Positions 1-64,000 of a DNA stretch of 64,000 nucleotides are shown piece by piece; within the stretch, counting starts at the first letter, position 1, and every line of letters starts with the position of its first letter. A program made the position numbers and the translations under genes. Under the pieces are notes generated by a model. It made no database searches. It was given only the letters and a program-made list of their open reading frames with translations, and was not told the origin of the DNA. Source of the DNA: Oceanicella actignis (lineage in GTDB: Bacteria > Pseudomonadota > Alphaproteobacteria > Rhodobacterales > Rhodobacteraceae); the NCBI RefSeq assembly GCF_008124525.1, contig NZ_VNHJ01000007.1, positions 1 to 64,000 of the forward strand, given 5' to 3'.

Positions 1-467
1 GCGCAGGCCAGCATCGCATAGGCCGCCGCCGGGATCATCGGCAGATACAGCACCACCCGGTCGCCCTTCGACACCCCCATCGCCCGCAGAACGTTCGCAA
101 AGCGGCACACCTGGCGGTGAAGCTCGGCGTAGGTGATGTGTTCGCTCACTCCCGGATCGTCCGATTCCCAGATGATCGCCGTCTGATCCGCCCGCTCCTT
201 CAGGTGACGGTCCACGCAGTTCGCGCACACGTTCAGCGTCCCGTCCTCGAACCAGCGGATCGACACGTCGGGATACGCGAAGGACGTGTTCTTCACCTTC
301 GTATACGGCCGGATCCAGTCCAGCCGACGGCCATGCTCGCCCCAGAAAACCTCGGGATCCGAGATCGAGCGCGCATACATCCGCTCGTAGCCCGCCGCGT
401 CGACATGCGCCCGCGACGATATCTCGGGCGGAATCGGGTAGATCCTGGGTTCGGTGGTCTCGCTCAT
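1..467 (-). CDS. acs: Acetyl-CoA synthetase, N-terminal part (gene runs off the window)
   Basis: This is the first 155 codons of an AMP-forming acyl-CoA synthetase; the rest lies outside the window. Reading the minus strand gives a protein starting [16 protein letters not shown]. It then shows the ACS N-terminal cap with [11 protein letters not shown], a [12 protein letters not shown] stretch and the [18 protein letters not shown] segment, all typical of acetyl-CoA synthetase. The family ligates acetate to CoA using ATP. The start at 467 is supported by a GGAGGAA ribosome site about five bases upstream. The catalytic core and acetylation-site lysine are not in view, so propionyl-CoA or acetoacetyl-CoA synthetase cannot be fully excluded. 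Confidence 0.88.
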
Positions 468-543
468 CAGGGTTCCTCCGGTCTGCGGTCTGAAGCGCCG
501 CGGGCGGGCGCGGCGTCGGCGCGCCCGGCCCTGTTGACCCGAG

Positions 544-610
544 GTCATAGCACAATTCGCAAAGAAATGCGCAACTTTCTGACCCTGAACGATTTTTTTG
601 TAAATTTACA
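544..610 (-). promoter_or_regulatory. acs control region with TTCGCAAA-type repeats and a TGTAAATTTACA palindrome
   Basis: The region upstream of acs is A+T-rich against very G+C-rich surroundings. On the minus strand a TTGCGC (569-574) and TATGAC (544-549) pair could be -35/-10 boxes, though the spacing of 19 is long. Between them sit TTCGCAAA (556-563) and TGCGCAA (568-574), spaced 12 bases apart. A perfect 12-bp palindrome TGTAAATTTACA lies at 599-610. Short-chain acyl-CoA regulators of the RamB/ScfR/PccR type are known to bind TTTGCAAA-like boxes, so acetate or propionate control is a reasonable inference, not shown. Confidence 0.35.
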
Positions 611-621
611 TACCGATGCGA

Positions 622-645
622 CGTCAAGAATGTGAATTCTTGACG
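622..645 (-). terminator. 10-bp stem hairpin just after the AEC transporter gene
   Basis: CGTCAAGAAT and ATTCTTGACG form a perfect 10-bp stem around a GTGA loop, eight bases beyond the AEC transporter stop codon on the minus strand. There is no run of T residues directly after it, so it may act as a transcript-end stabiliser or an operator for acs, not as a classical intrinsic terminator. Confidence 0.45.
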
Positions 646-652
646 CGCCGGT

Positions 653-1597
653 TCAGAATCCCGCCGCCTCGAGCGCGAACAGCCAGAACGACGCCGTCGC
701 CACCGAAGCCGCCGTCGCCATCAGCACCGTCGAGGCCGCCACCGCCGTCGCGCGCTGATACATCGCCGCGAAGACATAGGCGTTGATCCCCGGCGCCATG
801 GCCGCCGTCACCACCGCCGAGCGCACGAACTCGACCGGCAGCGCGAACACCCATCCCGACAATACAAGGGCGATGGCCGGATGCACCAGCAGCGACAGGA
901 CCGAGACCATGATCCCCTCGCCCAGCCCGCCGCGGATCGCATAGCGCGTCAGCGCGCCGCCCAGCCCGAACAGCGCCGCCGGAAGCGCCGCGCGCGCCAG
1001 CATCTCGACCCCCGCCAGCGCCGGCTCGGGCAAGGCGAAGCCGCTCGCATTCGCCGCCAGCCCCAGCGCCAGGCCGATGGTCAGCGCGTTGCGGAACATC
1101 GTCCCCGCCACGGCGCGCAGGGTCGCCGCGACGCCGCGTCCGTCGGCGCGCACGGTCTCCATCGCCAGGATGCCCACCAGATAGCATAGCGGCGCATGGA
1201 TCGAGATGATCACGTAGTTTCCCGCCACCGCATCCGCGCCATAGGCGCGCTGGGTGATCGGCAGCCCCAGCAGCAGCGAATTCGAGAACAGCGCCGCGAA
1301 GCCGATCGCGACGCTCTCGCCCGGGCGGCGGCCGAACAGCCGCCACGCCCCCAGCGCCCCCAGCGCGAAGCACAAGAGCGCCCCGGCGTAGAAGCTGACC
1401 AGAAGCCGCCAGTCGTATTGCGCGTGCAGGTCCAGCCGATACATGCCCAGGAACAGCAGGCACGGCACGCCGAAGCGCATGGCGAAGGCCAGCACCCCGT
1501 CCACATGCCCCGGCTGGAAGAAGTTGGCGCGCGCGGCGCCGTAGCCGCCGGCGACCACCACGAAGACCGGCAGGATGATGCGCAGGATGTCCAGCAT
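653..1597 (-). CDS. AEC (auxin efflux carrier) family transporter
   Basis: A 314-residue, almost wholly hydrophobic protein with about ten membrane segments arranged as two halves, the normal size and fold of the AEC/MleP family. The opening MLDILRIILPVFVVVAGGYG and the central GFAALFSNSLLLGLPI segment are characteristic. Bacterial members export or take up dicarboxylates such as malate or malonate; the substrate here is not readable. It is the last gene of a minus-strand run, eight bases after the PhnP-like hydrolase, so it is probably co-transcribed, though its job seems unrelated to the genes upstream. Confidence 0.85.
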   Translation of the reverse strand: MLDILRIILPVFVVVAGGYGAARANFFQPGHVDGVLAFAMRFGVPCLLFLGMYRLDLHAQYDWRLLVSFYAGALLCFALGALGAWRLFGRRPGESVAIGFAALFSNSLLLGLPITQRAYGADAVAGNYVIISIHAPLCYLVGILAMETVRADGRGVAATLRAVAGTMFRNALTIGLALGLAANASGFALPEPALAGVEMLARAALPAALFGLGGALTRYAIRGGLGEGIMVSVLSLLVHPAIALVLSGWVFALPVEFVRSAVVTAAMAPGINAYVFAAMYQRATAVAASTVLMATAASVATASFWLFALEAAGF

Positions 1598-1605
1598 CGC
1601 CGCCC

Positions 1606-2433
1606 TCAGGCGTCCGCCGCGGCGTCGGCCGGCGGGAAGGCGTCGGGAAAGACCAGCGTCATGCCGTCATGGGCGGGCTCGACATGGTCGGGCGTGCGCG
1701 CGGCGACCTCGTCATAGTCCATGTCGATGTGCATGTTGGTCAGCACCCCCCGCCGCACGCCGGCGCGGGCGATCCAGGACAGGGTCTTGTCCAGATGCGC
1801 GTGGGTGGGATGGGGCTTGTAGCGCAGCGCGTCCACGATCCAGGTGTCGGCGCCCTCGAGCGCGGCCCAGGCCTCGTCGGTCATCTCGTGCACGTCGGGC
1901 AGATAGACCGCCGGCCCGATGCGAAAGCCCAGCGCCGCGATCGCGCCGTGATCGACGGCGAAGGGACGGAAGGGAATCGGCCCGCCGGCGCCGTCGATGA
2001 CGAACGGCCCCTCGATGGTGCGCAGGTCGAGGATCGGCGGATAGGGCGAGCCCTCGGGCTGCACGAAGGCGTAGCCGAAGCGCCCGATCAGGGCGTTCTG
2101 CGTCTCGGGCGAGGCATAGACCGGCAGGCGCGCGCGGCGGTTGAAGACGATCATGCGCAGATCGTCGAGCCCGTGGACATGGTCGGCGTGCTCATGCGTG
2201 TAGAGCACCGCGTCCAGCAGCCCCACCCCTGCATCCAGCAGCTGCCGGCGCAGGTCGGGCGAGGTGTCGATCAGCACCCGCGTGACGCCCTGCGGCCCCT
2301 CGCGCTCGACCAGCAGCGAGCAGCGCAGCCGCTCGTTGCGCGGGTTGGTCGGGTCGCACGCCCCCCACAGCCCGCCAAGGCGCGGCACGCCCCCCGACGA
2401 ACCGCACCCCAGGATGCGCAGGCGCAGGGTCAT
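1606..2433 (-). CDS. PhnP-like metallo-beta-lactamase fold hydrolase
   Basis: A 275-residue metallo-beta-lactamase fold protein. It begins with the beta strand MTLRLRILGCGSSGGVP, which is typical of PhnP (phosphoribosyl 1,2-cyclic phosphate phosphodiesterase) and relatives. The metal-binding THEHADH motif lies at residues 79-85, followed by HGLDD. Further ligands are in AVDHGAIAA and YLPDVHEM, and a C-terminal histidine is in TNMHIDMDY. Its start overlaps the tatD stop by 4 bp (ATGA), the arrangement usual in Rhodobacterales, where the pair sits after holB. No phn genes are nearby, so a phosphonate role is not implied; the real substrate is unknown. Confidence 0.85.
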   Translation of the reverse strand: MTLRLRILGCGSSGGVPRLGGLWGACDPTNPRNERLRCSLLVEREGPQGVTRVLIDTSPDLRRQLLDAGVGLLDAVLYTHEHADHVHGLDDLRMIVFNRRARLPVYASPETQNALIGRFGYAFVQPEGSPYPPILDLRTIEGPFVIDGAGGPIPFRPFAVDHGAIAALGFRIGPAVYLPDVHEMTDEAWAALEGADTWIVDALRYKPHPTHAHLDKTLSWIARAGVRRGVLTNMHIDMDYDEVAARTPDHVEPAHDGMTLVFPDAFPPADAAADA

Positions 2434-3239
2434 GCCGTGGCCTCCTGCGGCGCCCAGGCGGCGGCCTTGGCGAAGAGGCGCTCGAAATTGGCGGTGGTCG
2501 CGGCGGCGAACGCCTCGAGCGACAGGCCGAACAGCTCGGCCCCCACCTGCGCCGTCAGCGCCACATGGGCCGGCTCGTTGCGTTTGCCCCGATGCGGCGG
2601 CGGCGCCAGGTAGGGCGCGTCGGTCTCGACCAGGATGCGGTCGAGCGGCGCGTCGCGGAAGATGGCGCGCAGCGCGTCGCTGCGCTTGAAGGCGGCGATG
2701 CCGGACATGGACAGGTGGAAACCCAGCGACAGGGCCTCTTCGGCCAGCGCCCGGCCCGACGAGAAGCAGTGCATCACGCAGCCGAAGGCGCCGGCGGCGC
2801 GCTCTTCGCGCAGCACGCGCGCCACGTCCTCGTCGGCGTCGCGCGCGTGGATGATCAGCGGCAGCCCGGTGCGGCGCGCCGCCTCGGCATGCACGCGCAG
2901 GCTTTCGATCTGGGCGTCGCGCGTGTCGGCCGAATAGTGCAGGTCGATGCCCGTCTCGCCGATGCCGACCATCTTGGGGTGGCGCGCCAGCGCGACCAGC
3001 GCCTCGACCGTGGCCTCGGGCGAGCGGCCGACATTCATCGGGTGGACCCCGACGGCGTAGAAGACCGGGGCGTGCTCCTCGGCGATGGCGCGCACGCGCG
3101 GCTCCTGGTCGAGACGGGTGCAGATGCTGACCATCCGCGTCACCCCCGCCGCCTGCGCGCGCTCGATCACCTGAGGCAGGTCGTCGGCGAAGTCGGGAAA
3201 GTCGAGGTGGCAGTGGCTGTCCGCAAGGACGGGAGGCAT
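2430..3239 (-). CDS. tatD: TatD family deoxyribonuclease
   Basis: A 269-residue TIM-barrel metal-dependent hydrolase. The signature HxH is at residues 9-11 (DSHCHLDF). GETGIDLHYS carries a metal-ligand glutamate, and VMHCFSSG and VETDAPYLAP complete the active site. TatD/YcfH enzymes are 3'-5' exonucleases and are also linked to D-aminoacyl-tRNA or DNA-repair roles. It follows holB by about 50 bases and overlaps the next gene by 4 bp, so it is part of the tmk-holB-tatD transcript that is widespread in bacteria. Cytoplasmic, with no signal peptide. Confidence 0.93.
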   Translation of the reverse strand: MPPVLADSHCHLDFPDFADDLPQVIERAQAAGVTRMVSICTRLDQEPRVRAIAEEHAPVFYAVGVHPMNVGRSPEATVEALVALARHPKMVGIGETGIDLHYSADTRDAQIESLRVHAEAARRTGLPLIIHARDADEDVARVLREERAAGAFGCVMHCFSSGRALAEEALSLGFHLSMSGIAAFKRSDALRAIFRDAPLDRILVETDAPYLAPPPHRGKRNEPAHVALTAQVGAELFGLSLEAFAAATTANFERLFAKAAAWAPQEATA

Positions 3240-3290
3240 GGGCGGCTCCGGCGTTCGTGACCCGATGCGCGGCGGCGCCGGCTTGCGGCG

Positions 3291-4424
3291 TCAGGCCTGC
3301 CGCGCCGCGCGGGCGGCGGCGGCGTCAAGCGCCAGCAAGGTATCGAGCATGATCTGCGCCGGGTCAAGATTGACCGCGCGCGCCGCGCGCGCGCGCGCCG
3401 GCGCCGTCATGGCCGCCTCGGCCCAGATGCGCGCGCGCGCCTCGCCGCCGCCCAGCCGCCGATGCAGGGCCTCTTCCTCGGGCGTCGCCGCTTCGGGCGC
3501 CGCGCCCAGCGCAGCGCCGCGCGCCAGCCGCGCCAGCAGCAGCGCCAGAAGGCGCAGCGCGGCGTCGAAGCGTTCCTCGCCCGCGGGGCCGGCGCACTCG
3601 GCCGCAAGGCGCTGCATCTCGACCCGGTCCATGCCCGGCGCGCCGGCCAGGAGCCGCGCCAGGCGCCGGAACAGCGCCGGTCCGTCGGCCGCGCGCAGCC
3701 GCAGCGCCTCGCCCGCCGAGCCGGCCGCCAGCGCCGCCAGCGTCGCCGCCTCGTCCGAGGCAGGATCCAGCCCGATCGCGCGCGCCAGCGGCTCGGCCGC
3801 CAGAGGCCGCAGCGCCAAGCGGCGGCAGCGCGAGCGGATGGTGGGCAACAGCCCCGCCGGCGCGTGGCTGACCAGCAGGAACAGGCTGCGCGCGGGCGGC
3901 TCCTCGATCAGCTTGAGCAGCGCGTTGGCGGCGCTGGGGTTCAGGTCGTCGGCCGAATCCACGATCGCCGCCCGCCAGCCGCCATCGGCGGCGGTGCGGC
4001 GGAACAGCTCGGCCATGGCGCGGGCGTCCTCGACCACGATCTGCGCGCGCAGGCGCTTGCGCGCCGGGTCCCAGCCGCGGCGCAAGAGCCGCAGCCGCGG
4101 CTCGGCCAGCGCCGCGGCGCGGCGAAAGACCGGATGCGCGGGATCGAGCGCCAGGCTGTCGGGCGCCGGCCCCTCGGCGCCGCCTTCGGACCAGGCCAGC
4201 ACCGCCCGCGCGATGCGCCAGGCCAGCGTGGCCTTGCCGACGCCGCGCGGCCCCTCGAGCAGCCAGGCGTGGTGCAGACGCCCGCCGCGCCAGGCGTCCA
4301 GAAAGGCGCGCTCGGCGGCCTCCTGCCCGAACAGCGCGACCGCCTCGCGCGGGTGGGGGGCGCCCTCGACCCGGTCGGGCTCGGGCGGGGCGGCCTCGGG
4401 CTCGATCTCGGCCGGGCGCCTCAT
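3291..4424 (-). CDS. holB: DNA polymerase III delta-prime subunit
   Basis: A 377-residue AAA+ protein of the clamp-loader complex that loads the sliding clamp onto primed DNA. A Walker A loop GPRGVGKA is at residues 58-65. The ALLKLIEEPP segment is diagnostic, and TIRSRCRRL carries the sensor SRC motif. The zinc-binding cysteines seen in many delta-prime proteins are not evident, as in other alphaproteobacteria. The ATG at 4424 overlaps the tmk stop by 4 bp. The protein is rich in Ala and Arg, in keeping with the genome's composition. Confidence 0.93.
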   Translation of the reverse strand: MRRPAEIEPEAAPPEPDRVEGAPHPREAVALFGQEAAERAFLDAWRGGRLHHAWLLEGPRGVGKATLAWRIARAVLAWSEGGAEGPAPDSLALDPAHPVFRRAAALAEPRLRLLRRGWDPARKRLRAQIVVEDARAMAELFRRTAADGGWRAAIVDSADDLNPSAANALLKLIEEPPARSLFLLVSHAPAGLLPTIRSRCRRLALRPLAAEPLARAIGLDPASDEAATLAALAAGSAGEALRLRAADGPALFRRLARLLAGAPGMDRVEMQRLAAECAGPAGEERFDAALRLLALLLARLARGAALGAAPEAATPEEEALHRRLGGGEARARIWAEAAMTAPARARAARAVNLDPAQIMLDTLLALDAAAARAARQA

Positions 4425-5056
4425 GCGCGCGCCTCGAACAGCGGCGCCGCGGCGGCCCAGACGCGCGCGGCCACGGCCTCTTCGTCGCCCTCGGCGTCGA
4501 TCAGGCGGCAGCGGGCGGGGTTGGCGGCGGCCAGATCGCGGAAAGCGGCGCGCACCCGCGCCTGAAAGGCCAGGCCGAAGCGCTCGAAGCGCTCCTCGGC
4601 CGTGCCGCGGGCCAGGCCGCGCGTCAGCCCCGTGCGCGGCGCGATGTCGAGGATCAGCGTCAGATCGGGCTCGATCCCGATGGCCAGCGCATGCAGCGAA
4701 TCGGCCAGCTCGGCGCCGGCGCCGCGCACCACGCCCTGATAGACGCGGCTCGAATCGGCGAAGCGGTCGCACAGCACCACCGCCCCGCGCGCAAGCGCCG
4801 GCGCGATGGTGCGCTCGACGTGATCGCGCCGCGCGGCGTTGAAGAGCAGAAGCTCGGTCACCGCCGACCAGCGGGCCGGGTCGCCCTCGAGCACCAGGCG
4901 GCGGATCTCTTCGGCGCCCGGCGCGCCGCCCGGCTCGCGCGTCTCGACCACCTCGCGCCCCTGGGCGCGCAGGCGGACGGCCAGGCGGCGCAGCTGGGTC
5001 GTCTTGCCGGCGCCGTCGGCGCCCTCGAAGCTGAGGAACACGCCGCGCGCGCTCAC
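4421..5056 (-). CDS. tmk: Thymidylate kinase
   Basis: A 211-residue kinase that phosphorylates dTMP to dTDP. The P-loop EGADGAGKTT is at residues 11-20. TREPGG follows at about residue 39, and the DRF..SS motif (residues 97-103) binds the nucleotide; the lid region RGTAEERFE comes later. The start is GTG at 5056, overlapping the dacC stop (GTGA); no ATG fits the conserved N terminus. It sits between dacC and holB in an overlapping gene chain, so translation is probably coupled. Confidence 0.95.
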   Translation of the reverse strand: MSARGVFLSFEGADGAGKTTQLRRLAVRLRAQGREVVETREPGGAPGAEEIRRLVLEGDPARWSAVTELLLFNAARRDHVERTIAPALARGAVVLCDRFADSSRVYQGVVRGAGAELADSLHALAIGIEPDLTLILDIAPRTGLTRGLARGTAEERFERFGLAFQARVRAAFRDLAAANPARCRLIDAEGDEEAVAARVWAAAAPLFEARA

Positions 5057-6315
5057 CGCGCGCCCTCCGCGCCCTCGCCGGCGACATCCTCGGCCGCCTG
5101 GCTGAGCGCGCGCATGGCCCGGGCGAAGACAAGGCGCGCGGCGGCCTTGAAGCGCTCGGGGAAGCCGCCCTCGGGCACGGCTTCGGCCGCCACCACCGGG
5201 ACCTCGATGGGCGCCATGTCGGGGGCCTCGATCACCAGCCGCGCCACCTCCTGCCCCCTGGCCACGGGCGCCTCGAGCGGACCTTCGTAGACGATGCGCG
5301 CGCGCAGCTTGTCGCGCGCGCCCCAGGGCACGGTGGCGACCACGTCGCGCGCGACCGTCAGCGGCGCGCTGGGGCGCGCGCCCAGCCACACCTCGGCCTC
5401 GCCCAGGATCTGCCCGGCGGCGTAGAGCTTGCGGTTCACGAACTCGCGGAACGCCCATTTGACCAGGCGCTCGGCCTCGAGCGCGCGGGCCTTGGCGTCG
5501 GGCAGCCCGCCGATCATCAGGATCACGCGCCGGTCGCCGCGCCGGGCCGACCCGACCAGGCCGTAGCCGGCCTCTTCGGTGTGACCGGTCTTGAGCCCGT
5601 CGGCGCCGACATCGGCGAAGAGCAGCGGGTTGCGGTTGCGCTGGCGGATGCCTTCCCAGGTGAACTCGGTCTCGGCGAAGATGGGGTAGTATTGGGGGAA
5701 ATCCTCGATCAGCCGCTGCGCCAGGGTCACCAGATCGCGCGGGGTCATGCGCTGGCCCGGATCGGGCCATCCGGTGGCGTTGGCGAAATGCGATCCGCGC
5801 AGGCCCAGCTGCCGGGCGCGCTCGTTCATGCGCGCGGCGAAGGCCTCCTCCGAACCGGCCAGGCCCTCGGCCAGCACGACGCAGGCGTCGTTGCCCGACT
5901 GGACGATGACGCCGCGCAGAAGGTCGGCGACGCGGATCGCGTCGCCCTCGCGCGCGAACATCTTCGAGCCGCCCATGGCTGCCGCCCGCGCCGAGACGCG
6001 GAAGCGATCCTCCATGGACAGGCGGCCCTCGGCCAGCGCCTCGAAGACCATGTAGACGGTCATCAGCTTGGACATCGAGGCGGGCGGGATCGGAACGTCG
6101 GGGTCGCGCGCCAGAAGCTCGGCCCCCGTGCCCGCGTCGATCACCAGCGCGGCCCGCGCGGCGGTGTCGAGCGCGCGCGAGGGCGCGGCGGAGCCAAGCG
6201 CCAGCGCGGCGAACAGGGCCGCGGACAGGGTTGCGCGCAGGCTGGGGCGCAAGATGGGGCGCAGGCTGGGACGCGGCGGGCGGGAGGCGGCGGAGCGCGG
6301 CGTGGCGTCAGGCAT
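5053..6315 (-). CDS. dacC: D-alanyl-D-alanine carboxypeptidase (PBP5/6 type)
   Basis: A 420-residue periplasmic enzyme that trims the terminal D-Ala from peptidoglycan stem peptides. An Arg-rich N terminus leads to a hydrophobic signal segment at about residues 28-49 (cleavage near SRA-LD). The penicillin-binding motifs are all present: SMSK with Ser80/Lys83, SGN at 140-142 and KTG at 242-244 (LKTGHTEEAG). The C-terminal beta-rich PBP5_C region spans about 300-385, followed by a helix likely to anchor it to the membrane. The symbol dacC follows usual practice, but paralogues dacA/dacC cannot be separated here. Confidence 0.93.
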   Translation of the reverse strand: MPDATPRSAASRPPRPSLRPILRPSLRATLSAALFAALALGSAAPSRALDTAARAALVIDAGTGAELLARDPDVPIPPASMSKLMTVYMVFEALAEGRLSMEDRFRVSARAAAMGGSKMFAREGDAIRVADLLRGVIVQSGNDACVVLAEGLAGSEEAFAARMNERARQLGLRGSHFANATGWPDPGQRMTPRDLVTLAQRLIEDFPQYYPIFAETEFTWEGIRQRNRNPLLFADVGADGLKTGHTEEAGYGLVGSARRGDRRVILMIGGLPDAKARALEAERLVKWAFREFVNRKLYAAGQILGEAEVWLGARPSAPLTVARDVVATVPWGARDKLRARIVYEGPLEAPVARGQEVARLVIEAPDMAPIEVPVVAAEAVPEGGFPERFKAAARLVFARAMRALSQAAEDVAGEGAEGAR

Positions 6316-6345
6316 TGCGCTGTCCTTCTCGTGCGGCGGCGCCGG

Positions 6346-7839
6346 TCATCGGCGCACGCGCATGGCGTCGGGAAAGCCCGCGGCACGGGCAAGGTCCAGG
6401 GCGTCGCGCGCGGCGCCCTCCCGGGCGAAGGGGCCGAGCAGCAGACGCACCCAGCCGCCCTCGGGCGCGCCGACGCGCACCGGCAGCCCCTGGGCGGCGA
6501 AGCGGCGCGCGGCAGCCTCGGCGTTCGCCGGGTTGCGGAAGCTGGCCACCTGAACATACGGCCGTTCCGGCGCCTCGGCCAGATCCGGCGGCACGCCCGC
6601 CTGCGCGCCCTGCGGCGCGGCGGCGCCAGCCTTGGGCGGCGGCGCGCCGCGCGCCGTCTCGGCGCCGGACGCGGGCGCGGCGCGGCCCGGCGCCACGCCC
6701 GCGGGCGCGTCGGCGCGCAAGACGGCCCCGGGCGAGGCCGAAGCCGCCGCCGGCGACGCGATGGGCGGCGAGGAGGGCGACGGGGCGGGCGACGGGGCGG
6801 GCGAAGCGGCGGGGGACCGGCGAGGCGGGGCCGCGGCGCCTGCGCCCGTTCCGACCTCGATGGGGCGGGCGGCGCCAGCTTGCGCAGCCGTGGCGGGCGC
6901 CGGCGCCTCTTGCCTTGCCGGATCCGACGGCGCAGGGGCGGCTCCGGCGAGCGCGGGCGCGGCGGCCGCATCGCCCCCCGCCGTCCCGGCGCCGGCGGCC
7001 GATGGATGCGCGGCGGGCGACGCTCCGAGGGCCGAGCGCCCCGCCCCGGCCCGCGGCGCGCCCGCCGCCTTGGGCGCCTCGGCGCCCGGCCGCGCTTCGG
7101 CGTCAGGCGGCACGCCAGGGGCCTGCGCGCGCGCCTTGGCGACATCGCCCCCGCCCGCCTCCGCCCCCTCCTCGCCGGCCGCCCCGGCGCGCGCTCCCGA
7201 CGGGGCGGGCGCGAGCGCGGTCAGGCGCACGCGCGCCACCTGCCCCGGTTCGATCCCCAGCGCGCGCGCCGCCTCGGCCGAAAGCAGGATCGAGGGGCCC
7301 GCCAGCCATCCCTCGCGCCCCAACAGCGCGCCGTCCACGAAGGCGCCGCCGTCGAGATTGCGGATGCGCCCGCGCAGCGGACCGCGGATGCCCGGATGCG
7401 CCGCCCACACGCCGCCGAGCGAGGGCGCGCCGTCCCACAGCGTCAGCCCTTCGACGTCGAAGGCGGCGGGATCCTCGATCAGGGAGGCAGGGGCCAAGGG
7501 GGCGGCCGAGGCGGGGGCTTGCGACGACTCGCGCGACGACTCGGGCGGCGTCGAGGCCGGCGCGCCGCCCTCGCGCCCGTCGGCCGGCGATGGCGCCGCC
7601 GCCCCATCGCGCGCCGTCGCAAGGCTCGCCGCGCCCACCGCCGCGTCAAGCCCCGCCGCGCCCGCCGCGCCGGGCCGCAGGTCGGGCCGCACAGGCCCTG
7701 CGCCCGGCTGCGGCGCGCAGGCGGCGGCGAGCAGCGCCGCGCACGAGGCCAGGGCGCAGCGCCCCGGCGCGGCCCGCGCGCTGGGCCGGGCGCTGGGCCG
7801 GGCTGCGCCCGGCAAGGGGCTCGGCGCGCGCGCCCTCAC
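6346..7839 (-). CDS. SPOR-domain envelope protein with RlpA-like segment
   Basis: A 497-residue probable lipoprotein; the hydrophobic start ends in LLAAACAP, an imperfect lipobox. A folded segment at about 120-215 (LWDGAPSLGGVW ... IRNLDGGAFVDGALL ... SAEAARALGI) resembles the double-psi barrel of RlpA-type proteins. It is followed by about 200 residues of Ala/Pro/Gly low complexity. The C-terminal 75 residues form a SPOR domain (YVQVASFRNPANAEAAARRF), which binds denuded septal peptidoglycan. The GTG start overlaps the alaX stop. Its place before dacC suggests a cell-wall role. The catalytic residues of RlpA transglycosylases are not evident, so it may be structural. Confidence 0.78.
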   Translation of the reverse strand: MRARAPSPLPGAARPSARPSARAAPGRCALASCAALLAAACAPQPGAGPVRPDLRPGAAGAAGLDAAVGAASLATARDGAAAPSPADGREGGAPASTPPESSRESSQAPASAAPLAPASLIEDPAAFDVEGLTLWDGAPSLGGVWAAHPGIRGPLRGRIRNLDGGAFVDGALLGREGWLAGPSILLSAEAARALGIEPGQVARVRLTALAPAPSGARAGAAGEEGAEAGGGDVAKARAQAPGVPPDAEARPGAEAPKAAGAPRAGAGRSALGASPAAHPSAAGAGTAGGDAAAAPALAGAAPAPSDPARQEAPAPATAAQAGAARPIEVGTGAGAAAPPRRSPAASPAPSPAPSPSSPPIASPAAASASPGAVLRADAPAGVAPGRAAPASGAETARGAPPPKAGAAAPQGAQAGVPPDLAEAPERPYVQVASFRNPANAEAAARRFAAQGLPVRVGAPEGGWVRLLLGPFAREGAARDALDLARAAGFPDAMRVRR

Positions 7840-8561
7840 GGCTCCAGATGCAGATGGACGCGCCTGTTGCGGCGGCCCTTCTTCTCGATCTTGCCCAGAC
7901 GAACGCCCCCGATCAGCCCGGTGCGCGCCACATGCGTGCCGCCGCAGGGCTGAAGGTCGATCGGCGCCTCGGCCGGGCCGATGCGGATCAGGCGCACGCG
8001 CCCGGCGCCGACGGGCGGCCGCACGCTCATGGTCTTGACGAGGCCGGGATTGGCCGCGAGCTCTTCGTCCGAGATCCAGGTCTCGGTCACGGGGTGATCC
8101 TGCGCCACAAGCTCGCGCAGCCGCGCCTCGAGCGCGTCCCTGTCCTCGGGCGCCTCGGGCATGTCGAAATCAAGCCGCCCGCGATCGGCGGCGATCTGCC
8201 CGCCGGTCACCGGCAGCGGAATGACCACCGACAGCAGGTGCAGCGCCGTGTGCACCCGCATGTGGCCCAGGCGCCGCTCGGCGTCGAGGCGCTGCATCAC
8301 CTCGGCGCCCGGCGCGGGAACGGGGGCGCCGGGCTCGAGGATCAGAAGGCTTTCGTCGCGCCCCGCGCCCTTGAGCGTGTCGGCCACGCGCGCCGCCCCG
8401 CCCGCCCATTCGATGACCCCCGTATCGCCCGGCTGGCCGCCGCCGCGCGGATAGAAGATCGGAGCGTCGAGGACCACGCCCTCGGGGCCCGAGGCCAGCA
8501 CGCGGGCCGGCGCCTCGAACAGCTCGGGGCGCTGACGCCAGAGCGGCGCGGGCGCGCTCAT
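7836..8561 (-). CDS. Alanyl-tRNA editing protein (AlaX-like)
   Basis: A 241-residue free-standing editing domain related to the second half of alanyl-tRNA synthetase. These enzymes hydrolyse Ser-tRNA(Ala) or Gly-tRNA(Ala). The zinc ligands are visible: HTALH at residues 104-108, and CGGTH with Cys206 and His210. FYPRGGGQPGDTG near residue 37 is the conserved entry loop. The aminoacylation domain is absent. The ATG at 8561 overlaps the MscS gene stop by 4 bp, so it is translated from the channel transcript. Confidence 0.92.
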   Translation of the reverse strand: MSAPAPLWRQRPELFEAPARVLASGPEGVVLDAPIFYPRGGGQPGDTGVIEWAGGAARVADTLKGAGRDESLLILEPGAPVPAPGAEVMQRLDAERRLGHMRVHTALHLLSVVIPLPVTGGQIAADRGRLDFDMPEAPEDRDALEARLRELVAQDHPVTETWISDEELAANPGLVKTMSVRPPVGAGRVRLIRIGPAEAPIDLQPCGGTHVARTGLIGGVRLGKIEKKGRRNRRVHLHLEP

Positions 8562-11005
8562 GCCGCGCCCCCCTCGCCGCCGCCCGAAGGCGCCCCGTCG
8601 CCCGCCGCGCCGCGCTCGGCCAGCAGCGCGCGCAGCGCGTCCACGTTGCGCAGGTTGAGGTCGCGCTGCGGGAACGGGATCTCGATCCCCTCCTCGCGGA
8701 AGCGGCGCTCGATCTCGAAATTCATCTCGCTGCGCACGCTCACCACCTTGTTCACATCGCGCAGATAGGCGCGGATCTCGAAGTTCAGGGCGCTGTCGCC
8801 GAATCCCTGGAACACGACGAAAGGCGCAGGATAGCCCATGGTCAAGGGGTGCGCGCGCGCGATCTCGAGCAGGATCCGCTCGACCTTGCGCACGTCCGAG
8901 CCATAGGCCACCCCGACCGGCACGATCACCCGGCCGATCGTGTTGCCATGGGTCATGTTCAGCACCTGGCTCGAGATGAGCTCGGAATTGGGCACGATCA
9001 GCGTGGCGCGGTCGAAGGTCTCGATCTCGGTCGCGCGCACGGCGATCTTGCGCACCGTGCCCTGGCGCCCGCCGACCTCGATCCAGTCGCCGGTCTTGAC
9101 CGGGCGCTCGATCAGCAGGATCACCCCCGAGACGAAGTTCGACACGATGTTCTGAAGGCCGAAGCCGATGCCCACCGACAGCGCGCCGGCGACGATGGCC
9201 AGGTTCGACAGGTCGAGCCCCGTGGCCGTGATCGCCGCCAGCCCCGCCACCGTGTAGCCCACATAGCCCACGCCCGAGACCACCGCCGCCCGCGCGCCCG
9301 TGTCGAGCCGCGTGTTGGGCAGCACCGAGCCGCGCAGCACCGCCTGCACAAGCCGCGTCGCGCTGACGCCCAGCACCAGCACCACGGCGAAGGTGAGGAA
9401 GTCGAGCGGCGAGAGGCGCACGTCGCCCACCGCGAAGCCGCCGGTCAGCATCCGCCACCATTCGCTCAGATCCGAGGGCCGCGCGCCCCAGACCAGCGCC
9501 AGCAGCGGCAGCTCGACGCACAGGATGGCGAAACCCGCCAGGATCGGGATCAGGCGCAGGCCGCTGTTCTCGTCCCCGCCGACCAGGGCCTCGACCGCGT
9601 CGCGCACAAGGCGCTGCAGCACGATCCCCGCCCCGATCAGCCCCACCGTCAGGATCGGCGGCTCGGTCAGATAGCGCGAGGCCGCATAATAGCCCGCGGC
9701 CGCAAGCAGCACGCTCAGCGGCGCGCACAGCCGCAGCCCCAGCGCGCCCAGCGCCTGCGCGCGCCGCACCAGCTGGGATTGCTCGGCGACGGCCTCGTCC
9801 TCGACCGCCAGATCGTCGCCGCCGGCGCCGGCGGGGGCGGCCGGATCGGGCCGCACATGGCGCGCGAAGGCCAGCATCGCCGTCGCGCCCAGCGCCGTCA
9901 CGCCAAGGTTCCACACCGCCAGCGTGTTCGGGCTCAGCCCCAGCGCCTGGCCGCCGCGCAGGAAAAGCTGCGCGCAGAACAGCGCCAGCCCCAGCAGCAT
10001 CGTGGCGCGAAAGGCGCTGCGCGCCTCGCGGTCGTCGGCCGAGGACAGCCGCAATTCGGGATCGTAGGGCGCGTAATAGGCCAGGCCGATCGCCCGCGCG
10101 CCCAGAAGCGCGATCAGCGCCGGCGCCAGCGCGTCGGCCAGAAGCCGCCCCGTCGCCCCCGTCAAGCCGCCATGGCGCAGGATCAGCACCAGGCCCGCCG
10201 CCGCCGCGGCCGGCGCCAGCACGCGCACCGTCGCGGCGAAGACGGCGATCAGCAGGCGCCGCCCCCCGCCCGCGCCCTCGAGCATGCGGCGGAACATGGA
10301 CGAGGCGCGCGCGCGCATCGCCGCCGCCGCGCCCGCCGCGGCGATGACCAGCCCCAGCAGCAGCGGCAGGCGGTCCTCGCGCTGACGCGCGCGCACCGGG
10401 TCGCTCCAGGCCTGGCGGACCTCGGCGGCCACGCGCGCGCCGAACGCGGCCGTCTCGGCCAGGGCCGGGCGCCAGACCTCGGGCGACAGGGGCGTGGGGC
10501 CGCGCGTCAGCAGCTCGCGCGCGAAGCGCTCGCGCACGCTGGCGTCGATGCGCGCGATCAACGCGTCGGCCAGCGCGGCGGCCTGCTCGGCCTTGCGCGC
10601 GCGCCCGTCGATCTGGGCCAGCTTCTCGTTCAGCGCGGCGCGCTCGGCGGCGACCGATTCGGCCTCGGTCGCGCCCTCCTCGGGCGGCGGGCCAAGGGCC
10701 TGGAGCTGGGCGCGGACCGGATCGGCGTCGGCGCGGATCTTCTGCGCCAGAGCGCGCGCCGCAATCCGCGCCGCGTCAAGCTGCGCGCGCAGCTCCTCCA
10801 GCTCCTGGGTGGCGACCTCGGGGTTCTGCAGCAGCTTCTCGGCGCGGGCGGCCAGGGCCTCCCAACCGGCGATCTGCTCGGCCTCGACGCGCGAGGGGTC
10901 GCCCTCGCGCGCGCTGGCCGACACCGTCGCCGCCATGGGCGCGGCCAGCGCGGCGACGGCCATCAGCGCGCCGGCCAGCAGCGCGCGCAGGATCTTCAGC
11001 TTCAT
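8558..11005 (-). CDS. Mechanosensitive ion channel of the large MscS/MscK type with DUF3772
   Basis: An 815-residue inner-membrane channel. A signal peptide (residues 1-33) precedes a periplasmic helical DUF3772 region (about 60-170). About nine membrane segments follow between 220 and 600. The pore helix and MscS beta domain come next (SVGIGFGLQNIVSNFVSGVILL, given here as positions about 615-640, with VKTGDWIEVGG just after). The C-terminal alpha-beta cage reaches about residue 790. These channels open under hypo-osmotic stress. It starts 30 bases after cysK on the same strand and is probably in the same transcript. Confidence 0.9.
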   Translation of the reverse strand: MKLKILRALLAGALMAVAALAAPMAATVSASAREGDPSRVEAEQIAGWEALAARAEKLLQNPEVATQELEELRAQLDAARIAARALAQKIRADADPVRAQLQALGPPPEEGATEAESVAAERAALNEKLAQIDGRARKAEQAAALADALIARIDASVRERFARELLTRGPTPLSPEVWRPALAETAAFGARVAAEVRQAWSDPVRARQREDRLPLLLGLVIAAAGAAAAMRARASSMFRRMLEGAGGGRRLLIAVFAATVRVLAPAAAAAGLVLILRHGGLTGATGRLLADALAPALIALLGARAIGLAYYAPYDPELRLSSADDREARSAFRATMLLGLALFCAQLFLRGGQALGLSPNTLAVWNLGVTALGATAMLAFARHVRPDPAAPAGAGGDDLAVEDEAVAEQSQLVRRAQALGALGLRLCAPLSVLLAAAGYYAASRYLTEPPILTVGLIGAGIVLQRLVRDAVEALVGGDENSGLRLIPILAGFAILCVELPLLALVWGARPSDLSEWWRMLTGGFAVGDVRLSPLDFLTFAVVLVLGVSATRLVQAVLRGSVLPNTRLDTGARAAVVSGVGYVGYTVAGLAAITATGLDLSNLAIVAGALSVGIGFGLQNIVSNFVSGVILLIERPVKTGDWIEVGGRQGTVRKIAVRATEIETFDRATLIVPNSELISSQVLNMTHGNTIGRVIVPVGVAYGSDVRKVERILLEIARAHPLTMGYPAPFVVFQGFGDSALNFEIRAYLRDVNKVVSVRSEMNFEIERRFREEGIEIPFPQRDLNLRNVDALRALLAERGAAGDGAPSGGGEGGAA

Positions 11006-11035
11006 GGCGGAATTCTCCGTGCTCCCGCCGCGCGG

Positions 11036-12076
11036 TCAGACCTCCTCGAACACCGTCGGCAGCTCGGGCGCCGGCGCCTCGAGCCAGTCGGGCGTCGGAA
11101 GTCCCTTTTCGCGCAGGAAGGCGGGGTTGAACAGTTTGGACTGGTAGCGCGTGCCGTAATCGCACAGCACCGTCACGATGGTGTGGCCGGGCCCCATCTC
11201 CCTGGCCATGCGGATCGCGCCGGCGACGTTGACGCCGGACGAGCCGCCCAGGCACAGCCCTTCCTCGCGCAGAAGGTCGAAGATTACGGGCAGGGCCTCG
11301 GAGTCGGGGATGTTGTAGGCCATGTCCACCTCCAGCCCCTCGAGATTGGCGGTGATGCGCCCCTGGCCGATGCCCTCGGTGATGGACGAGCCCTCGGCCT
11401 TCATTTCGCCCTTGGTATACCAGTTGTAGAGCGCGGCGCCGTCCGGGTCGGCCAGACCGATCTTGACGTCGGGCTTGCGCGCGCGCAGCCCCGCGGCGAC
11501 GCCCGCCAGCGTGCCGCCGGTGCCGACGGCGCAGATGAAGCCGTCGACCTTGCCGCCGGTCTGCTCCCAGATCTCGGGCGCGGTCGAGTCGATATGCGCC
11601 TGGCGGTTCGCCACGTTGTCGAACTGGTTCGCCCAGAAGGCGCCGCCGGGCTCAGTCTGGGCCAGGCGCTCGGCCAGGCGGCCCGAATAGCGGACGTAGT
11701 TGTTGGGGTTGCGATAGGGAACGGCGGGCACCTCGACCAGCTGGGCGCCGGCCAGGCGCAGCATGTCCTTCTTTTCCTGGCTCTGGGTCTCGGGGATCAC
11801 GATCACGGTGCGAAAGCCCATGGCCCGCCCGACCAGCGCAAGCCCGATTCCCGTGTTGCCCGCCGTGCCCTCGACGATCGTGCCGCCGGGGCGCAGAACG
11901 CCGCGCGCGACCGCGTCGCGGATGATCCACAGCGCCGCGCGGTCCTTCACCGACTGGCCGGGGTTCATGAACTCGGCCTTGCCCAGGATTTCGCAGCCCG
12001 TCAGCTCGGAAGCCTTGCGCAGGCGGATCAGCGGCGTGCCGCCGATGGCGTCGGGCATGTCCTTGCACAGTCTCAT
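11036..12076 (-). CDS. cysK: Cysteine synthase A
   Basis: A 346-residue PLP enzyme making cysteine from O-acetylserine and sulfide. The PLP lysine is Lys44 in NPGQSVKDRAALW. The phosphate loop GTGGTLAGV and the substrate loop GTAGNTGIG are present. It is longer than E. coli CysK (about 320 residues) because of inserts around NPNNYVRYSGRLAERL and at the C terminus, as in other alphaproteobacterial CysK. In-frame ATGs exist upstream (to 12139), but the start at 12076 has a GGAG site nine bases away and lies downstream of the likely promoter, so the longer forms are unlikely. Confidence 0.92.
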   Translation of the reverse strand: MRLCKDMPDAIGGTPLIRLRKASELTGCEILGKAEFMNPGQSVKDRAALWIIRDAVARGVLRPGGTIVEGTAGNTGIGLALVGRAMGFRTVIVIPETQSQEKKDMLRLAGAQLVEVPAVPYRNPNNYVRYSGRLAERLAQTEPGGAFWANQFDNVANRQAHIDSTAPEIWEQTGGKVDGFICAVGTGGTLAGVAAGLRARKPDVKIGLADPDGAALYNWYTKGEMKAEGSSITEGIGQGRITANLEGLEVDMAYNIPDSEALPVIFDLLREEGLCLGGSSGVNVAGAIRMAREMGPGHTIVTVLCDYGTRYQSKLFNPAFLREKGLPTPDWLEAPAPELPTVFEEV

Positions 12077-12110
12077 CGCGTGGATCTCCGTCATCGTCGC
12101 GCAGGCGACA

Positions 12111-12139
12111 TACCTAGCCTTGCCGGGCGCGGGCGGCAA
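12111..12139 (-). promoter_or_regulatory. Candidate cysK promoter
   Basis: On the minus strand TTGCCG (12134-12139) and TAGGTA (12111-12116) are 17 bases apart. Transcription would begin near 12104, leaving a leader of about 28 bases before the ATG at 12076. The -10 box is weak; the placement supports the shorter cysK start. Confidence 0.4.
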
Positions 12140-12190
12140 CCGGCGCGCGCAGGCGCCGGCGGAGCGAAGCGGGCAATTGCGCGCCGCCCC

Positions 12191-13222
12191 TCATCGGCGG
12201 CCGCGCCGCCCCGCGCCCGTCGGCAAGCCGCCCCCGCCGCGGCCGTGGGCGTCCGGCGCGCCGCCCTCGGGCGCGCGGGGCTTGACGCCCTCGGGCGCGC
12301 GGGGCTTGCGGGCCGGGCCGGGCTTGCCCGCGGGCGCGGGCGAAGCGGGGCGCGCGGCCTTGCCCTGCGGCGCGCCGTCCTCGCGCCCGCGCAGGCCGCG
12401 GCCGCGCCGGGCGCCCTTGCCCGCCGGGGCCGACGCCTGGCCGGCCTCGCCCTCGGGGCGCGGGGGCGCGGGGGCGCGGTCCGAGGGATCGATGGCGATG
12501 CCCAGCTGCTCGCGCAGCACCTTGGGGCGGATCTCCTCGACGGCGCCGGGCGCAAGATCGCCCAGCTGGAAAGGCCCGTAAGAGATGCGGATCAGCCGGT
12601 TGACCATAAAGCCCAGCGATTCGAGCGCGCGGCGGATCTCGCGGTTGCGGCCCTCGCGGATGCCGATGGTCAGCCAGGCGTTGGCGCCCTGCTGGCGGTC
12701 GATGGTCACGACCATGGGCTGGAAGCGCTCGCCATCCACCGTCACGCCGCGCTCGAGCGGGGCCAGCGCCTCGGGCGTCGGCGCGCCCTTCACGCGCACG
12801 CGATACTTGCGCAGCCAGCCCGTCGAGGGCAGCTCGAGCCGCCGCTTGAGCGCGCCGTCGTTGGTCAGCAGCAGCAGCCCCTCGGAATTCAGGTCGAGCC
12901 TGCCCACCGACATCACCCGCGGCAGCTCGGCGGGCAGGCTGTCGAACACCGTCGGGCGGCCCTTTTCGTCGCGCGCCGAGGTCACCAGCCCGGCGGGCTT
13001 GTGATAGCGCCACAGGCGCGGGCGCTCGGGCGCCGCCACCGGCTGGCCGTCCACCTCGATCCTGTCGTCGGGGCCGACATTGAGCGCCGGGCTGTCGATG
13101 CGCCGGCCGTTCACCTTGACGCGCCCCTGGGCGATCATGCGCTCGGCCTCGCGGCGCGAGGCGACGCCCGCGCGCGACAGGCGGCGCGCGATGCGTTCCA
13201 TTTCGTTCTTTTCGCTGGTCAT
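12191..13222 (-). CDS. Ribosomal large/small subunit pseudouridine synthase (RluB/RsuA family)
   Basis: A 343-residue RNA-modifying enzyme. An N-terminal S4 RNA-binding domain (residues 8-60, RIARRLSRAGVASRREAERM) precedes the pseudouridine synthase domain. The catalytic aspartate is Asp110 in GRLDLNSEGLLLLTNDG, and GRNREIRR follows. The last 95 residues are a basic, Pro/Ala/Gly/Arg-rich disordered tail (RKPRAPEGVKPRAPEG repeats), common in RluB-type proteins. Length and tail favour RluB (23S rRNA helix 89), but the target cannot be assigned from sequence alone. It is transcribed away from the GNAT gene. Confidence 0.88.
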   Translation of the reverse strand: MTSEKNEMERIARRLSRAGVASRREAERMIAQGRVKVNGRRIDSPALNVGPDDRIEVDGQPVAAPERPRLWRYHKPAGLVTSARDEKGRPTVFDSLPAELPRVMSVGRLDLNSEGLLLLTNDGALKRRLELPSTGWLRKYRVRVKGAPTPEALAPLERGVTVDGERFQPMVVTIDRQQGANAWLTIGIREGRNREIRRALESLGFMVNRLIRISYGPFQLGDLAPGAVEEIRPKVLREQLGIAIDPSDRAPAPPRPEGEAGQASAPAGKGARRGRGLRGREDGAPQGKAARPASPAPAGKPGPARKPRAPEGVKPRAPEGGAPDAHGRGGGGLPTGAGRRGRR

Positions 13223-13307
13223 GCCCCTCACTACGCCGCGCGCGCCGCGGCGCCAAGAGCCGTCTGCGCGCCCTTGCCAATCGCCGCGCAAGGGCGAAGA
13301 TGGAGGC

Positions 13308-14129
13308 ATGACCGCAACGCCTCCGCCACACCGGCCCGACGCAAGGCCCCGAACGCGCCCCGACCGGGGCCCCGCGGCCGGTTGCGAAGCCTCGGCGGGC
13401 CCGCCGCAGGCCGCGCGGGCGGGCGCGGCGGCGCCGCGCGAGGCCGGCGCGCGCGGCCCGGACGGACCCGCCCCCGCCCCACGCATCGCCGCCGCGCCCG
13501 CAGACGCGCCCACCGTCGCGCCAGCCGACGCGCCACCCGTCGCGCCAGCCCTCGCCCCCGTGCGCTGGCTGCGCACCGCGCGCATGAGCGGCCGCCCCCT
13601 GGCCGAATCCGATGCGCCCTTCCTGCGCGCGCTGTTCGCCGATCCAGCCGTGGGCCCTCTGGTCAGCGCCGAGCGCCGCCCCTGGGACGCGGCGCTGGCG
13701 GCCGAGGCCGCGGCCGATTACGCGCGCCACTGGCGCCGGCGGGGCTGGGGGCTGCGCCTGTGGATCGAGGGCGGGCGCGCGCGCGGCGTCGCCGGCTTCA
13801 ACATGTGCGAGATCGGGGGCGTCGAGGCCGTCGAGGCCAGCTTCGCCTTCGTGCCGCGCGCCCAGGGCCGCGGCCTGGCCGAAGAGGCCATGCGCGCCGC
13901 GCTGGACGAGCTGCGCCCCCCGGTCGTGTGGGCGGTGATCCATGCCGACAACGCGCCCTCCGAGCGGCTCTTGCGCAAGCTTGGCTTCGCGTCGGCGGGC
14001 GCGCTGCCCGCCGAGGGGCCCGAGGAGGTCGCGCCGCGCGCGCGGCTGCTTTTCGTGCGCGCGGCGCAGCGCGAGGCGCCGCCGCGCGCCCCGGGCGCCG
14101 GCGCGCGAACCCCCGGCCCGACGACATGA
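13308..14129 (+). CDS. GNAT family N-acetyltransferase with low-complexity N terminus
   Basis: A 273-residue protein. The first about 85 residues are Pro/Ala/Arg-rich with an APADAP-type repeat and are probably disordered. The acetyltransferase fold follows: RTARMSGRPLAESDAPFLRALF, then the acetyl-CoA loop AFVPRAQGRGLAEEAMRAAL and VIHADNAPSERLLRKLGF. This is the RimJ/RimL-like small-molecule or protein acetyltransferase group; the substrate is unknown. The ATG at 13308 is preceded by GGAGG. A start nearer residue 78 (GTG or ATG at RTARM) is possible. Its stop overlaps the tadA start by 4 bp. Confidence 0.8.
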   Translation: MTATPPPHRPDARPRTRPDRGPAAGCEASAGPPQAARAGAAAPREAGARGPDGPAPAPRIAAAPADAPTVAPADAPPVAPALAPVRWLRTARMSGRPLAESDAPFLRALFADPAVGPLVSAERRPWDAALAAEAAADYARHWRRRGWGLRLWIEGGRARGVAGFNMCEIGGVEAVEASFAFVPRAQGRGLAEEAMRAALDELRPPVVWAVIHADNAPSERLLRKLGFASAGALPAEGPEEVAPRARLLFVRAAQREAPPRAPGAGARTPGPTT

Positions 14130-14620
14130 GCGCGCCACGATCCGCGCCGCTCCGCGCGCCCCAGCCCCCCTTCCGCAGCCACATGGCGCTGGCGCTGGAC
14201 GAAGCGCGCGCCGCCGCCGCGCGCGGCGAAACCCCCGTCGGCGCCGTGATCGTGGACCCGCGCGCCGGCCGGATCGTGGCGCGCGCGGGCAACCGCACCC
14301 GCGAGCTGCGCGATCCCACCGCCCACGCCGAAACCCTGGCCATCCGCGCCGCCTGCGCGGCGCTGGGATCCGAGCGGCTGCCGGGCCTCGACATCTACGT
14401 CACGCTCGAGCCCTGCCCCTTCTGCGCCGCCGCCATCGCCGCCGCGCGGCTGGCGCGCGTGTATTACGGCGCCGCGGACCCGAAATCGGGCGGAGTCGAG
14501 CAGGGGCCGCGCATCTTCGACCACCCGCAGTCGCACCACCGACCCGAGGTCTATGGCGGCATCGACGAGGCCGCCTCGGCCGCCCTCCTGCGCGCCTTCT
14601 TCGCCGCCCGGCGCGGCTGA
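14126..14620 (+). CDS. tadA: tRNA-specific adenosine deaminase
   Basis: A 164-residue cytidine-deaminase fold enzyme that converts the wobble adenosine 34 of tRNA-Arg(ACG) to inosine. The zinc site is HAE at residues 67-69 and PCPFC with Cys97/Cys100. The C-terminal FDHPQSHHRPEVYGG element is typical of TadA, which separates it from guanine or cytosine deaminases. It overlaps the GNAT gene by 4 bp. In alphaproteobacteria tadA is often next to an RluB-type gene, as seen here in the divergent direction. Confidence 0.9.
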   Translation: MSAPRSAPLRAPQPPFRSHMALALDEARAAAARGETPVGAVIVDPRAGRIVARAGNRTRELRDPTAHAETLAIRAACAALGSERLPGLDIYVTLEPCPFCAAAIAAARLARVYYGAADPKSGGVEQGPRIFDHPQSHHRPEVYGGIDEAASAALLRAFFAARRG

Positions 14621-14940
14621 AGACGCCCAGCGCCGCCCCTGCCCGCATCGCCGCGGGCCGCCCGGGCGCGAGCCGCACGGCGGCCCCGGAGCGGGGCCGG
14701 GGTCGCCGCGCGGGGCGCGCCTTGCGCGCCGGCTGGCCCGCCCGCGTTACGCCGCGCAGGAGCGCCGCCGCCCCGCTCCGCGGCCCGCGCGCGGCGCCCG
14801 ATCCGGCGCCCGCGCCCATCCGCCGCATCGCGCCGCGGCCCGCGCGCGGGGCGCGAATCCTGCGCCCCCCGGCTCGCAGCGGGCGGGGATGTCGGCCCAC
14901 CCCGCGCTCGGCCCCCTCTGCGGGCCGTCGCGGCGCGCGC
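14621..14940. other. Convergent gene gap with hairpins (tadA / UPF0173)
   Basis: No gene is supported in these 320 bases between two converging genes. Two strong hairpins are present: CGGCCCC/GGGGCCG at 14681-14699 and GGCGCGC/GCGCGCC at 14714-14730. Neither is followed by a T run, so they are at most weak or factor-dependent terminators. Confidence 0.5.
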
Positions 14941-15624
14941 TCAGAGCTCGAAGGGAACCATGACCTCGGGCTCGAGCACCTGAACCCCCGGCAGCTCGGC
15001 CTTGAGCACCTCGGCGTCCTGCGCCAGCAGCGGGAAGGTCTTGTAGTGGCAGGGGATGACCGTCTTGAAATCGAAGAAGGTGCGCGCCGCATAGGCCGCC
15101 CGCCGCTGATCCATGGTGAAATGGCCGCCGCAGCACAGGATGCCGATCTCGGGCCGGTGCAGATCCTGGAAGATCGCCATGTCGGCCATCACGTCCGTGT
15201 CGCCCGAGAAGTAGATCGTGCGCCCCTCGCCGGCGATCATGAAGCCGGCCTCGGTCCCCGAATAGGGCAGGTCCGGCCCCGACGAGGAATGCGTCGCCGA
15301 GACCATGGTCACCGCCGTCTCGCCCAGCGCGACCGTGCCGCCCTTATTGAAGCCGATGGTGGGCACGCCGCCGGCGACGCGGAAATGCTCCATCAGGTCG
15401 TAGATGCCCACGATGGGCGCGCCCGTGGCCTTCGAGATCTCGACCGCGTTCGCGCTGTGGTCGCCGTGGCCATGGCTGATCAGGATGTGCGTGGCGCCCG
15501 CCACCGCCTCGTCGAATCGGGCCTCGTCGAACATCGGATTGCCGCGAAGCCAGGGATCGACCAGCAGAACCTGGTCGGCGATCTCGATGCGGAAGCCGGA
15601 ATGGCCAAGCCATGCGATCTTCAT
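14941..15624 (-). CDS. UPF0173 metal-dependent hydrolase
   Basis: A 227-residue metallo-beta-lactamase fold protein of the UPF0173 (YtkL-like) family, whose substrate is not known. The metal motif HGHGDH is at residues 51-56, with further ligands in MVSATHSSSG, YFSGDTDVMADM and ILCCGGHFTMD. The length is normal for the family. The start at 15624 is fixed by a strong AGGAGGAG site; an in-frame extension upstream lacks one. A good promoter lies directly upstream. Confidence 0.9.
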   Translation of the reverse strand: MKIAWLGHSGFRIEIADQVLLVDPWLRGNPMFDEARFDEAVAGATHILISHGHGDHSANAVEISKATGAPIVGIYDLMEHFRVAGGVPTIGFNKGGTVALGETAVTMVSATHSSSGPDLPYSGTEAGFMIAGEGRTIYFSGDTDVMADMAIFQDLHRPEIGILCCGGHFTMDQRRAAYAARTFFDFKTVIPCHYKTFPLLAQDAEVLKAELPGVQVLEPEVMVPFEL

Positions 15625-15667
15625 GAATGCTCCTCCTGCCGCGATTGCCGTATCGCTTCGGTCCGCT

Positions 15668-15696
15668 ATCATCGCCCCCGAACGGGCCGCTGGCAA
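15668..15696 (-). promoter_or_regulatory. Promoter of the UPF0173 gene
   Basis: On the minus strand TTGCCA (15691-15696) and GATGAT (15668-15673) are separated by 17 bases, matching the sigma-70 consensus at five and four of six positions. The start codon is about 40 bases downstream. Confidence 0.55.
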
Positions 15697-15770
15697 ACCC
15701 CGCGCGCAAGGGGCGCGGCGGGCCCCCGACGCGGCCGCATCGAGGCGGGCGAGCGAAGCGAGGACGCGGC

Positions 15771-16457
15771 ATGGCATTCGACCCCTACCGGCACATCGAC
15801 GATTATTGCGAGCGCGTGGACGCCGCCTTCTGGGGCGAGCCGCTCAACGCCCTCACCAACGCCGCCTTCCTGATCGCCGCCTGGGTCTGCTGGCGCGCGG
15901 CGCGGCGCGCGGGCGGGCCCGACTGGGCATCGGGGCTGCTGATCGGCCTGATGGCGACCATCGGCGTGGGCTCGTTCCTGTTCCACACGCTGGCCAACGG
16001 CTGGTCGCTGTGGGCCGACGTGATTCCCATCCAGCTGGCGATCGTCAGCTACTTCTACATCATCGGCGTGCGCTTTTACGGCCTGCCGCGCTGGGGCGCG
16101 GGCGCGCTGACGGCGGGGGCGCTGGCAGCGATCTTCGCGCTGGGAACGGCGCTGACCGCGGCGCTCGGGCCGATGAACGGCTCGAGCGGCTATCTGGCCG
16201 TGGCGCTGGTCATCCTGGCGCTGGCCGCAGGGCTGGCGCTGCGCGGGCATCCGGCGGGCGGGGCGATCGCGGCGGGCATGGGGATCTTCGCCGTCTCGCT
16301 GACGCTGCGGACCATGGACATGGCCTGGTGCGAGGCCCTGCCCATCGGCACGCATTTCATGTGGCATGTGCTGAACGGCGTCACGCTGGGCTGGCTGACC
16401 CTGGCGGTCATCCGCCATGGCGGCGGCGCGCGCCGGGCGGCCGAGGCGGGGCGCTGA
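15771..16457 (+). CDS. Ceramidase-domain integral membrane protein
   Basis: A 228-residue protein with about seven membrane segments. The opening YCERVDAAFWGEPLNALTN matches the alkaline ceramidase (PF05875) signature. The family's metal-ligand pattern continues as SFLFHTLANGWSLWADVIPI and, near the end, GTHFMWHVLNG. Eukaryotic members hydrolyse ceramides; bacterial members are mostly uncharacterised, so the substrate here is inferred only. It is divergent from the UPF0173 gene. The ATG at 15771 precedes the conserved start directly, although the ribosome site is weak (GAGG about 13 bases upstream). Confidence 0.8.
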   Translation: MAFDPYRHIDDYCERVDAAFWGEPLNALTNAAFLIAAWVCWRAARRAGGPDWASGLLIGLMATIGVGSFLFHTLANGWSLWADVIPIQLAIVSYFYIIGVRFYGLPRWGAGALTAGALAAIFALGTALTAALGPMNGSSGYLAVALVILALAAGLALRGHPAGGAIAAGMGIFAVSLTLRTMDMAWCEALPIGTHFMWHVLNGVTLGWLTLAVIRHGGGARRAAEAGR

Positions 16458-16880
16458 GCCGCGGCCGCCCGGTCCCTCGCCCCTTCGCGCCGCATCCGGG
16501 CGCGGAAGGGCTGGCCGCACGAACCGGCCGCGCGGCGCCGGCCGGCCGCGCGGCCCCGCGCCGGGGCGCCATGCAGGACCTTCGCCGCCGCGCGCCGGCG
16601 CCTCCGCCCGTGCGCCTCCGGGCGCCCCCGCCCATGCGCCATCCACCAGGCGCCCCCGCCATGCGCCATCCAGGCGCCCCGCCCGTGCGCCCTCCCCCGC
16701 GCCCCGTCTCCGCGCCCGGTCCCTGCGACCCATCCCTGCTCCCGATCCCTGCGCCGCGCCCCTTGCGCCCCGCCCGCCCGGCGCTTAGAACCGGGCCGGA
16801 TCGCGCCGGGCTTGACCGCCGCGCCCCGCCGCCGGCCCCGCGCCCGGCCTCGTCCGAACGCAGTTGACAGGATCCGCCCG
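16458..16880. other. Gene-free leader region before gatC
   Basis: No gene is supported here. The stretch carries the degenerate CCCGCCC/GCGCC repeats described separately at 16598-16696 and very C-rich sequence up to the gatC start. A TTGACA at 16864-16869 is too close to the gatC ATG to be its promoter. Confidence 0.5.
16598..16696. repeat. Four degenerate copies of a 23-28 bp C-rich repeat
   Basis: Four tandem blocks share the pattern GCGCCCCCGCCCATGCGCC followed by ATCCA or CTCC: 16598-16620, 16622-16649, 16650-16673 and 16674-16696. Spacing varies by a few bases. No reading frame across them is convincing. Confidence 0.6.
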
Positions 16881-17168
16881 ATGGCCATCGACAAGGACAC
16901 CGCCCGCCGCGTCGCGCATCTTGCGCGCATCAGGGTCGAGGAGACCGAGCTCGAGACGCTCGCGCGCGAGCTTTCGGGCATTCTGGAGTTCATGGAGCAG
17001 CTTGCCGAGGTGGACGTCGAGGGCGTCGAGCCCATGACCTCGGTCACGCCCATGGCCCTCAAGCGCCGCAAGGACGAGGTCACCGACGGCGGCATCCGCG
17101 ACAAGATCCTGGCCAACGCGCCCGACGCGCGCGACGGCTTCTTCACGGTGCCCAAGGTCGTCGAGTGA
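16881..17168 (+). CDS. gatC: Asp/Glu-tRNA amidotransferase subunit C
   Basis: A 95-residue protein of normal GatC size, beginning [17 protein letters not shown], with [18 protein letters not shown] and a C-terminal [18 protein letters not shown] that are diagnostic. GatC clamps GatA and GatB together in the GatCAB complex, which converts Glu-tRNA(Gln) and Asp-tRNA(Asn) to the amides. It is followed 76 bases later by gatA. An AGGA site lies about ten bases before the ATG. Confidence 0.95.
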
Positions 17169-17244
17169 GCCGCCGGCGCCCGCGCGCCGCGCCCTGCCGC
17201 CCGTCCCCGCACCGCACCGCCAGCCGCCCCACCGGAGCCCCGCC

Positions 17245-18732
17245 ATGTCCGACCTGACCCGACTGACCATCGCCGAGGCGCGCGACCTTTTGCGCGCGCG
17301 CAAGATCAGCGCCGCCGAGCTGGTCGAGGCCAGCCTGGCCGCCATCGAGGCCGCCGCGCCGCTGAACGCCGCCGTCGAGATCACCGCCGAGCAGGCGCGC
17401 GATGCCGCCCGCCGCGCCGATGCGCGCCTGGCCGAGGGCGACGCGCCCGACATGTGCGGCATCCCCATCGGGGTCAAGGACCTGTTCTGCACCGAGGGCG
17501 TGCGCAGCCAGGCGGCGTCGCGCATTCTCGAGGGCTTCCGCCCGCCTTACGAGAGCACCGTCACCGCCCAGCTTCGCGACGCGGGCGCGGCGATGACCTG
17601 CAAGCTGAACATGGACGAGTTCGCCATGGGCTCGTCCAACGAGACCTCGTGCTACGGCCCGGCGGTCAACCCCTGGCGCGCCCGGGGATCGGACGCGCGG
17701 CTGACGCCGGGCGGCTCGTCGGGCGGCTCGGCCGCGGCGGTGGCGGCGGGGCTGTGCCTGGGCGCCACGGGCACCGACACCGGCGGCTCGATCCGCCAGC
17801 CCGCCGCCTTTGCGGGCATCGTGGGGGTCAAGCCGACCTACGGGCGCTGCTCGCGCTGGGGGATCATGGCCTTCGCCTCGTCGCTGGACCAGGCCGGCCC
17901 GATGACGCGCACCGTGCGCGACGCGGCCATCATGCTGCGCGCCATGTCCGGGCACGACCCCAGGGATTCGACATCGGCCGACATGCCCGTGCCCGATTTC
18001 GAGGCGGCGCTGACGGGCGATCTGCGCGGCAAGCGCATCGGCGTGCCGCGCGAATACCGCATGGAGGGCATGCCCCCCGAGATCGAGGCGCTGTGGGCCC
18101 GCGGCGCCGAGATGCTGCGCGACGCGGGCGCCGAGCTTGTCGACATCTCGCTGCCGCACACGAAATACGCCCTGCCCGCCTATTACGTCATCGCGCCGGC
18201 CGAGGCCTCGTCGAACCTGGCGCGCTATGACGGCGTGCGCTACGGGCGGCGCGCCAAGCTGGCGCCGGGCGACGGCGTGACCGAGATGTATGAGAAGACC
18301 CGCGCCGAGGGCTTCGGCCCCGAGGTGCGCCGGCGCGTGATGATCGGCGCCTATGTGCTCAGCGCCGGCTATTACGACGCCTACTACCTGCGCGCGCAAA
18401 AGGTGCGCACGCTGATCAAGCGCGATTTCGAGCAGGTCTTCGAACAGGGCGTGGACGCGATCCTGACGCCGACCACCCCGTCGCCCGCCTTCGAGCTGGG
18501 CGCCATGGCCGAGCAGGACCCGGTGAAGATGTATCTGAACGACGTGTTCACCGTCACGGTCAACCTCGCCGGCCTGCCCGGCGTGTCGGTCCCCGCGGGG
18601 CTGAGCGCCGAGGGGCTGCCCCTTGGCCTTCAGGTCATCGGCCGCCCGTGGGAGGAAGGGCCGATGATGAACGTCGCCTACGCCATCGAGCGCGCCGCCG
18701 GCTTCGACGCCCGCCCCGAGCGCTGGTGGTGA
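17245..18732 (+). CDS. gatA: Asp/Glu-tRNA amidotransferase subunit A
   Basis: A 495-residue amidase-signature enzyme that releases ammonia from glutamine for the GatCAB reaction. The Ser-cisSer-Lys triad is readable as Lys78 (GVKDLF), Ser158 in [13 protein letters not shown] and Ser182 in [13 protein letters not shown]. The C terminus [17 protein letters not shown] is typical of alphaproteobacterial GatA. The gatB partner is not in the window. The gene ends facing cobM. Confidence 0.96.
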
Positions 18733-19054
18733 CGCCCCCGCGCCGCCCCTGCGCCGCGCGCCTTCCCGGCTGAGCGGGCGGGCGCAGGCGCGGCGGCGCG
18801 AGCCCGGCGCAAGGGCGCAATTCCGCGCCCCGTCCTTCAGGGCGCGAACCGCCGCGCCGCCCGCCATGGCGTCCGCCCCCGCCTCGATCCAGGCGCGGCG
18901 CCCGAACCCCGCGGCCGGCGCGCAAGCGCCCCACGCCAAGCCCTGGCAGGCAAGCCTCATGGCCCCGCGCGCAAGCCGAGCCGACCGGCGACGCAGCCCT
19001 GCGCCCCGGCGCGCGGATCGCGGCGCGGGGCCGGCCGCAACGGCGGCCCGAGGC
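18733..19054. other. Convergent gene gap (gatA / cobM)
   Basis: No gene is supported in these 322 bases. A GGGCGC/GCGCCC hairpin with an AATTCC loop lies at 18813-18830; it could end gatA transcription but has no T tract. Confidence 0.45.
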
Positions 19055-19819
19055 TCAGTTGCTGCGGCGGGGGCGCAGGACGTGCGGATGGGCGCCGTCG
19101 TAAAGGGCGCTGTCGCGGAAGGCGCCGGGGTCTAGCGCCCGCCCCACCAGGATCAGCGCCGTGCGCGTCAGCTTGGCCGCGCGCACCTTCGCGCGAATGT
19201 CGGCCAGCGTGCCCTCGATGAAGGCCTGATCCGGCCATCCCACCCGATAGGCGACCACGACCGGGCAGTCGGCGCCGTAGAGCGGGATGAGCTTGCGCTC
19301 GATCTCGCGCAGATTGCGGATCGACAGGTGGATCGCCAGCGTCGCGCCGGTGCGGCCGATGGTCTCCAGATCCTCGCCCTCGGGCATGGCCGAAGACTTC
19401 ATCGCCGTGCGCGTCAGGATCACCGTCTGCGCCACCTCGGGCACGGTCAGCTCGCGCCCCAGCGCCGCCGCCGCGGCGGCGAAGGCGGGCACGCCCGGCA
19501 CGATCTCGTAGTCGATGCCCGCCGCGCGCAGGCGGCGGATCTGCTCGGCGATGGCGCCGTAAAGCGACGGATCGCCCGAATGCACCCGCGCCACGTCCTC
19601 GCCGCGGTCGCGGGCGGCCTCGATCTCGGCCATGATCTGGTCCAGCGTCATCGGCGCCGTGTCGATGACCCGCGCGCCGGCGGGCGCCTCGGCCACCACC
19701 GCCTCGGGCACCAGCGAGCCGGCGTAAAGGCACACCGGGCAGGCGCGGATCAGCCGCAGCCCCTTGACCGTGATCAGATCCGGGTCGCCCGGACCCGCGC
19801 CGATGAACCACACCTTCAT
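19055..19819 (-). CDS. cobM: Precorrin-4 C11-methyltransferase
   Basis: A 254-residue SAM-dependent tetrapyrrole methylase that methylates C11 of precorrin-4 in the aerobic cobalamin route. VWFIGAGPGDPDLITVKG opens the fold, VHSGDPSLYGAIAEQ forms the SAM loop, and IVPGVPAFAAAAAALG and GRALDPGAFRDSALYD are typical of CobM/CbiF. It is the last gene of the minus-strand cob operon, its ATG overlapping the cobJ stop by 4 bp. Confidence 0.95.
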   Translation of the reverse strand: MKVWFIGAGPGDPDLITVKGLRLIRACPVCLYAGSLVPEAVVAEAPAGARVIDTAPMTLDQIMAEIEAARDRGEDVARVHSGDPSLYGAIAEQIRRLRAAGIDYEIVPGVPAFAAAAAALGRELTVPEVAQTVILTRTAMKSSAMPEGEDLETIGRTGATLAIHLSIRNLREIERKLIPLYGADCPVVVAYRVGWPDQAFIEGTLADIRAKVRAAKLTRTALILVGRALDPGAFRDSALYDGAHPHVLRPRRSN

Positions 19820-21771
19820 GCCGCGCTCCCTTCCTCGCGCCCCGCACCCGCGCGCGCGTCGATCCGCCTGGCGTAGCCGCGCGGCGTATACATGCGCGGC
19901 CCCTCGCCCAGCATCGCCAGGCGCGATTGCGACGAGCCCACCAGCACCACCGTCAGCATGTCCACCTCCTCGACGCGCAGCGCGTCGAGGCGCCGGTAGG
20001 CGATGCGCTCTTCGGGCCGGCCCAGCGACGAGGCCAGCAGCACCGGCGTGTCGGGCGGGCGGCGTTCGAGCAGCATGTCGCGGGCGATGGCCAGCAGGTC
20101 GCGCCGGCGGCGCGAGACGGGGTTGTAGAAGGCGATGACGAAATCGCCCTCGGCCGCCGCGCGGATGCGTTGCAGGATCGTCTCGCGCGGGGTCAGCAGA
20201 TCGCTGAGCGAGATGGCGCAGAAATCATGGCCCAGCGGCGCGCCCGCCCGCGCCGCCGCCGCCTGCAGCGCCGAGACCCCCGGCGCCGAGATCACCTCGA
20301 CCCGCCGCGCCGCGTCGCCGACGCCGCCCTTGTCCGGCGCGCGGTCCATCAGCTCGAACACCAGCGCGCCCATGGCGTAGATCCCCGCATCGCCCGAGCA
20401 CACGATGGCCACGTTGCGCCCCCGCCCCGCTCGCTCGAGCGCGTAGCGGCAGCGGTCCTCCTCGGCGCCCAGCGGAAAATCCGCGCGCGGCTTGCCCGCC
20501 GCAAGCGGCCCGAGCAGGTCGAGATACAGGCTGTAGCCCACCAGCTCGTCCGCCTCGGCGATCAGGCGCGAGGCCTCGGGCGTGCGCCAGTCGGCCTGCC
20601 CCGGCCCGATGCCCACCAGCGCCACGCGCCCGCGCGCGCGCCCCGCCGCCCATGGCGCCGCGCCGGGACCGATGCGCGCCGCGGCGCATGTGGCGTTGGC
20701 GCTCTTGCGCTTGGGCGCGATCAACGCGCCCTCGGGGCCGGCCAGCGCCAGCGCCGCGCCCTCGGCCACGCCGTGGCAGCCGACCTCGGCCAGCACCGTG
20801 GGCGAAGGGTTGGCCAGCCGCGGCGCCTCGGCTTCAAGCTGTTCGGCCGTGAACAGCCGCAGCGGCGCGCCAAGGGCGCGGGCGGTCTCGATCACCGCCG
20901 GCTCGTCGGCCTTCAGGTCCAGCGAGCCCGCGAAGGCCACCTGCAAGGGCGACAGCCCCGCCTCGCGCAGGGTGCGCCGCGCCAGATCGGCCATCTCGGC
21001 CGGATCGCAGCCGCGCGCGCAGCCCAGCCCCAGCGCGACGTCGCGCCGCCAATAGCGCAACGGCCCGGCGCCGCCCGCCGCAAGCGTCGCCGTCGGGGCC
21101 GGAGCGGCGCTTGCCGGCGCCTCGGGCGCCGCTCCGGCCGCGCCGGAGGCGGGCGGCCTGCCCGCCCGCGCAAGCGCCTCGGCCAGCCACGGCGCCTCGC
21201 CGGTCATCGCCGGCGCGGCGCCCGAAAGCAGCGCCGCGGCCAGCGCCTTCGCATCCTCGGGGTTCTCCAGCGCCCAACCCTCGGGCGGCTCGTCCAGCGC
21301 CACGCCCAGCGCCAGATCGCCCGCCGTGGTCAGCGCCGCCGCCCCGCCCAGCGCCGCGGCCAGCGCGCGCGCCATGCGGTTCGCCCCCCGGTGCCCGCCC
21401 AGCAGCGGCACGGCCGCCGAGCCGTCCTCGGCCAGCGCCACCACCGGCGGCTCGGCGCGCTTGTCGCCAAGAAGCGGCGCCAGGGCGCGGATCACGATCC
21501 CGGCGGCGCACACCGCCACGATGGGCCGGCCCGCGGCGAACAGCGCGCGCAGATGCGCGGCCGCGTCCTCGAAGGGCGCGCCCTCGTCGACGCGCCCGGC
21601 GCGCCCGTGCAGATCGGCGCCCAACGCGCGCGCGGCGCGGCGCGCGGTCTCGAGCCCCGAGGCCGTCAGGCACAGGACGGCCGGGACCGCGCCGGGCGCA
21701 TAGGCCCGGGGGCGGATCTCGGGGCGGGAGTCGGGGCGGAAGTCGGGGCCGGCGGCGGTCAGGTCAGCCAA
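19816..21771 (-). CDS. cobJ: CbiG-CobJ fusion: precorrin-3B C17-methyltransferase with N-terminal CbiG/CobE region
   Basis: A 651-residue two-part protein. The first about 375 residues match CbiG: the N-terminal domain with VCAAGIVIRALAPLL and LGGHRGANRMARALA, then the C-terminal CobE-like domain with VALGLGCARGCDPAEM and LEAEAPRLANPSPTVLAEVG. The last 265 residues are CobJ/CbiH (ALVGIGPGQADWRTPEA, CSGDAGIYAMGALVFE, AFYNPVSRRR), which contracts the ring and methylates C17. No ATG or GTG fits: a TTG at 21771, overlapping the cobI stop by 13 bases, is the most plausible start, so the exact N terminus is uncertain. Confidence 0.88.
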   Translation of the reverse strand: MADLTAAGPDFRPDSRPEIRPRAYAPGAVPAVLCLTASGLETARRAARALGADLHGRAGRVDEGAPFEDAAAHLRALFAAGRPIVAVCAAGIVIRALAPLLGDKRAEPPVVALAEDGSAAVPLLGGHRGANRMARALAAALGGAAALTTAGDLALGVALDEPPEGWALENPEDAKALAAALLSGAAPAMTGEAPWLAEALARAGRPPASGAAGAAPEAPASAAPAPTATLAAGGAGPLRYWRRDVALGLGCARGCDPAEMADLARRTLREAGLSPLQVAFAGSLDLKADEPAVIETARALGAPLRLFTAEQLEAEAPRLANPSPTVLAEVGCHGVAEGAALALAGPEGALIAPKRKSANATCAAARIGPGAAPWAAGRARGRVALVGIGPGQADWRTPEASRLIAEADELVGYSLYLDLLGPLAAGKPRADFPLGAEEDRCRYALERAGRGRNVAIVCSGDAGIYAMGALVFELMDRAPDKGGVGDAARRVEVISAPGVSALQAAAARAGAPLGHDFCAISLSDLLTPRETILQRIRAAAEGDFVIAFYNPVSRRRRDLLAIARDMLLERRPPDTPVLLASSLGRPEERIAYRRLDALRVEEVDMLTVVLVGSSQSRLAMLGEGPRMYTPRGYARRIDARAGAGREEGSAA

Positions 21772-22469
21772 GGATCGTTCCCCTTGTAGATCAGGATCAT
21801 CGAGAAATACGGCGCCTGCTCGGGCGCCTGCGCCAGCGGAACCGCGCGCTGGACGGGCAGCGAGGCGCGCTCGACATAGCCGGCGCGATCGGCCAGCCCC
21901 ATGCGCCCCAGCAGCGCGCGGATGCGGGCGAAATGGCGCCCGACCTTCATGATCGCGACCGCCTCGGCGCCCTCGATGCGGCGGCGCATCTCGTCGTCGG
22001 GCAAGGGGCCGGGGATGACGGTCAGCACGTCGTTGCGCGCCGTCAGCGGCCGGCCCAGCGCGGCGGCGCAGGCGCCCAGGCTGCTGACCCCCGGCGTCAC
22101 CTGCACCCGGTGATGGGGCGCCAGACGCGCATGCACATACATGAACGAGCCGTAGAAGAATGGATCGCCCTCGCACAGCATCACCACGTCGCGCCCCGCA
22201 TCGAGGCGGCGGGCGATGCGCGCGGCCGCCGCGTCATAGACGCCCTGGGCGGGGTGGCGCTCGACGGCCATGGGGACCTCGATGCGCAGCTCTTCGGCGT
22301 CGGGGCGGATATGCGCGCGGGCGATGGCGCGCGCGAAGCTGTCGCCGCCGGCCGGGGCCAGATAGGCGACGACGTCGGCCGCGCCGATCAGCCGCGCCGC
22401 GCGCAGGGTCAGAAGCTCGGGGTCGCCCGGCCCGACCCCGACGCCGTGAAGCGTTCCGGTCGCGCTCAT
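21759..22469 (-). CDS. cobI: Precorrin-2 C20-methyltransferase
   Basis: A 236-residue SAM-dependent methylase acting at C20 of precorrin-2. LHGVGVGPGDPELLTLRA, VMLCEGDPFFYGSFMYVH and VTPGVSSLGACAAALGRPL are the conserved SAM and substrate loops, and the C-terminal PYFSMILIYKG is typical. ATGA overlap with cobL upstream and overlap with the cbiG-cobJ start downstream show tight translational coupling. Confidence 0.95.
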   Translation of the reverse strand: MSATGTLHGVGVGPGDPELLTLRAARLIGAADVVAYLAPAGGDSFARAIARAHIRPDAEELRIEVPMAVERHPAQGVYDAAAARIARRLDAGRDVVMLCEGDPFFYGSFMYVHARLAPHHRVQVTPGVSSLGACAAALGRPLTARNDVLTVIPGPLPDDEMRRRIEGAEAVAIMKVGRHFARIRALLGRMGLADRAGYVERASLPVQRAVPLAQAPEQAPYFSMILIYKGNDPWLT

Positions 22470-23668
22470 CGCTTGATCAGGCTCCACTGCACCACCGGCA
22501 TCAGCGGCCGCCAGCCCTTGAGCCGCCCCACCGGCTCGACCCGCTCGACCGAGATGCGGGCCAGATCGCCCCCCATGCGGGCATGCAGACCCAGCAGGAC
22601 CGCCTCGCTTTCCAGCGTCACCGCGTTGGCCACCAGCCGCCCCAGCGGACGCAGCGCGCGCCAGCAGGCCTCGAAGACCTGCTCGCTCAGCCCTCCGCCG
22701 ATGAAGATGGCGTCGGGCGCCGGCAGCCCCTCGAGCGCGGCCGGGGCCTCGCCCTCGATCAGCTCGAGGCGCGGCGCGCCCAGCGCCAGCGCGTTCTCGG
22801 CCGCCATGGCGCGGCGGTCGGCGCGCGGCTCGATGCCGATGGCGCGGGCGTAGGCGGCGGCGCGCATCCACTCGATGGCGACCGAGCCGCAGCCGCAGCC
22901 CACATCCCAAAGCAGCGCCCCGCGCATGGGCATCAGCTTGCCCAGCGTGGCGGCGCGCACCTCGCGCTTGGTCATGGTCCCGTCATGGCGGAAGGCGTCG
23001 TCGGGCAGGCCCGGCGCGCGCGGCAGCAGCGCGGCATCGGGCGCGGCCACGCATTCGACCGCCAGCGTGTTGAAGGCCGGCACCTCGTGCGACCAGCTTT
23101 CGGCCAGCCCGTCGAAGCGCGCCTCGTCCTTGCCGCCCATGGCGGCGAAGACCGTCATGCGGCTGCGCCCATAGCCCCGTTCGGTCAGGAAGCGGGCGAT
23201 GCGCGCGGGGGTGTCCGAGCCGGTGGTCAGGATCAGCAGGCGGATATCGGGCTGGATGAAGGCGATCATCTGCTCGACCGGGCGGCCGTGGACGGTCAGC
23301 GTCTCGACGTCGGCCATGGACCAACCCATGCGCGCGGCCGCCAGCTGAAAGGCCGACAGCTGCGGGTGGTAGACGATCTCGGCCGGGTCCAGCGCGCGCC
23401 CGATCCGCGCCCCGACCGAGAACCAGAGCGGATCGCCCGTGGCCAGCACCACCACGCGCCGCCCGCGCAGCGCGCGCAGCGTGTCGATGAGCGCATCGAA
23501 GGGCGAGGGCCACGAGATGCGCTCGGCCTTGACCTTGTCGGACAGGCGGTGGTGGCGCTCGCCGCCGATGATGATCTCGGCGCTTTCGACGATGGCGCGG
23601 GCGGCGGGGCTGAGCCCCTCCATCCCGTCCTCGCCGATGCCGACGACATGAAGCCAGGGTTCGCTCAT
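22466..23668 (-). CDS. cobL: Precorrin-6Y C5,15-methyltransferase (decarboxylating)
   Basis: A 400-residue fusion of two methylases. The CbiE-like half (1-200: [33 protein letters not shown]) methylates C5. The CbiT-like half (205-400: [33 protein letters not shown]) methylates C15 and decarboxylates the acetate side chain. This fused form is typical of the aerobic pathway. Overlaps cobH and cobI by 4 bp each. Confidence 0.95.
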
Positions 23669-25221
23669 GACAGCCCCTTCGCGATGGCGTTGACGGCGGC
23701 CGAGGCCATGGCCGATCCGCCCCGGCGCCCGCGCAGCGTCAGGAAGGGCGCGCCGCGCGGGTCGGCGGCCAGCTCGGCCTTGGACTCGGCGGCGCCGACG
23801 AAGCCCACGGGAAAGCCGAGTATGGCGGCGGGCCTGGGCCAGCCCGCATCCAGCAGCTCGAGCAGGTGGAACAGCGCGGTGGGCGCGTTGCCGATGGCCA
23901 CCACCGCGCCCTCGACGCGCTCGCGCCACAGCTCGACCGCCGCGGCCGAGCGCGTGTTGCCGATGCGCTGCGCCAGCTCGGGCGTGCGCGGGTCGTTGAG
24001 CGTGCACAGCACCTCGACCCCGGCGGGCAGGAGGCTGCGGATGACGCCGGCGGCGACCATCTCGCAATCGCACAACACCGGCGCCCCCGCCATCAGCGCC
24101 TTGCGCGCCGAGGCGACGACGTCGTCGGACCAGGCCAGGCGGTTGGGCACGTCGGCCATGCCGCAGGCATGGGCAAGGCGCACCGCCACGTCGCGCAGAT
24201 CCTCGGGCAGGTGATCGAGCCGCGCCTCGGCGCGCACGGTGGCGAAGCTTTCGGCGTAGATGGCGGCGGGGTCGCGCTCGTATCGCAGGCGCCGCGCGCC
24301 GGGAACGACGGCCCCCGACAGCGCGTGCTCGAGACCCAGCATCCACCCCTCTTCGCGCGCCACGGCCTCGCGCTCGGCCTCGCCCAGCTCCTCGGGGCCG
24401 GCGAACAGCGGAGCGAGGCGGCCCTCGGCGTCCAGCGCCGCCAGCTGCGAGGCGGCGGCGCGCACGCGCGCGGCGCGGGGGGGCTCGCCGGGGCGCGGGG
24501 CGGCCTCGACGAAGGCCAGGGCCGCTTCGGCGAAGACGATCGGCGCGGCGTCGGTGTCGGGGGCGGTCAGCCCGGTCTCGAAGGGCCAGATGCGCGCGCC
24601 CTCGAGCCGCGGATCGTCGCGCAGCCGGGCGACGGCGGGAATGCCGGTCAGCGCCTCGCCGCCGACCGAGCCGACGCCGTTGAGCTGCCACACCGGCGCG
24701 GGCCGCGCGCCGCGCGCGGCGGCCCAGGCCTCGGTCAGGCGCAGCTCCTCGAGCCCCAGCTGCGAGAAGGCCGCGGCCTCTTTCGGGCGCAGCTGGCTCA
24801 GTCCCGGATGGCGCTGGCTGGGCGGGTGCCCCCAGAAGGGGCCGTCCGCAAGGCCGAGGCGGCGGTTGAGCTCGCCGGCGATGGCGAATCGGTTGTTGTG
24901 ATTGGCGCCCGTGTCGATCAGCGCCTCGGTCAGCCCGGCCCAGACGGCCATCCAGTCCGAGGCGCCGTAGGCCGCCGCGGCGAAGCCGCGCGGATAGCCG
25001 AAGGGAAAGCCGAACCCGGCCAGGACGCGCCGCCCCGAGGCGCGCTCTTGCGCCAGAAGATCGCCCAGCGCGCGCAGCGCCTCGGCCCGGGTCGGCGCGC
25101 TTTCAAGGCGCGCCAGCCCGTCCTTGCGCCGGTGCAGCGCCCAGGTCGGGGCGTCGGCGCCGGCGCCGGGCTGGCCGGCGGCCGACCAGGCGACGATCAG
25201 GTAGCTGTCGAAAAGGCTCAC
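23665..25221 (-). CDS. cobH: Precorrin-8X methylmutase fused to an N-terminal domain of unknown function
   Basis: A 518-residue protein. The C-terminal about 208 residues are CobH/CbiC ([27 protein letters not shown] with the catalytic histidine, [27 protein letters not shown]), which moves the C11 methyl to C12 to give hydrogenobyrinic acid. CobH alone is about 210 residues. The first about 305 residues ([51 protein letters not shown]) form an extra domain resembling RNase H-like DUF429 proteins. GTG at 25221 with a GGAG site nine bases upstream is preferred over a TTG at 25251. Confidence 0.88.
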
Positions 25222-25247
25222 GGGTCTGCGCTCCTGCGCCCTGGGGC

Positions 25248-26393
25248 TCAACGGGGGCGCTTGAGGTGCTTGCGCACGCTCTGCGGCCCCAGCGGATGAT
25301 CGGCGTGGGGGTAAGGCGGGTGGTGGTGATGGTGGTGGCCATGGTCATGGCCGTGCCCATGGCCGTGCGCGTGCCCATGGCCGTGCGCGTGCCCATGGCC
25401 GTGCGCGTGGTCATGCCCATGCTCATGCTCATGCGCCGCGTCCAGGCGGCACGCGCCGGTGCAGAAATCGTCGCACAGCGCGCAATCGGCCACGTTCGAG
25501 CCGGGCGCCGAGGCGCCCTGCCCCTCGACATGGTGATGGTGGCTTTCCTGCGGCATCCCCACCTCGGCCTCGAAGCCCAGCACCTGCGCGCGGTATTTGC
25601 ACATGGCGCAGTTCATGGCGTTCTGACCCTCGAGGATCTCGGTCACGCGCTCGGCGAAGGTCTCGATCACCTTGGGGTGGTCGTTCAGATACCCTGCCTT
25701 CACGAACTCGATGTGCGGATGCGCCTTGGCCACCAGGTCGGCGAAGCCGTAGATGCGGTCGATGAGGATGCCCGTGAACAGGAAATAGGGGAACACGATC
25801 ACCCGCCTGTAGCCCAGCCGCGCGACATGCTCGAGGCAGGGCTCGACCAGCGGGAAGGTGACGCCCGAATAGCCGGTCTCGGCCCAGCCGAAGCCCATCC
25901 CCTCCCACAACAGGCGGGTGATCTTGGCGACGTTGGAATTGGCGTCGGGGTCCGAGGCGCCGCGCCCGATCACCACCAGCGCCGTCTCGGTCAGCGGCAC
26001 GGGGCCATGCTCGGCGTCGGCGCGCGCCACGGCCTCTCGCACGCGGTCGGCGGCGGCGGCGATCATCTTGGGATCGACGCCCAGCTCGCGCCCGTATTGC
26101 ACGGTGACGCCATGCTCGGCGGCGTAGGCGTTCAGCACCGAGGGAATGTCGTTCTTGGCATGCATGGCCGCGAACAGCATCCCCGGCACGGCCAGGATGT
26201 GGTCGCAGCCCTGCGCGCGCAGCCGGTCCAGCCCGGCGCGGATGACCGGATTCGCGAATTCGAGATAGCCGTATTCCACCGGCCAGCCCTGCGGCAGATG
26301 CGCCGGCAGCTTCTGCGCAAGCACGGCGAATTCGTCCACCGCGGCCTGGCTGCGCGAGCCATGGCCGCAGATCATCACCCCGATGCGGCTCAT
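25248..26393 (-). CDS. cbiX: Long-type sirohydrochlorin cobaltochelatase CbiX with MxCxxC motif and His-rich tail
   Basis: A 381-residue class II chelatase. The catalytic histidines are His11 ([14 protein letters not shown]) and one in [12 protein letters not shown]; a second CbiX half has [15 protein letters not shown]. Near residue 260 is MNCAMC, the MxCxxC motif shown in Bacillus megaterium CbiX to hold an iron-sulfur cluster, then a second cysteine group [14 protein letters not shown]. The tail is histidine-rich (about 30 His), plausibly a cobalt store. The tail's DNA includes three perfect 18-bp repeats. Inserting cobalt at sirohydrochlorin is usually the early-cobalt route, although the neighbours are aerobic-pathway types. 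Confidence 0.92.
25353..25406. repeat. Three perfect copies of an 18-bp repeat inside cbiX
   Basis: GTGCCCATGGCCGTGCGC occurs three times head to tail (25353-25370, 25371-25388, 25389-25406). On the minus strand it encodes alternating His-Gly/His-Ala units of the metal-binding tail. Such exact copies can slip, so tail length may vary between strains. Confidence 0.9.
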
Positions 26394-26635
26394 GCGCGCT
26401 GGTCCGCGCCCGAGGCCTCGGGCTGCGCGTCGGCCTGCGAATCCTCGGCCTCGTCCTCGGCCTCGGCCGCGCGGCCGCGGCTCTTGGCCAGCCACGCCGC
26501 CAGCGCGGCGGCGGCCAGCATGGCGCCGGCGGCCAGCCAGTGGCTGTGGCCCGAAACCTCGGCCAGGTGCCCCGGATGGGCCAGGGCCGGCGCGGCGGCA
26601 AGCCCCAAGACGGCGGCGATAGCGTGACGGGTCAT
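26390..26635 (-). CDS. Small membrane protein of the DUF6732 type
   Basis: An 81-residue protein. A signal peptide (residues 1-19, ending APALA) leads to a mature start HPGHLAEVSGHSHW with four histidines. One membrane helix follows (about 33-50), then an acidic, disordered tail. The HPGH start after signal cleavage recalls small proteins in cobalt/nickel uptake loci and the Rhodobacterales DUF6732 family. It overlaps cbiX by 4 bp, so a role in periplasmic cobalt binding or delivery is inferred from context. No transporter gene is adjacent. Confidence 0.72.
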   Translation of the reverse strand: MTRHAIAAVLGLAAAPALAHPGHLAEVSGHSHWLAAGAMLAAAALAAWLAKSRGRAAEAEDEAEDSQADAQPEASGADQRA

Positions 26636-26924
26636 GGTCGGGTCCTTTCCTCCTGCTGCGCCGAGGAGGAAGCCCGCCGCGCCCGATGGCCCGGCCGGCC
26701 GGCGGATCGCTCCGCCCGTCGAACGGCCCCGGACCGCGCCCCCGGTTTGGGTCGGCGCCGCGCCCGAATCCGCTCCGCCCCTCCTCGGGGCGCCGTTCGC
26801 GCCCCTTCCTTATCATCTGGGGCGCGTGTCGCAATCCACTTTGATTCCGTCCCCCCGCGCGCATAAGACGACACGCGGCGGCGCCATCACGCGCCCGCCC
26901 CGCCCGATGCGCCAAGGAGAGCCG
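26636..26924. promoter_or_regulatory. Divergent control region between the two cobalamin operons
   Basis: These 289 bases must hold both cob promoters. A GGGGCGC/GCGCCCC hairpin lies at 26787-26805. On the plus strand TTGATT (26841-26846) and CATAAG (26862-26867) are a weak promoter pair. A 9-bp inverted repeat, CGCGTGTCG (26823-26831) and CGACACGCG (26869-26877), brackets that pair. The cobalamin riboswitch B12 box and the GCCACTG core were looked for on both strands and not seen. Confidence 0.4.
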
Positions 26925-27308
26925 ATGTCCGTCCGACTGATCATATGCGAAACCTGCGCCCACGCCCCCGGCGAGAAGGTGCGCGACGGGCGCACCGGCG
27001 GCGAGGCGCTGCTGGCCGAGGTCGAACGCGCCGCGCGCGACGCGCCCCAGGTCCGGGTCGAGCGCCACGCCTGCCTGATGGGCTGCGAGCATCCGTGCAA
27101 CGCCGCCATCGCCGCCGAGGGCAAGATCGGCTATGTGCTGGGCCGCTTCGCCCCCACCGCGGACAGCGCGCGCGCGCTGGTCGAATACGCCGCGCTCTAC
27201 GCCGACAGCCCCACCGGGCAGGTGCCCTACCGGCAGTGGCCGCAAGGGGTGAAGGGTCATTTCATCGCCCGCATCCCCGCGCCGCCCGCCGATCACGTCA
27301 AGGAGTGA
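26925..27308 (+). CDS. DUF1636 metal-binding protein of cobalamin clusters
   Basis: A 127-residue thioredoxin/ferredoxin-like protein. Cysteines Cys8 and Cys11 (ICETCAHAPG) and a second group in ACLMGCEHPCNAAI match the DUF1636 pattern, which could ligate an iron-sulfur cluster. The family is regularly found in alphaproteobacterial cob loci, often beside cobW. Its function has not been established; redox partner or metal carrier are guesses. An AAGGAG site precedes the ATG. It is followed two bases later by cobT. Confidence 0.85.
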   Translation: MSVRLIICETCAHAPGEKVRDGRTGGEALLAEVERAARDAPQVRVERHACLMGCEHPCNAAIAAEGKIGYVLGRFAPTADSARALVEYAALYADSPTGQVPYRQWPQGVKGHFIARIPAPPADHVKE

Positions 27309-27310
27309 CC

Positions 27311-28360
27311 ATGCTTGCCGATCTTCGCGTCCCGCCCTTCGACCCCGCGCTGCGCGCCCGCGTTCAGCACGCCATCGACGTCAAGACCAAGCCCCCGGGC
27401 TCGCTCGGCCGGATCGAGGAGCTGGCCCTGCAGCTGGCCCTGATCCAGGAAACCGAGGCCCCGCGCGTCGAGGCGCATCTGCTGTTGTGCGCCGCCGATC
27501 ACGGCGTCGTCGCCGAGGGCGTGTCCGCCTGGCCGCAGGAGGTCACGGCGCAGATGGTCGCCAACTTCCTGGCCGGCGGCGCGGCCTCGACGGTCTTCGC
27601 GCGCGAGATGGGCTGCAAGGTGACCGTCGCCGACGCGGGCGTGGCCGCCCCGATCCCGCCCGCGCCAAAGGGCGCGCCGGCGCTGCGGCGCGCGGGCATC
27701 CGGCCGGGCACGCGCAACTTCGCGCGCGAGGACGCCATGACCCCCGCGGAACTGTCGGCGGCGCTGGAATTCGGCGCGGCGCTGGCGCGCGAGGCCATCG
27801 CCGAGGGCGCGACCGTCATCGCGCTTGGCGAGATGGGCATCGGCAACACCTCGTCAGCGGCGATGCTGGCGCACAAGATCGCCGGGATCGAGCTGGCGCC
27901 GCTGGTCGGCCCCGGCGCGGGGCTGGACGGCGAGGGCGTGTCGCGCAAGCAGCAGGTGCTCGAGCGCGCCGCCGCGCGCCATCCGCGCCGCATGGATCCG
28001 ATGGCGGCGCTGGCGGCCTATGGCGGGCTCGAGATCGCGGCGCTGACGGGCGCCTGCGCCGCGGCCGCGGCCGGCGGGGCGGCGGTGCTGTCGGACGGGT
28101 TCATCGCCTCGTCGGCGGCGCTGGCGGCCATCGCCGCGCGGCCCGAGATCGGCCCGCGGGTGATCTTCTCGCACATGAGCCGCGAACCGGGTCATCGCCT
28201 GATGCTCGAGGCGCTCGAGGCGCGCCCGCTGCTCGATCTCGACCTGCGGCTGGGCGAGGGCACGGGCGCGCTGCTGGCGCTGCCGCTGCTCAGGGCCGCC
28301 TGCGCGATGCTGGCCGAGATGGCCACCTTCGAAAGCGCCGGCGTCTCGGGCAAGGACTGA
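27311..28360 (+). CDS. cobT: Nicotinate-nucleotide-dimethylbenzimidazole phosphoribosyltransferase
   Basis: A 349-residue enzyme that makes alpha-ribazole phosphate from dimethylbenzimidazole. KTKPPGSLGRIEELALQLA, CAADHGVVAEGVSAWP, GEMGIGNTSSAAML, VLSDGFIASSAALA and the C-terminal GEGTGALLALPLL with the catalytic glutamate are all conserved. The gene is called cobU in the Pseudomonas denitrificans naming. A GGAG site precedes the ATG, and the TGATG junction overlaps cobS. Confidence 0.95.
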   Translation: MLADLRVPPFDPALRARVQHAIDVKTKPPGSLGRIEELALQLALIQETEAPRVEAHLLLCAADHGVVAEGVSAWPQEVTAQMVANFLAGGAASTVFAREMGCKVTVADAGVAAPIPPAPKGAPALRRAGIRPGTRNFAREDAMTPAELSAALEFGAALAREAIAEGATVIALGEMGIGNTSSAAMLAHKIAGIELAPLVGPGAGLDGEGVSRKQQVLERAAARHPRRMDPMAALAAYGGLEIAALTGACAAAAAGGAAVLSDGFIASSAALAAIAARPEIGPRVIFSHMSREPGHRLMLEALEARPLLDLDLRLGEGTGALLALPLLRAACAMLAEMATFESAGVSGKD

Positions 28361-29352
28361 TGGCGCCGCCGCCCCGCCCCGACGCGCCCGAGCCGGGCGC
28401 CGCGCCCGAGGCGCATGGCGCGTCCGCCCCGCATGGCCAGGGCGCAAGCCCCGGAGACGCCGACGCGGCCCGCCTGCGCGGCCGGGCCGGCGCGGGCGGC
28501 GATCAGGGCGGCGGCGCGAGCGCCGACGCGGGGGGCCGCGCGGGCGGCGGCGGGAACGGCGCGCGCGCCGGGGCGGCAGGGGCGGCCGGCGCGCTGGGGC
28601 GCGAGTTGCGGCTGATCGTCGGCGCGCTGGGCTTTCTGACCCGCGCGCCCCTGCCCGCGCGGCTCTGGGCCTGGGCGGGGCACGAGCCCGACCGGCTGGC
28701 GCGCGCCGCGCGCTGGTTTCCGCTGGTCGGCGCGGCCGTCGGCGCGCTGTGCGCGGCGGTGTGGCTGGCGGCGGGCGCGGCGCTGCCCGCGCCGCTGGCG
28801 GCGGGGCTGGCGGTGGCGGCGGGCGTCGCGGCCACGGGCGCGCTGCACGAAGACGGGCTGGCCGATTGCTGCGACGGGCTCGGCGGCCATGCGGGGCGCG
28901 AGCGCGCGCTCGAGATCATGCGCGACAGCCGCATCGGCGCCTATGCTGGGCTGGGGCTGATCTTCTCGATCGGCCTGCGCTGGGCGGCGCTGGCGGCGCT
29001 CGAGCCGGCGGCCGGGGCGGCGGCGCTGATCGTGGCGCATGCATGGGCGCGGGCGCTGATGACCGGCGCGCTGGCGGCGTCGGACTATGCGCGCCCGACC
29101 GGCGCGGCGGCCGGCGCGGCGGGCGTGACGCGGGCCGAGGCGGGCGCCGCCCTCGGCCTTGCGCTGGCGATCGCCGCGGCGCTGGGCGGCGCAGGCGCCG
29201 TGGCCGCATGCGGCGCCGGTCTCGTGGCCGGCCTGTGGATGCTGCGCCTTCTCAAGCGCCGGCTGGGCGGCCATACGGGCGACGGGTTGGGCGCCATCGA
29301 GCAACTGGGAGAGATCGCCGTGATGACGACGCTGGCGGGGCTTTGGACATGA
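28360..29352 (+). CDS. cobS: Adenosylcobinamide-GDP ribazoletransferase with long N-terminal extension
   Basis: A 330-residue inner-membrane enzyme joining the nucleotide loop to adenosylcobinamide-GDP. LGFLTRAPLP opens the core at about residue 88, and ATGALHEDGLADCCDGLGG with IMRDSRIGAYAG is the active-site region. About six hydrophobic segments follow. Cobalamin synthases are usually about 250 residues. The first about 75 residues here are a Gly/Ala-rich disordered stretch with no counterpart, and a later start is possible. Called cobV in Pseudomonas denitrificans naming. Confidence 0.92.
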   Translation: MAPPPRPDAPEPGAAPEAHGASAPHGQGASPGDADAARLRGRAGAGGDQGGGASADAGGRAGGGGNGARAGAAGAAGALGRELRLIVGALGFLTRAPLPARLWAWAGHEPDRLARAARWFPLVGAAVGALCAAVWLAAGAALPAPLAAGLAVAAGVAATGALHEDGLADCCDGLGGHAGRERALEIMRDSRIGAYAGLGLIFSIGLRWAALAALEPAAGAAALIVAHAWARALMTGALAASDYARPTGAAAGAAGVTRAEAGAALGLALAIAAALGGAGAVAACGAGLVAGLWMLRLLKRRLGGHTGDGLGAIEQLGEIAVMTTLAGLWT

Positions 29353-29888
29353 TCTTCCTGCGCCATCCCACCCCCGACGCCCCGCCGGGGCTGTGCTATG
29401 GGCGGCTCGACCTGGACCTGGCCCCCGGGGCCGAGGCCGAGATCGCCGCCGCGCTCGACGCGACGCCGCGCGCGCGGCACGTCGTCTCGAGCCCCGCCCG
29501 GCGCGCGCGCATCCTGGCCGAGGCGCTGGCCGCGCGCGACGGGCTGGAGGTGCGCTTCGACGAGCGGCTGTGGGAATACGGCTTCGGCGCCTGGGAGGGG
29601 CGGCTGTGGTCCGAGCTGCCGCGCGAAGACACCGAGCGCTGGATGCAGGACATGTGGACGCGCCGCGACCATGGCGGCGACAGCTTCGAGCAGCTCCACG
29701 CCCGCGTCGAGGCCGCGCTGCGCGACATGCCCGACGGAGCGGTGGTCGTCTGCCATGCCGGGCCGATCCGCGCCGCGCAGATGATCCTCATGGGGCTGAG
29801 CTTCGAGCAGGTCTTCGCCCGCAAGGTGCCCTTCGCCGCGCCCATCGATCTGCGCAAGGAGGCCGCCCTATGGCGCGCGTCGCTCTGA
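29349..29888 (+). CDS. cobC: Histidine phosphatase, probable alpha-ribazole phosphatase
   Basis: A 179-residue phosphoglycerate-mutase-like enzyme that would dephosphorylate alpha-ribazole phosphate. The catalytic histidine is in FLRHPTPD at residues 3-10. The usual RHG is RHP here, as often seen in Rhodobacterales Cob[38 protein letters not shown] and the second histidine [11 protein letters not shown] complete the active site. It overlaps cobS by 4 bp and cobU by 19 bp. Confidence 0.87.
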
Positions 29889-30379
29889 TCCTTGGCGGCG
29901 CGCGCTCGGGCAAGTCGGCGCGCGCGCTGGCGCTGACCCGCCCGCCGCGCGTCTTCCTGGCCACCGCCCAGGCGCTGGACGAGGAGATGGCCGCGCGCAT
30001 CGCCGCCCATCGCGCCGAGCGCGGCCCCGACTGGACCGTGGTCGAGGAGCCGCTCGAGCTGACGCGCGCCCTGGCCGCCCATGCCGCCGAGGGGCGCTGC
30101 GTGCTGGTCGATTGCCTGACGCTGTGGCTCAGCAACCTCATGGCCGCCGGCCGCGACCCCGAGGCCGAGGCGGCCGCGCTGGCCGCCGCCCTGCCCGCGC
30201 TGCCGGGCGAGATCGTCTTCGTCTCGAACGAGGTCGGCATGGGGCTGGCGCCCATGAACGCGCTCGGGCGCGCCTTTCGCGACGCGCAAGGGCGGCTCAA
30301 CCAGACCATCGCCGCCGTCGCCGACCGGGTCGAGTTCGTCGCCGCCGGGCTGCCGCTGACGCTGAAGGACAGGCCATGA
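29870..30379 (+). CDS. cobU: Adenosylcobinamide kinase / guanylyltransferase
   Basis: A 169-residue bifunctional enzyme that phosphorylates adenosylcobinamide and then adds GMP. The P-loop GGARSGKS is at residues 9-16. The guanylylated histidine lies in [12 protein letters not shown], followed by [11 protein letters not shown] and [19 protein letters not shown]. The length is standard. Called cobP in Pseudomonas denitrificans naming. Its 5' end lies inside cobC and its stop overlaps the cobQ start. Confidence 0.95.
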
Positions 30380-31890
30380 CCGCGACGCTGATGATCCAGG
30401 GCTGCGGCTCGAACGTGGGCAAGTCGGCGCTGACGGCGGGGCTTGCGCGGCTGTTCGCGCGGCGCGGGCTGCGCGTGCGCCCCTTCAAGCCGCAGAACAT
30501 GTCCAACAACGCCGCGGTGACCGCCGACGGCGGCGAGATCGGCCGCGCGCAGGCGCTGCAGGCGCGCGCGGCGGGCGTGGCGCCCTCGGTGCACATGAAC
30601 CCGGTGCTGCTCAAGCCCGAGACCGACCGCGGCGCGCAGGTCATCCTGCGCGGCCGGCGGCTGACCACGGCGCAGGCGCGCGACTATCACCGCCTCAAGC
30701 CGCAGCTGATGGAGGCCGTGCTCGACAGCTTCGCGCGCCTGCGCGCCGAGGCCGACCTGGTGCTGGTCGAGGGCGCGGGCAGCCCGGCCGAGGTCAACCT
30801 GCGCGCCGGCGACATCGCCAACATGGGCTTCGCGCGCGCCGCCCATGTGCCGGTGGCGCTGGTGGGCGACATCGACCGCGGCGGGGTGATCGCGCAGATC
30901 GTCGGCACGCAGGCGGTGCTCGACCCGGCCGACGCGGCGCTGATCCGCGGCTTCATCGTCAACAAGTTCCGCGGCGATCCGGCGCTGTTCGAAGACGGTC
31001 TGCGTCTGATCGAGCAGCGCACGGGCTGGCGCTCGTTCGGGGTCGCGCCGTGGTTTCCCGACGCCCATCGCCTGCCGGCCGAGGACGCCGCCGATCTGAC
31101 GCGCGCGCGCGCCGCCGACGCGCCGGACGGCGCCGGGCGCGACGGCGCGGCCGCCCCGGCGCGGCCGCCGGTCAGGATCGCGTGCCCGCTCATCTCGCGC
31201 ATCGCCAATTTCGACGATCTCGACCCGCTGCGCCTCGACCCCGCCGTGCGGCTCGAGATGATCCCCCCCGGCCGCGCCCTGCCCGGCGACGCCGACCTGG
31301 TGATCCTGCCCGGCGCCAAGTCCACGCGCGGCGATCTCGACTTCATCCGCGCCCAGGGCTGGGACGTCGACATCCTGGCCCATTGGCGGCGCGGCGGGCG
31401 CGTGCTGGGCATCTGCGGCGGCTACCAGATGCTGGGACGCAGCGTGGCCGACCCCGACGGCGTCGAGGGCCCGCCCGGCGAGACGCCCGGCCTTGGCCTT
31501 CTGGACGTGACCACGGTCATGCGCCCCGACAAGCGCCTGACGCTGGCGCGCGGGCGTTGCGCGCTGACGGGCGAGGCGGTCGAGGGCTATGAGATCCATA
31601 TCGGCGTCACCGAGGGCCCCGACCGCGTCCGCCCGGTGTTCGAGCTGGACGGCCGCGCCGAGGGCGCCTCGAGCCCCGACGGGCGCGTGCGCGGCAGCTA
31701 TCTGCACGGCATGTTCGCCGCCGACGGCTTCCGCGCCGCGTTCCTGCGCATGCTGGGCGCCGCGCCCGCGCATGACTCCGCGCCGGGCTACGAGGCGCAG
31801 ATCGACCGCACGCTCGACGCGCTGGCCGACCATCTCGAGGCGTCGCTGGATGTGGACGGCCTGCTCGAGGTCGCCCGCGCGGGCGTGTAG
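30376..31890 (+). CDS. cobQ: Cobyric acid synthase
   Basis: A 504-residue ATP- and glutamine-dependent amidotransferase that amidates side chains b, d, e and g of adenosylcobyrinic diamide. The N-terminal P-loop-like [20 protein letters not shown] and [12 protein letters not shown] are diagnostic. The C-terminal glutaminase has the nucleophile cysteine in [11 protein letters not shown] (about residue 348) and a histidine in [12 protein letters not shown]. It ends the plus-strand cob operon, followed by a long gene-free stretch. Confidence 0.96.
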
Positions 31891-32765
31891 GGCGCGCTCG
31901 GCGCAGCGCCCGCGCGCCGACACGGCGCCGGGGCGCGCGCCGGCGCCCGCATCGGCAAGCCGCTGCGGGCCGCAAGCGCGCGCGCAACGGCCGCCGAAAC
32001 GGCGATGCGACCCGTCGCGGAACCGGCGCAGCGACGCCGGGGGCAGGCGCCCGTCGCGCCGCGGCGCCGGCGACGCGACGCCCAGGCGGCGGCGCGCGGG
32101 CGCACCGCGCGCCAGCCGCCGCAACAGACACGACCTTTCAGCCTTCCGACGCGCGCGATCGCGACCCTGGCCTGCACGGTCGGCATCCTTTCGGCGGCCG
32201 CCCCACCTGCGCGATCGCGCGCTCGCGCCAAGCGCATCGCCGATGGGCGGGCCGCCCCGCGCGTTCGCGGTCTTCTCGCGGTCTTGCGGATCGCTGCGAA
32301 CCGCAACCTGTGCGTGCGACTACCCGCGCGCGATCGCGCGAACGGCTGCGTCGATCCAGATGCTCGATTGCGCAAGGCCGCCCCACCCCCTCGCGCGGCG
32401 GCGCCATCCTCGACAAGTGCGCTCGCGCTCGCGGCGCCCCATCGCGCGTACGGTCGCACCTCGGCGATCGCGCGTCGCGCACGCCTCGCGCGACGGCGCC
32501 GCCCCGCACGCGCGCTCGCGCGCCAAACGCCGCCTTGTGCGCCGGCCGCGTCCGGGGGCCGCCACGCGAGCGCAAGACCCGGCCATGCGCCGCGCCCCCG
32601 CGGCATCCGGGCCCCGGCTGCATGCGCTTGCGTCCCCGAGCGGCCCCGGGCGCGGCACGCGATCCTTGCCGGAAGCTCCCATTCCGCCCCGCCCGGCGCC
32701 GCGCTCGGGGGGCGCAGGGCGCGGCGGCTCTTGACTTCGGGCCACGCGCGGCGTTCTCAGGCTTC
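31891..32765. other. 875-base gene-free stretch with four GCGATCGC octamers
   Basis: No open frame here shows a recognisable domain, a ribosome site or sensible residue usage on either strand; the open frames are G+C artefacts. The octamer GCGATCGC occurs at 32155-32162, 32211-32218, 32330-32337 and 32464-32471. The last about 40 bases hold the promoter of the next gene. It may be a decayed gene or an intergenic region with a structural role. Confidence 0.5.
32731..32759 (+). promoter_or_regulatory. Promoter placing the hotdog dehydratase start at +1
   Basis: TTGACT (32731-32736) and TTCTCA (32754-32759) are 17 bases apart. Transcription would begin about seven bases after the -10 box, that is at or next to the ATG at 32766, and no ribosome site precedes that ATG. 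This fits a leaderless message. The -10 box is poor. Confidence 0.4.
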
Positions 32766-33632
32766 ATGACCCCGAAACGCATCCCCGACAGCGCCGGGAA
32801 CGCGCGCGTCATCGAGGACCCGCTCGACCCCTGGCACGCCGCGGCGCTGCACGCCGCGCTCGACCTCGACGGCCCGCCGCCGCAGGCCGGCGATCCGCTG
32901 CCGCCGCTGTGGCACTTCGTCTATTTCCGCGAGGCGGCGCGCGCCTCGGCGCTGGGCCATGACGGCCACCCGCGCACCGGCGACTTCATCCCCGACGTCG
33001 GCCTGCCGCGCAGGATGTGGGCGGGCGGGCGGCTGCGCTTTCTGGCGCCGCTGATCCTGGGTGCGCCCGCGCGGCGGGTGTCGGCCGTGCAGAACGTGGC
33101 GCTCAAGCAGGGCCGGGGCGGGCCGCTGGCCTTCGTCACCATCCGCCACGAGATCTTCGCTGGCCAGACCCTGGCGATCCGCGAGGAGCAGGACCTGGTC
33201 TACCGCCCCCTGCCCGCGCCCGGCGACCCCGCGCCCGCGCCCGCGCCGCGCCGCGCCGACGCGCCCGCCTGGCGGCGCGAGGCGACGGCGGACAGCACGC
33301 TGCTGTTCCGCTATTCGGCGCTGACCTACAACGGGCACAAGATCCATTACGACCTGCGCCATGCGACCGAGGTCGAGGGCTACCCCGACCTGGTGGTCCA
33401 TGGGCCGCTCATCGCGCAGCTTCTGGCCGATCTGGCGCGCGCGCATGCGCCCCGGCCCCTGGCGCGGTTCGAGTTCCGCGCCGTCTCGCCCGTGTTCCGC
33501 GGCCGCCCCTTCGCGCTGTGCGGCGCGCCCGAGCGCGCGGGAGGGGCGGAGCAGGCCATCGACCTTTGGGCGCTGAACGAGGACGGGCGCCTGGCCATGA
33601 CCGCCCGCGCCACGCCGGAGCCCGACCGGTGA
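32766..33632 (+). CDS. MaoC/HTD2-like hotdog acyl-CoA hydratase
   Basis: A 288-residue double-hotdog protein. The N-terminal half (WHFVYFREAARASALG, GLPRRMWAGGRLRFLAPL) matches the FAS1-like dehydratase group. The C-terminal half carries FRYSALTYNGHKIHYDLRHA with the catalytic His/Asp pair, then GYPDLVVHGPLIAQLL. Relatives include mesaconyl-C4-CoA hydratase, itaconyl-CoA hydratase and mitochondrial HTD2. The exact substrate cannot be read. It stands alone between cobQ and the acyltransferase gene. Confidence 0.84.
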   Translation: MTPKRIPDSAGNARVIEDPLDPWHAAALHAALDLDGPPPQAGDPLPPLWHFVYFREAARASALGHDGHPRTGDFIPDVGLPRRMWAGGRLRFLAPLILGAPARRVSAVQNVALKQGRGGPLAFVTIRHEIFAGQTLAIREEQDLVYRPLPAPGDPAPAPAPRRADAPAWRREATADSTLLFRYSALTYNGHKIHYDLRHATEVEGYPDLVVHGPLIAQLLADLARAHAPRPLARFEFRAVSPVFRGRPFALCGAPERAGGAEQAIDLWALNEDGRLAMTARATPEPDR

Positions 33633-33660
33633 CGCGCGCCGGGGCCGGGGAAGGCGGCGC

Positions 33661-35661
33661 ATGAAGGCCTTCGCTGCCGCGCCCGAGGGGGCCGAGCGCG
33701 CGCCCGCGCGCCCGCCCTATCGTCCCGACATCGACGGGCTGCGCGCGGCGGCGGTGCTGGGGGTGGTGGTCTATCACGCCTGGCCCGCGCTTCTGCCCGG
33801 CGGCTATGCGGGCGTGGACGTGTTCTTCGTGATCTCGGGCTTTCTCATCACCGGGATCATCGCCGCCGAGATGCGGGCCGGGGCGTTCTCGCTCACGCGC
33901 TTCTACGAGCGGCGCTTTCGCCGCATCCTGCCCGCGCTGTTCGTCATGCTGGCGGCCTCGACGGCGGCGGCCTGGGCGCTGCTGCCCCCGCGCGAGCTGA
34001 TGGAGTTCAGCCACGCCCTGCGCGGCGCGGCGGTGTTCGCGGCGAACATCGCGCTGGCCGACCTGACCGACTACTTCGCCGGCCCGGCCGAGATGCAGCC
34101 CCTGCTGCACACCTGGTCGCTGGGGGTCGAGGAGCAGTTCTACCTTGTCTTTCCGCCGCTGCTTTGGGCGCTCTTGCGCCTTGGCCGCGGGCGAACGCTG
34201 GCGGCGCTGGCGGCGCTGGCGGCGGCGAGCTTCGCCATGGCGCTGTGGGGCGTGCGCACGGCGCCCGACAACGCCTTCTTCCTGCCGCACATGCGCATGT
34301 GGCAGCTGCTGGCCGGCGCGCTGCTGGCGCTGGCCGCGCCGCGCCCATCGAGCGACGCCGCGGCGCTGGCGCTGGCGGGGGCGGGCGCGGCGCTGATCGC
34401 GGGCGCCTTCGTCCTGCTGGGACCGCAGGCGGGCTTTCCGGGCTGGCCGGCGCTGGCGCCCACGCTTGGCGCGGTGCTCATGATCGCGGCAGGCGGGCGG
34501 GCGAACCCGGTTTCCCTGATGCTGGGGGCGCGCTGGCCGGTGGCGATCGGGCTTGCGTCATATTCGCTTTACCTGTGGCACTGGCCGCTGCTGGCCTTTG
34601 CGCGCACGCTTTCGGACGGGCCGCTGGAGGGCTGGACGCGGGCGCTTCTGGTGGCGGCGGCCTTCGCGCTGGCCTTCGCCTCGTGGCGCTGGATCGAGCG
34701 CCCCTTCCGCGCGCGCCCGCCGCTCTTGTCGCGGCGCGCGGCGTTCGCATGGGCGGCGGCGGGATCGGCGGCGTTCTTCGCGCTTGGCTGGGCCGGCAAG
34801 GTCGCCGACGGCGCGCCCTGGCGGTTCGACCCGGCGCTGCAAGCCGTCTATGGCGCGCGTCAGGCGTATTTCGAGGGCCCCGGCCGGGCCTGCGGCGCGC
34901 GCACCGGCGCGATCGCGCGCGCAACGGACCCGGCCGAAGCCGCCGCCCTGGCCTGCCGCATCGGCGCGCCCGAAGGCCCGGCGCAATTCGTCCTGTGGGG
35001 CGATTCGCTGGCCATGGCGCTGCAACCGGCGCTGGACGAAGCCGGGCGCGCGCTGGGCGCCGGGGGGCTGGCGCTGGGCCGCTCGGCCTGCGCGCCCCTG
35101 CCCGGCTTCCTCCGGCGCGAGGACGCCAAGTCGCGCGAATGCCTCGCCTTCAACGCGCGCGCGATGCAGATCGCCGCCGCGCCGCAGATCCGCGCCGTGG
35201 TCATCGTCAGCGCGCTGCAGTCGCTGCTTGCCGGGCCGCAAGGCCCCGAGTTGCGCGCGCGCCTGCTCGACACGGTCGCGCGGCTGCGCGCCATGGACAA
35301 GCAGGTCGTCATCGTCGCGCCGCCGCCCCGGCCCGGCTTCGACGTGCCGCAGGCGCTGGGGCGCGCGCTGCGCTTCGGCCGCCCCGCCCCCGAGGGCCCC
35401 GCCCGCGCCGAGGCCGAGGCCGCCCTCGCCCCGCTGACCGAGGCCATGGCCGCGGCGCGGGCGCTGGGGGCGCTGACGGTCGACTCGACGCCCGTCTTCT
35501 GCGCCCGCGGCCGCTGCGACGTCGCGCGCGAGGGCCGCGCCCTGTTCGCCGATTCGCTGCACCCCTCGCCCGAGGGCGCGCGGCTGATGACCCCCGCCAT
35601 CGCGCGCGCGCTCGCCCACGCCCTGCGCGCCGCGCCCCAGACCCAGGACGACGACCCATGA
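33661..35661 (+). CDS. Acyltransferase-3 with C-terminal SGNH domain (OafA-like)
   Basis: A 666-residue inner-membrane protein. Residues 16-370 form the acyltransferase-3 region with about ten helices. It opens with YRPDIDGLRAAAVLGVVVYH (catalytic histidine) and continues with GVDVFFVISGFLITGII and SLGVEEQFYLVFP. The C-terminal periplasmic SGNH esterase fold has LWGDSLAMALQPALDEAG near residue 447 and a DSLHPSPEGARLM catalytic Asp/His block. Such proteins O-acetylate surface polysaccharide or lipopolysaccharide. The stop overlaps the next gene by 4 bp; no sugar-biosynthesis genes are close. Confidence 0.9.
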   Translation: MKAFAAAPEGAERAPARPPYRPDIDGLRAAAVLGVVVYHAWPALLPGGYAGVDVFFVISGFLITGIIAAEMRAGAFSLTRFYERRFRRILPALFVMLAASTAAAWALLPPRELMEFSHALRGAAVFAANIALADLTDYFAGPAEMQPLLHTWSLGVEEQFYLVFPPLLWALLRLGRGRTLAALAALAAASFAMALWGVRTAPDNAFFLPHMRMWQLLAGALLALAAPRPSSDAAALALAGAGAALIAGAFVLLGPQAGFPGWPALAPTLGAVLMIAAGGRANPVSLMLGARWPVAIGLASYSLYLWHWPLLAFARTLSDGPLEGWTRALLVAAAFALAFASWRWIERPFRARPPLLSRRAAFAWAAAGSAAFFALGWAGKVADGAPWRFDPALQAVYGARQAYFEGPGRACGARTGAIARATDPAEAAALACRIGAPEGPAQFVLWGDSLAMALQPALDEAGRALGAGGLALGRSACAPLPGFLRREDAKSRECLAFNARAMQIAAAPQIRAVVIVSALQSLLAGPQGPELRARLLDTVARLRAMDKQVVIVAPPPRPGFDVPQALGRALRFGRPAPEGPARAEAEAALAPLTEAMAAARALGALTVDSTPVFCARGRCDVAREGRALFADSLHPSPEGARLMTPAIARALAHALRAAPQTQDDDP

Positions 35662-36794
35662 GCGACCGCGACGCCGAACCCGCCCGCCCGCCGCGCCTGA
35701 CGGCGCTGGCCCGCAGCCTGCCCGCCTCGGTTCCCTTCGTGGGCCCCGAGGCGCAGGAACGCGCGCTTGGCCGTGCTTTCCGCGCGCGGCTTGGCGCGAA
35801 CGAGAACGTCTTCGGCCCCTCGCCGCGCGCGCAAGAGGCCATGCGCGCCGCCGCGGCCGAGGCGTGGATGTATGGCGACCCCGAGGCGCACGAGCTGCGC
35901 GCGGCCATCGCCGCCCATCACGGCGCCCGCCCCGAGAACGTCATCGTCGGCGCGGGGATCGACGGGCTTCTGGGCGATCTGTGCCGCCTGATCGTGGCGC
36001 CCGGAACGCCCGTGGTCTCGTCGGACGGCGCCTATCCGACCTTCGCCTATCACGTCGCGGGCTTCGGCGGGCGGCTGGTCGCGGTTCCCTACGCCGCCGA
36101 CGACCGCGAGGATCCCGAGGCGCTGGCCCGCGCGGCGCGCGAATGCGGCGCGCCGCTGGTCTATCTGGCCAACCCCGACAACCCGATGGGCTCGTGGAAC
36201 GGCGCCGAGGCCGTGCGCGCGATGCTGGACGCGCTGCCGCCCGATTGTCTGCTCTGCCTTGACGAAGCCTATGCCGAGTTCGCCCCCGAAGGCGTCGCGC
36301 CCGAGCTGCCGGCGGACGATCCGCGCGTCATCCGCATGCGCACCTTCTCCAAGGCGCATGGCCTGGCGGGGCTGCGGGTGGGCTATGCGCTGGGCGCGCC
36401 CGAGCTGATCTCGGCCTTCGACAAGGTGCGCAACCATTTCGGCGTCGGCCGCCTGGCGCAGGCCGCGGCGCTGGCGGCGCTGGGCGACCGGGCCTGGCTT
36501 GACCATGTCCGCGCCGAAGTCGCCCGCGCGCGCGCGCGCATCGCCCGGATCGCGCAGGAGGCGGGACTGCGGGCGCTGCCCTCGGCGACCAACTTCGTCG
36601 CCGTCGATTGCGGGCGCGACGGCGCCTTCGCGCGGCGCGTGGTGCAGGCGCTGGCCGCGCGCGGGGTCTTCGTGCGCATGCCCTTCCGGGCGCCGCAGGA
36701 CCGGTGCATCCGCATCTCGGCCGGCCGGCCCGAGGATCTGGACCTGCTGGCCGAGGTCCTGCCCGCGGCGCTGACCGAGGCGCGCGCGGGCTGA
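35658..36794 (+). CDS. HisC-like pyridoxal phosphate aminotransferase
   Basis: A 378-residue class I/II aminotransferase. LGANENVFGPSPRA, NPDNPMGSW, CLDEAYAEFAPEG and the PLP lysine Lys232 in MRTFSKAHGLAGLRVGYA are typical of histidinol-phosphate aminotransferase and its paralogues. RIARIAQEAGLRALPSATNFVAVD and the C-terminal CIRISAGRPED complete the fold. Alphaproteobacteria usually have more than one HisC, some acting on aromatic amino acids. With no his genes here, the substrate is open. Overlap with the acyltransferase gene suggests coupled expression. Confidence 0.88.
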   Translation: MSDRDAEPARPPRLTALARSLPASVPFVGPEAQERALGRAFRARLGANENVFGPSPRAQEAMRAAAAEAWMYGDPEAHELRAAIAAHHGARPENVIVGAGIDGLLGDLCRLIVAPGTPVVSSDGAYPTFAYHVAGFGGRLVAVPYAADDREDPEALARAARECGAPLVYLANPDNPMGSWNGAEAVRAMLDALPPDCLLCLDEAYAEFAPEGVAPELPADDPRVIRMRTFSKAHGLAGLRVGYALGAPELISAFDKVRNHFGVGRLAQAAALAALGDRAWLDHVRAEVARARARIARIAQEAGLRALPSATNFVAVDCGRDGAFARRVVQALAARGVFVRMPFRAPQDRCIRISAGRPEDLDLLAEVLPAALTEARAG

Positions 36795-36971
36795 ACGGGG
36801 CGCGGGCCCATCCGCGACGGGCGGCGGCCGGCCCAGGGCGCCGGCCGACCGCCCGCGCAGCGCCGCCGGCGCGAAGGCGGCGCCGAGGCAAATGCTGCGG
36901 CAAATATCGCATGCCCCCCGCGGCGGAGCCGGGCTATGCTGCGCCCTCACGCCCTCTTGCGCCGGACCGCC

Positions 36972-38282
36972 ATGATCGACCGACTGCCGCCGCAACATCC
37001 CGACCGCATCGCCCTGGCCAACGAGCTGCACGCGCGCCCCTTCCCCGAGCTGGCCGCGCCCTGCCGCGCCGCGATGATCGCCCTTCAGCCAGAAAGCGGC
37101 GCGGCCGAGCGCGACCCCGAGGCCGACCGCGCCCATCTGCGCGCGCTGCTCGACCGCCACGGCGCGCAGCACCCGGCGCCGGGCGCCGACCACTATTTCG
37201 GCGCCCTCGGCCGCGCGCGCCTGAAATGGGAGCGCCACACCGAGTTCGTCTCCTACACCCTGTTCCTCGACGGCCCCGCCGCCCAGCCCTTCGACGGCGC
37301 CGATTTCGCGCTGTTCCCGCCCGACTGGCTGGCCGAGGCGCCGGGCCGGATCATCGCCTCGGCGCTGGTGCATGTGGATCTGACCGAGGACGCCGCCGCC
37401 CCCGGCCCGGCCGAACGCGCGATCCTCGAGCGGTGCTTCTCGGCCGAAAGCCTGGCGCTTTCGCGCGTGCTCGACGGCAAGGCGCTGGCGGCCACCGATT
37501 TTCGCCTGCACGAGCATGGCTGCGCGCGCATCGCCGTCTTCGTGCGCCCCGAGGTCGGACGCCGCCGGCTGGGGCGGCTGGTGCAGCGCCTGCTCGAGCT
37601 GGAAACCTACAAATCCGCCTCGATGCTGACGCTGCCCGTGGCGCGGCGCGCGCAGCGGCGGCTGTCGGAGATCGACCAGGAGCTGACCCGGCTGATGGAG
37701 GGGCTGCGCCGGGGCGACGGCGACTCGCGCGCCACGCTCGACGCGCTCATGGAGCTGTCCACCGAGATCGAGACCATGGCCGCGCGCGCCGCCTTCCGCT
37801 TCGGCGCCGGGCGCGCCTACGAGACCATCGTGCGCGACCGCATCGCCGCGCTGCGCGAGGAACGCGTCGAGGGGCGCCAGACCTTCGCCGAGTTCATCAA
37901 CCGCCGCTACGATCCGGCCATGCGCACCTGCCACGCGGCCGAGGGCCGGCTGCGCGATCTGGCGGCGCGGGCGGCGCGGGTGGCCGATCTGCTGCGCACG
38001 CGCGTCGACGTCGAGATGTCGGCGCAGAACCAGGCGCTGCTCGAAAGCATGGACCGGCGCGCGGCGCTGCAGCTGCGCCTGCAGGAAACGGTCGAGGGCC
38101 TGTCGGTGGTCGCCATCAGCTACTACGCCGTCAACCTGGCCGCCTACACGCTGGCGCCGCTGGCCAAGATGGCGCATGTGGACAAGACGTGGCTGACCGC
38201 CGCGCTGGCGCCGCCGGTCGTGGCGGCCGCGTGGTGGGGGCTCAGGCGCATGCGCCGGCGCCTGGCGGGCGGCGGCGACTGA
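36972..38282 (+). CDS. DUF3422 family protein
   Basis: A 436-residue protein of a conserved alphaproteobacterial family with no known function. HPDRIALANELHARPFPEL at the start is the family hallmark, followed by HTEFVSYTLFLDG and GARRAQRRLSEIDQELTRL-like helical segments. Two membrane helices near the C terminus (about 370-425, SYYAVNLAAYTLAPLAKM and LAPPVVAAAWWGLRR) resemble a CorA-like hairpin arrangement. The start at 36972 aligns with the family; an ATG 36 bases upstream is less likely. It ends four bases from the opposing permease gene. Confidence 0.87.
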   Translation: MIDRLPPQHPDRIALANELHARPFPELAAPCRAAMIALQPESGAAERDPEADRAHLRALLDRHGAQHPAPGADHYFGALGRARLKWERHTEFVSYTLFLDGPAAQPFDGADFALFPPDWLAEAPGRIIASALVHVDLTEDAAAPGPAERAILERCFSAESLALSRVLDGKALAATDFRLHEHGCARIAVFVRPEVGRRRLGRLVQRLLELETYKSASMLTLPVARRAQRRLSEIDQELTRLMEGLRRGDGDSRATLDALMELSTEIETMAARAAFRFGAGRAYETIVRDRIAALREERVEGRQTFAEFINRRYDPAMRTCHAAEGRLRDLAARAARVADLLRTRVDVEMSAQNQALLESMDRRAALQLRLQETVEGLSVVAISYYAVNLAAYTLAPLAKMAHVDKTWLTAALAPPVVAAAWWGLRRMRRRLAGGGD

Positions 38283-38286
38283 GCGC

Positions 38287-39057
38287 TCAGCCGTCGGGCC
38301 GCGCCAGCCGCCGCTCGAGCCAGCGCACCGCCTGGCTCGCGATCAGGATCAGCGCAAGATATTCGAGCACCAGGATGGTGTAGATCTCGAGCGCCCGATA
38401 CTCGGTGGTGTTGAGCTCGTTGGCCCTGCGCGTCAGCTCCTGCGCGCCGATGACCGAGACCAGCGACGACATCTTGAGCATGTAGACGAACTGGTTGCCC
38501 AGCGCCGGCAGGATGCGCCGCAACGCCTGGGGCAGGATCACCAGCCGCATCGTCTGCCACGAGGACAGGCCGATCGAGCGCGCGGCCTCGATCTGCCCGC
38601 GCGGCACCGACTGGATGCCGGCGCGGAAGATCTCGGCCTCGAAGGCGCTGTCCGACAGCGCCAGCGCCAGCACGCCGGCCCAGAACACCCCCAGATCGGC
38701 GCCCGAGCCGAGGATCGCCGGCAAGCCGTAATAAACGTATAGCAGCAGCACCAGCACCGGCACCGAGCGCACGACCTCGACATAGACGCGGTTGACCGCC
38801 CGCCACCAGGGGCTGCGCGACAGGCCGGGCAGCGCCACCACAAGCCCCAGCGCGACCGAGATCGCCAGCGCCGTCAGCGACAGCGCCAGCGTCAGCTTCA
38901 GCCCGCCGAGCATGAACAGAAGGTTGCTGCGCCCCGAGGGCAGCAGCGGCGACACCACATACCACCCGCCGGACGCGCATCCGCCCAGCGCCAGCGCCGC
39001 CGCCAGCGCCCCGGCCACGCCCGCCGCGCGCCGCCATCCGCCTGTTCCGCCGGCCAT
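38287..39057 (-). CDS. Polar amino acid ABC transporter permease (HisM/GlnP family)
   Basis: A 256-residue inner-membrane permease with about five to six helices. LRSVPVLVLLLYVYYGLPAI-type sequence, SDSAFEAEIFRAGIQSVPRG and the EAA loop IEAARSIGLSSWQTMRLVILP are diagnostic of the HisMQ family. It is divergent from the binding protein at 39403, a plausible partner. No ATPase gene is next to it, so the ATPase is shared or distant. The chosen ATG follows a G-rich ribosome site. Frames extending further upstream run through the tandem repeats and are rejected. Confidence 0.87.
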   Translation of the reverse strand: MAGGTGGWRRAAGVAGALAAALALGGCASGGWYVVSPLLPSGRSNLLFMLGGLKLTLALSLTALAISVALGLVVALPGLSRSPWWRAVNRVYVEVVRSVPVLVLLLYVYYGLPAILGSGADLGVFWAGVLALALSDSAFEAEIFRAGIQSVPRGQIEAARSIGLSSWQTMRLVILPQALRRILPALGNQFVYMLKMSSLVSVIGAQELTRRANELNTTEYRALEIYTILVLEYLALILIASQAVRWLERRLARPDG

Positions 39058-39104
39058 GCCGTCCCGCCCCCCATGCCCGCGCGCAGCCGCACGCGCCCCA
39101 TGCC

Positions 39105-39224
39105 TGCGCGCATCCGCGCGCCCGAACTCATGCGCGCATCCGCGCAACCGAACCGGTGCGCGCATCCGCGCGACCGGAATGACGCGCGCATCCGCGCGAC
39201 CGAACTGACCCGCGCATCCGCGCG
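39105..39224. repeat. 26-bp tandem repeat array, about 4.6 copies, in the divergent promoter region
   Basis: Copies begin at 39105, 39131, 39157, 39183 and (partial) 39209, each exactly 26 bases. The shared core is GCGCGCATCCGCGC, followed by a more variable part such as GACCGAACTGA. There are no unique spacers, so this is not a CRISPR array. It lies between the permease gene and the binding-protein promoter. The regular phase (about 2.5 helical turns) is compatible with an array of protein-binding sites. Confidence 0.88.
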
Positions 39225-39325
39225 CGGGGGGCATCCTAGCGCCCGGCCCCGCCAAGGCAACCGCCGCCCCCGGCCTAGACCGCGCCGCCACGCCCGCCCG
39301 GCCGAGGCGAACGCCTCGCCCGGGG

Positions 39326-39353
39326 GCGACATCGGCGCCGCACGCGCTATGAT
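39326..39353 (+). promoter_or_regulatory. Promoter of the amino acid binding protein
   Basis: GCGACA (39326-39331) and TATGAT (39348-39353) are 16 bases apart; the -10 box matches consensus at five of six positions. The start codon lies about 45 bases downstream. Confidence 0.5.
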
Positions 39354-39402
39354 CTCCGAACGGCCCGCGCGCGGCGCGGGCGCGACAAGGACGGAGAAGC
39401 AC

Positions 39403-40197
39403 ATGAAGAACTTCATCGCCGGCGCGATCGCCGCCCTCGGGCTCGGGGCGCTGAGCCTTGCGGCCGGCCCCGCCGCGGCCCAGTCAGCGCTGCAGGACAT
39501 CCTTCAGAGCGGCAAGCTCAAGGTCGGCGTGACGGGCGACTGGAACCCCATGTCCATGCGCGACCCGGCCACCAACACCTTCCAGGGCTACGACATCGAC
39601 GTGACGCGCAAGCTGGCCGAGGATCTGGGGGTCGAGGTCGAATACGTGCCCACCGACTGGAAGACGCTGGTCAACGGCGTGACCTCGGGCAAGTATCACA
39701 TCACCGGCTCGGCCTCGATCTCGCCCGCGCGGCTCAAATCCGCCGGCTTTTCCGACAGCTATCTGACGGTGGCCATCCTGCCCTTCACCACCCGCGACAA
39801 GCTGCCGCGCTTCGCCGGCTGGGACAGCATCGACAATCCCCAGACCCGCGTCGCCACCACCCTGGGCACGACCTTCGAGCGCATGGTCAAGGACTGGTTC
39901 CCCAACGCCCAGCGCAAGACCGTCGAGGCGCCCGCCCGCGGCTATCAGGAGGTTCTGTCCGGGCGCGCCGACGTCTTCATCACCTCGAACGTCGAGGGCG
40001 CGACGCTGACGAAGAAATACCCCGATCTCGTGCAGATCCCGGTCGACAAGCCCCGCGCGCCTTCGGCCATCGCCATGCTGCTGCCGCAGGCCGATCAGGT
40101 GTGGATCAACTACGTGAACCACTGGATCCGCATCCGCAAGCTGTCGGGATTCTTCGACGAGACGGCGGCCAAGTGGGGTCTGGCGCCGCCCTCCTGA
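39403..40197 (+). CDS. Family 3 periplasmic substrate-binding protein
   Basis: A 264-residue exported binding protein. A signal peptide (1-26, ending AAAQ) is followed by LQDILQSGKLKVGVTGDWNP. FQGYDIDVTRKLAEDLGVEVE and the ligand-binding arginine loop ITGSASISPARLKSAGFS are typical of polar amino acid binding proteins. The related periplasmic cyclohexadienyl dehydratases share this fold, so an enzyme cannot be wholly ruled out. The divergent permease at 38287 makes transport more likely. The GGAG ribosome site and promoter fit the ATG at 39403. Confidence 0.87.
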   Translation: MKNFIAGAIAALGLGALSLAAGPAAAQSALQDILQSGKLKVGVTGDWNPMSMRDPATNTFQGYDIDVTRKLAEDLGVEVEYVPTDWKTLVNGVTSGKYHITGSASISPARLKSAGFSDSYLTVAILPFTTRDKLPRFAGWDSIDNPQTRVATTLGTTFERMVKDWFPNAQRKTVEAPARGYQEVLSGRADVFITSNVEGATLTKKYPDLVQIPVDKPRAPSAIAMLLPQADQVWINYVNHWIRIRKLSGFFDETAAKWGLAPPS

Positions 40198-40209
40198 CGC
40201 GCGGGCGCG

Positions 40210-40400
40210 ATCCGGGCTGGATTTCGCATTTCGGCGGATCGGGATTTTTCCGATCCGTCGTTCATTTTAAAGTTGTGTTATGAATTTTGCATGAATAAGA
40301 CTCGGCAAGAGAGCGGCGGCGCCGCTCTCTCGGACCCTGGGGGCGGGCGCACCGCTACGCTACGCTACACCGAACGGGCCGCTTGCGGCCCGGGCCTGTC
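40210..40400. other. A+T-rich island with three hairpins between converging genes
   Basis: This region contrasts sharply in base composition with everything near it (about 40260-40302 is mostly A and T). Hairpins are CGGATCGG/CCGATCCG at 40235-40257, GAGAGCGGC/GCCGCTCTC (9-bp stem, 3-base loop) at 40309-40329 and GGGCCGC/GCGGCCC at 40376-40391. The short direct repeat CGCTACGCTACGCTAC lies at about 40353-40368. The first hairpin may end transcription of the binding-protein gene. The rest is unexplained; see findings. Confidence 0.5.
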
Positions 40401-40492
40401 CCCGCCCCCGGGGCTCCGTCACGCCAGCCGCGCATCGCGCGAATGCGGGACAATTCCCGAATTTCGTTCACCTTTGGGAAATCTCGCGCCGC

Positions 40493-41707
40493 TCAGCCCT
40501 CGAAGCGGCGCGCGACCAGCACGGCGTTGAGGCCGCCGAAGGCGAAGGAATTGCTCATCGCCGCGCGCAGCTCGGCCCGCCGCGCCTCGTTCGGCACCAC
40601 GTCCAGCGCGCATTCGGGATCGGGCTCTTCGAAATTGATGGTGGGGGGAATCACCCCTTCGCGCAGCGCATGAATCACCGCCGCCAGCTCGACCGCACCG
40701 GCGCCGCCCAGGCAGTGCCCGTGCATCGACTTGGTGGACGAGACCATCAGCCGCTCGGCATGTGCGCCGAAGGCGGCGCGCAGCGCCTCGCACTCGGTGC
40801 GGTCGTTGGCCGCCGTGCCGGTGCCGTGCGCGTTCACATAGCCGATCTCCTCGGGGGCGATTCCCGCATCCTCGAGCGCCGCGCGCATGGCCCGCGCCGC
40901 CCCCTCGGCCGAGGGCTGCACGATGTCGCCCGCATCGGCCGACATGCCGAAACCGGCGATCTCGGCCAGGATCGGCGCGCCGCGCGCCTGCGCCGCCTCG
41001 AGCGGCTCGAGCACGAAGATCGCCGCGCCCTCGCCCTGCACCATGCCCGTGCGGTTGCGCGAGAAGGGGCGGCAGGCGTCGCGCGCCATCACGCGCAGCC
41101 CCTCCCACGCCTTCATCACGCCGAAGACCAGCGGCGCCTCGGCCCCGCCGGTCACGGCGATGTCGGCCATGCCCGCGCGCACCATGTGAAAGGCCTGCCC
41201 GATGGCGTGATTCGACGACGAGCACGCCGTCGAGACCGACCAGGCCGGCCCGCGCAGGCCATGGCGCATCGAGATGTTCGAGGTCGGCCCCGACACCATC
41301 AGCCGCGGCACCACGAAGGGGTGCACGCGGTTCTTCCCCTCCTGGAACACGGCGCGATAGGCCTCGTCGATGGTGCCCATTCCGGTCAGCGCCGTGCCGA
41401 TCACCGTCGCCGCGCGCAGCCCCGCCTCACCGGCGAAGGAGACGCCCGATTGCGCCACCGCCTCGTCCGCCGCGGCCAGCGCCATCTGCGTGGCGCGGTC
41501 GAGCAGCGCCAGCTCCGAGCGCGAAAAGCGGTCCTCGCCGCGGAACTCCCTGGCCTGCGCGCCGATGCGCACCGACAGGCGCTCGACGTCGGGCATCTCC
41601 AGCTCGCCCACGCCCGAGCGCCCCGCCTCGAGCGCGGCGCAATGCTCGGCCGCCGTCGAGCCCAGCGCCGAAACCACGCCCATGCCGGTGACGACGACGC
41701 GCCTCAT
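40493..41707 (-). CDS. Beta-ketoacyl-ACP synthase II-like protein
   Basis: A 404-residue condensing enzyme of the FabF family. The active-site cysteine is Cys162 in SVSTACSSSNHA, and the histidines are in NAHGTGTAAND and KSMHGHCLGGAGAVE. The protein extends acyl chains carried on ACP. Its gene directly follows a non-standard acyl carrier protein gene (7-base gap) and lpxD, so it is more likely a dedicated synthase for lipid A or another special fatty acid than the housekeeping FabF. No dehydratase or reductase partner is in the cluster. Confidence 0.9.
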   Translation of the reverse strand: MRRVVVTGMGVVSALGSTAAEHCAALEAGRSGVGELEMPDVERLSVRIGAQAREFRGEDRFSRSELALLDRATQMALAAADEAVAQSGVSFAGEAGLRAATVIGTALTGMGTIDEAYRAVFQEGKNRVHPFVVPRLMVSGPTSNISMRHGLRGPAWSVSTACSSSNHAIGQAFHMVRAGMADIAVTGGAEAPLVFGVMKAWEGLRVMARDACRPFSRNRTGMVQGEGAAIFVLEPLEAAQARGAPILAEIAGFGMSADAGDIVQPSAEGAARAMRAALEDAGIAPEEIGYVNAHGTGTAANDRTECEALRAAFGAHAERLMVSSTKSMHGHCLGGAGAVELAAVIHALREGVIPPTINFEEPDPECALDVVPNEARRAELRAAMSNSFAFGGLNAVLVARRFEG

Positions 41708-41714
41708 GCGCCGC

Positions 41715-41981
41715 TCAGCCCTTTTGCTGCGCGATCAGCGTCCGCACCCCTTGGGCGATCTTCTCGACCGACGAGATGTCGAACTCGCCCGAGGTCGGAT
41801 CGTTGGCGTTGAAGGGGACCGAGATGTCGAAGGCCTCTTCGATGGCGAAGACGGCCTCGACCAGTCCCAGGCTGTCCACGCCAAGCTCCTCGGGGCTGGA
41901 CTCGGGCTTCACCTCCTCGGGCGAGATCAAAGCCTGCGCGGCGATGATCTCGACGATCTTGCGCATCACCTCGTCCGACAT
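41715..41981 (-). CDS. Acyl carrier protein (specialised paralogue)
   Basis: An 88-residue carrier protein. The phosphopantetheine serine is Ser37 in ELGVDSLGLVEAVFAIEE; housekeeping AcpP usually has DSLDTVEL instead. The C-terminal part SVPFNANDPTSGEFDISSVEKI also differs from AcpP. The gene lies between lpxD and a FabF-like gene, so it probably carries a special acyl group for envelope lipid. Its relation to the rhizobial very-long-chain AcpXL is by context only; the sequences look different. Confidence 0.88.
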   Translation of the reverse strand: MSDEVMRKIVEIIAAQALISPEEVKPESSPEELGVDSLGLVEAVFAIEEAFDISVPFNANDPTSGEFDISSVEKIAQGVRTLIAQQKG

Positions 41982-42045
41982 CGCGTTCTCCCAATCCTGC
42001 GTCGCCGTCTCCTATCGCGTCGGGCGGCGACGGGAAAGCCGAAAT

Positions 42046-43116
42046 TCATTTCCCGAGCCGCCCGATCAGCCGCGGCAGGCGCCGCATGGCCATCATCATG
42101 CGCATCCATTCGTCGCGCGCGATGGCCGGCGAGCCGATCACCACCGCCCGCGGCGGCACGTTCGAGCCCACCCCGGACGAGGCCGCCACCACCGCGTCAT
42201 GGCCCACGCGCACATGATCGGCCACGCCCACCTTGCCGCCCAGCACCGCGCGGTCGCCGATGCGGGCGCTGCCGGCCACGCCGACCTGGGCGCAGAGCAG
42301 GCAGTTCTCGCCGATCTCGACGTTGTGGCCGATCTGCACGAGGTTGTCGATCTTCGTGCCCGAGCCGATGCGCGTGTCGGTCAGCGTGCCGCGGTCCACC
42401 GTCGAGCCCGCGCCGATCTCGACGTCGTCGCCGATGCGCACGGCCCCCAGCGAGTGGATGCGCGCGTGATGGGTGTTGAGCGCGTCGGCCGCCACGGCGC
42501 CGGTCTGGCGCGCGCTTTCGACGGCGCCCTTCTCGGGCGTGACGAAGGAAAAGCCGTCGCCGCCGATCACCGCGTTGGGCTGGGCGATGAAGCGGTCGCC
42601 GATGCGCACGCGCTCGCCCACCCGCACGCCCGCATGCAGCAGCGCATCGTCGCCGATGCGCGCGTCGGCGCCCACGCTGGCATGCGCCAGGATGCGCGCG
42701 CGCGCCCCGATGCGCGCGCCCGGCCCGATCCAGACGAAGGGGCCGATCGACGCGCCGGGGCCGATGCTGGCCGACGGATCGACGACGGCCGAGGGGTGCA
42801 CGCCCTCGGGCGCATGCGGCGGATGCTGGAAGGTCTGCGTCAGCGCCGCCATCGCATAGCGCGGACGCGGGGCGAACAGCGCCGCCTCAAGCCCCAGCGC
42901 CCGCCAGTCGGCGCCCGGCCACAGCAGCGCCGCGCGCGCGCCCCCGCCCTTCAGCGCCTCGGCGTAGGAGGGGCTGGCCGCCACGGCCAGATCCTCGGGT
43001 CCCGCCTCGGCCGGATGGGCGGCGCGGACGACCGCGATCGACAGATCGCCCGCCCCCTCGACGCCAAGCGCGCGGGCAAGGTCGGAAAGCGTGATGCGGC
43101 GAAGATTCTGGGGCAT
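42046..43116 (-). CDS. lpxD: UDP-3-O-(3-hydroxyacyl)glucosamine N-acyltransferase
   Basis: A 356-residue lipid A enzyme. The N-terminal uridine-binding domain (MPQNLRRITLSDLARALG to about 105) precedes a left-handed beta helix of hexapeptide repeats (IGPGASIGPFVWIGPGARIG and onward). The catalytic histidine lies in LVQIGHNVEIGENCLL, and AGSARIGDRAVLGGKVG follows. It transfers a 3-hydroxyacyl chain from ACP to the glucosamine N. Its start is 75 bases after the L,D-transpeptidase stop; an ACP gene follows 65 bases later. Confidence 0.94.
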   Translation of the reverse strand: MPQNLRRITLSDLARALGVEGAGDLSIAVVRAAHPAEAGPEDLAVAASPSYAEALKGGGARAALLWPGADWRALGLEAALFAPRPRYAMAALTQTFQHPPHAPEGVHPSAVVDPSASIGPGASIGPFVWIGPGARIGARARILAHASVGADARIGDDALLHAGVRVGERVRIGDRFIAQPNAVIGGDGFSFVTPEKGAVESARQTGAVAADALNTHHARIHSLGAVRIGDDVEIGAGSTVDRGTLTDTRIGSGTKIDNLVQIGHNVEIGENCLLCAQVGVAGSARIGDRAVLGGKVGVADHVRVGHDAVVAASSGVGSNVPPRAVVIGSPAIARDEWMRMMMAMRRLPRLIGRLGK

Positions 43117-43190
43117 GGCGCGGCCTCGGGCTGGGTTCGTTGCGCCGACCCTATACCCTTCGCGCCGCCCCGGCGCCAGAAGCGGCGCGC

Positions 43191-44930
43191 TCAGCCCTCG
43201 CCGGGCCCCGCCTCGGCCACGCGCGCGCCCTCGCCCGAGGGGGGGTCGCTCAGGCCCTGCGCGCGCAGCGCCTCGTAAAGCCGGGCGTCGCGCCCGTAGA
43301 CGTCGGCGCGGAACTGCGGCGTGCCGTCCGCCGCGACCCAGACCGTGCGATAGCCGATATGCACCGGCATCGGCGGCCGCAGCGTCACATAGACCTCGCG
43401 CCCGGCCTCGAGCCAGCGCGCCATGCGCTCATCGACATCGGGATATTGCGGCGCAAGCAGGCGCCGCGCCAGCGCGAAGGGGTCCTCGACGCGCACGCAG
43501 CCATGCGAATAGGCGCGCCGGTCGCGCGCGAACAGCCGCTTGGCCGGCGTGTCGTGCATGTAGATGCTGAAGCGGTTGGGGAACATGAACTTCACGCGCC
43601 CCAGCGCGTTCTCCTCGCTCGGATCCTGCTTGACGAGGAAGGGGAAGCGATCGGCGTCGAAGGCCGAGAAGTCGGCCGGCATCTGCTCGGGCGGCAGGGG
43701 CGCGCCGTCGCGGCCGACAAGGCGCATGCCGTTGCGCTCGAGATAGGCGGGGTCCTCGCGCAGCTTGGGCAGGATCTCCTTGACCGCGATCGAGCGCGGC
43801 ACGTTCCAGATCGGGTTGAAGACGAGATGGGTCATCTCGTCGTCGAACTCGGGCGTGCGGAACCTGGGCGCCTTGCCCGCCACGATGCGCGCCGAGTGGA
43901 CGGGCGCGCCATTCTCGAACAGCGTCATGCGGAAATCGGCCAGGTTGACCTCGATCCGCCGGGGCGCCGGCGCGCGCGGCCGCCAGCGGATGCGCTCGAG
44001 ATTGACCGCCGCCTGGCGCATCCGGTCCTGCGCCGAGGCGCCGAGCGCCTCGAAGCTGAGCGCGCCGGCCACGCCGTCATCGTTCAGGCCGTGCCGGCGC
44101 TGAAAGGCGCGCAGCGCCCGCTCGAGCGCTTCGTCGAAAAGCTCGGGGTCCTCGGCGGGCGCGGGCTCGGCCAGATCGCCCATCAGCGCAAGGCGCGCGC
44201 GCAGCCGCGCCACGCGCGGGCCGCGATCGCCGCGCCGCAAGGTCGGGCCGCTCAGATCCTCGGGCGGCCAGACGCCGGCGCGCGCAAGGCGCCCGAGCTC
44301 GGCGTAGAGCGCGCGCAGGGCGGCGTAGTCGGCGTTGGCCGGCGCCAGCGATTCCAGCGCCGCGCGCAGGGCGGCCCCATCGCGCGCCTGGGCGGCCAGC
44401 GCGATCAGACGCTCGGGCGCGGGGCGCTCTGGGCGGATCTGGATCTCGGGATCCACGCGCGAGGGGTCGAGCGCCCCCGAGGCGAGCCCCGTTCCCACGC
44501 GCAGCAACGCGCGGCTGAGCGCCGCCTCGGCCCGCGCGGCGGCGCGCATCGCATCCGGCCCCGGCGCCTGGGCGCGCGCCATGGCGGCGCGCAGATCCTC
44601 GGCCAGCCCCGCCGGCAAGGGCAGCGCATGCGCGCTCGCGTCTTCGATCGCGGACAGAAGTCCGCCCGCCCGCCCGCGCCCCGCATCGTCGAGCCAGAGC
44701 GGGCGCCATGCCCGCGCCTCGTAGGCGCGGCGCAGCGCGGCGTCTCCGGCCAGCTCGGCGCCCAGCGCGGCCGGCCACGAGGCCTCGTCCCAAGGCGCGG
44801 GCGCAAGCGCGCCCCGCTCCTGCGCGGCCCCCGAGGCGGCCCCCGAGGCGGCGCGCGGCCCGGAAAGGTCCGGCGCCAGCGTCAGCGCCAGAAGCAGCGC
44901 AAGAGGGATCGCGAAAGGCCTGAAAATCAT
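43191..44930 (-). CDS. L,D-transpeptidase of the YcbB/LdtD type
   Basis: A 579-residue periplasmic enzyme that makes 3-3 peptidoglycan cross-links. A signal peptide covers residues 1-24 (MIFRPFAIPLALLLALTLAP). A Scaffold/PG-binding part follows, with a peptidoglycan-binding helix set near 250-305 (ALRAFQRRHGLNDDGVAG). The YkuD catalytic domain has SIYMHDTPAKRLF and YSHGCVRVEDP with the nucleophile Cys478. The ATG at 44930 has GGAG eight bases upstream and gives a good signal peptide, so the longer frame from 44996 is rejected. Confidence 0.9.
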   Translation of the reverse strand: MIFRPFAIPLALLLALTLAPDLSGPRAASGAASGAAQERGALAPAPWDEASWPAALGAELAGDAALRRAYEARAWRPLWLDDAGRGRAGGLLSAIEDASAHALPLPAGLAEDLRAAMARAQAPGPDAMRAAARAEAALSRALLRVGTGLASGALDPSRVDPEIQIRPERPAPERLIALAAQARDGAALRAALESLAPANADYAALRALYAELGRLARAGVWPPEDLSGPTLRRGDRGPRVARLRARLALMGDLAEPAPAEDPELFDEALERALRAFQRRHGLNDDGVAGALSFEALGASAQDRMRQAAVNLERIRWRPRAPAPRRIEVNLADFRMTLFENGAPVHSARIVAGKAPRFRTPEFDDEMTHLVFNPIWNVPRSIAVKEILPKLREDPAYLERNGMRLVGRDGAPLPPEQMPADFSAFDADRFPFLVKQDPSEENALGRVKFMFPNRFSIYMHDTPAKRLFARDRRAYSHGCVRVEDPFALARRLLAPQYPDVDERMARWLEAGREVYVTLRPPMPVHIGYRTVWVAADGTPQFRADVYGRDARLYEALRAQGLSDPPSGEGARVAEAGPGEG

Positions 44931-45116
44931 CGTTGCACTCCGAACACGGCGCCAAGGGCTTTGCGTCGCATCATAGACGCGCCGCCCTCGCGGCACGAGA
45001 ATGACGCGCGATGCGTGAGCAAATCGTGATCATGCGTGGGATTTTCGTCGCAGAAGCGGCCCGCCCCGCCGGCCGCGCCCGGCCGATGGGCGCCGAAATT
45101 GCGGCGAATCTGCAAC

Positions 45117-45144
45117 TTGGCGCGACATTCGCCTCATGTGATAT
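45117..45144 (+). promoter_or_regulatory. Promoter of the DUF882 peptidase gene
   Basis: TTGGCG (45117-45122) and TGATAT (45139-45144) are spaced by 16 bases in a locally A+T-richer region, about 80 bases before the start codon at 45224. Confidence 0.42.
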
Positions 45145-45223
45145 GGTTGACGCAATGCTCCGCAACCGGGGCGAAGCCGGGCAACTCCGGCGGCGTAGTG
45201 TGAACGAGGCGGCAGGAAGCATC

Positions 45224-45787
45224 ATGACCATGGACCAGCGGCTCACCCGCAGGGGCCTTCTCGGGCTGATCGGCGCCGGAGCGGCGCTTGCCGCGGCGCC
45301 CGGGCTGGCGGCGCCGGCGACCTTGCGCGGCAAGGGCGACTATCGCGCGATCCACCTCTTCAGCTCGCGGCTTGGCGAAAGCGTCAATACGGTCTACTGG
45401 ATCGACGGCGAATACATTCCCGAGGCGCTCGACGAAATCAGCCATCTGCTGCGCGACTGGCGCCAGGATCTGGTCAAGCCCATCGACCCGCGCGTGATCG
45501 ACATTCTGGCCGAGGCGCACCGCAAGCTGGACGCGGCCGAACCCTTCGAGGTCGTCTCGGGCTATCGCAGCCCCCAGACCAACGCCATGCTGCGCCGGCG
45601 CAGCAGCGGCGTGGCGCGCAACAGCTATCACATCAAGGCCATGGCGGCGGACGTGACCATGCGCTCGCGCAGCGTGGAGCAGATGTATCGCGCCGGCCTG
45701 TCCTGCCATGGCGGCGGCGTGGGCCGTTACTCGCGCTCGGGCTTCGTGCACATGGATTGCGGCCCCGTGCGCAGCTGGGGCCGCTGA
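45224..45787 (+). CDS. DUF882 / YcbK-like Tat-exported peptidoglycan peptidase
   Basis: A 187-residue protein. A twin-arginine signal (LTRRGLLGLIGAGAALAAAP, residues 7-26) precedes the M15A-like domain. RAIHLFSSRLGESVNTVYW and VVSGYRSPQTNAMLRRRS lead to the metal site SYHIKAMAADVTM and FVHMDCGPVRSWGR (His-Asp-His pattern). Its E. coli relative YcbK (MepK) cleaves 3-3 peptidoglycan cross-links. It is divergent from an L,D-transpeptidase that makes such links, so the two may act on the same bonds. The start is supported by AGGA and the Tat motif. Confidence 0.9.
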   Translation: MTMDQRLTRRGLLGLIGAGAALAAAPGLAAPATLRGKGDYRAIHLFSSRLGESVNTVYWIDGEYIPEALDEISHLLRDWRQDLVKPIDPRVIDILAEAHRKLDAAEPFEVVSGYRSPQTNAMLRRRSSGVARNSYHIKAMAADVTMRSRSVEQMYRAGLSCHGGGVGRYSRSGFVHMDCGPVRSWGR

Positions 45788-45791
45788 GCGC

Positions 45792-46424
45792 TCAGAACCA
45801 AGCCAGCGGATCCGGCCCGATCAACGCCGGATGCAGGCGCAAAAGCGCCAGCCAAAGCGCCGCGCCCGCCGCCGCCTCGACGGCGAGGCGCGCCGACGCG
45901 GCGCGGCGAAGGCGCGCGGCAAGGCGGCCCGAGCGCGGCGGCGCGCGCCGCTCGAACGCCGCGACGCCGGCCAGGGCGAACAGCGCGAAGCCGCCGAACA
46001 TCATCGCCGCGACCGCGTCGCCATTGGCGATCAGATGCGCCAGCGCCCAAAGGAACAGCCCCCACAAGAGCGGATGCCGCGTCAGCGCCGCCACCCCGTC
46101 GGGGCTGGCCGGCGCCGCGCCGGGCAGGATCGAGACGGAATGCGGATTGGGCCGCGCCGCCCCGGCCGCCAGCAGGATCGAGGCCGGCAGCATGAGCGCC
46201 ACCGCCGCGGCGGCCGTCTCGGGGCCCGAGGGCCAGAGCTCGACGGTGGGCGCGCGCAGCGCCGCCGAGATCGTCCAGGCCAGAGCCCCGACCGACAGCG
46301 CGCTGTAGAGCGCGACGTAGCGCCCGCGTCCAAGGCGCGCGATGAGCCTTGCGCGCAGGTCTGCGACGCGCGGCGCCAGGTGCAGGGCCAGAAAGACGGC
46401 GTAGGCGGCGAGAAACTCGGCCAT
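45792..46424 (-). CDS. NnrU family membrane protein
   Basis: A 210-residue protein with about six membrane segments. The early FLALHLAPRVADLRARL, central NPHSVSI and TRHPLLWGLFLWALAHL are the NnrU/isoprenylcysteine-methyltransferase-like hallmarks. NnrU was named from nitrogen-oxide gene clusters; the activity is not established, and no nir/nor genes are close here. Two starts are possible. The ATG at 46424 has GGAG eight bases away and is preferred over 46442. Confidence 0.83.
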   Translation of the reverse strand: MAEFLAAYAVFLALHLAPRVADLRARLIARLGRGRYVALYSALSVGALAWTISAALRAPTVELWPSGPETAAAAVALMLPASILLAAGAARPNPHSVSILPGAAPASPDGVAALTRHPLLWGLFLWALAHLIANGDAVAAMMFGGFALFALAGVAAFERRAPPRSGRLAARLRRAASARLAVEAAAGAALWLALLRLHPALIGPDPLAWF

Positions 46425-47248
46425 CGGGCGCTCCGCGAGCATGGCGACGATCCGGCCTCCGTTCTGGACCGCGCGAAGACGGCGCGCAAGCCCCCGCCGG
46501 CGGCCCGCAGCGGCGGGCCGATGCCGCGCCGGGCGCGGCGGCGCGCGAAGCGGCGCCTTGGGGCGCACGGCGCCGACGCCCACGCGAGCGGCGGGCCGAA
46601 TGCGCGGCCCCGGCGGCGCCGGGCCCGAGGGCGGCGCGCCGTCGAGGCGCAAGGGGCGCCCGAGGCGCGCGCCGGCGGCATGGTCGGCTTGCAAGCCGAC
46701 CGGGCGAATGCCGGTCGCGCGGGCCCGGCCCCATCGGTCGGCCGCGCAAGGCGTCGTCGAAGGGAACGCAAGGCGCAGGCCATCCGCCGCACCGCCCGGC
46801 CCATGCCCGGACGTCGCGCGGGAAAGCCATGCCGGAACGAAGCATCGCGCGGCGCCGGTGCGTGGAAGCCGAGACGAGGTTGATGAGCGGAACCTGGTGC
46901 AGCGCGCCGCCGCCCGATTGACGGTCGCGCGGCCCCCCGAAACGCCCTGCGCCCCGCCCGCGCCGGTCGGCGATGGCGCTAGCGGATCCGCCCCGCCAAG
47001 CCCGAGCCCAAGCGCGAAAAGCCCGGGTCGGCCTTCGCGCGAGCGGAAGCGCCCGCGCCCATCGCCCGATGCGCTCGGCGCCCGGCGGCGCCTCCTTCGC
47101 GAATGGCGCGATCCCTGGAACGCGGGGCCCGCGCCGCCGCCGCAAGGGCGCGATCCGCCCCTCGCCGCCCCTTGCCCGCCGCGCGCTCAGGGCTAACTTG
47201 CGCGGCGCGGGCGAAGCGCCGCCGCGCCGGACACCGAAGGAGCTTGAC
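46425..47248. other. 824-base gene-free divergent region with a perfect 20-bp palindrome
   Basis: No gene is supported on either strand. The clearest feature is GGTCGGCTTGCAAGCCGACC at 46682-46701, a perfect 20-bp palindrome of operator type. The ribosome site GAAGGAG before the next gene is at 47236-47242. The remainder is G+C-rich sequence with no recognisable element. Confidence 0.5.
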
Positions 47249-48016
47249 ATGAACGCACCCGCGCTCTCGCCGCCCGCGGTCGCGCTGCTCATCGCTCATG
47301 GCTCGCCCAGCCAGCCCGAGCGGGCCGAAGCCGCCTTCGCCGACATCGCCGCGCGCGCCGAGGCGCTGGCGGCGCCGGCGCGCATCATCTCGGCCACCCT
47401 GGCCGCGCCGGGCGCGCTGGCGCGGGCGCTGACGGAAGCGGGCGCGCTGGCGGGACCGGGGGCCGAGGCGGCGGCGCTGCCCTTCTTCATGACCGATGGC
47501 TGGTTCGCCTCGGACGAGCTGCCGCGCCGTCTGGCCGAAGCCGCGCGCGCCTGCGCCGGCGCGCCGCGGCTGCGCCTGCTGCCCCCCTTCGGCGCAGAGC
47601 CCGAGCTGGTCGAGATCGGCGCCGCGCGCGCCCGCGCGGGGGCGCTGGCGGCGGGGTTCGATCCCGCCGAGGCGACGCTGGTCGTGGCCGCGCATGGATC
47701 GCCCTCGGACCCGCGCCCCGGCGCGGCGGCGCGCGACTGGGCGCGGCGGGTGCGCCGGCTGGCCGGCTTCGGGGCGCTGAGGGTGGGCTTCGCCGACGAG
47801 GCGCCCAGCCTTGCCGAGGCCCTGCGCGTGCGCGGCCCGGCGGTGTGCCTGCCCTTCTTCATCGGCCATGCCGGCCATGCCGAGCGCGACCTGCCCGAGG
47901 CCGCGCAAGAGGCGCGCTATGCGGGCGTCATGCTCGACCCGATCGGCGCCGATCCCGAGACCCCGCGCCTGATCGCGCAGGCGCTGGCGCGGGCCGCCCC
48001 GCGCCCCGCGCCCTGA
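47249..48016 (+). CDS. CbiX/SirB-like chelatase family protein (second copy)
   Basis: A 255-residue protein with two CbiX-like halves. The N-terminal half has LLIAHGSPSQPERAEAAF, ending in ALPFFMTDGWFASDELP. The second half has VVAAHGSPSDPRPGAAARDW and VCLPFFIGHAGHAERDLPEA. It lacks the cysteine motif and histidine tail of the cbiX at 25248. The family inserts Co, Fe or Ni into sirohydrochlorin-type rings, but stand-alone copies in Rhodobacterales have no proven role. It stands apart from the cobalamin genes. Confidence 0.83.
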   Translation: MNAPALSPPAVALLIAHGSPSQPERAEAAFADIAARAEALAAPARIISATLAAPGALARALTEAGALAGPGAEAAALPFFMTDGWFASDELPRRLAEAARACAGAPRLRLLPPFGAEPELVEIGAARARAGALAAGFDPAEATLVVAAHGSPSDPRPGAAARDWARRVRRLAGFGALRVGFADEAPSLAEALRVRGPAVCLPFFIGHAGHAERDLPEAAQEARYAGVMLDPIGADPETPRLIAQALARAAPRPAP

Positions 48017-48028
48017 GCGCAGGCGCCC

Positions 48029-48784
48029 TCAGCAGACCGTCTCGCCGCCATCGGCCACGATCACCTGACCGGTGATGTAGGCCGCGGCCGGCGAGCACAG
48101 GAAATGCACCACCCCGGCGATGTCGTCGGGCACGCCGATGCGGCGCAGGGGGTTCTTCTCTTCGGACTGGCGCCGGCGCTCGGGATCGTCGGTCAGCGCC
48201 TTGGCGAAATCGGTCGCCACCAGCCCCGGCGCGACCGCGTTGACGCGCACGCCCTTCGGGCCCCACTCGACCGCCAGATTGCGCGCCAGCGAAGCCTCGG
48301 CCGCCTTGGACATGCCGTAGCACCCGATGACCGCGTTGCCGCGCAGCGCCGCGATCGAGCTGAGCAGCACCACCGCTCCGCCGCCATTGGCCGCCATCTG
48401 CGGCAGCACCAGATTGGTCAGCCAGATGGTCGAGAGCACGTTCACCGTCATGATCTTGTGAAACGCGTCGTCGCTCAGCGCCGAGATCGGCCCGTAGACC
48501 GGGTTCGTGGCCGCGTTGCACACCAGAATGTCGATGCGCCCCCAATGGGCCAGCGTCTTCTCGACCAGCTCCTCGATCTGGGCCTTTTCGCCCACATGGC
48601 AGGGAATGGCGATGGCCTCGCCGCCGGCGGCGCGGATCTCTTCGGCCACGGCCTCGCAAGGGCCGGCCTTGCGCGACGAGATCACCACCTTGGCGCCCGA
48701 GCGCGCCATCTGCATCGCGGTCGCCTTGCCGATGCCGCGCGACGAGCCGGTGATGACGGCGACCTTGCCTGAAATGTCGAACAT
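48029..48784 (-). CDS. Short-chain dehydrogenase/reductase
   Basis: A 251-residue Rossmann-fold NAD(P)-dependent oxidoreductase. TGSSRGIGKA binds the cofactor near residues 12-21, NAATNP is the NNAG-equivalent, and SSIAALRGNAVIGCYGMSKAA carries the Ser-Tyr-Lys catalytic set (YGMSK). The C terminus YITGQVIVADGGETVC is typical. DHRS4-like and 3-oxoacyl reductase groups are the closest by feel; the substrate is not known. It lies ten bases after the MDR gene in the same direction, so the two are probably co-transcribed. Confidence 0.88.
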   Translation of the reverse strand: MFDISGKVAVITGSSRGIGKATAMQMARSGAKVVISSRKAGPCEAVAEEIRAAGGEAIAIPCHVGEKAQIEELVEKTLAHWGRIDILVCNAATNPVYGPISALSDDAFHKIMTVNVLSTIWLTNLVLPQMAANGGGAVVLLSSIAALRGNAVIGCYGMSKAAEASLARNLAVEWGPKGVRVNAVAPGLVATDFAKALTDDPERRRQSEEKNPLRRIGVPDDIAGVVHFLCSPAAAYITGQVIVADGGETVC

Positions 48785-48794
48785 GGCGGCCTCC

Positions 48795-49769
48795 TCAGGG
48801 CTTGAGCACGATCTTGCCGATCGCCTGGCGGTTCATGAGCATGCGCAGCGCCTCGGGCGCCTGCTCGAGCGGCAGCACATGGCTGACGCGCGGCTTGAGC
48901 TTGCCCTCGGCGTGCCAGGCGAAGAGCTGCTCGAAATTGCGCCGGTCCTCTTCGGGTTCGCGCATGCGGAAGGCGCCCCAGAACACGCCCACGATGTCGC
49001 AGCCCTTGAGCAGCGGCAGGTTCATCGGAACCTTGGGAATGGTCCCCGAGGCGAAGCCGATCACCAGCACGCGGCCCTTCCAGGCGGTGGCGCGCAGGGC
49101 CTGCTCGAACAGATCGCCCCCGACGGGGTCGTAGGTCACGTCCACGCCGTTGCCGCCGGTCAGCTTCTTGAGCTTGTCCTTGATCTCGCCGTCGGAATAG
49201 TCGAGCAGCTCGTCCGCGCCGGCGGCGCGCGCGGCTTCGAGCTTCTCTTCGCTCGAGGCCGCGGCGATCACCTTCGCGCCCATCAGCTTGCCGATCTCGA
49301 CCGCCGCAAGGCCGACGCCGCCGCCCGCGCCCAGCACCAGCAGCGTCTCGCCCGGCTGCAGGCGCCCGCGCTGCTTGAGCGCGTGCATCGAGGTGCCGTA
49401 GGTCATCGAGAAGCCCGCCGCCGTGACCCCGTCCATCGACTCGGGCCGGCGCATGAGCGCGGCCGCCGGCGCCAGGATCTGCTCGGCGAAGCCGCCATAG
49501 CCCGTCATGGCGATGACGGGATCGCCGGGGCTCCAGCCGCTCACGCCCTCGCCCACCGCATCGACCACGCCGGCCACCTCGCCGCCGGGCGAGAAGGGCG
49601 GCTCGGCGCGCAGCTGATACTTGCCCTCGATGATGAGCGTGTCGGGAAAATTGACGCCGCACCCCTCGACGCGGATGCGCACCTGGCCCTTGCCCGGCTC
49701 GGGCACGGGAACCTCCTGCACCGCCAGCTTCTCGGGCGGGCCGAACTCGGAACAGATCACAGCGCGCAT
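48795..49769 (-). CDS. NADPH:quinone oxidoreductase-like medium-chain dehydrogenase
   Basis: A 324-residue zinc-free MDR protein. FGPPEKLAVQEVPVPEPG and GVNFPDTLIIEGKYQ start the catalytic domain. The nucleotide-binding loop is LVLGAGGGVGLAAVEIGKLMG, and YDPVGGDLFEQALRATAWKG and IGFASGTIPKVPMNLPLLKG mark the quinone oxidoreductase-like group (human QORL2/NQO-like homologues). Cytoplasmic. A GGGAGG site precedes the ATG at 49769. It is next to acyl-CoA dehydrogenase genes, so acyl-CoA or quinone substrates are both conceivable. Confidence 0.88.
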   Translation of the reverse strand: MRAVICSEFGPPEKLAVQEVPVPEPGKGQVRIRVEGCGVNFPDTLIIEGKYQLRAEPPFSPGGEVAGVVDAVGEGVSGWSPGDPVIAMTGYGGFAEQILAPAAALMRRPESMDGVTAAGFSMTYGTSMHALKQRGRLQPGETLLVLGAGGGVGLAAVEIGKLMGAKVIAAASSEEKLEAARAAGADELLDYSDGEIKDKLKKLTGGNGVDVTYDPVGGDLFEQALRATAWKGRVLVIGFASGTIPKVPMNLPLLKGCDIVGVFWGAFRMREPEEDRRNFEQLFAWHAEGKLKPRVSHVLPLEQAPEALRMLMNRQAIGKIVLKP

Positions 49770-50072
49770 GTCGCCTCCCTTTCGATCGTTTCGCCTGGCG
49801 CGGCGGCCGCGCCGCCGCTCCTGCGGGCACATTGCCCGCCGCGAAACAAGATTTCAACATGCAGAACGGCCGACCCGCCGGCCGCCCGCGCTGACGTGGC
49901 GGCGCCCGCGGCCGGAGACGTTGACAGGGACCGGGGCGCACCTTAGCGTTTCGGCGGCATTGCGGAACGCGCTTTCGCAAGCCGCCGACGCCGCGCCGCC
50001 CGCCCCCCGCAAGGCCGGCGCGCGCGGCGCGGCGGCGCGCAGGCCGCGCCCCGCCCCCGACAGGAGACGAGC
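49770..50072. other. Divergent region between the MDR gene and the acyl-CoA dehydrogenases
   Basis: These 303 bases hold a GCGGGC/GCCCGC hairpin at 49823-49839 in the leader of the MDR gene. They also hold the plus-strand promoter and operator-like element given separately at 49921-49980. The rest is G+C-rich with no gene. Confidence 0.55.
49921..49980 (+). promoter_or_regulatory. Acyl-CoA dehydrogenase promoter with overlapping inverted repeat
   Basis: A perfect TTGACA (49921-49926) is followed after 17 bases by TAGCGT (49944-49949). The predicted start is near 49956. Directly across it lies an imperfect palindrome at 49960-49980 with arms TTGCG and CGCAA, well placed for a repressor. TetR-type fatty-acid or acyl-CoA-responsive regulators commonly use such a layout; the regulator is not in the window. 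Confidence 0.58.
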
Positions 50073-51269
50073 ATGGAACTGGCCTTCACCAAAGAGGAAC
50101 TCGCCTTCCGCGACGAGGTCCGCGCCTTCATCGACGCGAACCTGCCCGCGCGCATCCGCGACAAGCTGCGCGACGGAAGGCACCTTTCGAAGGAAGAGAT
50201 CGTGGAGTGGACCCGCATCCTTCACAAGAAGGGCTGGTCCGTGCCCAAATGGCCCGTCGAATACGGCGGCTGCGACTGGACGCCGATCCAGCAATACATC
50301 TTCTCCGAAGAGCTGGCCGCCGCCCCCGCGCCCGAGCCGCTGCCCTTCGGCTACTCGATGGTCGGGCCGGTGATCTACACCTTCGGCAACGAGGCGCAGA
50401 AGAAGCGCTTCCTGCCGCGCATCGCCGACCTGTCGGACTGGTGGTGCCAGGGCTTTTCGGAACCGGGCGCGGGCTCGGACCTGGCCTCGCTCAAGACCCG
50501 CGCCGTGCGCGAGGGCGACCACTACGTCGTCAACGGCCAGAAGACCTGGACCACGCTCGCGCAGCATGCCGACTGGATCTTCTGCCTGGTGCGCACCGAC
50601 CCCGAGGCCAAGAAGCAGCTGGGCATCTCGTTCCTGCTGATCGACATGAAGACCCCCGGCATCACCGTGCGCCCGATCCAGACCATCGACGGCGGGCACG
50701 AGATCAACGAGGTCTTCTTCGACGACGTGCGCGTGCCGGCCGAGAACCTGGTCGGCGAGGAGAACCGCGGCTGGGACTACGCCAAGTTCCTGCTCTCGAA
50801 CGAGCGCGTGGGCATCGCGCGCGTGGGCGCCTCGAAGGCGCGCATCCGCCGCATCAAGGAGCTGGCCGCGCTCGAGCGCATCGGCGAGGGCCGCGTGATC
50901 GACGATCCGCGCTTCCGCGCCAAGCTGACCGAGGTCGAGATCGAGCTCAAGGCCCTCGAGATGACGCAGCTGCGCGTGCTCGCCTCCGAGGCCCGGAACG
51001 GCAAGGGCAAGCCCAACCCGGCCTCGTCGGTGCTCAAGATCAAGGGCTCCGAGATCCAGCAGGCGGTGACCGAGCTGCTGATGGACGTCGTCGGCCCCTA
51101 CGCCCTGCCCCGAGCCCCGCAGGAGGACGGCTGGAACGAGCCCCCGGTCGGGCCCGACTGGGCCGACGCCGTGGCGCCGTCCTACTTCAACACCCGCAAG
51201 GTGTCGATCTATGGCGGTTCGAACGAGATTCAGAAGAACATCATCGCCAAGGCCATTCTGGGCCTGTGA
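50073..51269 (+). CDS. Acyl-CoA dehydrogenase, large-subunit type (pimeloyl-CoA dehydrogenase-like)
   Basis: A 398-residue flavoprotein. MELAFTKEELAFRDEVRAF opens the helical domain. WWCQGFSEPGAGSDLASLKT is the FAD/substrate loop, and GENRGWDYAKFLLSNER-type sequence and VSIYGGSNEIQKNIIAKAI close it. The usual catalytic glutamate of YEGT is replaced by Gly in YGGS, as in paired dehydrogenases such as PimC/PimD, where activity depends on a heteromer or a glutamate elsewhere. It is followed by a second family member. The substrate is probably a dicarboxylyl-, aromatic or branched acyl-CoA. Confidence 0.9.
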   Translation: MELAFTKEELAFRDEVRAFIDANLPARIRDKLRDGRHLSKEEIVEWTRILHKKGWSVPKWPVEYGGCDWTPIQQYIFSEELAAAPAPEPLPFGYSMVGPVIYTFGNEAQKKRFLPRIADLSDWWCQGFSEPGAGSDLASLKTRAVREGDHYVVNGQKTWTTLAQHADWIFCLVRTDPEAKKQLGISFLLIDMKTPGITVRPIQTIDGGHEINEVFFDDVRVPAENLVGEENRGWDYAKFLLSNERVGIARVGASKARIRRIKELAALERIGEGRVIDDPRFRAKLTEVEIELKALEMTQLRVLASEARNGKGKPNPASSVLKIKGSEIQQAVTELLMDVVGPYALPRAPQEDGWNEPPVGPDWADAVAPSYFNTRKVSIYGGSNEIQKNIIAKAILGL

Positions 51270-51290
51270 AGCGGACGGAGAACGACGAGC

Positions 51291-52427
51291 ATGGATTTCG
51301 ACCTGAACGAGGAGCAGCGCCTTCTCAAGGAGAGCGTGGACCGTCTGCTGCTGGACCGCTACGACTTCGAGGCGCGCAAGCGCCACATGAGCGGCCCCGA
51401 GGGATGGAGCCCCGAGATCTGGGAAAGCTTCGCCGAGCTGGGGCTTCTGGCCCTGCCCTTCTCGGAAGAGGACGGCGGCTTCGGCGGCGGCGGCGCCGAG
51501 GCGATGCTGGTGATGGAGAGCTTCGGCCGCGCGCTGGTCGTCGAGCCCTATTTCGCCACGGTCATCCTGGGCGGCGGGCTGATGGCGCGCGCCGCCTCGG
51601 CCGAGCAGCGCGCCCGGGTGCTGCCCGGCGTGATCGAGGGGCGCACGCGGCTGGCCTTCGCCCATTCCGAGCGCCAGTCGCGCTATGACCTGGCCGATGT
51701 GCGCGCCACGGCCGTGCGCGACGGCGAGGGCTGGAAGCTGAACGGCGACAAGACGCTGGTGCTGCACGGCGACTGCGCGCAGCAGCTGATCGTGTCGGCG
51801 CGCGTGGCGGGCGGGCCGCGCGACGAGGGCGGCGTGGGCCTGTTCCTGGTCGCCGCCGACGCGCCCGGCCTGTCGCGGCGCGGCTACGCCACGCAGGACG
51901 GCATGCGAGCGGCCGAGGTCGCGCTGCGCGACGTGCGCGCCGAGGCGCTGGGCGATCCCGAGGGCGCCATGCCGATCATCCGCCAGGTCGCCGACGAGGC
52001 CGTCGCCGCCCTGTGCGCCGAGGCCGTCGGCGCCATGGAGCGGGCGCACGAGCTGACCATCGAATATCTCAAGACCCGCCAGCAGTTCGGGGTGCATATC
52101 GGCGCCTTCCAGGCCCTGCAGCACCGCGGCGCCGAGATGTTCGTGGCGCTCGAGCAGGCGCGCTCGATGGCGATGCTGGCGGCGATGATGTCGCGCGATC
52201 CCGACCCGGTCGAGCGCAGCCGCGCCGTGTCGGGCGCCAAGGTCCAGGTCGACCGCTCGGGCCGCTTCATCGGCCAGTCGGCCATCCAGCTGCATGGCGG
52301 CGTGGGCATGACGATGGAGTATGCCGTCGGTCACTACTTCAAGCGTCTGAGCATGATCGAGAAGACCTTCGGCGACATCGACCACCACCTGCGCCTGGTC
52401 TCCGAGGCGGGGGGCATGGCGCTCTGA
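51291..52427 (+). CDS. Acyl-CoA dehydrogenase, small-subunit type (pimeloyl-CoA dehydrogenase-like)
   Basis: A 378-residue partner of the preceding dehydrogenase. MDFDLNEEQRLLKESVDRLL, LALPFSEEDGGFGGGG and FGRALVVEPYFATVIL are characteristic of the PimD-like small subunit. The FAD segment is TRQQFGVHIGAFQALQHRGAEM, and QLHGGVGMTMEYAVGHYFKR is in the C-terminal domain; the YEGT loop is missing. With the large subunit it would form a mixed tetramer. The 21-base gap and the strong terminator after it define a two-gene operon. Confidence 0.9.
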   Translation: MDFDLNEEQRLLKESVDRLLLDRYDFEARKRHMSGPEGWSPEIWESFAELGLLALPFSEEDGGFGGGGAEAMLVMESFGRALVVEPYFATVILGGGLMARAASAEQRARVLPGVIEGRTRLAFAHSERQSRYDLADVRATAVRDGEGWKLNGDKTLVLHGDCAQQLIVSARVAGGPRDEGGVGLFLVAADAPGLSRRGYATQDGMRAAEVALRDVRAEALGDPEGAMPIIRQVADEAVAALCAEAVGAMERAHELTIEYLKTRQQFGVHIGAFQALQHRGAEMFVALEQARSMAMLAAMMSRDPDPVERSRAVSGAKVQVDRSGRFIGQSAIQLHGGVGMTMEYAVGHYFKRLSMIEKTFGDIDHHLRLVSEAGGMAL

Positions 52428-52451
52428 CCCCGGCCCGGGCCGCGGGACGAG

Positions 52452-52487
52452 ACGGCGGCGGAGGTCATCCGCCGCCGTTTTCCTTTC
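52452..52487 (+). terminator. Intrinsic terminator of the acyl-CoA dehydrogenase operon
   Basis: ACGGCGGCGG (52452-52461) pairs perfectly with CCGCCGCCGT (52469-52478) around a seven-base loop and is followed by TTTTCCTTTC. This is a textbook rho-independent terminator, 24 bases after the stop codon. Confidence 0.9.
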
Positions 52488-52689
52488 GGCGGCTCCGGGC
52501 GCCATGGCCGCACCCCGCGCGCGCTCGCAAGCCGCAGGTTGCCCAGGCGCGGCGGGGCCGACGCCCGGCGCGCGCCCGAACCTTGGCGCAGGTGCTCAAG
52601 ACGGGACCGAGACGCACGCCCCCCGGCGCATTTTCTCCGCAGCGCGCGCATGCGCGACGGGCCGCCCGACAAGGGGCGCGGCGCGCGGG

Positions 52690-53490
52690 TCAGTCGAAGC
52701 GCGGCGGCCGGCCCTCGAGCCCGGCGCGGACGCATTCGAGCTGCTCGGGACCGCCGATGATCTCCATCTGGATGCGGCTTTCGGCCATCAGGATCTCGGC
52801 CTCGCGATCCTCTTCGACCAGGTTCAGAAGCCGCTTGGCCGCGCGGATGGCGGCGGGGCTCTGAGCGGCGACGGTCGCGGCCAGCTGGCGCGCGCGGGCC
52901 AGCGGATCGTCGGCGATCTCGGTCACAAGGCCGAATTCCAGCGCCTTTGCGGCGTCGATCATCTCGGCCGTGTAGGTCAGACGCCGGATCACGTCGCCGC
53001 GCGCCAGCCGGCGCATCAGCGCCATGCCGCCCATGTCGGGCACGATGCCCCATTTCATCTCCATCACCGACACGCGCAGATCCGGCGCGGCCACGCGCAT
53101 GTCCGCCCCCAGCGCGATCTGGAGCCCCCCGCCCAGCGCGACGCCATGCATCGCGGCGATGACGGGAATCGGCGCGCGTCGCCACATCATGGCCGCGTGC
53201 TGGAACAGGTTCGCGTCGCCCCGGTCCCGCACGGTCAGATCGCCCAGCCCCGCGCCCGGCTGGGCCATGCGCGCGAAGTTGCTCTTGTCGAGCCCGGCGC
53301 AAAAGGCCCGCCCTTCGCCGCGCAGAACCACGGCGCGCACCTGCGCATCGGCGCATGCGCGCTCGAGCGCCGCTTCCATGCCCGTTATCAGCTCGGGCGT
53401 GATGGCGTTCATGCGCTCGGGCCGGTTGAGGATGATCTCGGCCACATGGCCGTCCTTCTCCAGCAGAACGGGGGTCGCTTCGTCGGTCAT
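52690..53490 (-). CDS. Crotonase / enoyl-CoA hydratase family protein
   Basis: A 266-residue crotonase. IILNRPERMNAITPELITGM, RAFCAGLDKSNFARM (oxyanion-hole region) and HGVALGGGLQIALGADMRVA are the family hallmarks, and VMEMKWGIVPDMGG holds the second acid position. Members hydrate, isomerise or hydrolyse acyl-CoA thioesters. With the acyl-CoA dehydrogenases next door, a hydratase step in the same catabolic route is likely, although it is on the other strand and separately transcribed. Confidence 0.88.
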   Translation of the reverse strand: MTDEATPVLLEKDGHVAEIILNRPERMNAITPELITGMEAALERACADAQVRAVVLRGEGRAFCAGLDKSNFARMAQPGAGLGDLTVRDRGDANLFQHAAMMWRRAPIPVIAAMHGVALGGGLQIALGADMRVAAPDLRVSVMEMKWGIVPDMGGMALMRRLARGDVIRRLTYTAEMIDAAKALEFGLVTEIADDPLARARQLAATVAAQSPAAIRAAKRLLNLVEEDREAEILMAESRIQMEIIGGPEQLECVRAGLEGRPPRFD

Positions 53491-53547
53491 GCCTGCCTCC
53501 TGTCCGCGCGCCTTGCCGGGGCCGCAATCGCGCGCCACTCTCGGGCC

Positions 53548-54000
53548 ATGGAACAGAAGCGACTCGGCCATGGCAAGCGCGACGCGGCGGAAGCAGGGGC
53601 GCGGCGCGCGGCCCGCCGCGCCGGCCTGCTGGCGCTGGCGCTGGCGGCGCTGACCGCGGCGGGCGGCTGCGCGCCGCGCGCGGGCCTGGGTCCGCCGCCC
53701 GCCCCCGTCATCCGCGCCGGCGATTGCGAGGACCCGGACTGGATGCTGCTGGGCTTCGAGGACGGCCTGCGCGGCGTCGCCCCGGCGGCGCGCGGCTATG
53801 CGCTGCGGCGCGCGGCGTGCAAGCTGCCCAACGACCCCGACGACGCGCGCGCCTATGCCGCCGGACACGCGCGCGGCCTGCGCCGGCGCCCCGCCGCGGC
53901 CGACGCCCCGCCCGCCCGCTGGCCGCTGCCGCGCATCGGCGCGCATGTGGGGCTGGGCTCGGGCGGCTGGACGACGGGCGGCGTCTCGATCGGGTTCTGA
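53548..54000 (+). CDS. Small predicted lipoprotein, DUF2799-like
   Basis: A 150-residue protein. A basic start and hydrophobic stretch (RAGLLALALAALTAAGGCAP) end in a likely lipidated cysteine near residue 42. The mature part has CEDPDWMLLGFEDGLRG, then RRAACKLPNDPDDARAYAAGHARGLR. This Cys/Trp/Gly-spaced pattern recalls DUF2799 lipoproteins, and the end is Gly-rich (HVGLGSGGWTTGGVSIGF). The assignment is tentative. The ATG has no clear ribosome site, and the 57-base gap to the divergent crotonase gene must hold its promoter. Confidence 0.58.
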   Translation: MEQKRLGHGKRDAAEAGARRAARRAGLLALALAALTAAGGCAPRAGLGPPPAPVIRAGDCEDPDWMLLGFEDGLRGVAPAARGYALRRAACKLPNDPDDARAYAAGHARGLRRRPAAADAPPARWPLPRIGAHVGLGSGGWTTGGVSIGF

Positions 54001-54006
54001 GCGGGC

Positions 54007-54798
54007 CTAGCCCTCGGCCCTCCCGGCCCCGGCGCGATGGCTGCGCGCTCCGTCCGGGGCCGGACGGGGCCTGCCGGCCAGCCCGGCCAGCACGTCCTCG
54101 ATCGAGGCGCGCGCCCGCTCGCGGCGCCCGCGCGGCAGGGCGTAGACCGTGCGCGTCGCCTCGACCAGCACCGCGCCCGCGAGGCGGTGCGCGCCAAGGC
54201 GGCGTCCGGCGCGTTCCCACAGCTGATGGGTCTTGAGCCAGAAGCGCCTGTGGCTGGGCGGCCCGAACAGGGCGGCGGCGTGACGCTCGGGCTCGAAGCC
54301 ATGGGCGGCCAGCGCCGCGTCCAGCTGGGCCGCGCTGTAGGGCCGGCCGTAGCCGAAGGGCGTGGCGTCCGAGCGCGCCCACATGCCCGAGCGGTTGGGC
54401 GCGATGATCATGACCTTGCCGCCCGGCGCGAGAACGCGGCGCATCTCTTCGAGCAGGGCGTCGGGGCGCGCGCAGCTTTCCAGCCCATGGGCGACGATCA
54501 GCCGGTCGGCGAAGCCCACGGGCAAGGGCCAGTGAGTCTCCTCGACCAGGACCGAGACGTTCGGCCCCTCGGCCGGCCAGGGGCACACCCCCTGCGGCGC
54601 GGGCATCAGGCAGAGGGTGCGCGCGGCCTCGGCCATGTAGGGCCGCAGCAGCGGCGCGGCGAAGCCGAAGCCCACCACGGTCTCGCCGCGCGCCGATGGC
54701 CACAGCGCGGCCATGGCCTCGCGCAGGGCGCGCTGCGCCGCGCGCCCCAGCTGGGTGCGGTAGTAGAAGCGGCGAAGCTGGACCACGTCGAGATGCAT
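54007..54798 (-). CDS. Class I SAM-dependent methyltransferase
   Basis: A 263-residue protein. [20 protein letters not shown] contains the SAM-binding glycine region, [40 protein letters not shown] is the post-I/IV segment (spanning residues about 97-136), and [21 protein letters not shown] is a strongly conserved block in alphaproteobacterial homologues. These are regularly divergent from gloB, as here. The substrate is unknown. The C terminus is Arg/Pro-rich. Confidence 0.85.
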
Positions 54799-54893
54799 TG
54801 CGCGGCTCCGAGGCTTGGGACAGGATGCGCCCGACCTTAACAGCTTCGCGCGCCCGGCGGTAACCCGGCCGCGCACCGCGAAAGGAGGCGCCG

Positions 54894-55661
54894 ATGGCCC
54901 TGCACGTGACCGTGATCCCCTGCCTTTCCGACAACTACGGATACCTGATCCACGACGACGAAGCGGGCGTGAGCGCGCTGATCGACGCGCCCGAGGCCGC
55001 GCCGCTGCGCCGCGCCATCGAGGCGGCGGGGCGGGGGCTGGACCTGATCCTGCTGACCCACCACCACGCCGATCACGTCCAGGCCGCGGCCGAGCTGGCG
55101 CGCGCATACGGCGCGCGAATCGCCGGCCCGGCGGACGAGGCCGACAGGATGCCGCCCCTCGACCTGCATCTGCGCGACGGCGACGTGATAGCGGTGGGCG
55201 CGCAGCCGGCCCGGGTCATGGCCGTGCCGGGCCACACGCTGGGGCACATCGCCTATCACTTCCCCGACGCCGAGGTCGCCTTCACCGCCGACAGCCTCAT
55301 GGCGCTGGGCTGCGGGCGCGTGTTCGAGGGCACGCATCTGATGATGTGGGAAAGCCTGAGCAAGCTGGCCGCCCTGCCCCCGCGCACGCGCATCTATTCG
55401 GGCCACAACTACGGCGCCGCCAACGGCCGCTTCGCCCTGACCATCGAGCCCGACAACGCGGCGCTGCGCGACCGGGTGGCGCGCATCGCGGCGCTGGACG
55501 CCGAGGGCGCGCCCATCGTCCCCGCCACGCTCGAGGAAGAGCTGGCCACCAATCCCTTCCTGCGCGCCTCGGTTCCGGCGGTGAAGGCGGCGGTCGGCCT
55601 GCCCGACGCCGACGACGCCGCCGTCTTCGCCGAGATCCGCCGGCGCAAGGACGCCTTCTGA
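54894..55661 (+). CDS. gloB: Hydroxyacylglutathione hydrolase (glyoxalase II)
   Basis: A 255-residue metallo-beta-lactamase fold enzyme that cleaves S-lactoylglutathione to lactate and glutathione in methylglyoxal detoxification. [19 protein letters not shown] opens it; the metal motif THHHADH is at residues 55-61. [30 protein letters not shown] and [15 protein letters not shown] complete the two-metal site, and the C-terminal RRRKDAF is usual. An excellent AAAGGAGG ribosome site precedes the ATG. The TGATG junction links it to the next gene. Confidence 0.94.
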
Positions 55662-56632
55662 TGCCTCCGCCGCGCCCGGCGCCGCGCAAGATCCGCGCGC
55701 CGGGCGACGGCGCGCTGCCCGAAACGCTCTGGGGCTATGTCGTGCAGATGAGCGGCCGCAGCCAGCTGGGGCTGTGCCTGCTGGCGGTCGGGGTCTCGGC
55801 GCTGAACCTTGCGCCGGTCGAGCTGCAACGGCGCATCATCGACGACGCGATCGCCGCGGGCGACGCGGCGCTGCTGACGCGGCTTGCGGCCCTTTACGGC
55901 GCGGCGCTGCTGGTCCACCAGGGCGCCAAGTTCGCGTTGCGCATGTGGCAGGGGTGGATCTCGGAAAGCGCCATCGCCCATACCCGCCGGCGCGCGCTGG
56001 CGGCCAGGCGCGCGCGCACCGGCCAGAACGCGCCCAAGGGCGCGCCCATCGTCCTGGGCGCCGAGATCGACAAGCTGGGCGGCTTCGTGGGCGAAGGCCT
56101 GTCGGGCGCGGCGGCGAACCTGGCCATGCTGATCGGCGCGGCGGGCTACATGCTGGCGGTCGAGCCGACGATCGCCGCCTTCGCCATGCTGTTCCTGGCG
56201 CCCCAGCTGGCGCTGACGCCGCTCCTGCAGCGCCGGCTCAACGCGCTGATCGAAGAGCGCGTGGCCCTCGTGCGCGAGATGGGCGCGAGCGTGCGCAACC
56301 CCGACCTGTCGCCCGAGGCGCAGAGCGCGCAGATCGCGCCCATCTTCCGCAACCGGATGAAATTCCTGGCCTTGAAATTCGCCATGAAGGCGGCGCTGAA
56401 CCTGTCCAGCGCGCTGGCGCCGCTGGCGGTGCTGGGCGTGGGCGGCATGATGGCCGTGCGCGGCGAAACCAGCGTCGGCGTGCTGGTGGCCTTCCTGTCC
56501 GGCTTCCAGCGCATCGCCGACCCGCTGCGCAAGACGGTCTCGTTCTACCGCCAATGGGCTCAGACCGAGGTCCAGCGCCGGATGGTCGCGCGCTGGATGC
56601 GCGGCGAGGACGGCCTAGATGAGGACGGCTGA
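55661..56632 (+). CDS. ABC-transporter transmembrane domain protein without ATPase domain
   Basis: A 323-residue membrane protein with five to six helices resembling the membrane half of an ABC exporter (TLWGYVVQMSGRSQLGL, VELQRRIIDDAIAAGD, GMMAVRGETSVGVLVAFLSG, RIADPLRKTVSFYRQWAQ). No Walker A or signature motif follows. The frame stops where a nucleotide-binding domain would begin, and none is encoded downstream. It is either a naturally domain-lacking protein, with an ATPase from elsewhere, or a shortened exporter. Homologues next to gloB occur in related bacteria from memory, which favours a genuine gene. Confidence 0.8.
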   Translation: MPPPRPAPRKIRAPGDGALPETLWGYVVQMSGRSQLGLCLLAVGVSALNLAPVELQRRIIDDAIAAGDAALLTRLAALYGAALLVHQGAKFALRMWQGWISESAIAHTRRRALAARRARTGQNAPKGAPIVLGAEIDKLGGFVGEGLSGAAANLAMLIGAAGYMLAVEPTIAAFAMLFLAPQLALTPLLQRRLNALIEERVALVREMGASVRNPDLSPEAQSAQIAPIFRNRMKFLALKFAMKAALNLSSALAPLAVLGVGGMMAVRGETSVGVLVAFLSGFQRIADPLRKTVSFYRQWAQTEVQRRMVARWMRGEDGLDEDG

Positions 56633-56698
56633 CGTCGCGCCCGCAGGCGGGCGCATGCCAACCGCCGCCGGCAAGGCGGCGCCGAAGAAGGAACCCCG

Positions 56699-57259
56699 AT
56701 GACCGACGAACCGCTCTTGCTGCTCGTCTGCGGCTCGCTGCGCAAGGAAAGCCGGAACGCCGCGCTGTTGAACGAAGCCGCGCGCCTGTTCGGCCCCGCC
56801 CGGATCGAGCGCGCCGACCTGCGCCTGCCGCTATACGACGGCGATCTCGAGGCGCAGGGGATTCCGCCCGAGGTGATGCGCCTGGTCGAGCAGTTCCGCC
56901 GCGCCGACGCGGCGGCGATCGCCACGCCCGAGTACAACAAGAACCTGTCCGGCGTGCTCAAGAACGCGCTCGACTGGATCAGCCGCGTCAAGCCGCAGCC
57001 GCTTCTGGACAAGCCGGTCGCGATCATGTCCGCCGCGGCGGGGCGCTCGGGCGGCGAGCGCAGCCAGTTCTCGCTGCGCCACTGCCTGACGCCCTTCCAG
57101 CCGCGGGTGCTGCAGGGCCCCGAAGTGCTGATCGCCAACTGCGATCAGGCGTTCGACGAGGACGGGCGCCTGAAGGATGACCAGGCGCAGGCGCTGCTGC
57201 GGCGGCTGATGAACAAGCTGCGCGCCGAGATCGCGCTGCGCGCGGCGCAAGGCTCGTGA
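56699..57259 (+). CDS. NADPH-dependent FMN reductase
   Basis: A 186-residue flavodoxin-like quinone or FMN reductase. LLLVCGSLRKESRNAALLNE is the FMN phosphate loop. TPEYNKNLSGVLKNALDWISR is the signature for this family, and IMSAAAGRSGGERSQFSLRH contacts the flavin. It is a soluble homodimer using NADPH to reduce quinones, chromate or azo compounds. The gene follows the gloB pair after 66 bases with a GAAGGAA-type ribosome site, so a detoxification cluster is a fair inference. Confidence 0.9.
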   Translation: MTDEPLLLLVCGSLRKESRNAALLNEAARLFGPARIERADLRLPLYDGDLEAQGIPPEVMRLVEQFRRADAAAIATPEYNKNLSGVLKNALDWISRVKPQPLLDKPVAIMSAAAGRSGGERSQFSLRHCLTPFQPRVLQGPEVLIANCDQAFDEDGRLKDDQAQALLRRLMNKLRAEIALRAAQGS

Positions 57260-57382
57260 CGCGCGGCCGCGCGCAGCGGGGGGCCTGAAGCGCCGCCGTC
57301 CGGGGGACCCGATGCGCCGGCGCGCGGCGCGGGCGGGCCGAAGCGCCGCCGCCGGACGCGCGCCCGACGGCGGCCGACGCGC

Positions 57383-58702
57383 CTAGCGGCGGATCTTTTC
57401 GGGCAGGATGCCCCTGGGCGCAAAGCGCAGCACCAGCAGCAGGATGAGCCCCATGAAGATCATCCGCATGTGCGGCGCGCCCTCGGACAGCGCCTGCGCC
57501 AGCGGGCTGCCCTCGGGCAGCAAGGCGCCCACGGTCTCGGCCAGCATCAACCCCGCCGGTTCGGCCTGAACCCAGACGAACCAGATCAGGAAGCCGCCCA
57601 GCACCGCGCCCCAGTTGTTGCCCGAGCCGCCCACGATCACCATCACCCAGATCAGGAATGTGTAGCGCAGCGGGTTGTAGGTTCCGGGCGTGAACTGACC
57701 GTCCAGCGTGGTCAGCATGGCGCCGGCCATGCCGATCACCGCCGAGCCCAGCACGAACACCTGCAGATGGCGCGCGGTCACGTCCTTGCCCATGGCCGCG
57801 GCCGCATGCTCGTTGTCGCGGATGGCGCGCATCATGCGCCCCCAGGGCGAGCGCAGCGCCCGCTCGGCCAGCCACAGGATCGCCAGCAGAACCGCCGCGA
57901 ACAGCCCCGCATACATCGCCTTGACCGCCAGGCCCGAGGCCTCGGCCGGGTCCAGCCCCCAGGACTGCGCCTTGGCCACGAACCAGGCGCTCTGCTGCAG
58001 CTCCAGCTCGTAAGGCACCGGGCGCGACAGGCCGGACACGTTCTTGACCCCGCGCGCCAGCCAGTCCTCGTTCTTGATGATGGCGATGATGATCTCCGAG
58101 ATGCCCAGCGTCGCGATGGCCAGATAATCCGAGCGCAGCCCCAGCGCGATCTTGCCCACCAGCCAGGCAGCCGCGGCCGCGAACAGCCCGCCCACCGGCC
58201 AGGACAGGATGATCGGCAGGCCAAGGCCGCCGATGTTGCCCGCGCTCGACGGGTCGATCGCCTCGATGGCCTCGACCGCCGGGTCGAAGAAATGCCGCGC
58301 CAGCGCATAGCCGCCCATGGCCAGGATGGCGGTCAGCGCCCCGCGCGCAAGGCCCGGCCGCATGCGCCGCCGGATGGCCGCGATCAGCGCCGCCGCCGCC
58401 AGCGCGCTGGCCGCCGCCGCGCCCAGCCCCGCGCCGCCGGCGCGCCATGCCTCGGGGCGGAAGGGCTCGGACACCAGCACCGCCGCCAGCCCGCCCAGCG
58501 CGACGAAACCCATCACGCCGGCATTGAACAGCCCCGCATAACCCCACTGGATGTTCAGCCCAAGCGCCATGATCGCCGAGATCAGGCACAGGTTGAGCAT
58601 GGCCAGGCTGACCGACCAGCTCTGCGCATAGCCCACCGCGATCAGCAGCGCCGCCATCGCCCCGAAGGCCGCAAGGCCGCGGCCAAGCCCATTGCCCGCC
58701 AT
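57383..58702 (-). CDS. livM: Branched-chain amino acid ABC transporter permease LivM
   Basis: A 439-residue permease with about ten helices. LNIQWGYAGLFNAGVMGFVALGG (residues about 48-70) and SDYLAIATLGISEIIIAII are hallmarks. RSPWGRMMRAIRDNEHAAAAMGKDV is the cytoplasmic loop that meets the ATPase, and MVIVGGSGNNWGAVLGGFL follows. It is longer than E. coli LivM because of an insert with a hydrophobic pair between 90 and 170. It is the last gene of the liv operon, one base overlapping livH. Confidence 0.92.
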   Translation of the reverse strand: MAGNGLGRGLAAFGAMAALLIAVGYAQSWSVSLAMLNLCLISAIMALGLNIQWGYAGLFNAGVMGFVALGGLAAVLVSEPFRPEAWRAGGAGLGAAAASALAAAALIAAIRRRMRPGLARGALTAILAMGGYALARHFFDPAVEAIEAIDPSSAGNIGGLGLPIILSWPVGGLFAAAAAWLVGKIALGLRSDYLAIATLGISEIIIAIIKNEDWLARGVKNVSGLSRPVPYELELQQSAWFVAKAQSWGLDPAEASGLAVKAMYAGLFAAVLLAILWLAERALRSPWGRMMRAIRDNEHAAAAMGKDVTARHLQVFVLGSAVIGMAGAMLTTLDGQFTPGTYNPLRYTFLIWVMVIVGGSGNNWGAVLGGFLIWFVWVQAEPAGLMLAETVGALLPEGSPLAQALSEGAPHMRMIFMGLILLLVLRFAPRGILPEKIRR

Positions 58703-59721
58703 CACAGCACCCTTCCCTTGAAGATGCCCGTCGGCCGCACCAGCAGCACGACGACCAGGATGATGAAGCTGACCGCGAACTTGTAGTCGGTCGAGAGGAT
58801 CTGCAGCAGCCCGTCGGGCTCCCACGCCGGGACCAGATAGGCGAAGAACTTGCGATAGGCGTAGGTCAGCGTGATTTCCGAGAAGGCGACCAGGTAGCCG
58901 CCCACGATGGCCCCGATCGGCTGGCCGATGCCCCCGACGATGGCGGCGGCGAAGATCGGCAGCAGAAGCTGGAAATAGGTGAAGGGCTTGAAGCTCTTGT
59001 CGAGGCCGTAGAGCACGCCGGCGATGGTCGCCAGCGCCGCGGCGATGATCCAGGTCACGCGCACCACCCGGTCGGGGTCCACGCCCGAGAGCAGCGCCAG
59101 ATCCTCGTTGTCGGAATAGGCGCGCATGGCCTTGCCCGTGCGGGTGCGCTGAAGGAACCAGAACAGCGCCGCGACCACCAGCGCCGCCACGACCACGGTC
59201 AGCGCCTGGCTCTGACGCAGGGCGACGCCCTCGGCCAGCCCAGACCATTCCTTGAAGTCGCGGGCCGTGAAGACGAAGCGCGCGCCGTCGGCGAAGCGTT
59301 GATCGTTCGGCCCGATGATCAGGCGCACCAGACCGTTGAACAGGAACATCACGCCCACCGAGGCCATGACGAAGATCACCGGCTTGGCCCGCCGCGCGCG
59401 GTAGAAGCGGAACACCGCGCGGTCCGCGGCCAGGCTCAGCGCCACGGCGCCGAGAATGGCGACCGGCAGCGCCAGCAGCGCCGTCGGCAGCGGCGCGATG
59501 CCGATCCCCGCCCCCTGCAGCCCCCAGGTGGTCAGCACCGCCAGCATGGTGCCGAAGGCCATCAGGTCGCCATGGGCGAAATAGGCGAAGCGCAGGATCC
59601 CGAAGATCAGCGTCACGCCCAGCGCCCCCAGCGCCAGCTGCGAGCCATAGGCCAGCGCCGGGATCGCCACGAAATTCGCGAACAGCGCCAGCGCGTTGAG
59701 AATGTCGATCGTCTCGGGCAC
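58702..59721 (-). CDS. livH: Branched-chain amino acid ABC transporter permease LivH
   Basis: A 339-residue permease. QLALGALGVTLIFGILRFAYFAHGDLMAFG and TRTGKAMRAYSDNEDLALLSGVDPDRV are LivH hallmarks (residues about 25-54 and 192-218); GGIGQPIGAIVGGYLVAFSE lies near the end. Together with LivM it forms the channel. The start is GTG at 59721, preceded by GGGAGG nine bases upstream; an ATG further upstream would run deep into livF. Confidence 0.93.
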   Translation of the reverse strand: MPETIDILNALALFANFVAIPALAYGSQLALGALGVTLIFGILRFAYFAHGDLMAFGTMLAVLTTWGLQGAGIGIAPLPTALLALPVAILGAVALSLAADRAVFRFYRARRAKPVIFVMASVGVMFLFNGLVRLIIGPNDQRFADGARFVFTARDFKEWSGLAEGVALRQSQALTVVVAALVVAALFWFLQRTRTGKAMRAYSDNEDLALLSGVDPDRVVRVTWIIAAALATIAGVLYGLDKSFKPFTYFQLLLPIFAAAIVGGIGQPIGAIVGGYLVAFSEITLTYAYRKFFAYLVPAWEPDGLLQILSTDYKFAVSFIILVVVLLVRPTGIFKGRVL

Positions 59722-59725
59722 GGCC

Positions 59726-60436
59726 TCAGCCTCCCAGGAATGAACGGCGCACCTCGGGGTCGGCCAGCAGCTCGGCCCCCGTGCCCGTGTAGCGGTTGCG
59801 CCCCTGCACCAGCACATAGCCGCGGTCGGCGATGTTCAGCGCCTGGCGCGCGTTCTGCTCAACCATCAGCACGGCGATGCCCGCGCGGGCGATCTCGATG
59901 ATGCGGTCGAACAGCTCATCCATGACGATGGGCGACACGCCTGCCGTCGGCTCGTCCAGCATCAGCACCGAGGGCCGCGTCATCAGCGCGCGCCCCACCG
60001 CCACCTGCTGGCGCTGGCCGCCCGACAGTTCGCCCGCGGGCTGGCGGCGCTTCTCGCGCAGCACGGGGAACAGCTCGAACACCTGCTCCATCGTGGCCGA
60101 GAAGTCGTCGTCGCGGATGAAGGCCCCCATCTCGAGATTCTCCTCGACGGTCATCGAGGCGAAGACGTTGTTCGTCTGCGGCACGAAGGCCATGCCCTCG
60201 CGCACGCGCTCCTGCGGGGTCAGGGCGGTGATGTCGCGCCCGCCCAGCCGAACCTGGCCCGCGCGCAGCGGCAGCATGCCGAACATCGCCTTCATGGCGG
60301 TCGACTTGCCGGCGCCGTTGGGGCCGACGATGACGGCGATCTCGCCCTTGTCCACGGCGATGGTCACGCCATGCAGGATGTCGGCGCCGCCATAGCCGCC
60401 GGTCATCTCGTCGCCGATCAGATAGCTGCCGGTCAT
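59726..60436 (-). CDS. livF: Branched-chain amino acid ABC transporter ATPase LivF
   Basis: A 236-residue ATPase. Walker A is GPNGAGKST near residue 38, the signature is ELSGGQRQQVAVGRAL, Walker B is VLMLDEPTAGVSP, and VLMVEQNARQALNIADRGYV is the LivF-specific C-terminal segment. It pairs with LivG to power uptake. The ATG at 60436 overlaps the livG stop by 4 bp. Confidence 0.95.
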   Translation of the reverse strand: MTGSYLIGDEMTGGYGGADILHGVTIAVDKGEIAVIVGPNGAGKSTAMKAMFGMLPLRAGQVRLGGRDITALTPQERVREGMAFVPQTNNVFASMTVEENLEMGAFIRDDDFSATMEQVFELFPVLREKRRQPAGELSGGQRQQVAVGRALMTRPSVLMLDEPTAGVSPIVMDELFDRIIEIARAGIAVLMVEQNARQALNIADRGYVLVQGRNRYTGTGAELLADPEVRRSFLGG

Positions 60437-61233
60437 GCGCGCGCCTCCGCCGCCCGCTGGGCGGGCGTCTTGTTCTTCAGGCCCGTGCCCAGATAGGCCT
60501 CGATCACGCGCTCGTCGTTCTTGATCTCTTCGGCCGTGCCCTGGGCCAGAACCTTGCCCTCGGCCATGCAGATCACCGGGTCGCACAGGCGCGAGATGAA
60601 ATCCATGTCGTGCTCGATCATGCAGAAGGTGTAGCCGCGCTCGCGATTGAGGCGCAGGATCGCGTCGCCGATGGTGTTGAGCAGCGTGCGGTTCACGCCC
60701 GCGCCGACCTCGTCCAGGAACACGATGCGCGCGTCTGTCATCATGGTGCGCCCCAGCTCGAGCAGCTTCTTCTGGCCGCCCGACAGGTTGCCGGCCAGCT
60801 CGTCGGCGACGTGGCCGATCTCGAGAAACTCGATCACCTCGTCGGCGCGGGCGCGGATGCGCTCTTCCTCCTCGCGCACGGCGCCGCCGTGGAACCAGGC
60901 CTGCCACAGGCGCTCGCCCGGCTGGTTCGGCGGCACCATCATCAGATTCTCGCGCACCGTCAGGGTCGAGAACTCGTGCGCGATCTGGAAGGTGCGCAGC
61001 AGACCCTTGGCGAACAGCTGGTGAGGCTTGAGGCCGGTGATGTCCTCGCCGTCCAGATAGACCTTGCCCGAGGTCGGGGGAAAGGCCCCGGCGATGACGT
61101 TGAACAACGTCGTCTTTCCCGCTCCGTTGGGGCCGATCAGGCCGGTGATCGTCCCGGTCTTGATCTCGAGCGTCGCTCCGTCCACCGCGTGCACGCCGCC
61201 GAAATGCTTGTGCAGGTTCTCGACACGGATCAT
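60433..61233 (-). CDS. livG: Branched-chain amino acid ABC transporter ATPase LivG
   Basis: A 266-residue ATPase. Walker A GPNGAGKTTLFNVIAG, the signature NLSGGQKKLLELGRTMM, Walker B IVFLDEVGAGVNRTL and the H-loop FCMIEHDMDFI are present; QLFAKGLLRTFQIAHEFSTLTV is typical of LivG. In the Walker B motif, DEVGAG replaces the more common DEPAAG. It is separated from livJ by a strong hairpin terminator. Confidence 0.95.
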   Translation of the reverse strand: MIRVENLHKHFGGVHAVDGATLEIKTGTITGLIGPNGAGKTTLFNVIAGAFPPTSGKVYLDGEDITGLKPHQLFAKGLLRTFQIAHEFSTLTVRENLMMVPPNQPGERLWQAWFHGGAVREEEERIRARADEVIEFLEIGHVADELAGNLSGGQKKLLELGRTMMTDARIVFLDEVGAGVNRTLLNTIGDAILRLNRERGYTFCMIEHDMDFISRLCDPVICMAEGKVLAQGTAEEIKNDERVIEAYLGTGLKNKTPAQRAAEARA

Positions 61234-61253
61234 GAGACGCGTCCCGTCTTGTC

Positions 61254-61283
61254 AAAGACCCGGCGCGGGGGCCGCGCCGGGTC
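61254..61283 (-). terminator. Hairpin between livJ and livG
   Basis: A perfect 12-bp stem (GACCCGGCGCGG with CCGCGCCGGGTC, 61257-61283) with a three-base loop is followed on the minus strand by TTT. It sits between the binding-protein gene and the rest of the liv operon. It would cut most transcripts after livJ, or protect the livJ message, and so raise binding protein over membrane parts. Confidence 0.8.
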
Positions 61284-61306
61284 CGGTTGCGTGGATGAGG
61301 CCGCGC

Positions 61307-62494
61307 TCAGCGAACGCGGACGGTGGTGAACTTGCCGCCCTTGACCTCGAGTTCGCGATACGAGCCGGCGGCCTCGCCCGGGCCGATCAGCTCGACATTG
61401 GTGGCGCCGACGTAATCGACGTCGCCGCCCTTGGCCAGGATGTCCAGCGCCTTGGCCAGCTCGCCGGGGCCGATGGGCTCGCCGGGGGCGTTGGCCACCT
61501 CGATGATCTTGGACTGGATGGCGGCGCGGTCGTCGGAACCGGCGGCCTGCATGGCCAGCGCGATCAGCGCCGCGGCGTCGTAGGATTCGCCGCGATAGGG
61601 ACCGTCGCCCATGATGCCGTTGGCCTTGGCCATCTTGTCGAACTTGGCGAAGTTGTCTCCCGCCGAGCCGGGCGCGGTGCCGAAGCTGCCGTCCAGCGCC
61701 GAGCCGAAGGTCTGGGTCAGGCTGTCGCCGATCATGCCGTCGCCAAGGATGAAGGTGTCGAAGGCGCCGGTGTCGAGCGCGGCCTGGATCACGCCCTTGC
61801 CGCCCTGATCGACATAGCCGAACACGGCCAGCGCGTCGGCGCCCGCCGCGGCCAGCGCGCCGACTTCGGCCGAGTAGTCGCCCTTGCCGTCCTCATGCGC
61901 CGAGACGATCGGAACCTCGCCGCCCGCGGCGGTGAAGGCGGCGACGAAGGCGTCGGCCAGGCCCTTGCCGTAGTCGTTGTTGGTGTAGGTGACGGCCACG
62001 CTCTTGATGCCGCGCTCCTTGACGATGTCGGCCAGCACCTGGCCCTGGCGCGCGTCGGACGGCGCGGTGCGGAAGAAGTAGCCCTTGTCCTCGATGGTCG
62101 AGAGCGCCGGCGAGGTGGCCGAGGGCGAGATGGTGACGACGCCGTTGGGCACCGACACGTTCGCGGTCACGGCCATGGTCACGCCCGAGCAGTCGGGGCC
62201 GTAGATGGCGGCGACCTTCTCCGAGGTGACCAGGCGCTCGGCCGCGGCGACGGCGGCGGCCGAGTCGACGCAGGTGCTGTCGGCGCGCACGGGCACGAGC
62301 ACCTTGCCGCCCAGCAGCGTGCCGGCGTCCGAGGCCTCCTTCATGGCCAGCTCGGCCGAGGCGGCCATGTCGGGGGTCAGCGACTCGATCGGGCCGGTGA
62401 AGCCCAGGATGACGCCGATCTTGACCTCCTGCGCGCCCGCGGCGCCGGTCAGCGCCAGCGCGACGGCGGCCGAGGCGAGAAGCGTTTTCTTCAT
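61307..62494 (-). CDS. livJ: Branched-chain amino acid ABC transporter substrate-binding protein
   Basis: A 395-residue periplasmic protein. The signal peptide covers residues 1-21 (MKKTLLASAAVALALTGAAGA); KIGVILGFTGPIESLTPDMA begins the mature part. A cysteine pair (STCVDS and GPDCSG) may form a disulfide. SPSATSPALSTIEDKGYFFRT and VTYTNNDYGKGLADAFVAAF are typical of type I periplasmic binding proteins, and the C-terminal YRELEVKGGKFTTVRVR is usual in alphaproteobacterial homologues. The ATG at 62494 has GGGAG six bases away. The exact ligand may be an amino acid, amide or aromatic acid. Confidence 0.92.
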   Translation of the reverse strand: MKKTLLASAAVALALTGAAGAQEVKIGVILGFTGPIESLTPDMAASAELAMKEASDAGTLLGGKVLVPVRADSTCVDSAAAVAAAERLVTSEKVAAIYGPDCSGVTMAVTANVSVPNGVVTISPSATSPALSTIEDKGYFFRTAPSDARQGQVLADIVKERGIKSVAVTYTNNDYGKGLADAFVAAFTAAGGEVPIVSAHEDGKGDYSAEVGALAAAGADALAVFGYVDQGGKGVIQAALDTGAFDTFILGDGMIGDSLTQTFGSALDGSFGTAPGSAGDNFAKFDKMAKANGIMGDGPYRGESYDAAALIALAMQAAGSDDRAAIQSKIIEVANAPGEPIGPGELAKALDILAKGGDVDYVGATNVELIGPGEAAGSYRELEVKGGKFTTVRVR

Positions 62495-62598
62495 GATCAT
62501 CTCCCGTTGGGTGTCTCGTTGCTTGTTGGGCGCGCGCCGGGCGCGCGGCGACGGAAAAGCCTTCCGCGCCGCCCGCCGGGGCGCCATGCCGCGGCGCC

Positions 62599-62629
62599 AT
62601 TGTGTCTTGGATCGGCGGCGCGCTGTCAA
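62599..62629 (-). promoter_or_regulatory. Candidate livJ promoter
   Basis: A perfect TTGACA (minus strand, 62624-62629) is followed by CACAAT at 62599-62604. The spacing of 19 is longer than ideal. The AGACA/TGTCT inverted repeat lies immediately upstream. Confidence 0.4.
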
Positions 62630-62788
62630 TCAAGACAAGCGCCAGCATATGTCTATTTGCGCGCCCTGCGCGCAGAATTCCGCCCCCGCAGAGGGCCGCG
62701 CGGCAATTTTCTTCCCAACTTTCCCCGCCGCGCCCCCCGCGCGCGAAATCCGCCCCGGCCGCGGCCGCGAAGGCGCGCTCAAGCGCCC

Positions 62789-62817
62789 TTGCGAGCGGCG
62801 CGCCGAGCCGCGATAAA
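62789..62817 (+). promoter_or_regulatory. Promoter of the MarR-family gene
   Basis: TTGCGA (62789-62794) and GATAAA (62812-62817) are 17 bases apart, each matching consensus at four positions. The start codon lies about 50 bases downstream. Confidence 0.5.
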
Positions 62818-62867
62818 GACCTGATCCTTCCCGCGGCGCCCCGGCCGCTCACAGGAACAAGGCTGGA

Positions 62868-63317
62868 ATGGAAGCGAAAGACGTCAACCCGCGCTCGCTC
62901 GGCTTTCTGATCACCGACGTGGCGCGGCTGCTGCGCGCCGACCTGGAACGGCGCGTGGCCAGGGCCGGGCTGGCCCTGACCAGCGGCGAGGCGCGCGCGC
63001 TGGTTCATGCCGCCGCCGCCGAGGGCGCGCGCCAGACCCACCTGGCCGAGCGCATGGGCGTCGAGCCGATGACCCTGTGCGGCTATGTGGACCGCCTGGA
63101 ATCGCAGGGGCTGGTGGCCCGCCAGCCGCACCCGCAGGACGGGCGCGCCAAGATCGTCACCCTGACCCCGCAAGGGCGCGAGATGATCCGCGAGATCGCG
63201 CCCCTGCTCGTCGCCATGCTGGCCGACGCCACCGAGGGCATGTCGCAGGCGCAGATCGACGCGCTGCGCGCCGCGCTCGAACACATGCGCGCGCGCCTGA
63301 CCTCGGACGAGGGCTGA
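62868..63317 (+). CDS. MarR family transcriptional regulator
   Basis: A 149-residue winged-helix repressor-type protein. LGFLITDVARLLRADLERRV forms the first dimerisation helix. RQTHLAERMGVEPMTLCGYVDRLESQGLV (residues about 55-83) is the helix-turn-helix, and HPQDGRAKIVTLTPQGREM is the wing. The signal it senses is unknown. It is divergent from livJ, so it may act on the liv promoter or only on its own. The partner genes usual for SlyA/MarR efflux control are not seen here. Confidence 0.9.
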   Translation: MEAKDVNPRSLGFLITDVARLLRADLERRVARAGLALTSGEARALVHAAAAEGARQTHLAERMGVEPMTLCGYVDRLESQGLVARQPHPQDGRAKIVTLTPQGREMIREIAPLLVAMLADATEGMSQAQIDALRAALEHMRARLTSDEG

Positions 63318-63327
63318 ACGCTCAGCC

Positions 63328-64000
63328 CTACGGGGCGTGGAGGAACCGCGCCTCGGGCGCGCCGCGCACATCCTCCAGATCGATCGCGAACACCGCCCCC
63401 GCATCGGGCTGCGCGGCCAGCTGCGCCTCGCTCAGCCCCGCGCGCGCCGAGACCACGAAAAGCCGCCGCAGATCCGGGCCCCCGAAGGCCGGGCAGGTCG
63501 GGCGCTGGATCGGCAGCTCGACCACCCGCTCCTCGCGCCCGTCCGGGGCGTAGCGCACCACGCGCCAGGCGTCCCACTGCGCGTTCCACACATGCCCCTC
63601 GGCGTCGCAGACCGAGCCGTCGGGCCAGGCCTTGCCGCGCAGGTCCACGAACACCTCGGACTCGCCGCGCGGCGCGCCGTCGGCCGGGTCGAGCGGCTGG
63701 CGCCAGATGATCTGCTCGACCGTGTCGGTCCAGTAGGCCGCGCGCCCGTCGGGCGAGAAGCAGATCGAGTTGGGCACCGTCACGCCCTTGCGCCAGAGCC
63801 GCGGCCCCTCGGCGCCGACGCGCCAGATGGCGCCCGCGCCGCGCTCGAACTTCCAGCCCATGGTCCCGATCCAGAAGTTCCCCCACGGATCCGCCCGCCC
63901 GTCATTCGCGCGCGTGACGGGATCGTCGGCCTCGAGCGGCCAGAGGCGCTCGCACGCCTCGCCGTCCAGATCGAGCCGCCAGAGCCCGCTCTGCGAGGCG
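63328..64000 (-). CDS. SMP-30/gluconolactonase family protein, C-terminal part (gene runs off the window)
   Basis: About 223 residues of a beta-propeller lactonase; its start is beyond position 64000. The visible part has VTRANDGRADPWGNFWIGTMG, with the metal-binding Asn/Asp of the family, then CFSPDGRAAYWTDT, KAWPDGSVCDAEGHVWNA and GRAAYWTDTVEQ. Members hydrolyse sugar acid lactones such as gluconolactone or arabinonolactone. ORF-finding tools would start it at the internal Met near 63861, but the reading frame and family similarity continue to the window edge. It converges on the MarR gene with a 10-base gap. Confidence 0.88.
   Translation of the reverse strand, partial: ASQSGLWRLDLDGEACERLWPLEADDPVTRANDGRADPWGNFWIGTMGWKFERGAGAIWRVGAEGPRLWRKGVTVPNSICFSPDGRAAYWTDTVEQIIWRQPLDPADGAPRGESEVFVDLRGKAWPDGSVCDAEGHVWNAQWDAWRVVRYAPDGREERVVELPIQRPTCPAFGGPDLRRLFVVSARAGLSEAQLAAQPDAGAVFAIDLEDVRGAPEARFLHAP

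Follow-up and report, generated by a model that had tools for sequence, protein, structure and literature searches.

A tandem array between divergent transporter genes

We analyzed a stretch of 64,000 nucleotides (64 kb, hereafter the window) from Oceanicella actignis. In this window, a short tandem repeat lies between the genes of an ABC transporter permease and a solute-binding protein of family 3, which are transcribed divergently, as the preliminary description of the locus had stated, from starts at about 39057 (minus strand) and 39403 (plus strand). The gap that holds the array comprises 345 bp, or 330 bp according to our own gene caller. The median of 60 divergent gaps, determined with the same gene caller in our first sample, was 184 bp and is shorter than this gap. 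At this locus (38287-40197), no ATP-binding gene separates the permease gene from the divergently oriented binding-protein gene. The features of the locus are as follows:

38287-39057, minus strand: ABC transporter permease (PF00528); start set at the ATG at 39057 (home-made gene caller: 39018)
39078-39104, no strand: decayed further copy of 27 bases preceding the array, recognized by eye from the TRF row at 39065-39123
39105-39130, no strand: copy 1 of the 26-bp unit (TRF and copy alignment), core at 39106-39119
39131-39156, no strand: copy 2 (TRF and copy alignment), core at 39132-39145
39157-39182, no strand: copy 3 (TRF and copy alignment), core at 39158-39171
39183-39208, no strand: copy 4, core at 39184-39197; equals the consensus but for its first base
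39209-39224, no strand: copy 5, partial, 16 bases with one core change
39326-39353, plus strand: putative sigma-70-like promoter of the binding-protein gene, GCGACA-16-TATGAT (match to the consensus only)
39403-40197, plus strand: solute-binding protein family 3 (PF00497); start set according to the signal peptides of relatives (home-made gene caller: 39349)

At positions 39105-39224, TRF detected a 26-bp tandem array consisting of four full copies followed by a partial fifth of 16 bases (period 26, 4.6 copies, 85% matches, 0% indels, score 170). The array is real, and TRF and the alignment of the copies confirmed the coordinates, the 26-base period, the copy number, and the lack of spacers given in the preliminary description. 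A further TRF row (39065-39123, period 27, score 90) corresponds to the decayed copy in front of the array. The 14-base core of the unit reads GCGCGCATCCGCGC, and each unit carries a small inverted repeat, GCGCG-CATC-CGCGC. The four full copies show eight departures from the consensus, none of them inside the core. In the partial fifth copy, the first base of the core is C instead of G, which is the sole core change. If eight changes fall at random on a circle of 26 positions, 14 consecutive positions stay unchanged with p = 0.027, and the core was defined post hoc. Thus, the earlier claim that the core is kept while the flank varies is only weakly supported.

The array exceeds chance. Its score of 170 was the highest among the 57 TRF rows of the window, compared with a top score of 133 in 50 windows of 64 kb simulated with an order-4 Markov model. 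The codon score at the four exact cores of the array reached at best 2.6 over 132 bases, and the 26-bp period shifts the reading frame; for these reasons, the array does not look coding. At the 31 dispersed core sites with positive codon scores (see below), the values ranged from 9.8 to 64.0 over 312 bases, a length that differs from the 132 bases of the array test. The array had also been described as lying within a promoter. This was not borne out, as our promoter scan returned a single promoter-like site at 39326-39353 on the plus strand, approximately 100 bp away. With head-to-tail copies, no spacers, and an excess over chance, the array has the structure of a bacterial minisatellite, for which units of about 10-100 bp are typical.

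The core motif and the unit elsewhere in the genome

The array might represent a cooperative operator, in which a regulator would bind each inverted-repeat core and repress or activate both divergent genes. The core is indeed an inverted repeat, intact in four copies and changed by one base in the fifth. The preliminary description, which had raised this option, suggested a genome-wide search for the core. We found 36 exact occurrences, four in the array and 32 elsewhere (reversed control: 0), which is more than the 4.6 to 14.5 expected from Markov models of orders 2 to 6. However, 31 of the 32 exact cores outside the array had a positive codon score in some frame. Among these 31 sites, 27 were free of stop codons over 312 bases and four contained one stop; the negative codon score belonged to the dispersed core L033. 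For 22 of the 32 dispersed cores, the motif strand reads A-R-I-R-A. The excess over the Markov expectation is thus attributable to codon use, and the core itself probably represents mainly common codons of a GC-rich genome. A genome-wide operator motif was rejected on these grounds.

Core-like sites with up to two mismatches were counted in 464 kb on the basis of a home-made gene map. We obtained 33 sites in 50.6 kb of intergenic DNA and 265 sites in 413.4 kb of genic DNA, and core-like sites are no denser between genes than within them. In 60 controls with shuffled letters, none reached the 33 intergenic sites (mean 7.6), and the 265 coding sites compared with 45.4, so that chance was exceeded in coding DNA no less than in intergenic DNA. 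Since shuffling also destroys the alternating GC, we preferred the comparison of coding with intergenic DNA. When the unit, represented by 23 of its 26 bases, was searched genome-wide with up to three mismatches, no site was found outside the array. The preliminary description had named random scattering of the array as an argument against a regulatory role; such scattering was not observed, as the unit occurs only in the array.

The uniqueness of the unit at up to three mismatches, the coding scores of 31 of the 32 dispersed cores, and the equal density of core-like sites in genes and between them all argue against an operator array. As stated in the preliminary description, 26 bp correspond to about 2.5 helical turns (our arithmetic, with 10.5 bp per turn), and this spacing sets adjacent cores on opposite faces of the helix, which speaks against this reading as well. 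For a transcription-factor operator array, one would expect further sites between other genes or in the promoters of orthologues. No such recurrence of the unit was seen in our genome-wide search, and the array was absent from the 68 orthologous gaps tested among 86 related loci (see below). The cooperative-operator reading fails the tests run, and an operator array, which is not supported by these sequence comparisons, appears very unlikely.

Folding of the array

As single-stranded DNA, the array folded better than shuffled sequences, forming separate hairpins (z = -3.33; 0 of 200 shuffles as good). The fold of the plus-strand RNA had a z value of -1.40, and 14 of 200 shuffles were as good. 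If the array were transcribed as part of the permease leader RNA, its hairpins could act on elongation or on the stability of the mRNA. By eye, we noted a weak match to a promoter on the minus strand (TTGCCT-16-TAGGAT, 39260-39233, 8/12), from which transcription would begin at the array's edge. The promoter scan, however, gave no minus-strand site at its threshold, the fold of the minus-strand leader RNA did not surpass that of shuffles (z = -1.00; 32 of 200 as good), and an Rfam search of the array yielded no match up to an E value of 1. Thus, neither a clear fold over shuffles nor a match to a known family, the marks of a structured leader RNA, was found, and we assign such an element a very small probability.

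The preliminary description had further proposed a nucleoid-protein site. Alternating GC tracts together with hairpins might absorb supercoiling or bind an architectural protein, and the hairpin propensity of the single-stranded array (z = -3.33) is consistent with a structural function of this kind. Core-like sequence is, however, just as dense in genes, and the array is not conserved in the relatives tested. A structural or nucleoid-protein site would therefore be highly improbable. Hairpins that form while the DNA is replicated could plausibly promote slippage.

Comparison with relatives

The family comparison covered 295 genomes including that of O. actignis, which is the only one of its genus among them. 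A pair of cores at 26-bp spacing (up to one mismatch) occurred in two of the 295 genomes, namely in O. actignis and in G024, where it is an isolated pair with one mismatch. In a DNA search of 41 genomes, with at most eight candidates scored in each, no match to the array part of the query was obtained beyond the array itself.

We then compared 86 related loci, including the best 80 of 104 relatives found. In 68 of them, a divergent gene lies upstream of the binding-protein gene, which is the permease gene in 27 loci and an ATP-binding gene, situated between permease and binding protein, in 41. The other 18 loci showed neither gene within 900 bp upstream and are outside the gap comparison. None of these 68 orthologous divergent gaps carries the array, and the sole TRF row with a score of at least 50 in these gaps was an unrelated 16-bp duplication. 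Absence in relatives with the same genes had been named beforehand as speaking against a regulatory role; it was found in the relatives tested, none of which is a congener.

Given the 41 loci with an ATP-binding gene in between, we considered that the array could be the scar of a lost ATPase gene. This idea was dropped, as 27 of the 86 loci (best 80 of 104 relatives included) have the permease gene immediately divergent from the binding-protein gene and contain no array. The closest ATP-binding relative in the O. actignis genome is encoded on contig C8 (60% identity). A plasmid search gave homologues of the transporter genes among the matches listed, and literature searches gave nothing on this lineage among the matches listed.

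Other tandem arrays in the genome

In an independent sample of 400 kb, TRF found 10 arrays with a score of at least 140. Nine of them are intergenic, and their units differ. At this threshold, array density in the independent sample was 18.9 per 100 kb of intergenic DNA versus 0.3 per 100 kb of coding DNA, and extrapolation from this sample gives roughly 70 such arrays in the genome (our arithmetic). The first sample of 464 kb, which includes the window and one stretch where arrays had been seen beforehand, contained 11 arrays of this score, 10 of them intergenic. Intergenic arrays scoring at least 170 numbered six in the first sample (the studied array included) and four in the independent one. 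The coding state and gap orientation of the arrays were taken from our own simple gene caller. By eye, the units of both samples look unrelated. The array is not special in its own genome; its unit is specific to the locus and arrays of other units occur elsewhere, as is characteristic of bacterial minisatellites. Counted over all DNA and not split by coding state, arrays scoring at least 140 occurred at 2.4 per 100 kb in O. actignis. Four other genomes of the family, each sampled over 100 kb, gave 2.0, 0, 0, and 1.0; their G+C contents of 0.66-0.705 are lower than the 0.728 of O. actignis.

The window itself holds two more intergenic arrays, at 16597-16695 (period 51, with a 24-base sub-period) and at 57258-57392 (period 53). 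On contig C4, four arrays with different units lie within about 6 kb (L165, 3678-9589) at 3678-3828, 6145-6237, 6331-6457, and 9487-9589; all were detected by TRF and classed as intergenic, and they form a local minisatellite cluster. Strong overlapping tandem rows with periods of 27, 54, 81, and 108 were observed at L055 (1588-2072). Their units are of the GGCGGCGCGGGCGACGAC type and look as if they encode glycine- and aspartate-rich calcium-binding repeats.

The 23 intergenic arrays of the first sample with scores of at least 85 span periods from 11 to 116, and a special period of 26 was rejected on this basis. Among simulated rows scoring at least 70, 19 of 38 had periods of 24-30. The clustering of periods near 24-30 is therefore at least partly a detection effect. 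Sorted by gap type, eight of the 23 arrays lie in ++ gaps, six in divergent gaps, eight in convergent gaps, and one in a -- gap. According to gap length, 4.3 arrays would be expected in convergent gaps (p = 0.051), where no promoter is expected, and 7.2 in divergent gaps. The arrays of this genome do not favor promoters. The occurrence of arrays with other units in many gaps, convergent ones too, further weakens the operator-array and nucleoid-protein options.

A variable-number repeat had been proposed as well, and the array fits this option in kind, as it is a minisatellite. Gain or loss of 26-bp units might shift the spacing of upstream sites to the promoter or promoters, or the length of a leader, so that the transporter level would vary between cells or strains. 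The position between divergent genes is compatible with such tuning, and variable-copy tandem repeats in promoters are described for M. tuberculosis (PMC12817950). There, the repeats of dop, lpdA, and cysG adjoin promoters and have measured copy-number variation (PMC12817950). Our array is likewise a tandem repeat located upstream of genes and may affect their expression; measured variation and promoter adjacency set the M. tuberculosis repeats apart from it. The promoter regions of nadA (PMC2791445) and sabA (PMC4081817) contain simple sequence repeats whose length can change expression. A length-based effect is conceivable for the array too, but in contrast to these simple sequence repeats it has a 26-bp unit and no known regulator. 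Divergent gaps are, however, not favored by the arrays of the genome (6 of 23 versus 7.2 expected), and the array lies some 100 bp away from the sole promoter-like site. We consider expression tuning by this repeat improbable.

Discussion

With a probability of roughly 0.8, we interpret the array as a lineage-specific, GC-rich minisatellite in intergenic DNA that arose by slippage or unequal recombination, is one of many in the genome, and has no dedicated function. Because the genome carries many unrelated intergenic repeats of like kind, the array is in all likelihood a commonplace side product of DNA replication and no special switch. A short chance duplication would have arisen between the two transporter genes and then been amplified in tandem, through slippage during replication or through unequal recombination. 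The inverted repeat GCGCG-CATC-CGCGC may have favored this multiplication; single-stranded copies can fold into hairpins. Afterward, the copies would have drifted apart. The structure of the array, its position outside coding sequence, its excess over chance, the uniqueness of the unit, its absence from the relatives compared, and the abundance of other arrays are observations; the origin by slippage and the absence of a function are inferences. The array may incidentally influence expression of the transporter, and an effect of this type would be nothing unusual.

Intergenic minisatellites, or VNTR loci, are known from other bacteria, the MIRU loci of M. tuberculosis being an example. Like the array, such loci consist of spacer-free tandem units of tens of bases in gaps between genes, with many loci and different units per genome. 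Unlike them, the unit studied here has a sequence found only in its own genome.

Some observations do not fall easily into line with a minisatellite without dedicated function. All eight differences lie outside the core (p = 0.027, core defined post hoc), a pattern that constraint on the core might explain. The plus-strand hairpin of the unit (z = -1.9) is the second strongest on that strand among 20 intergenic arrays, and a score of 170 is high even for this genome. One might imagine that the array works as a rheostat, its copy number tuning the divergent transporter pair via a selected hairpin core, and that it belongs to several dozen gap arrays varying expression genome-wide in this GC-rich lineage. 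We regard this as quite improbable and favor the minisatellite.

For the reading of other loci, we conclude that a phased array in a divergent gap of a minisatellite-rich, GC-rich genome is, alone, no evidence of an operator, and that a recurrent GC-rich core may simply correspond to common codons. Strain typing could draw on the numerous arrays between the genes of this lineage.
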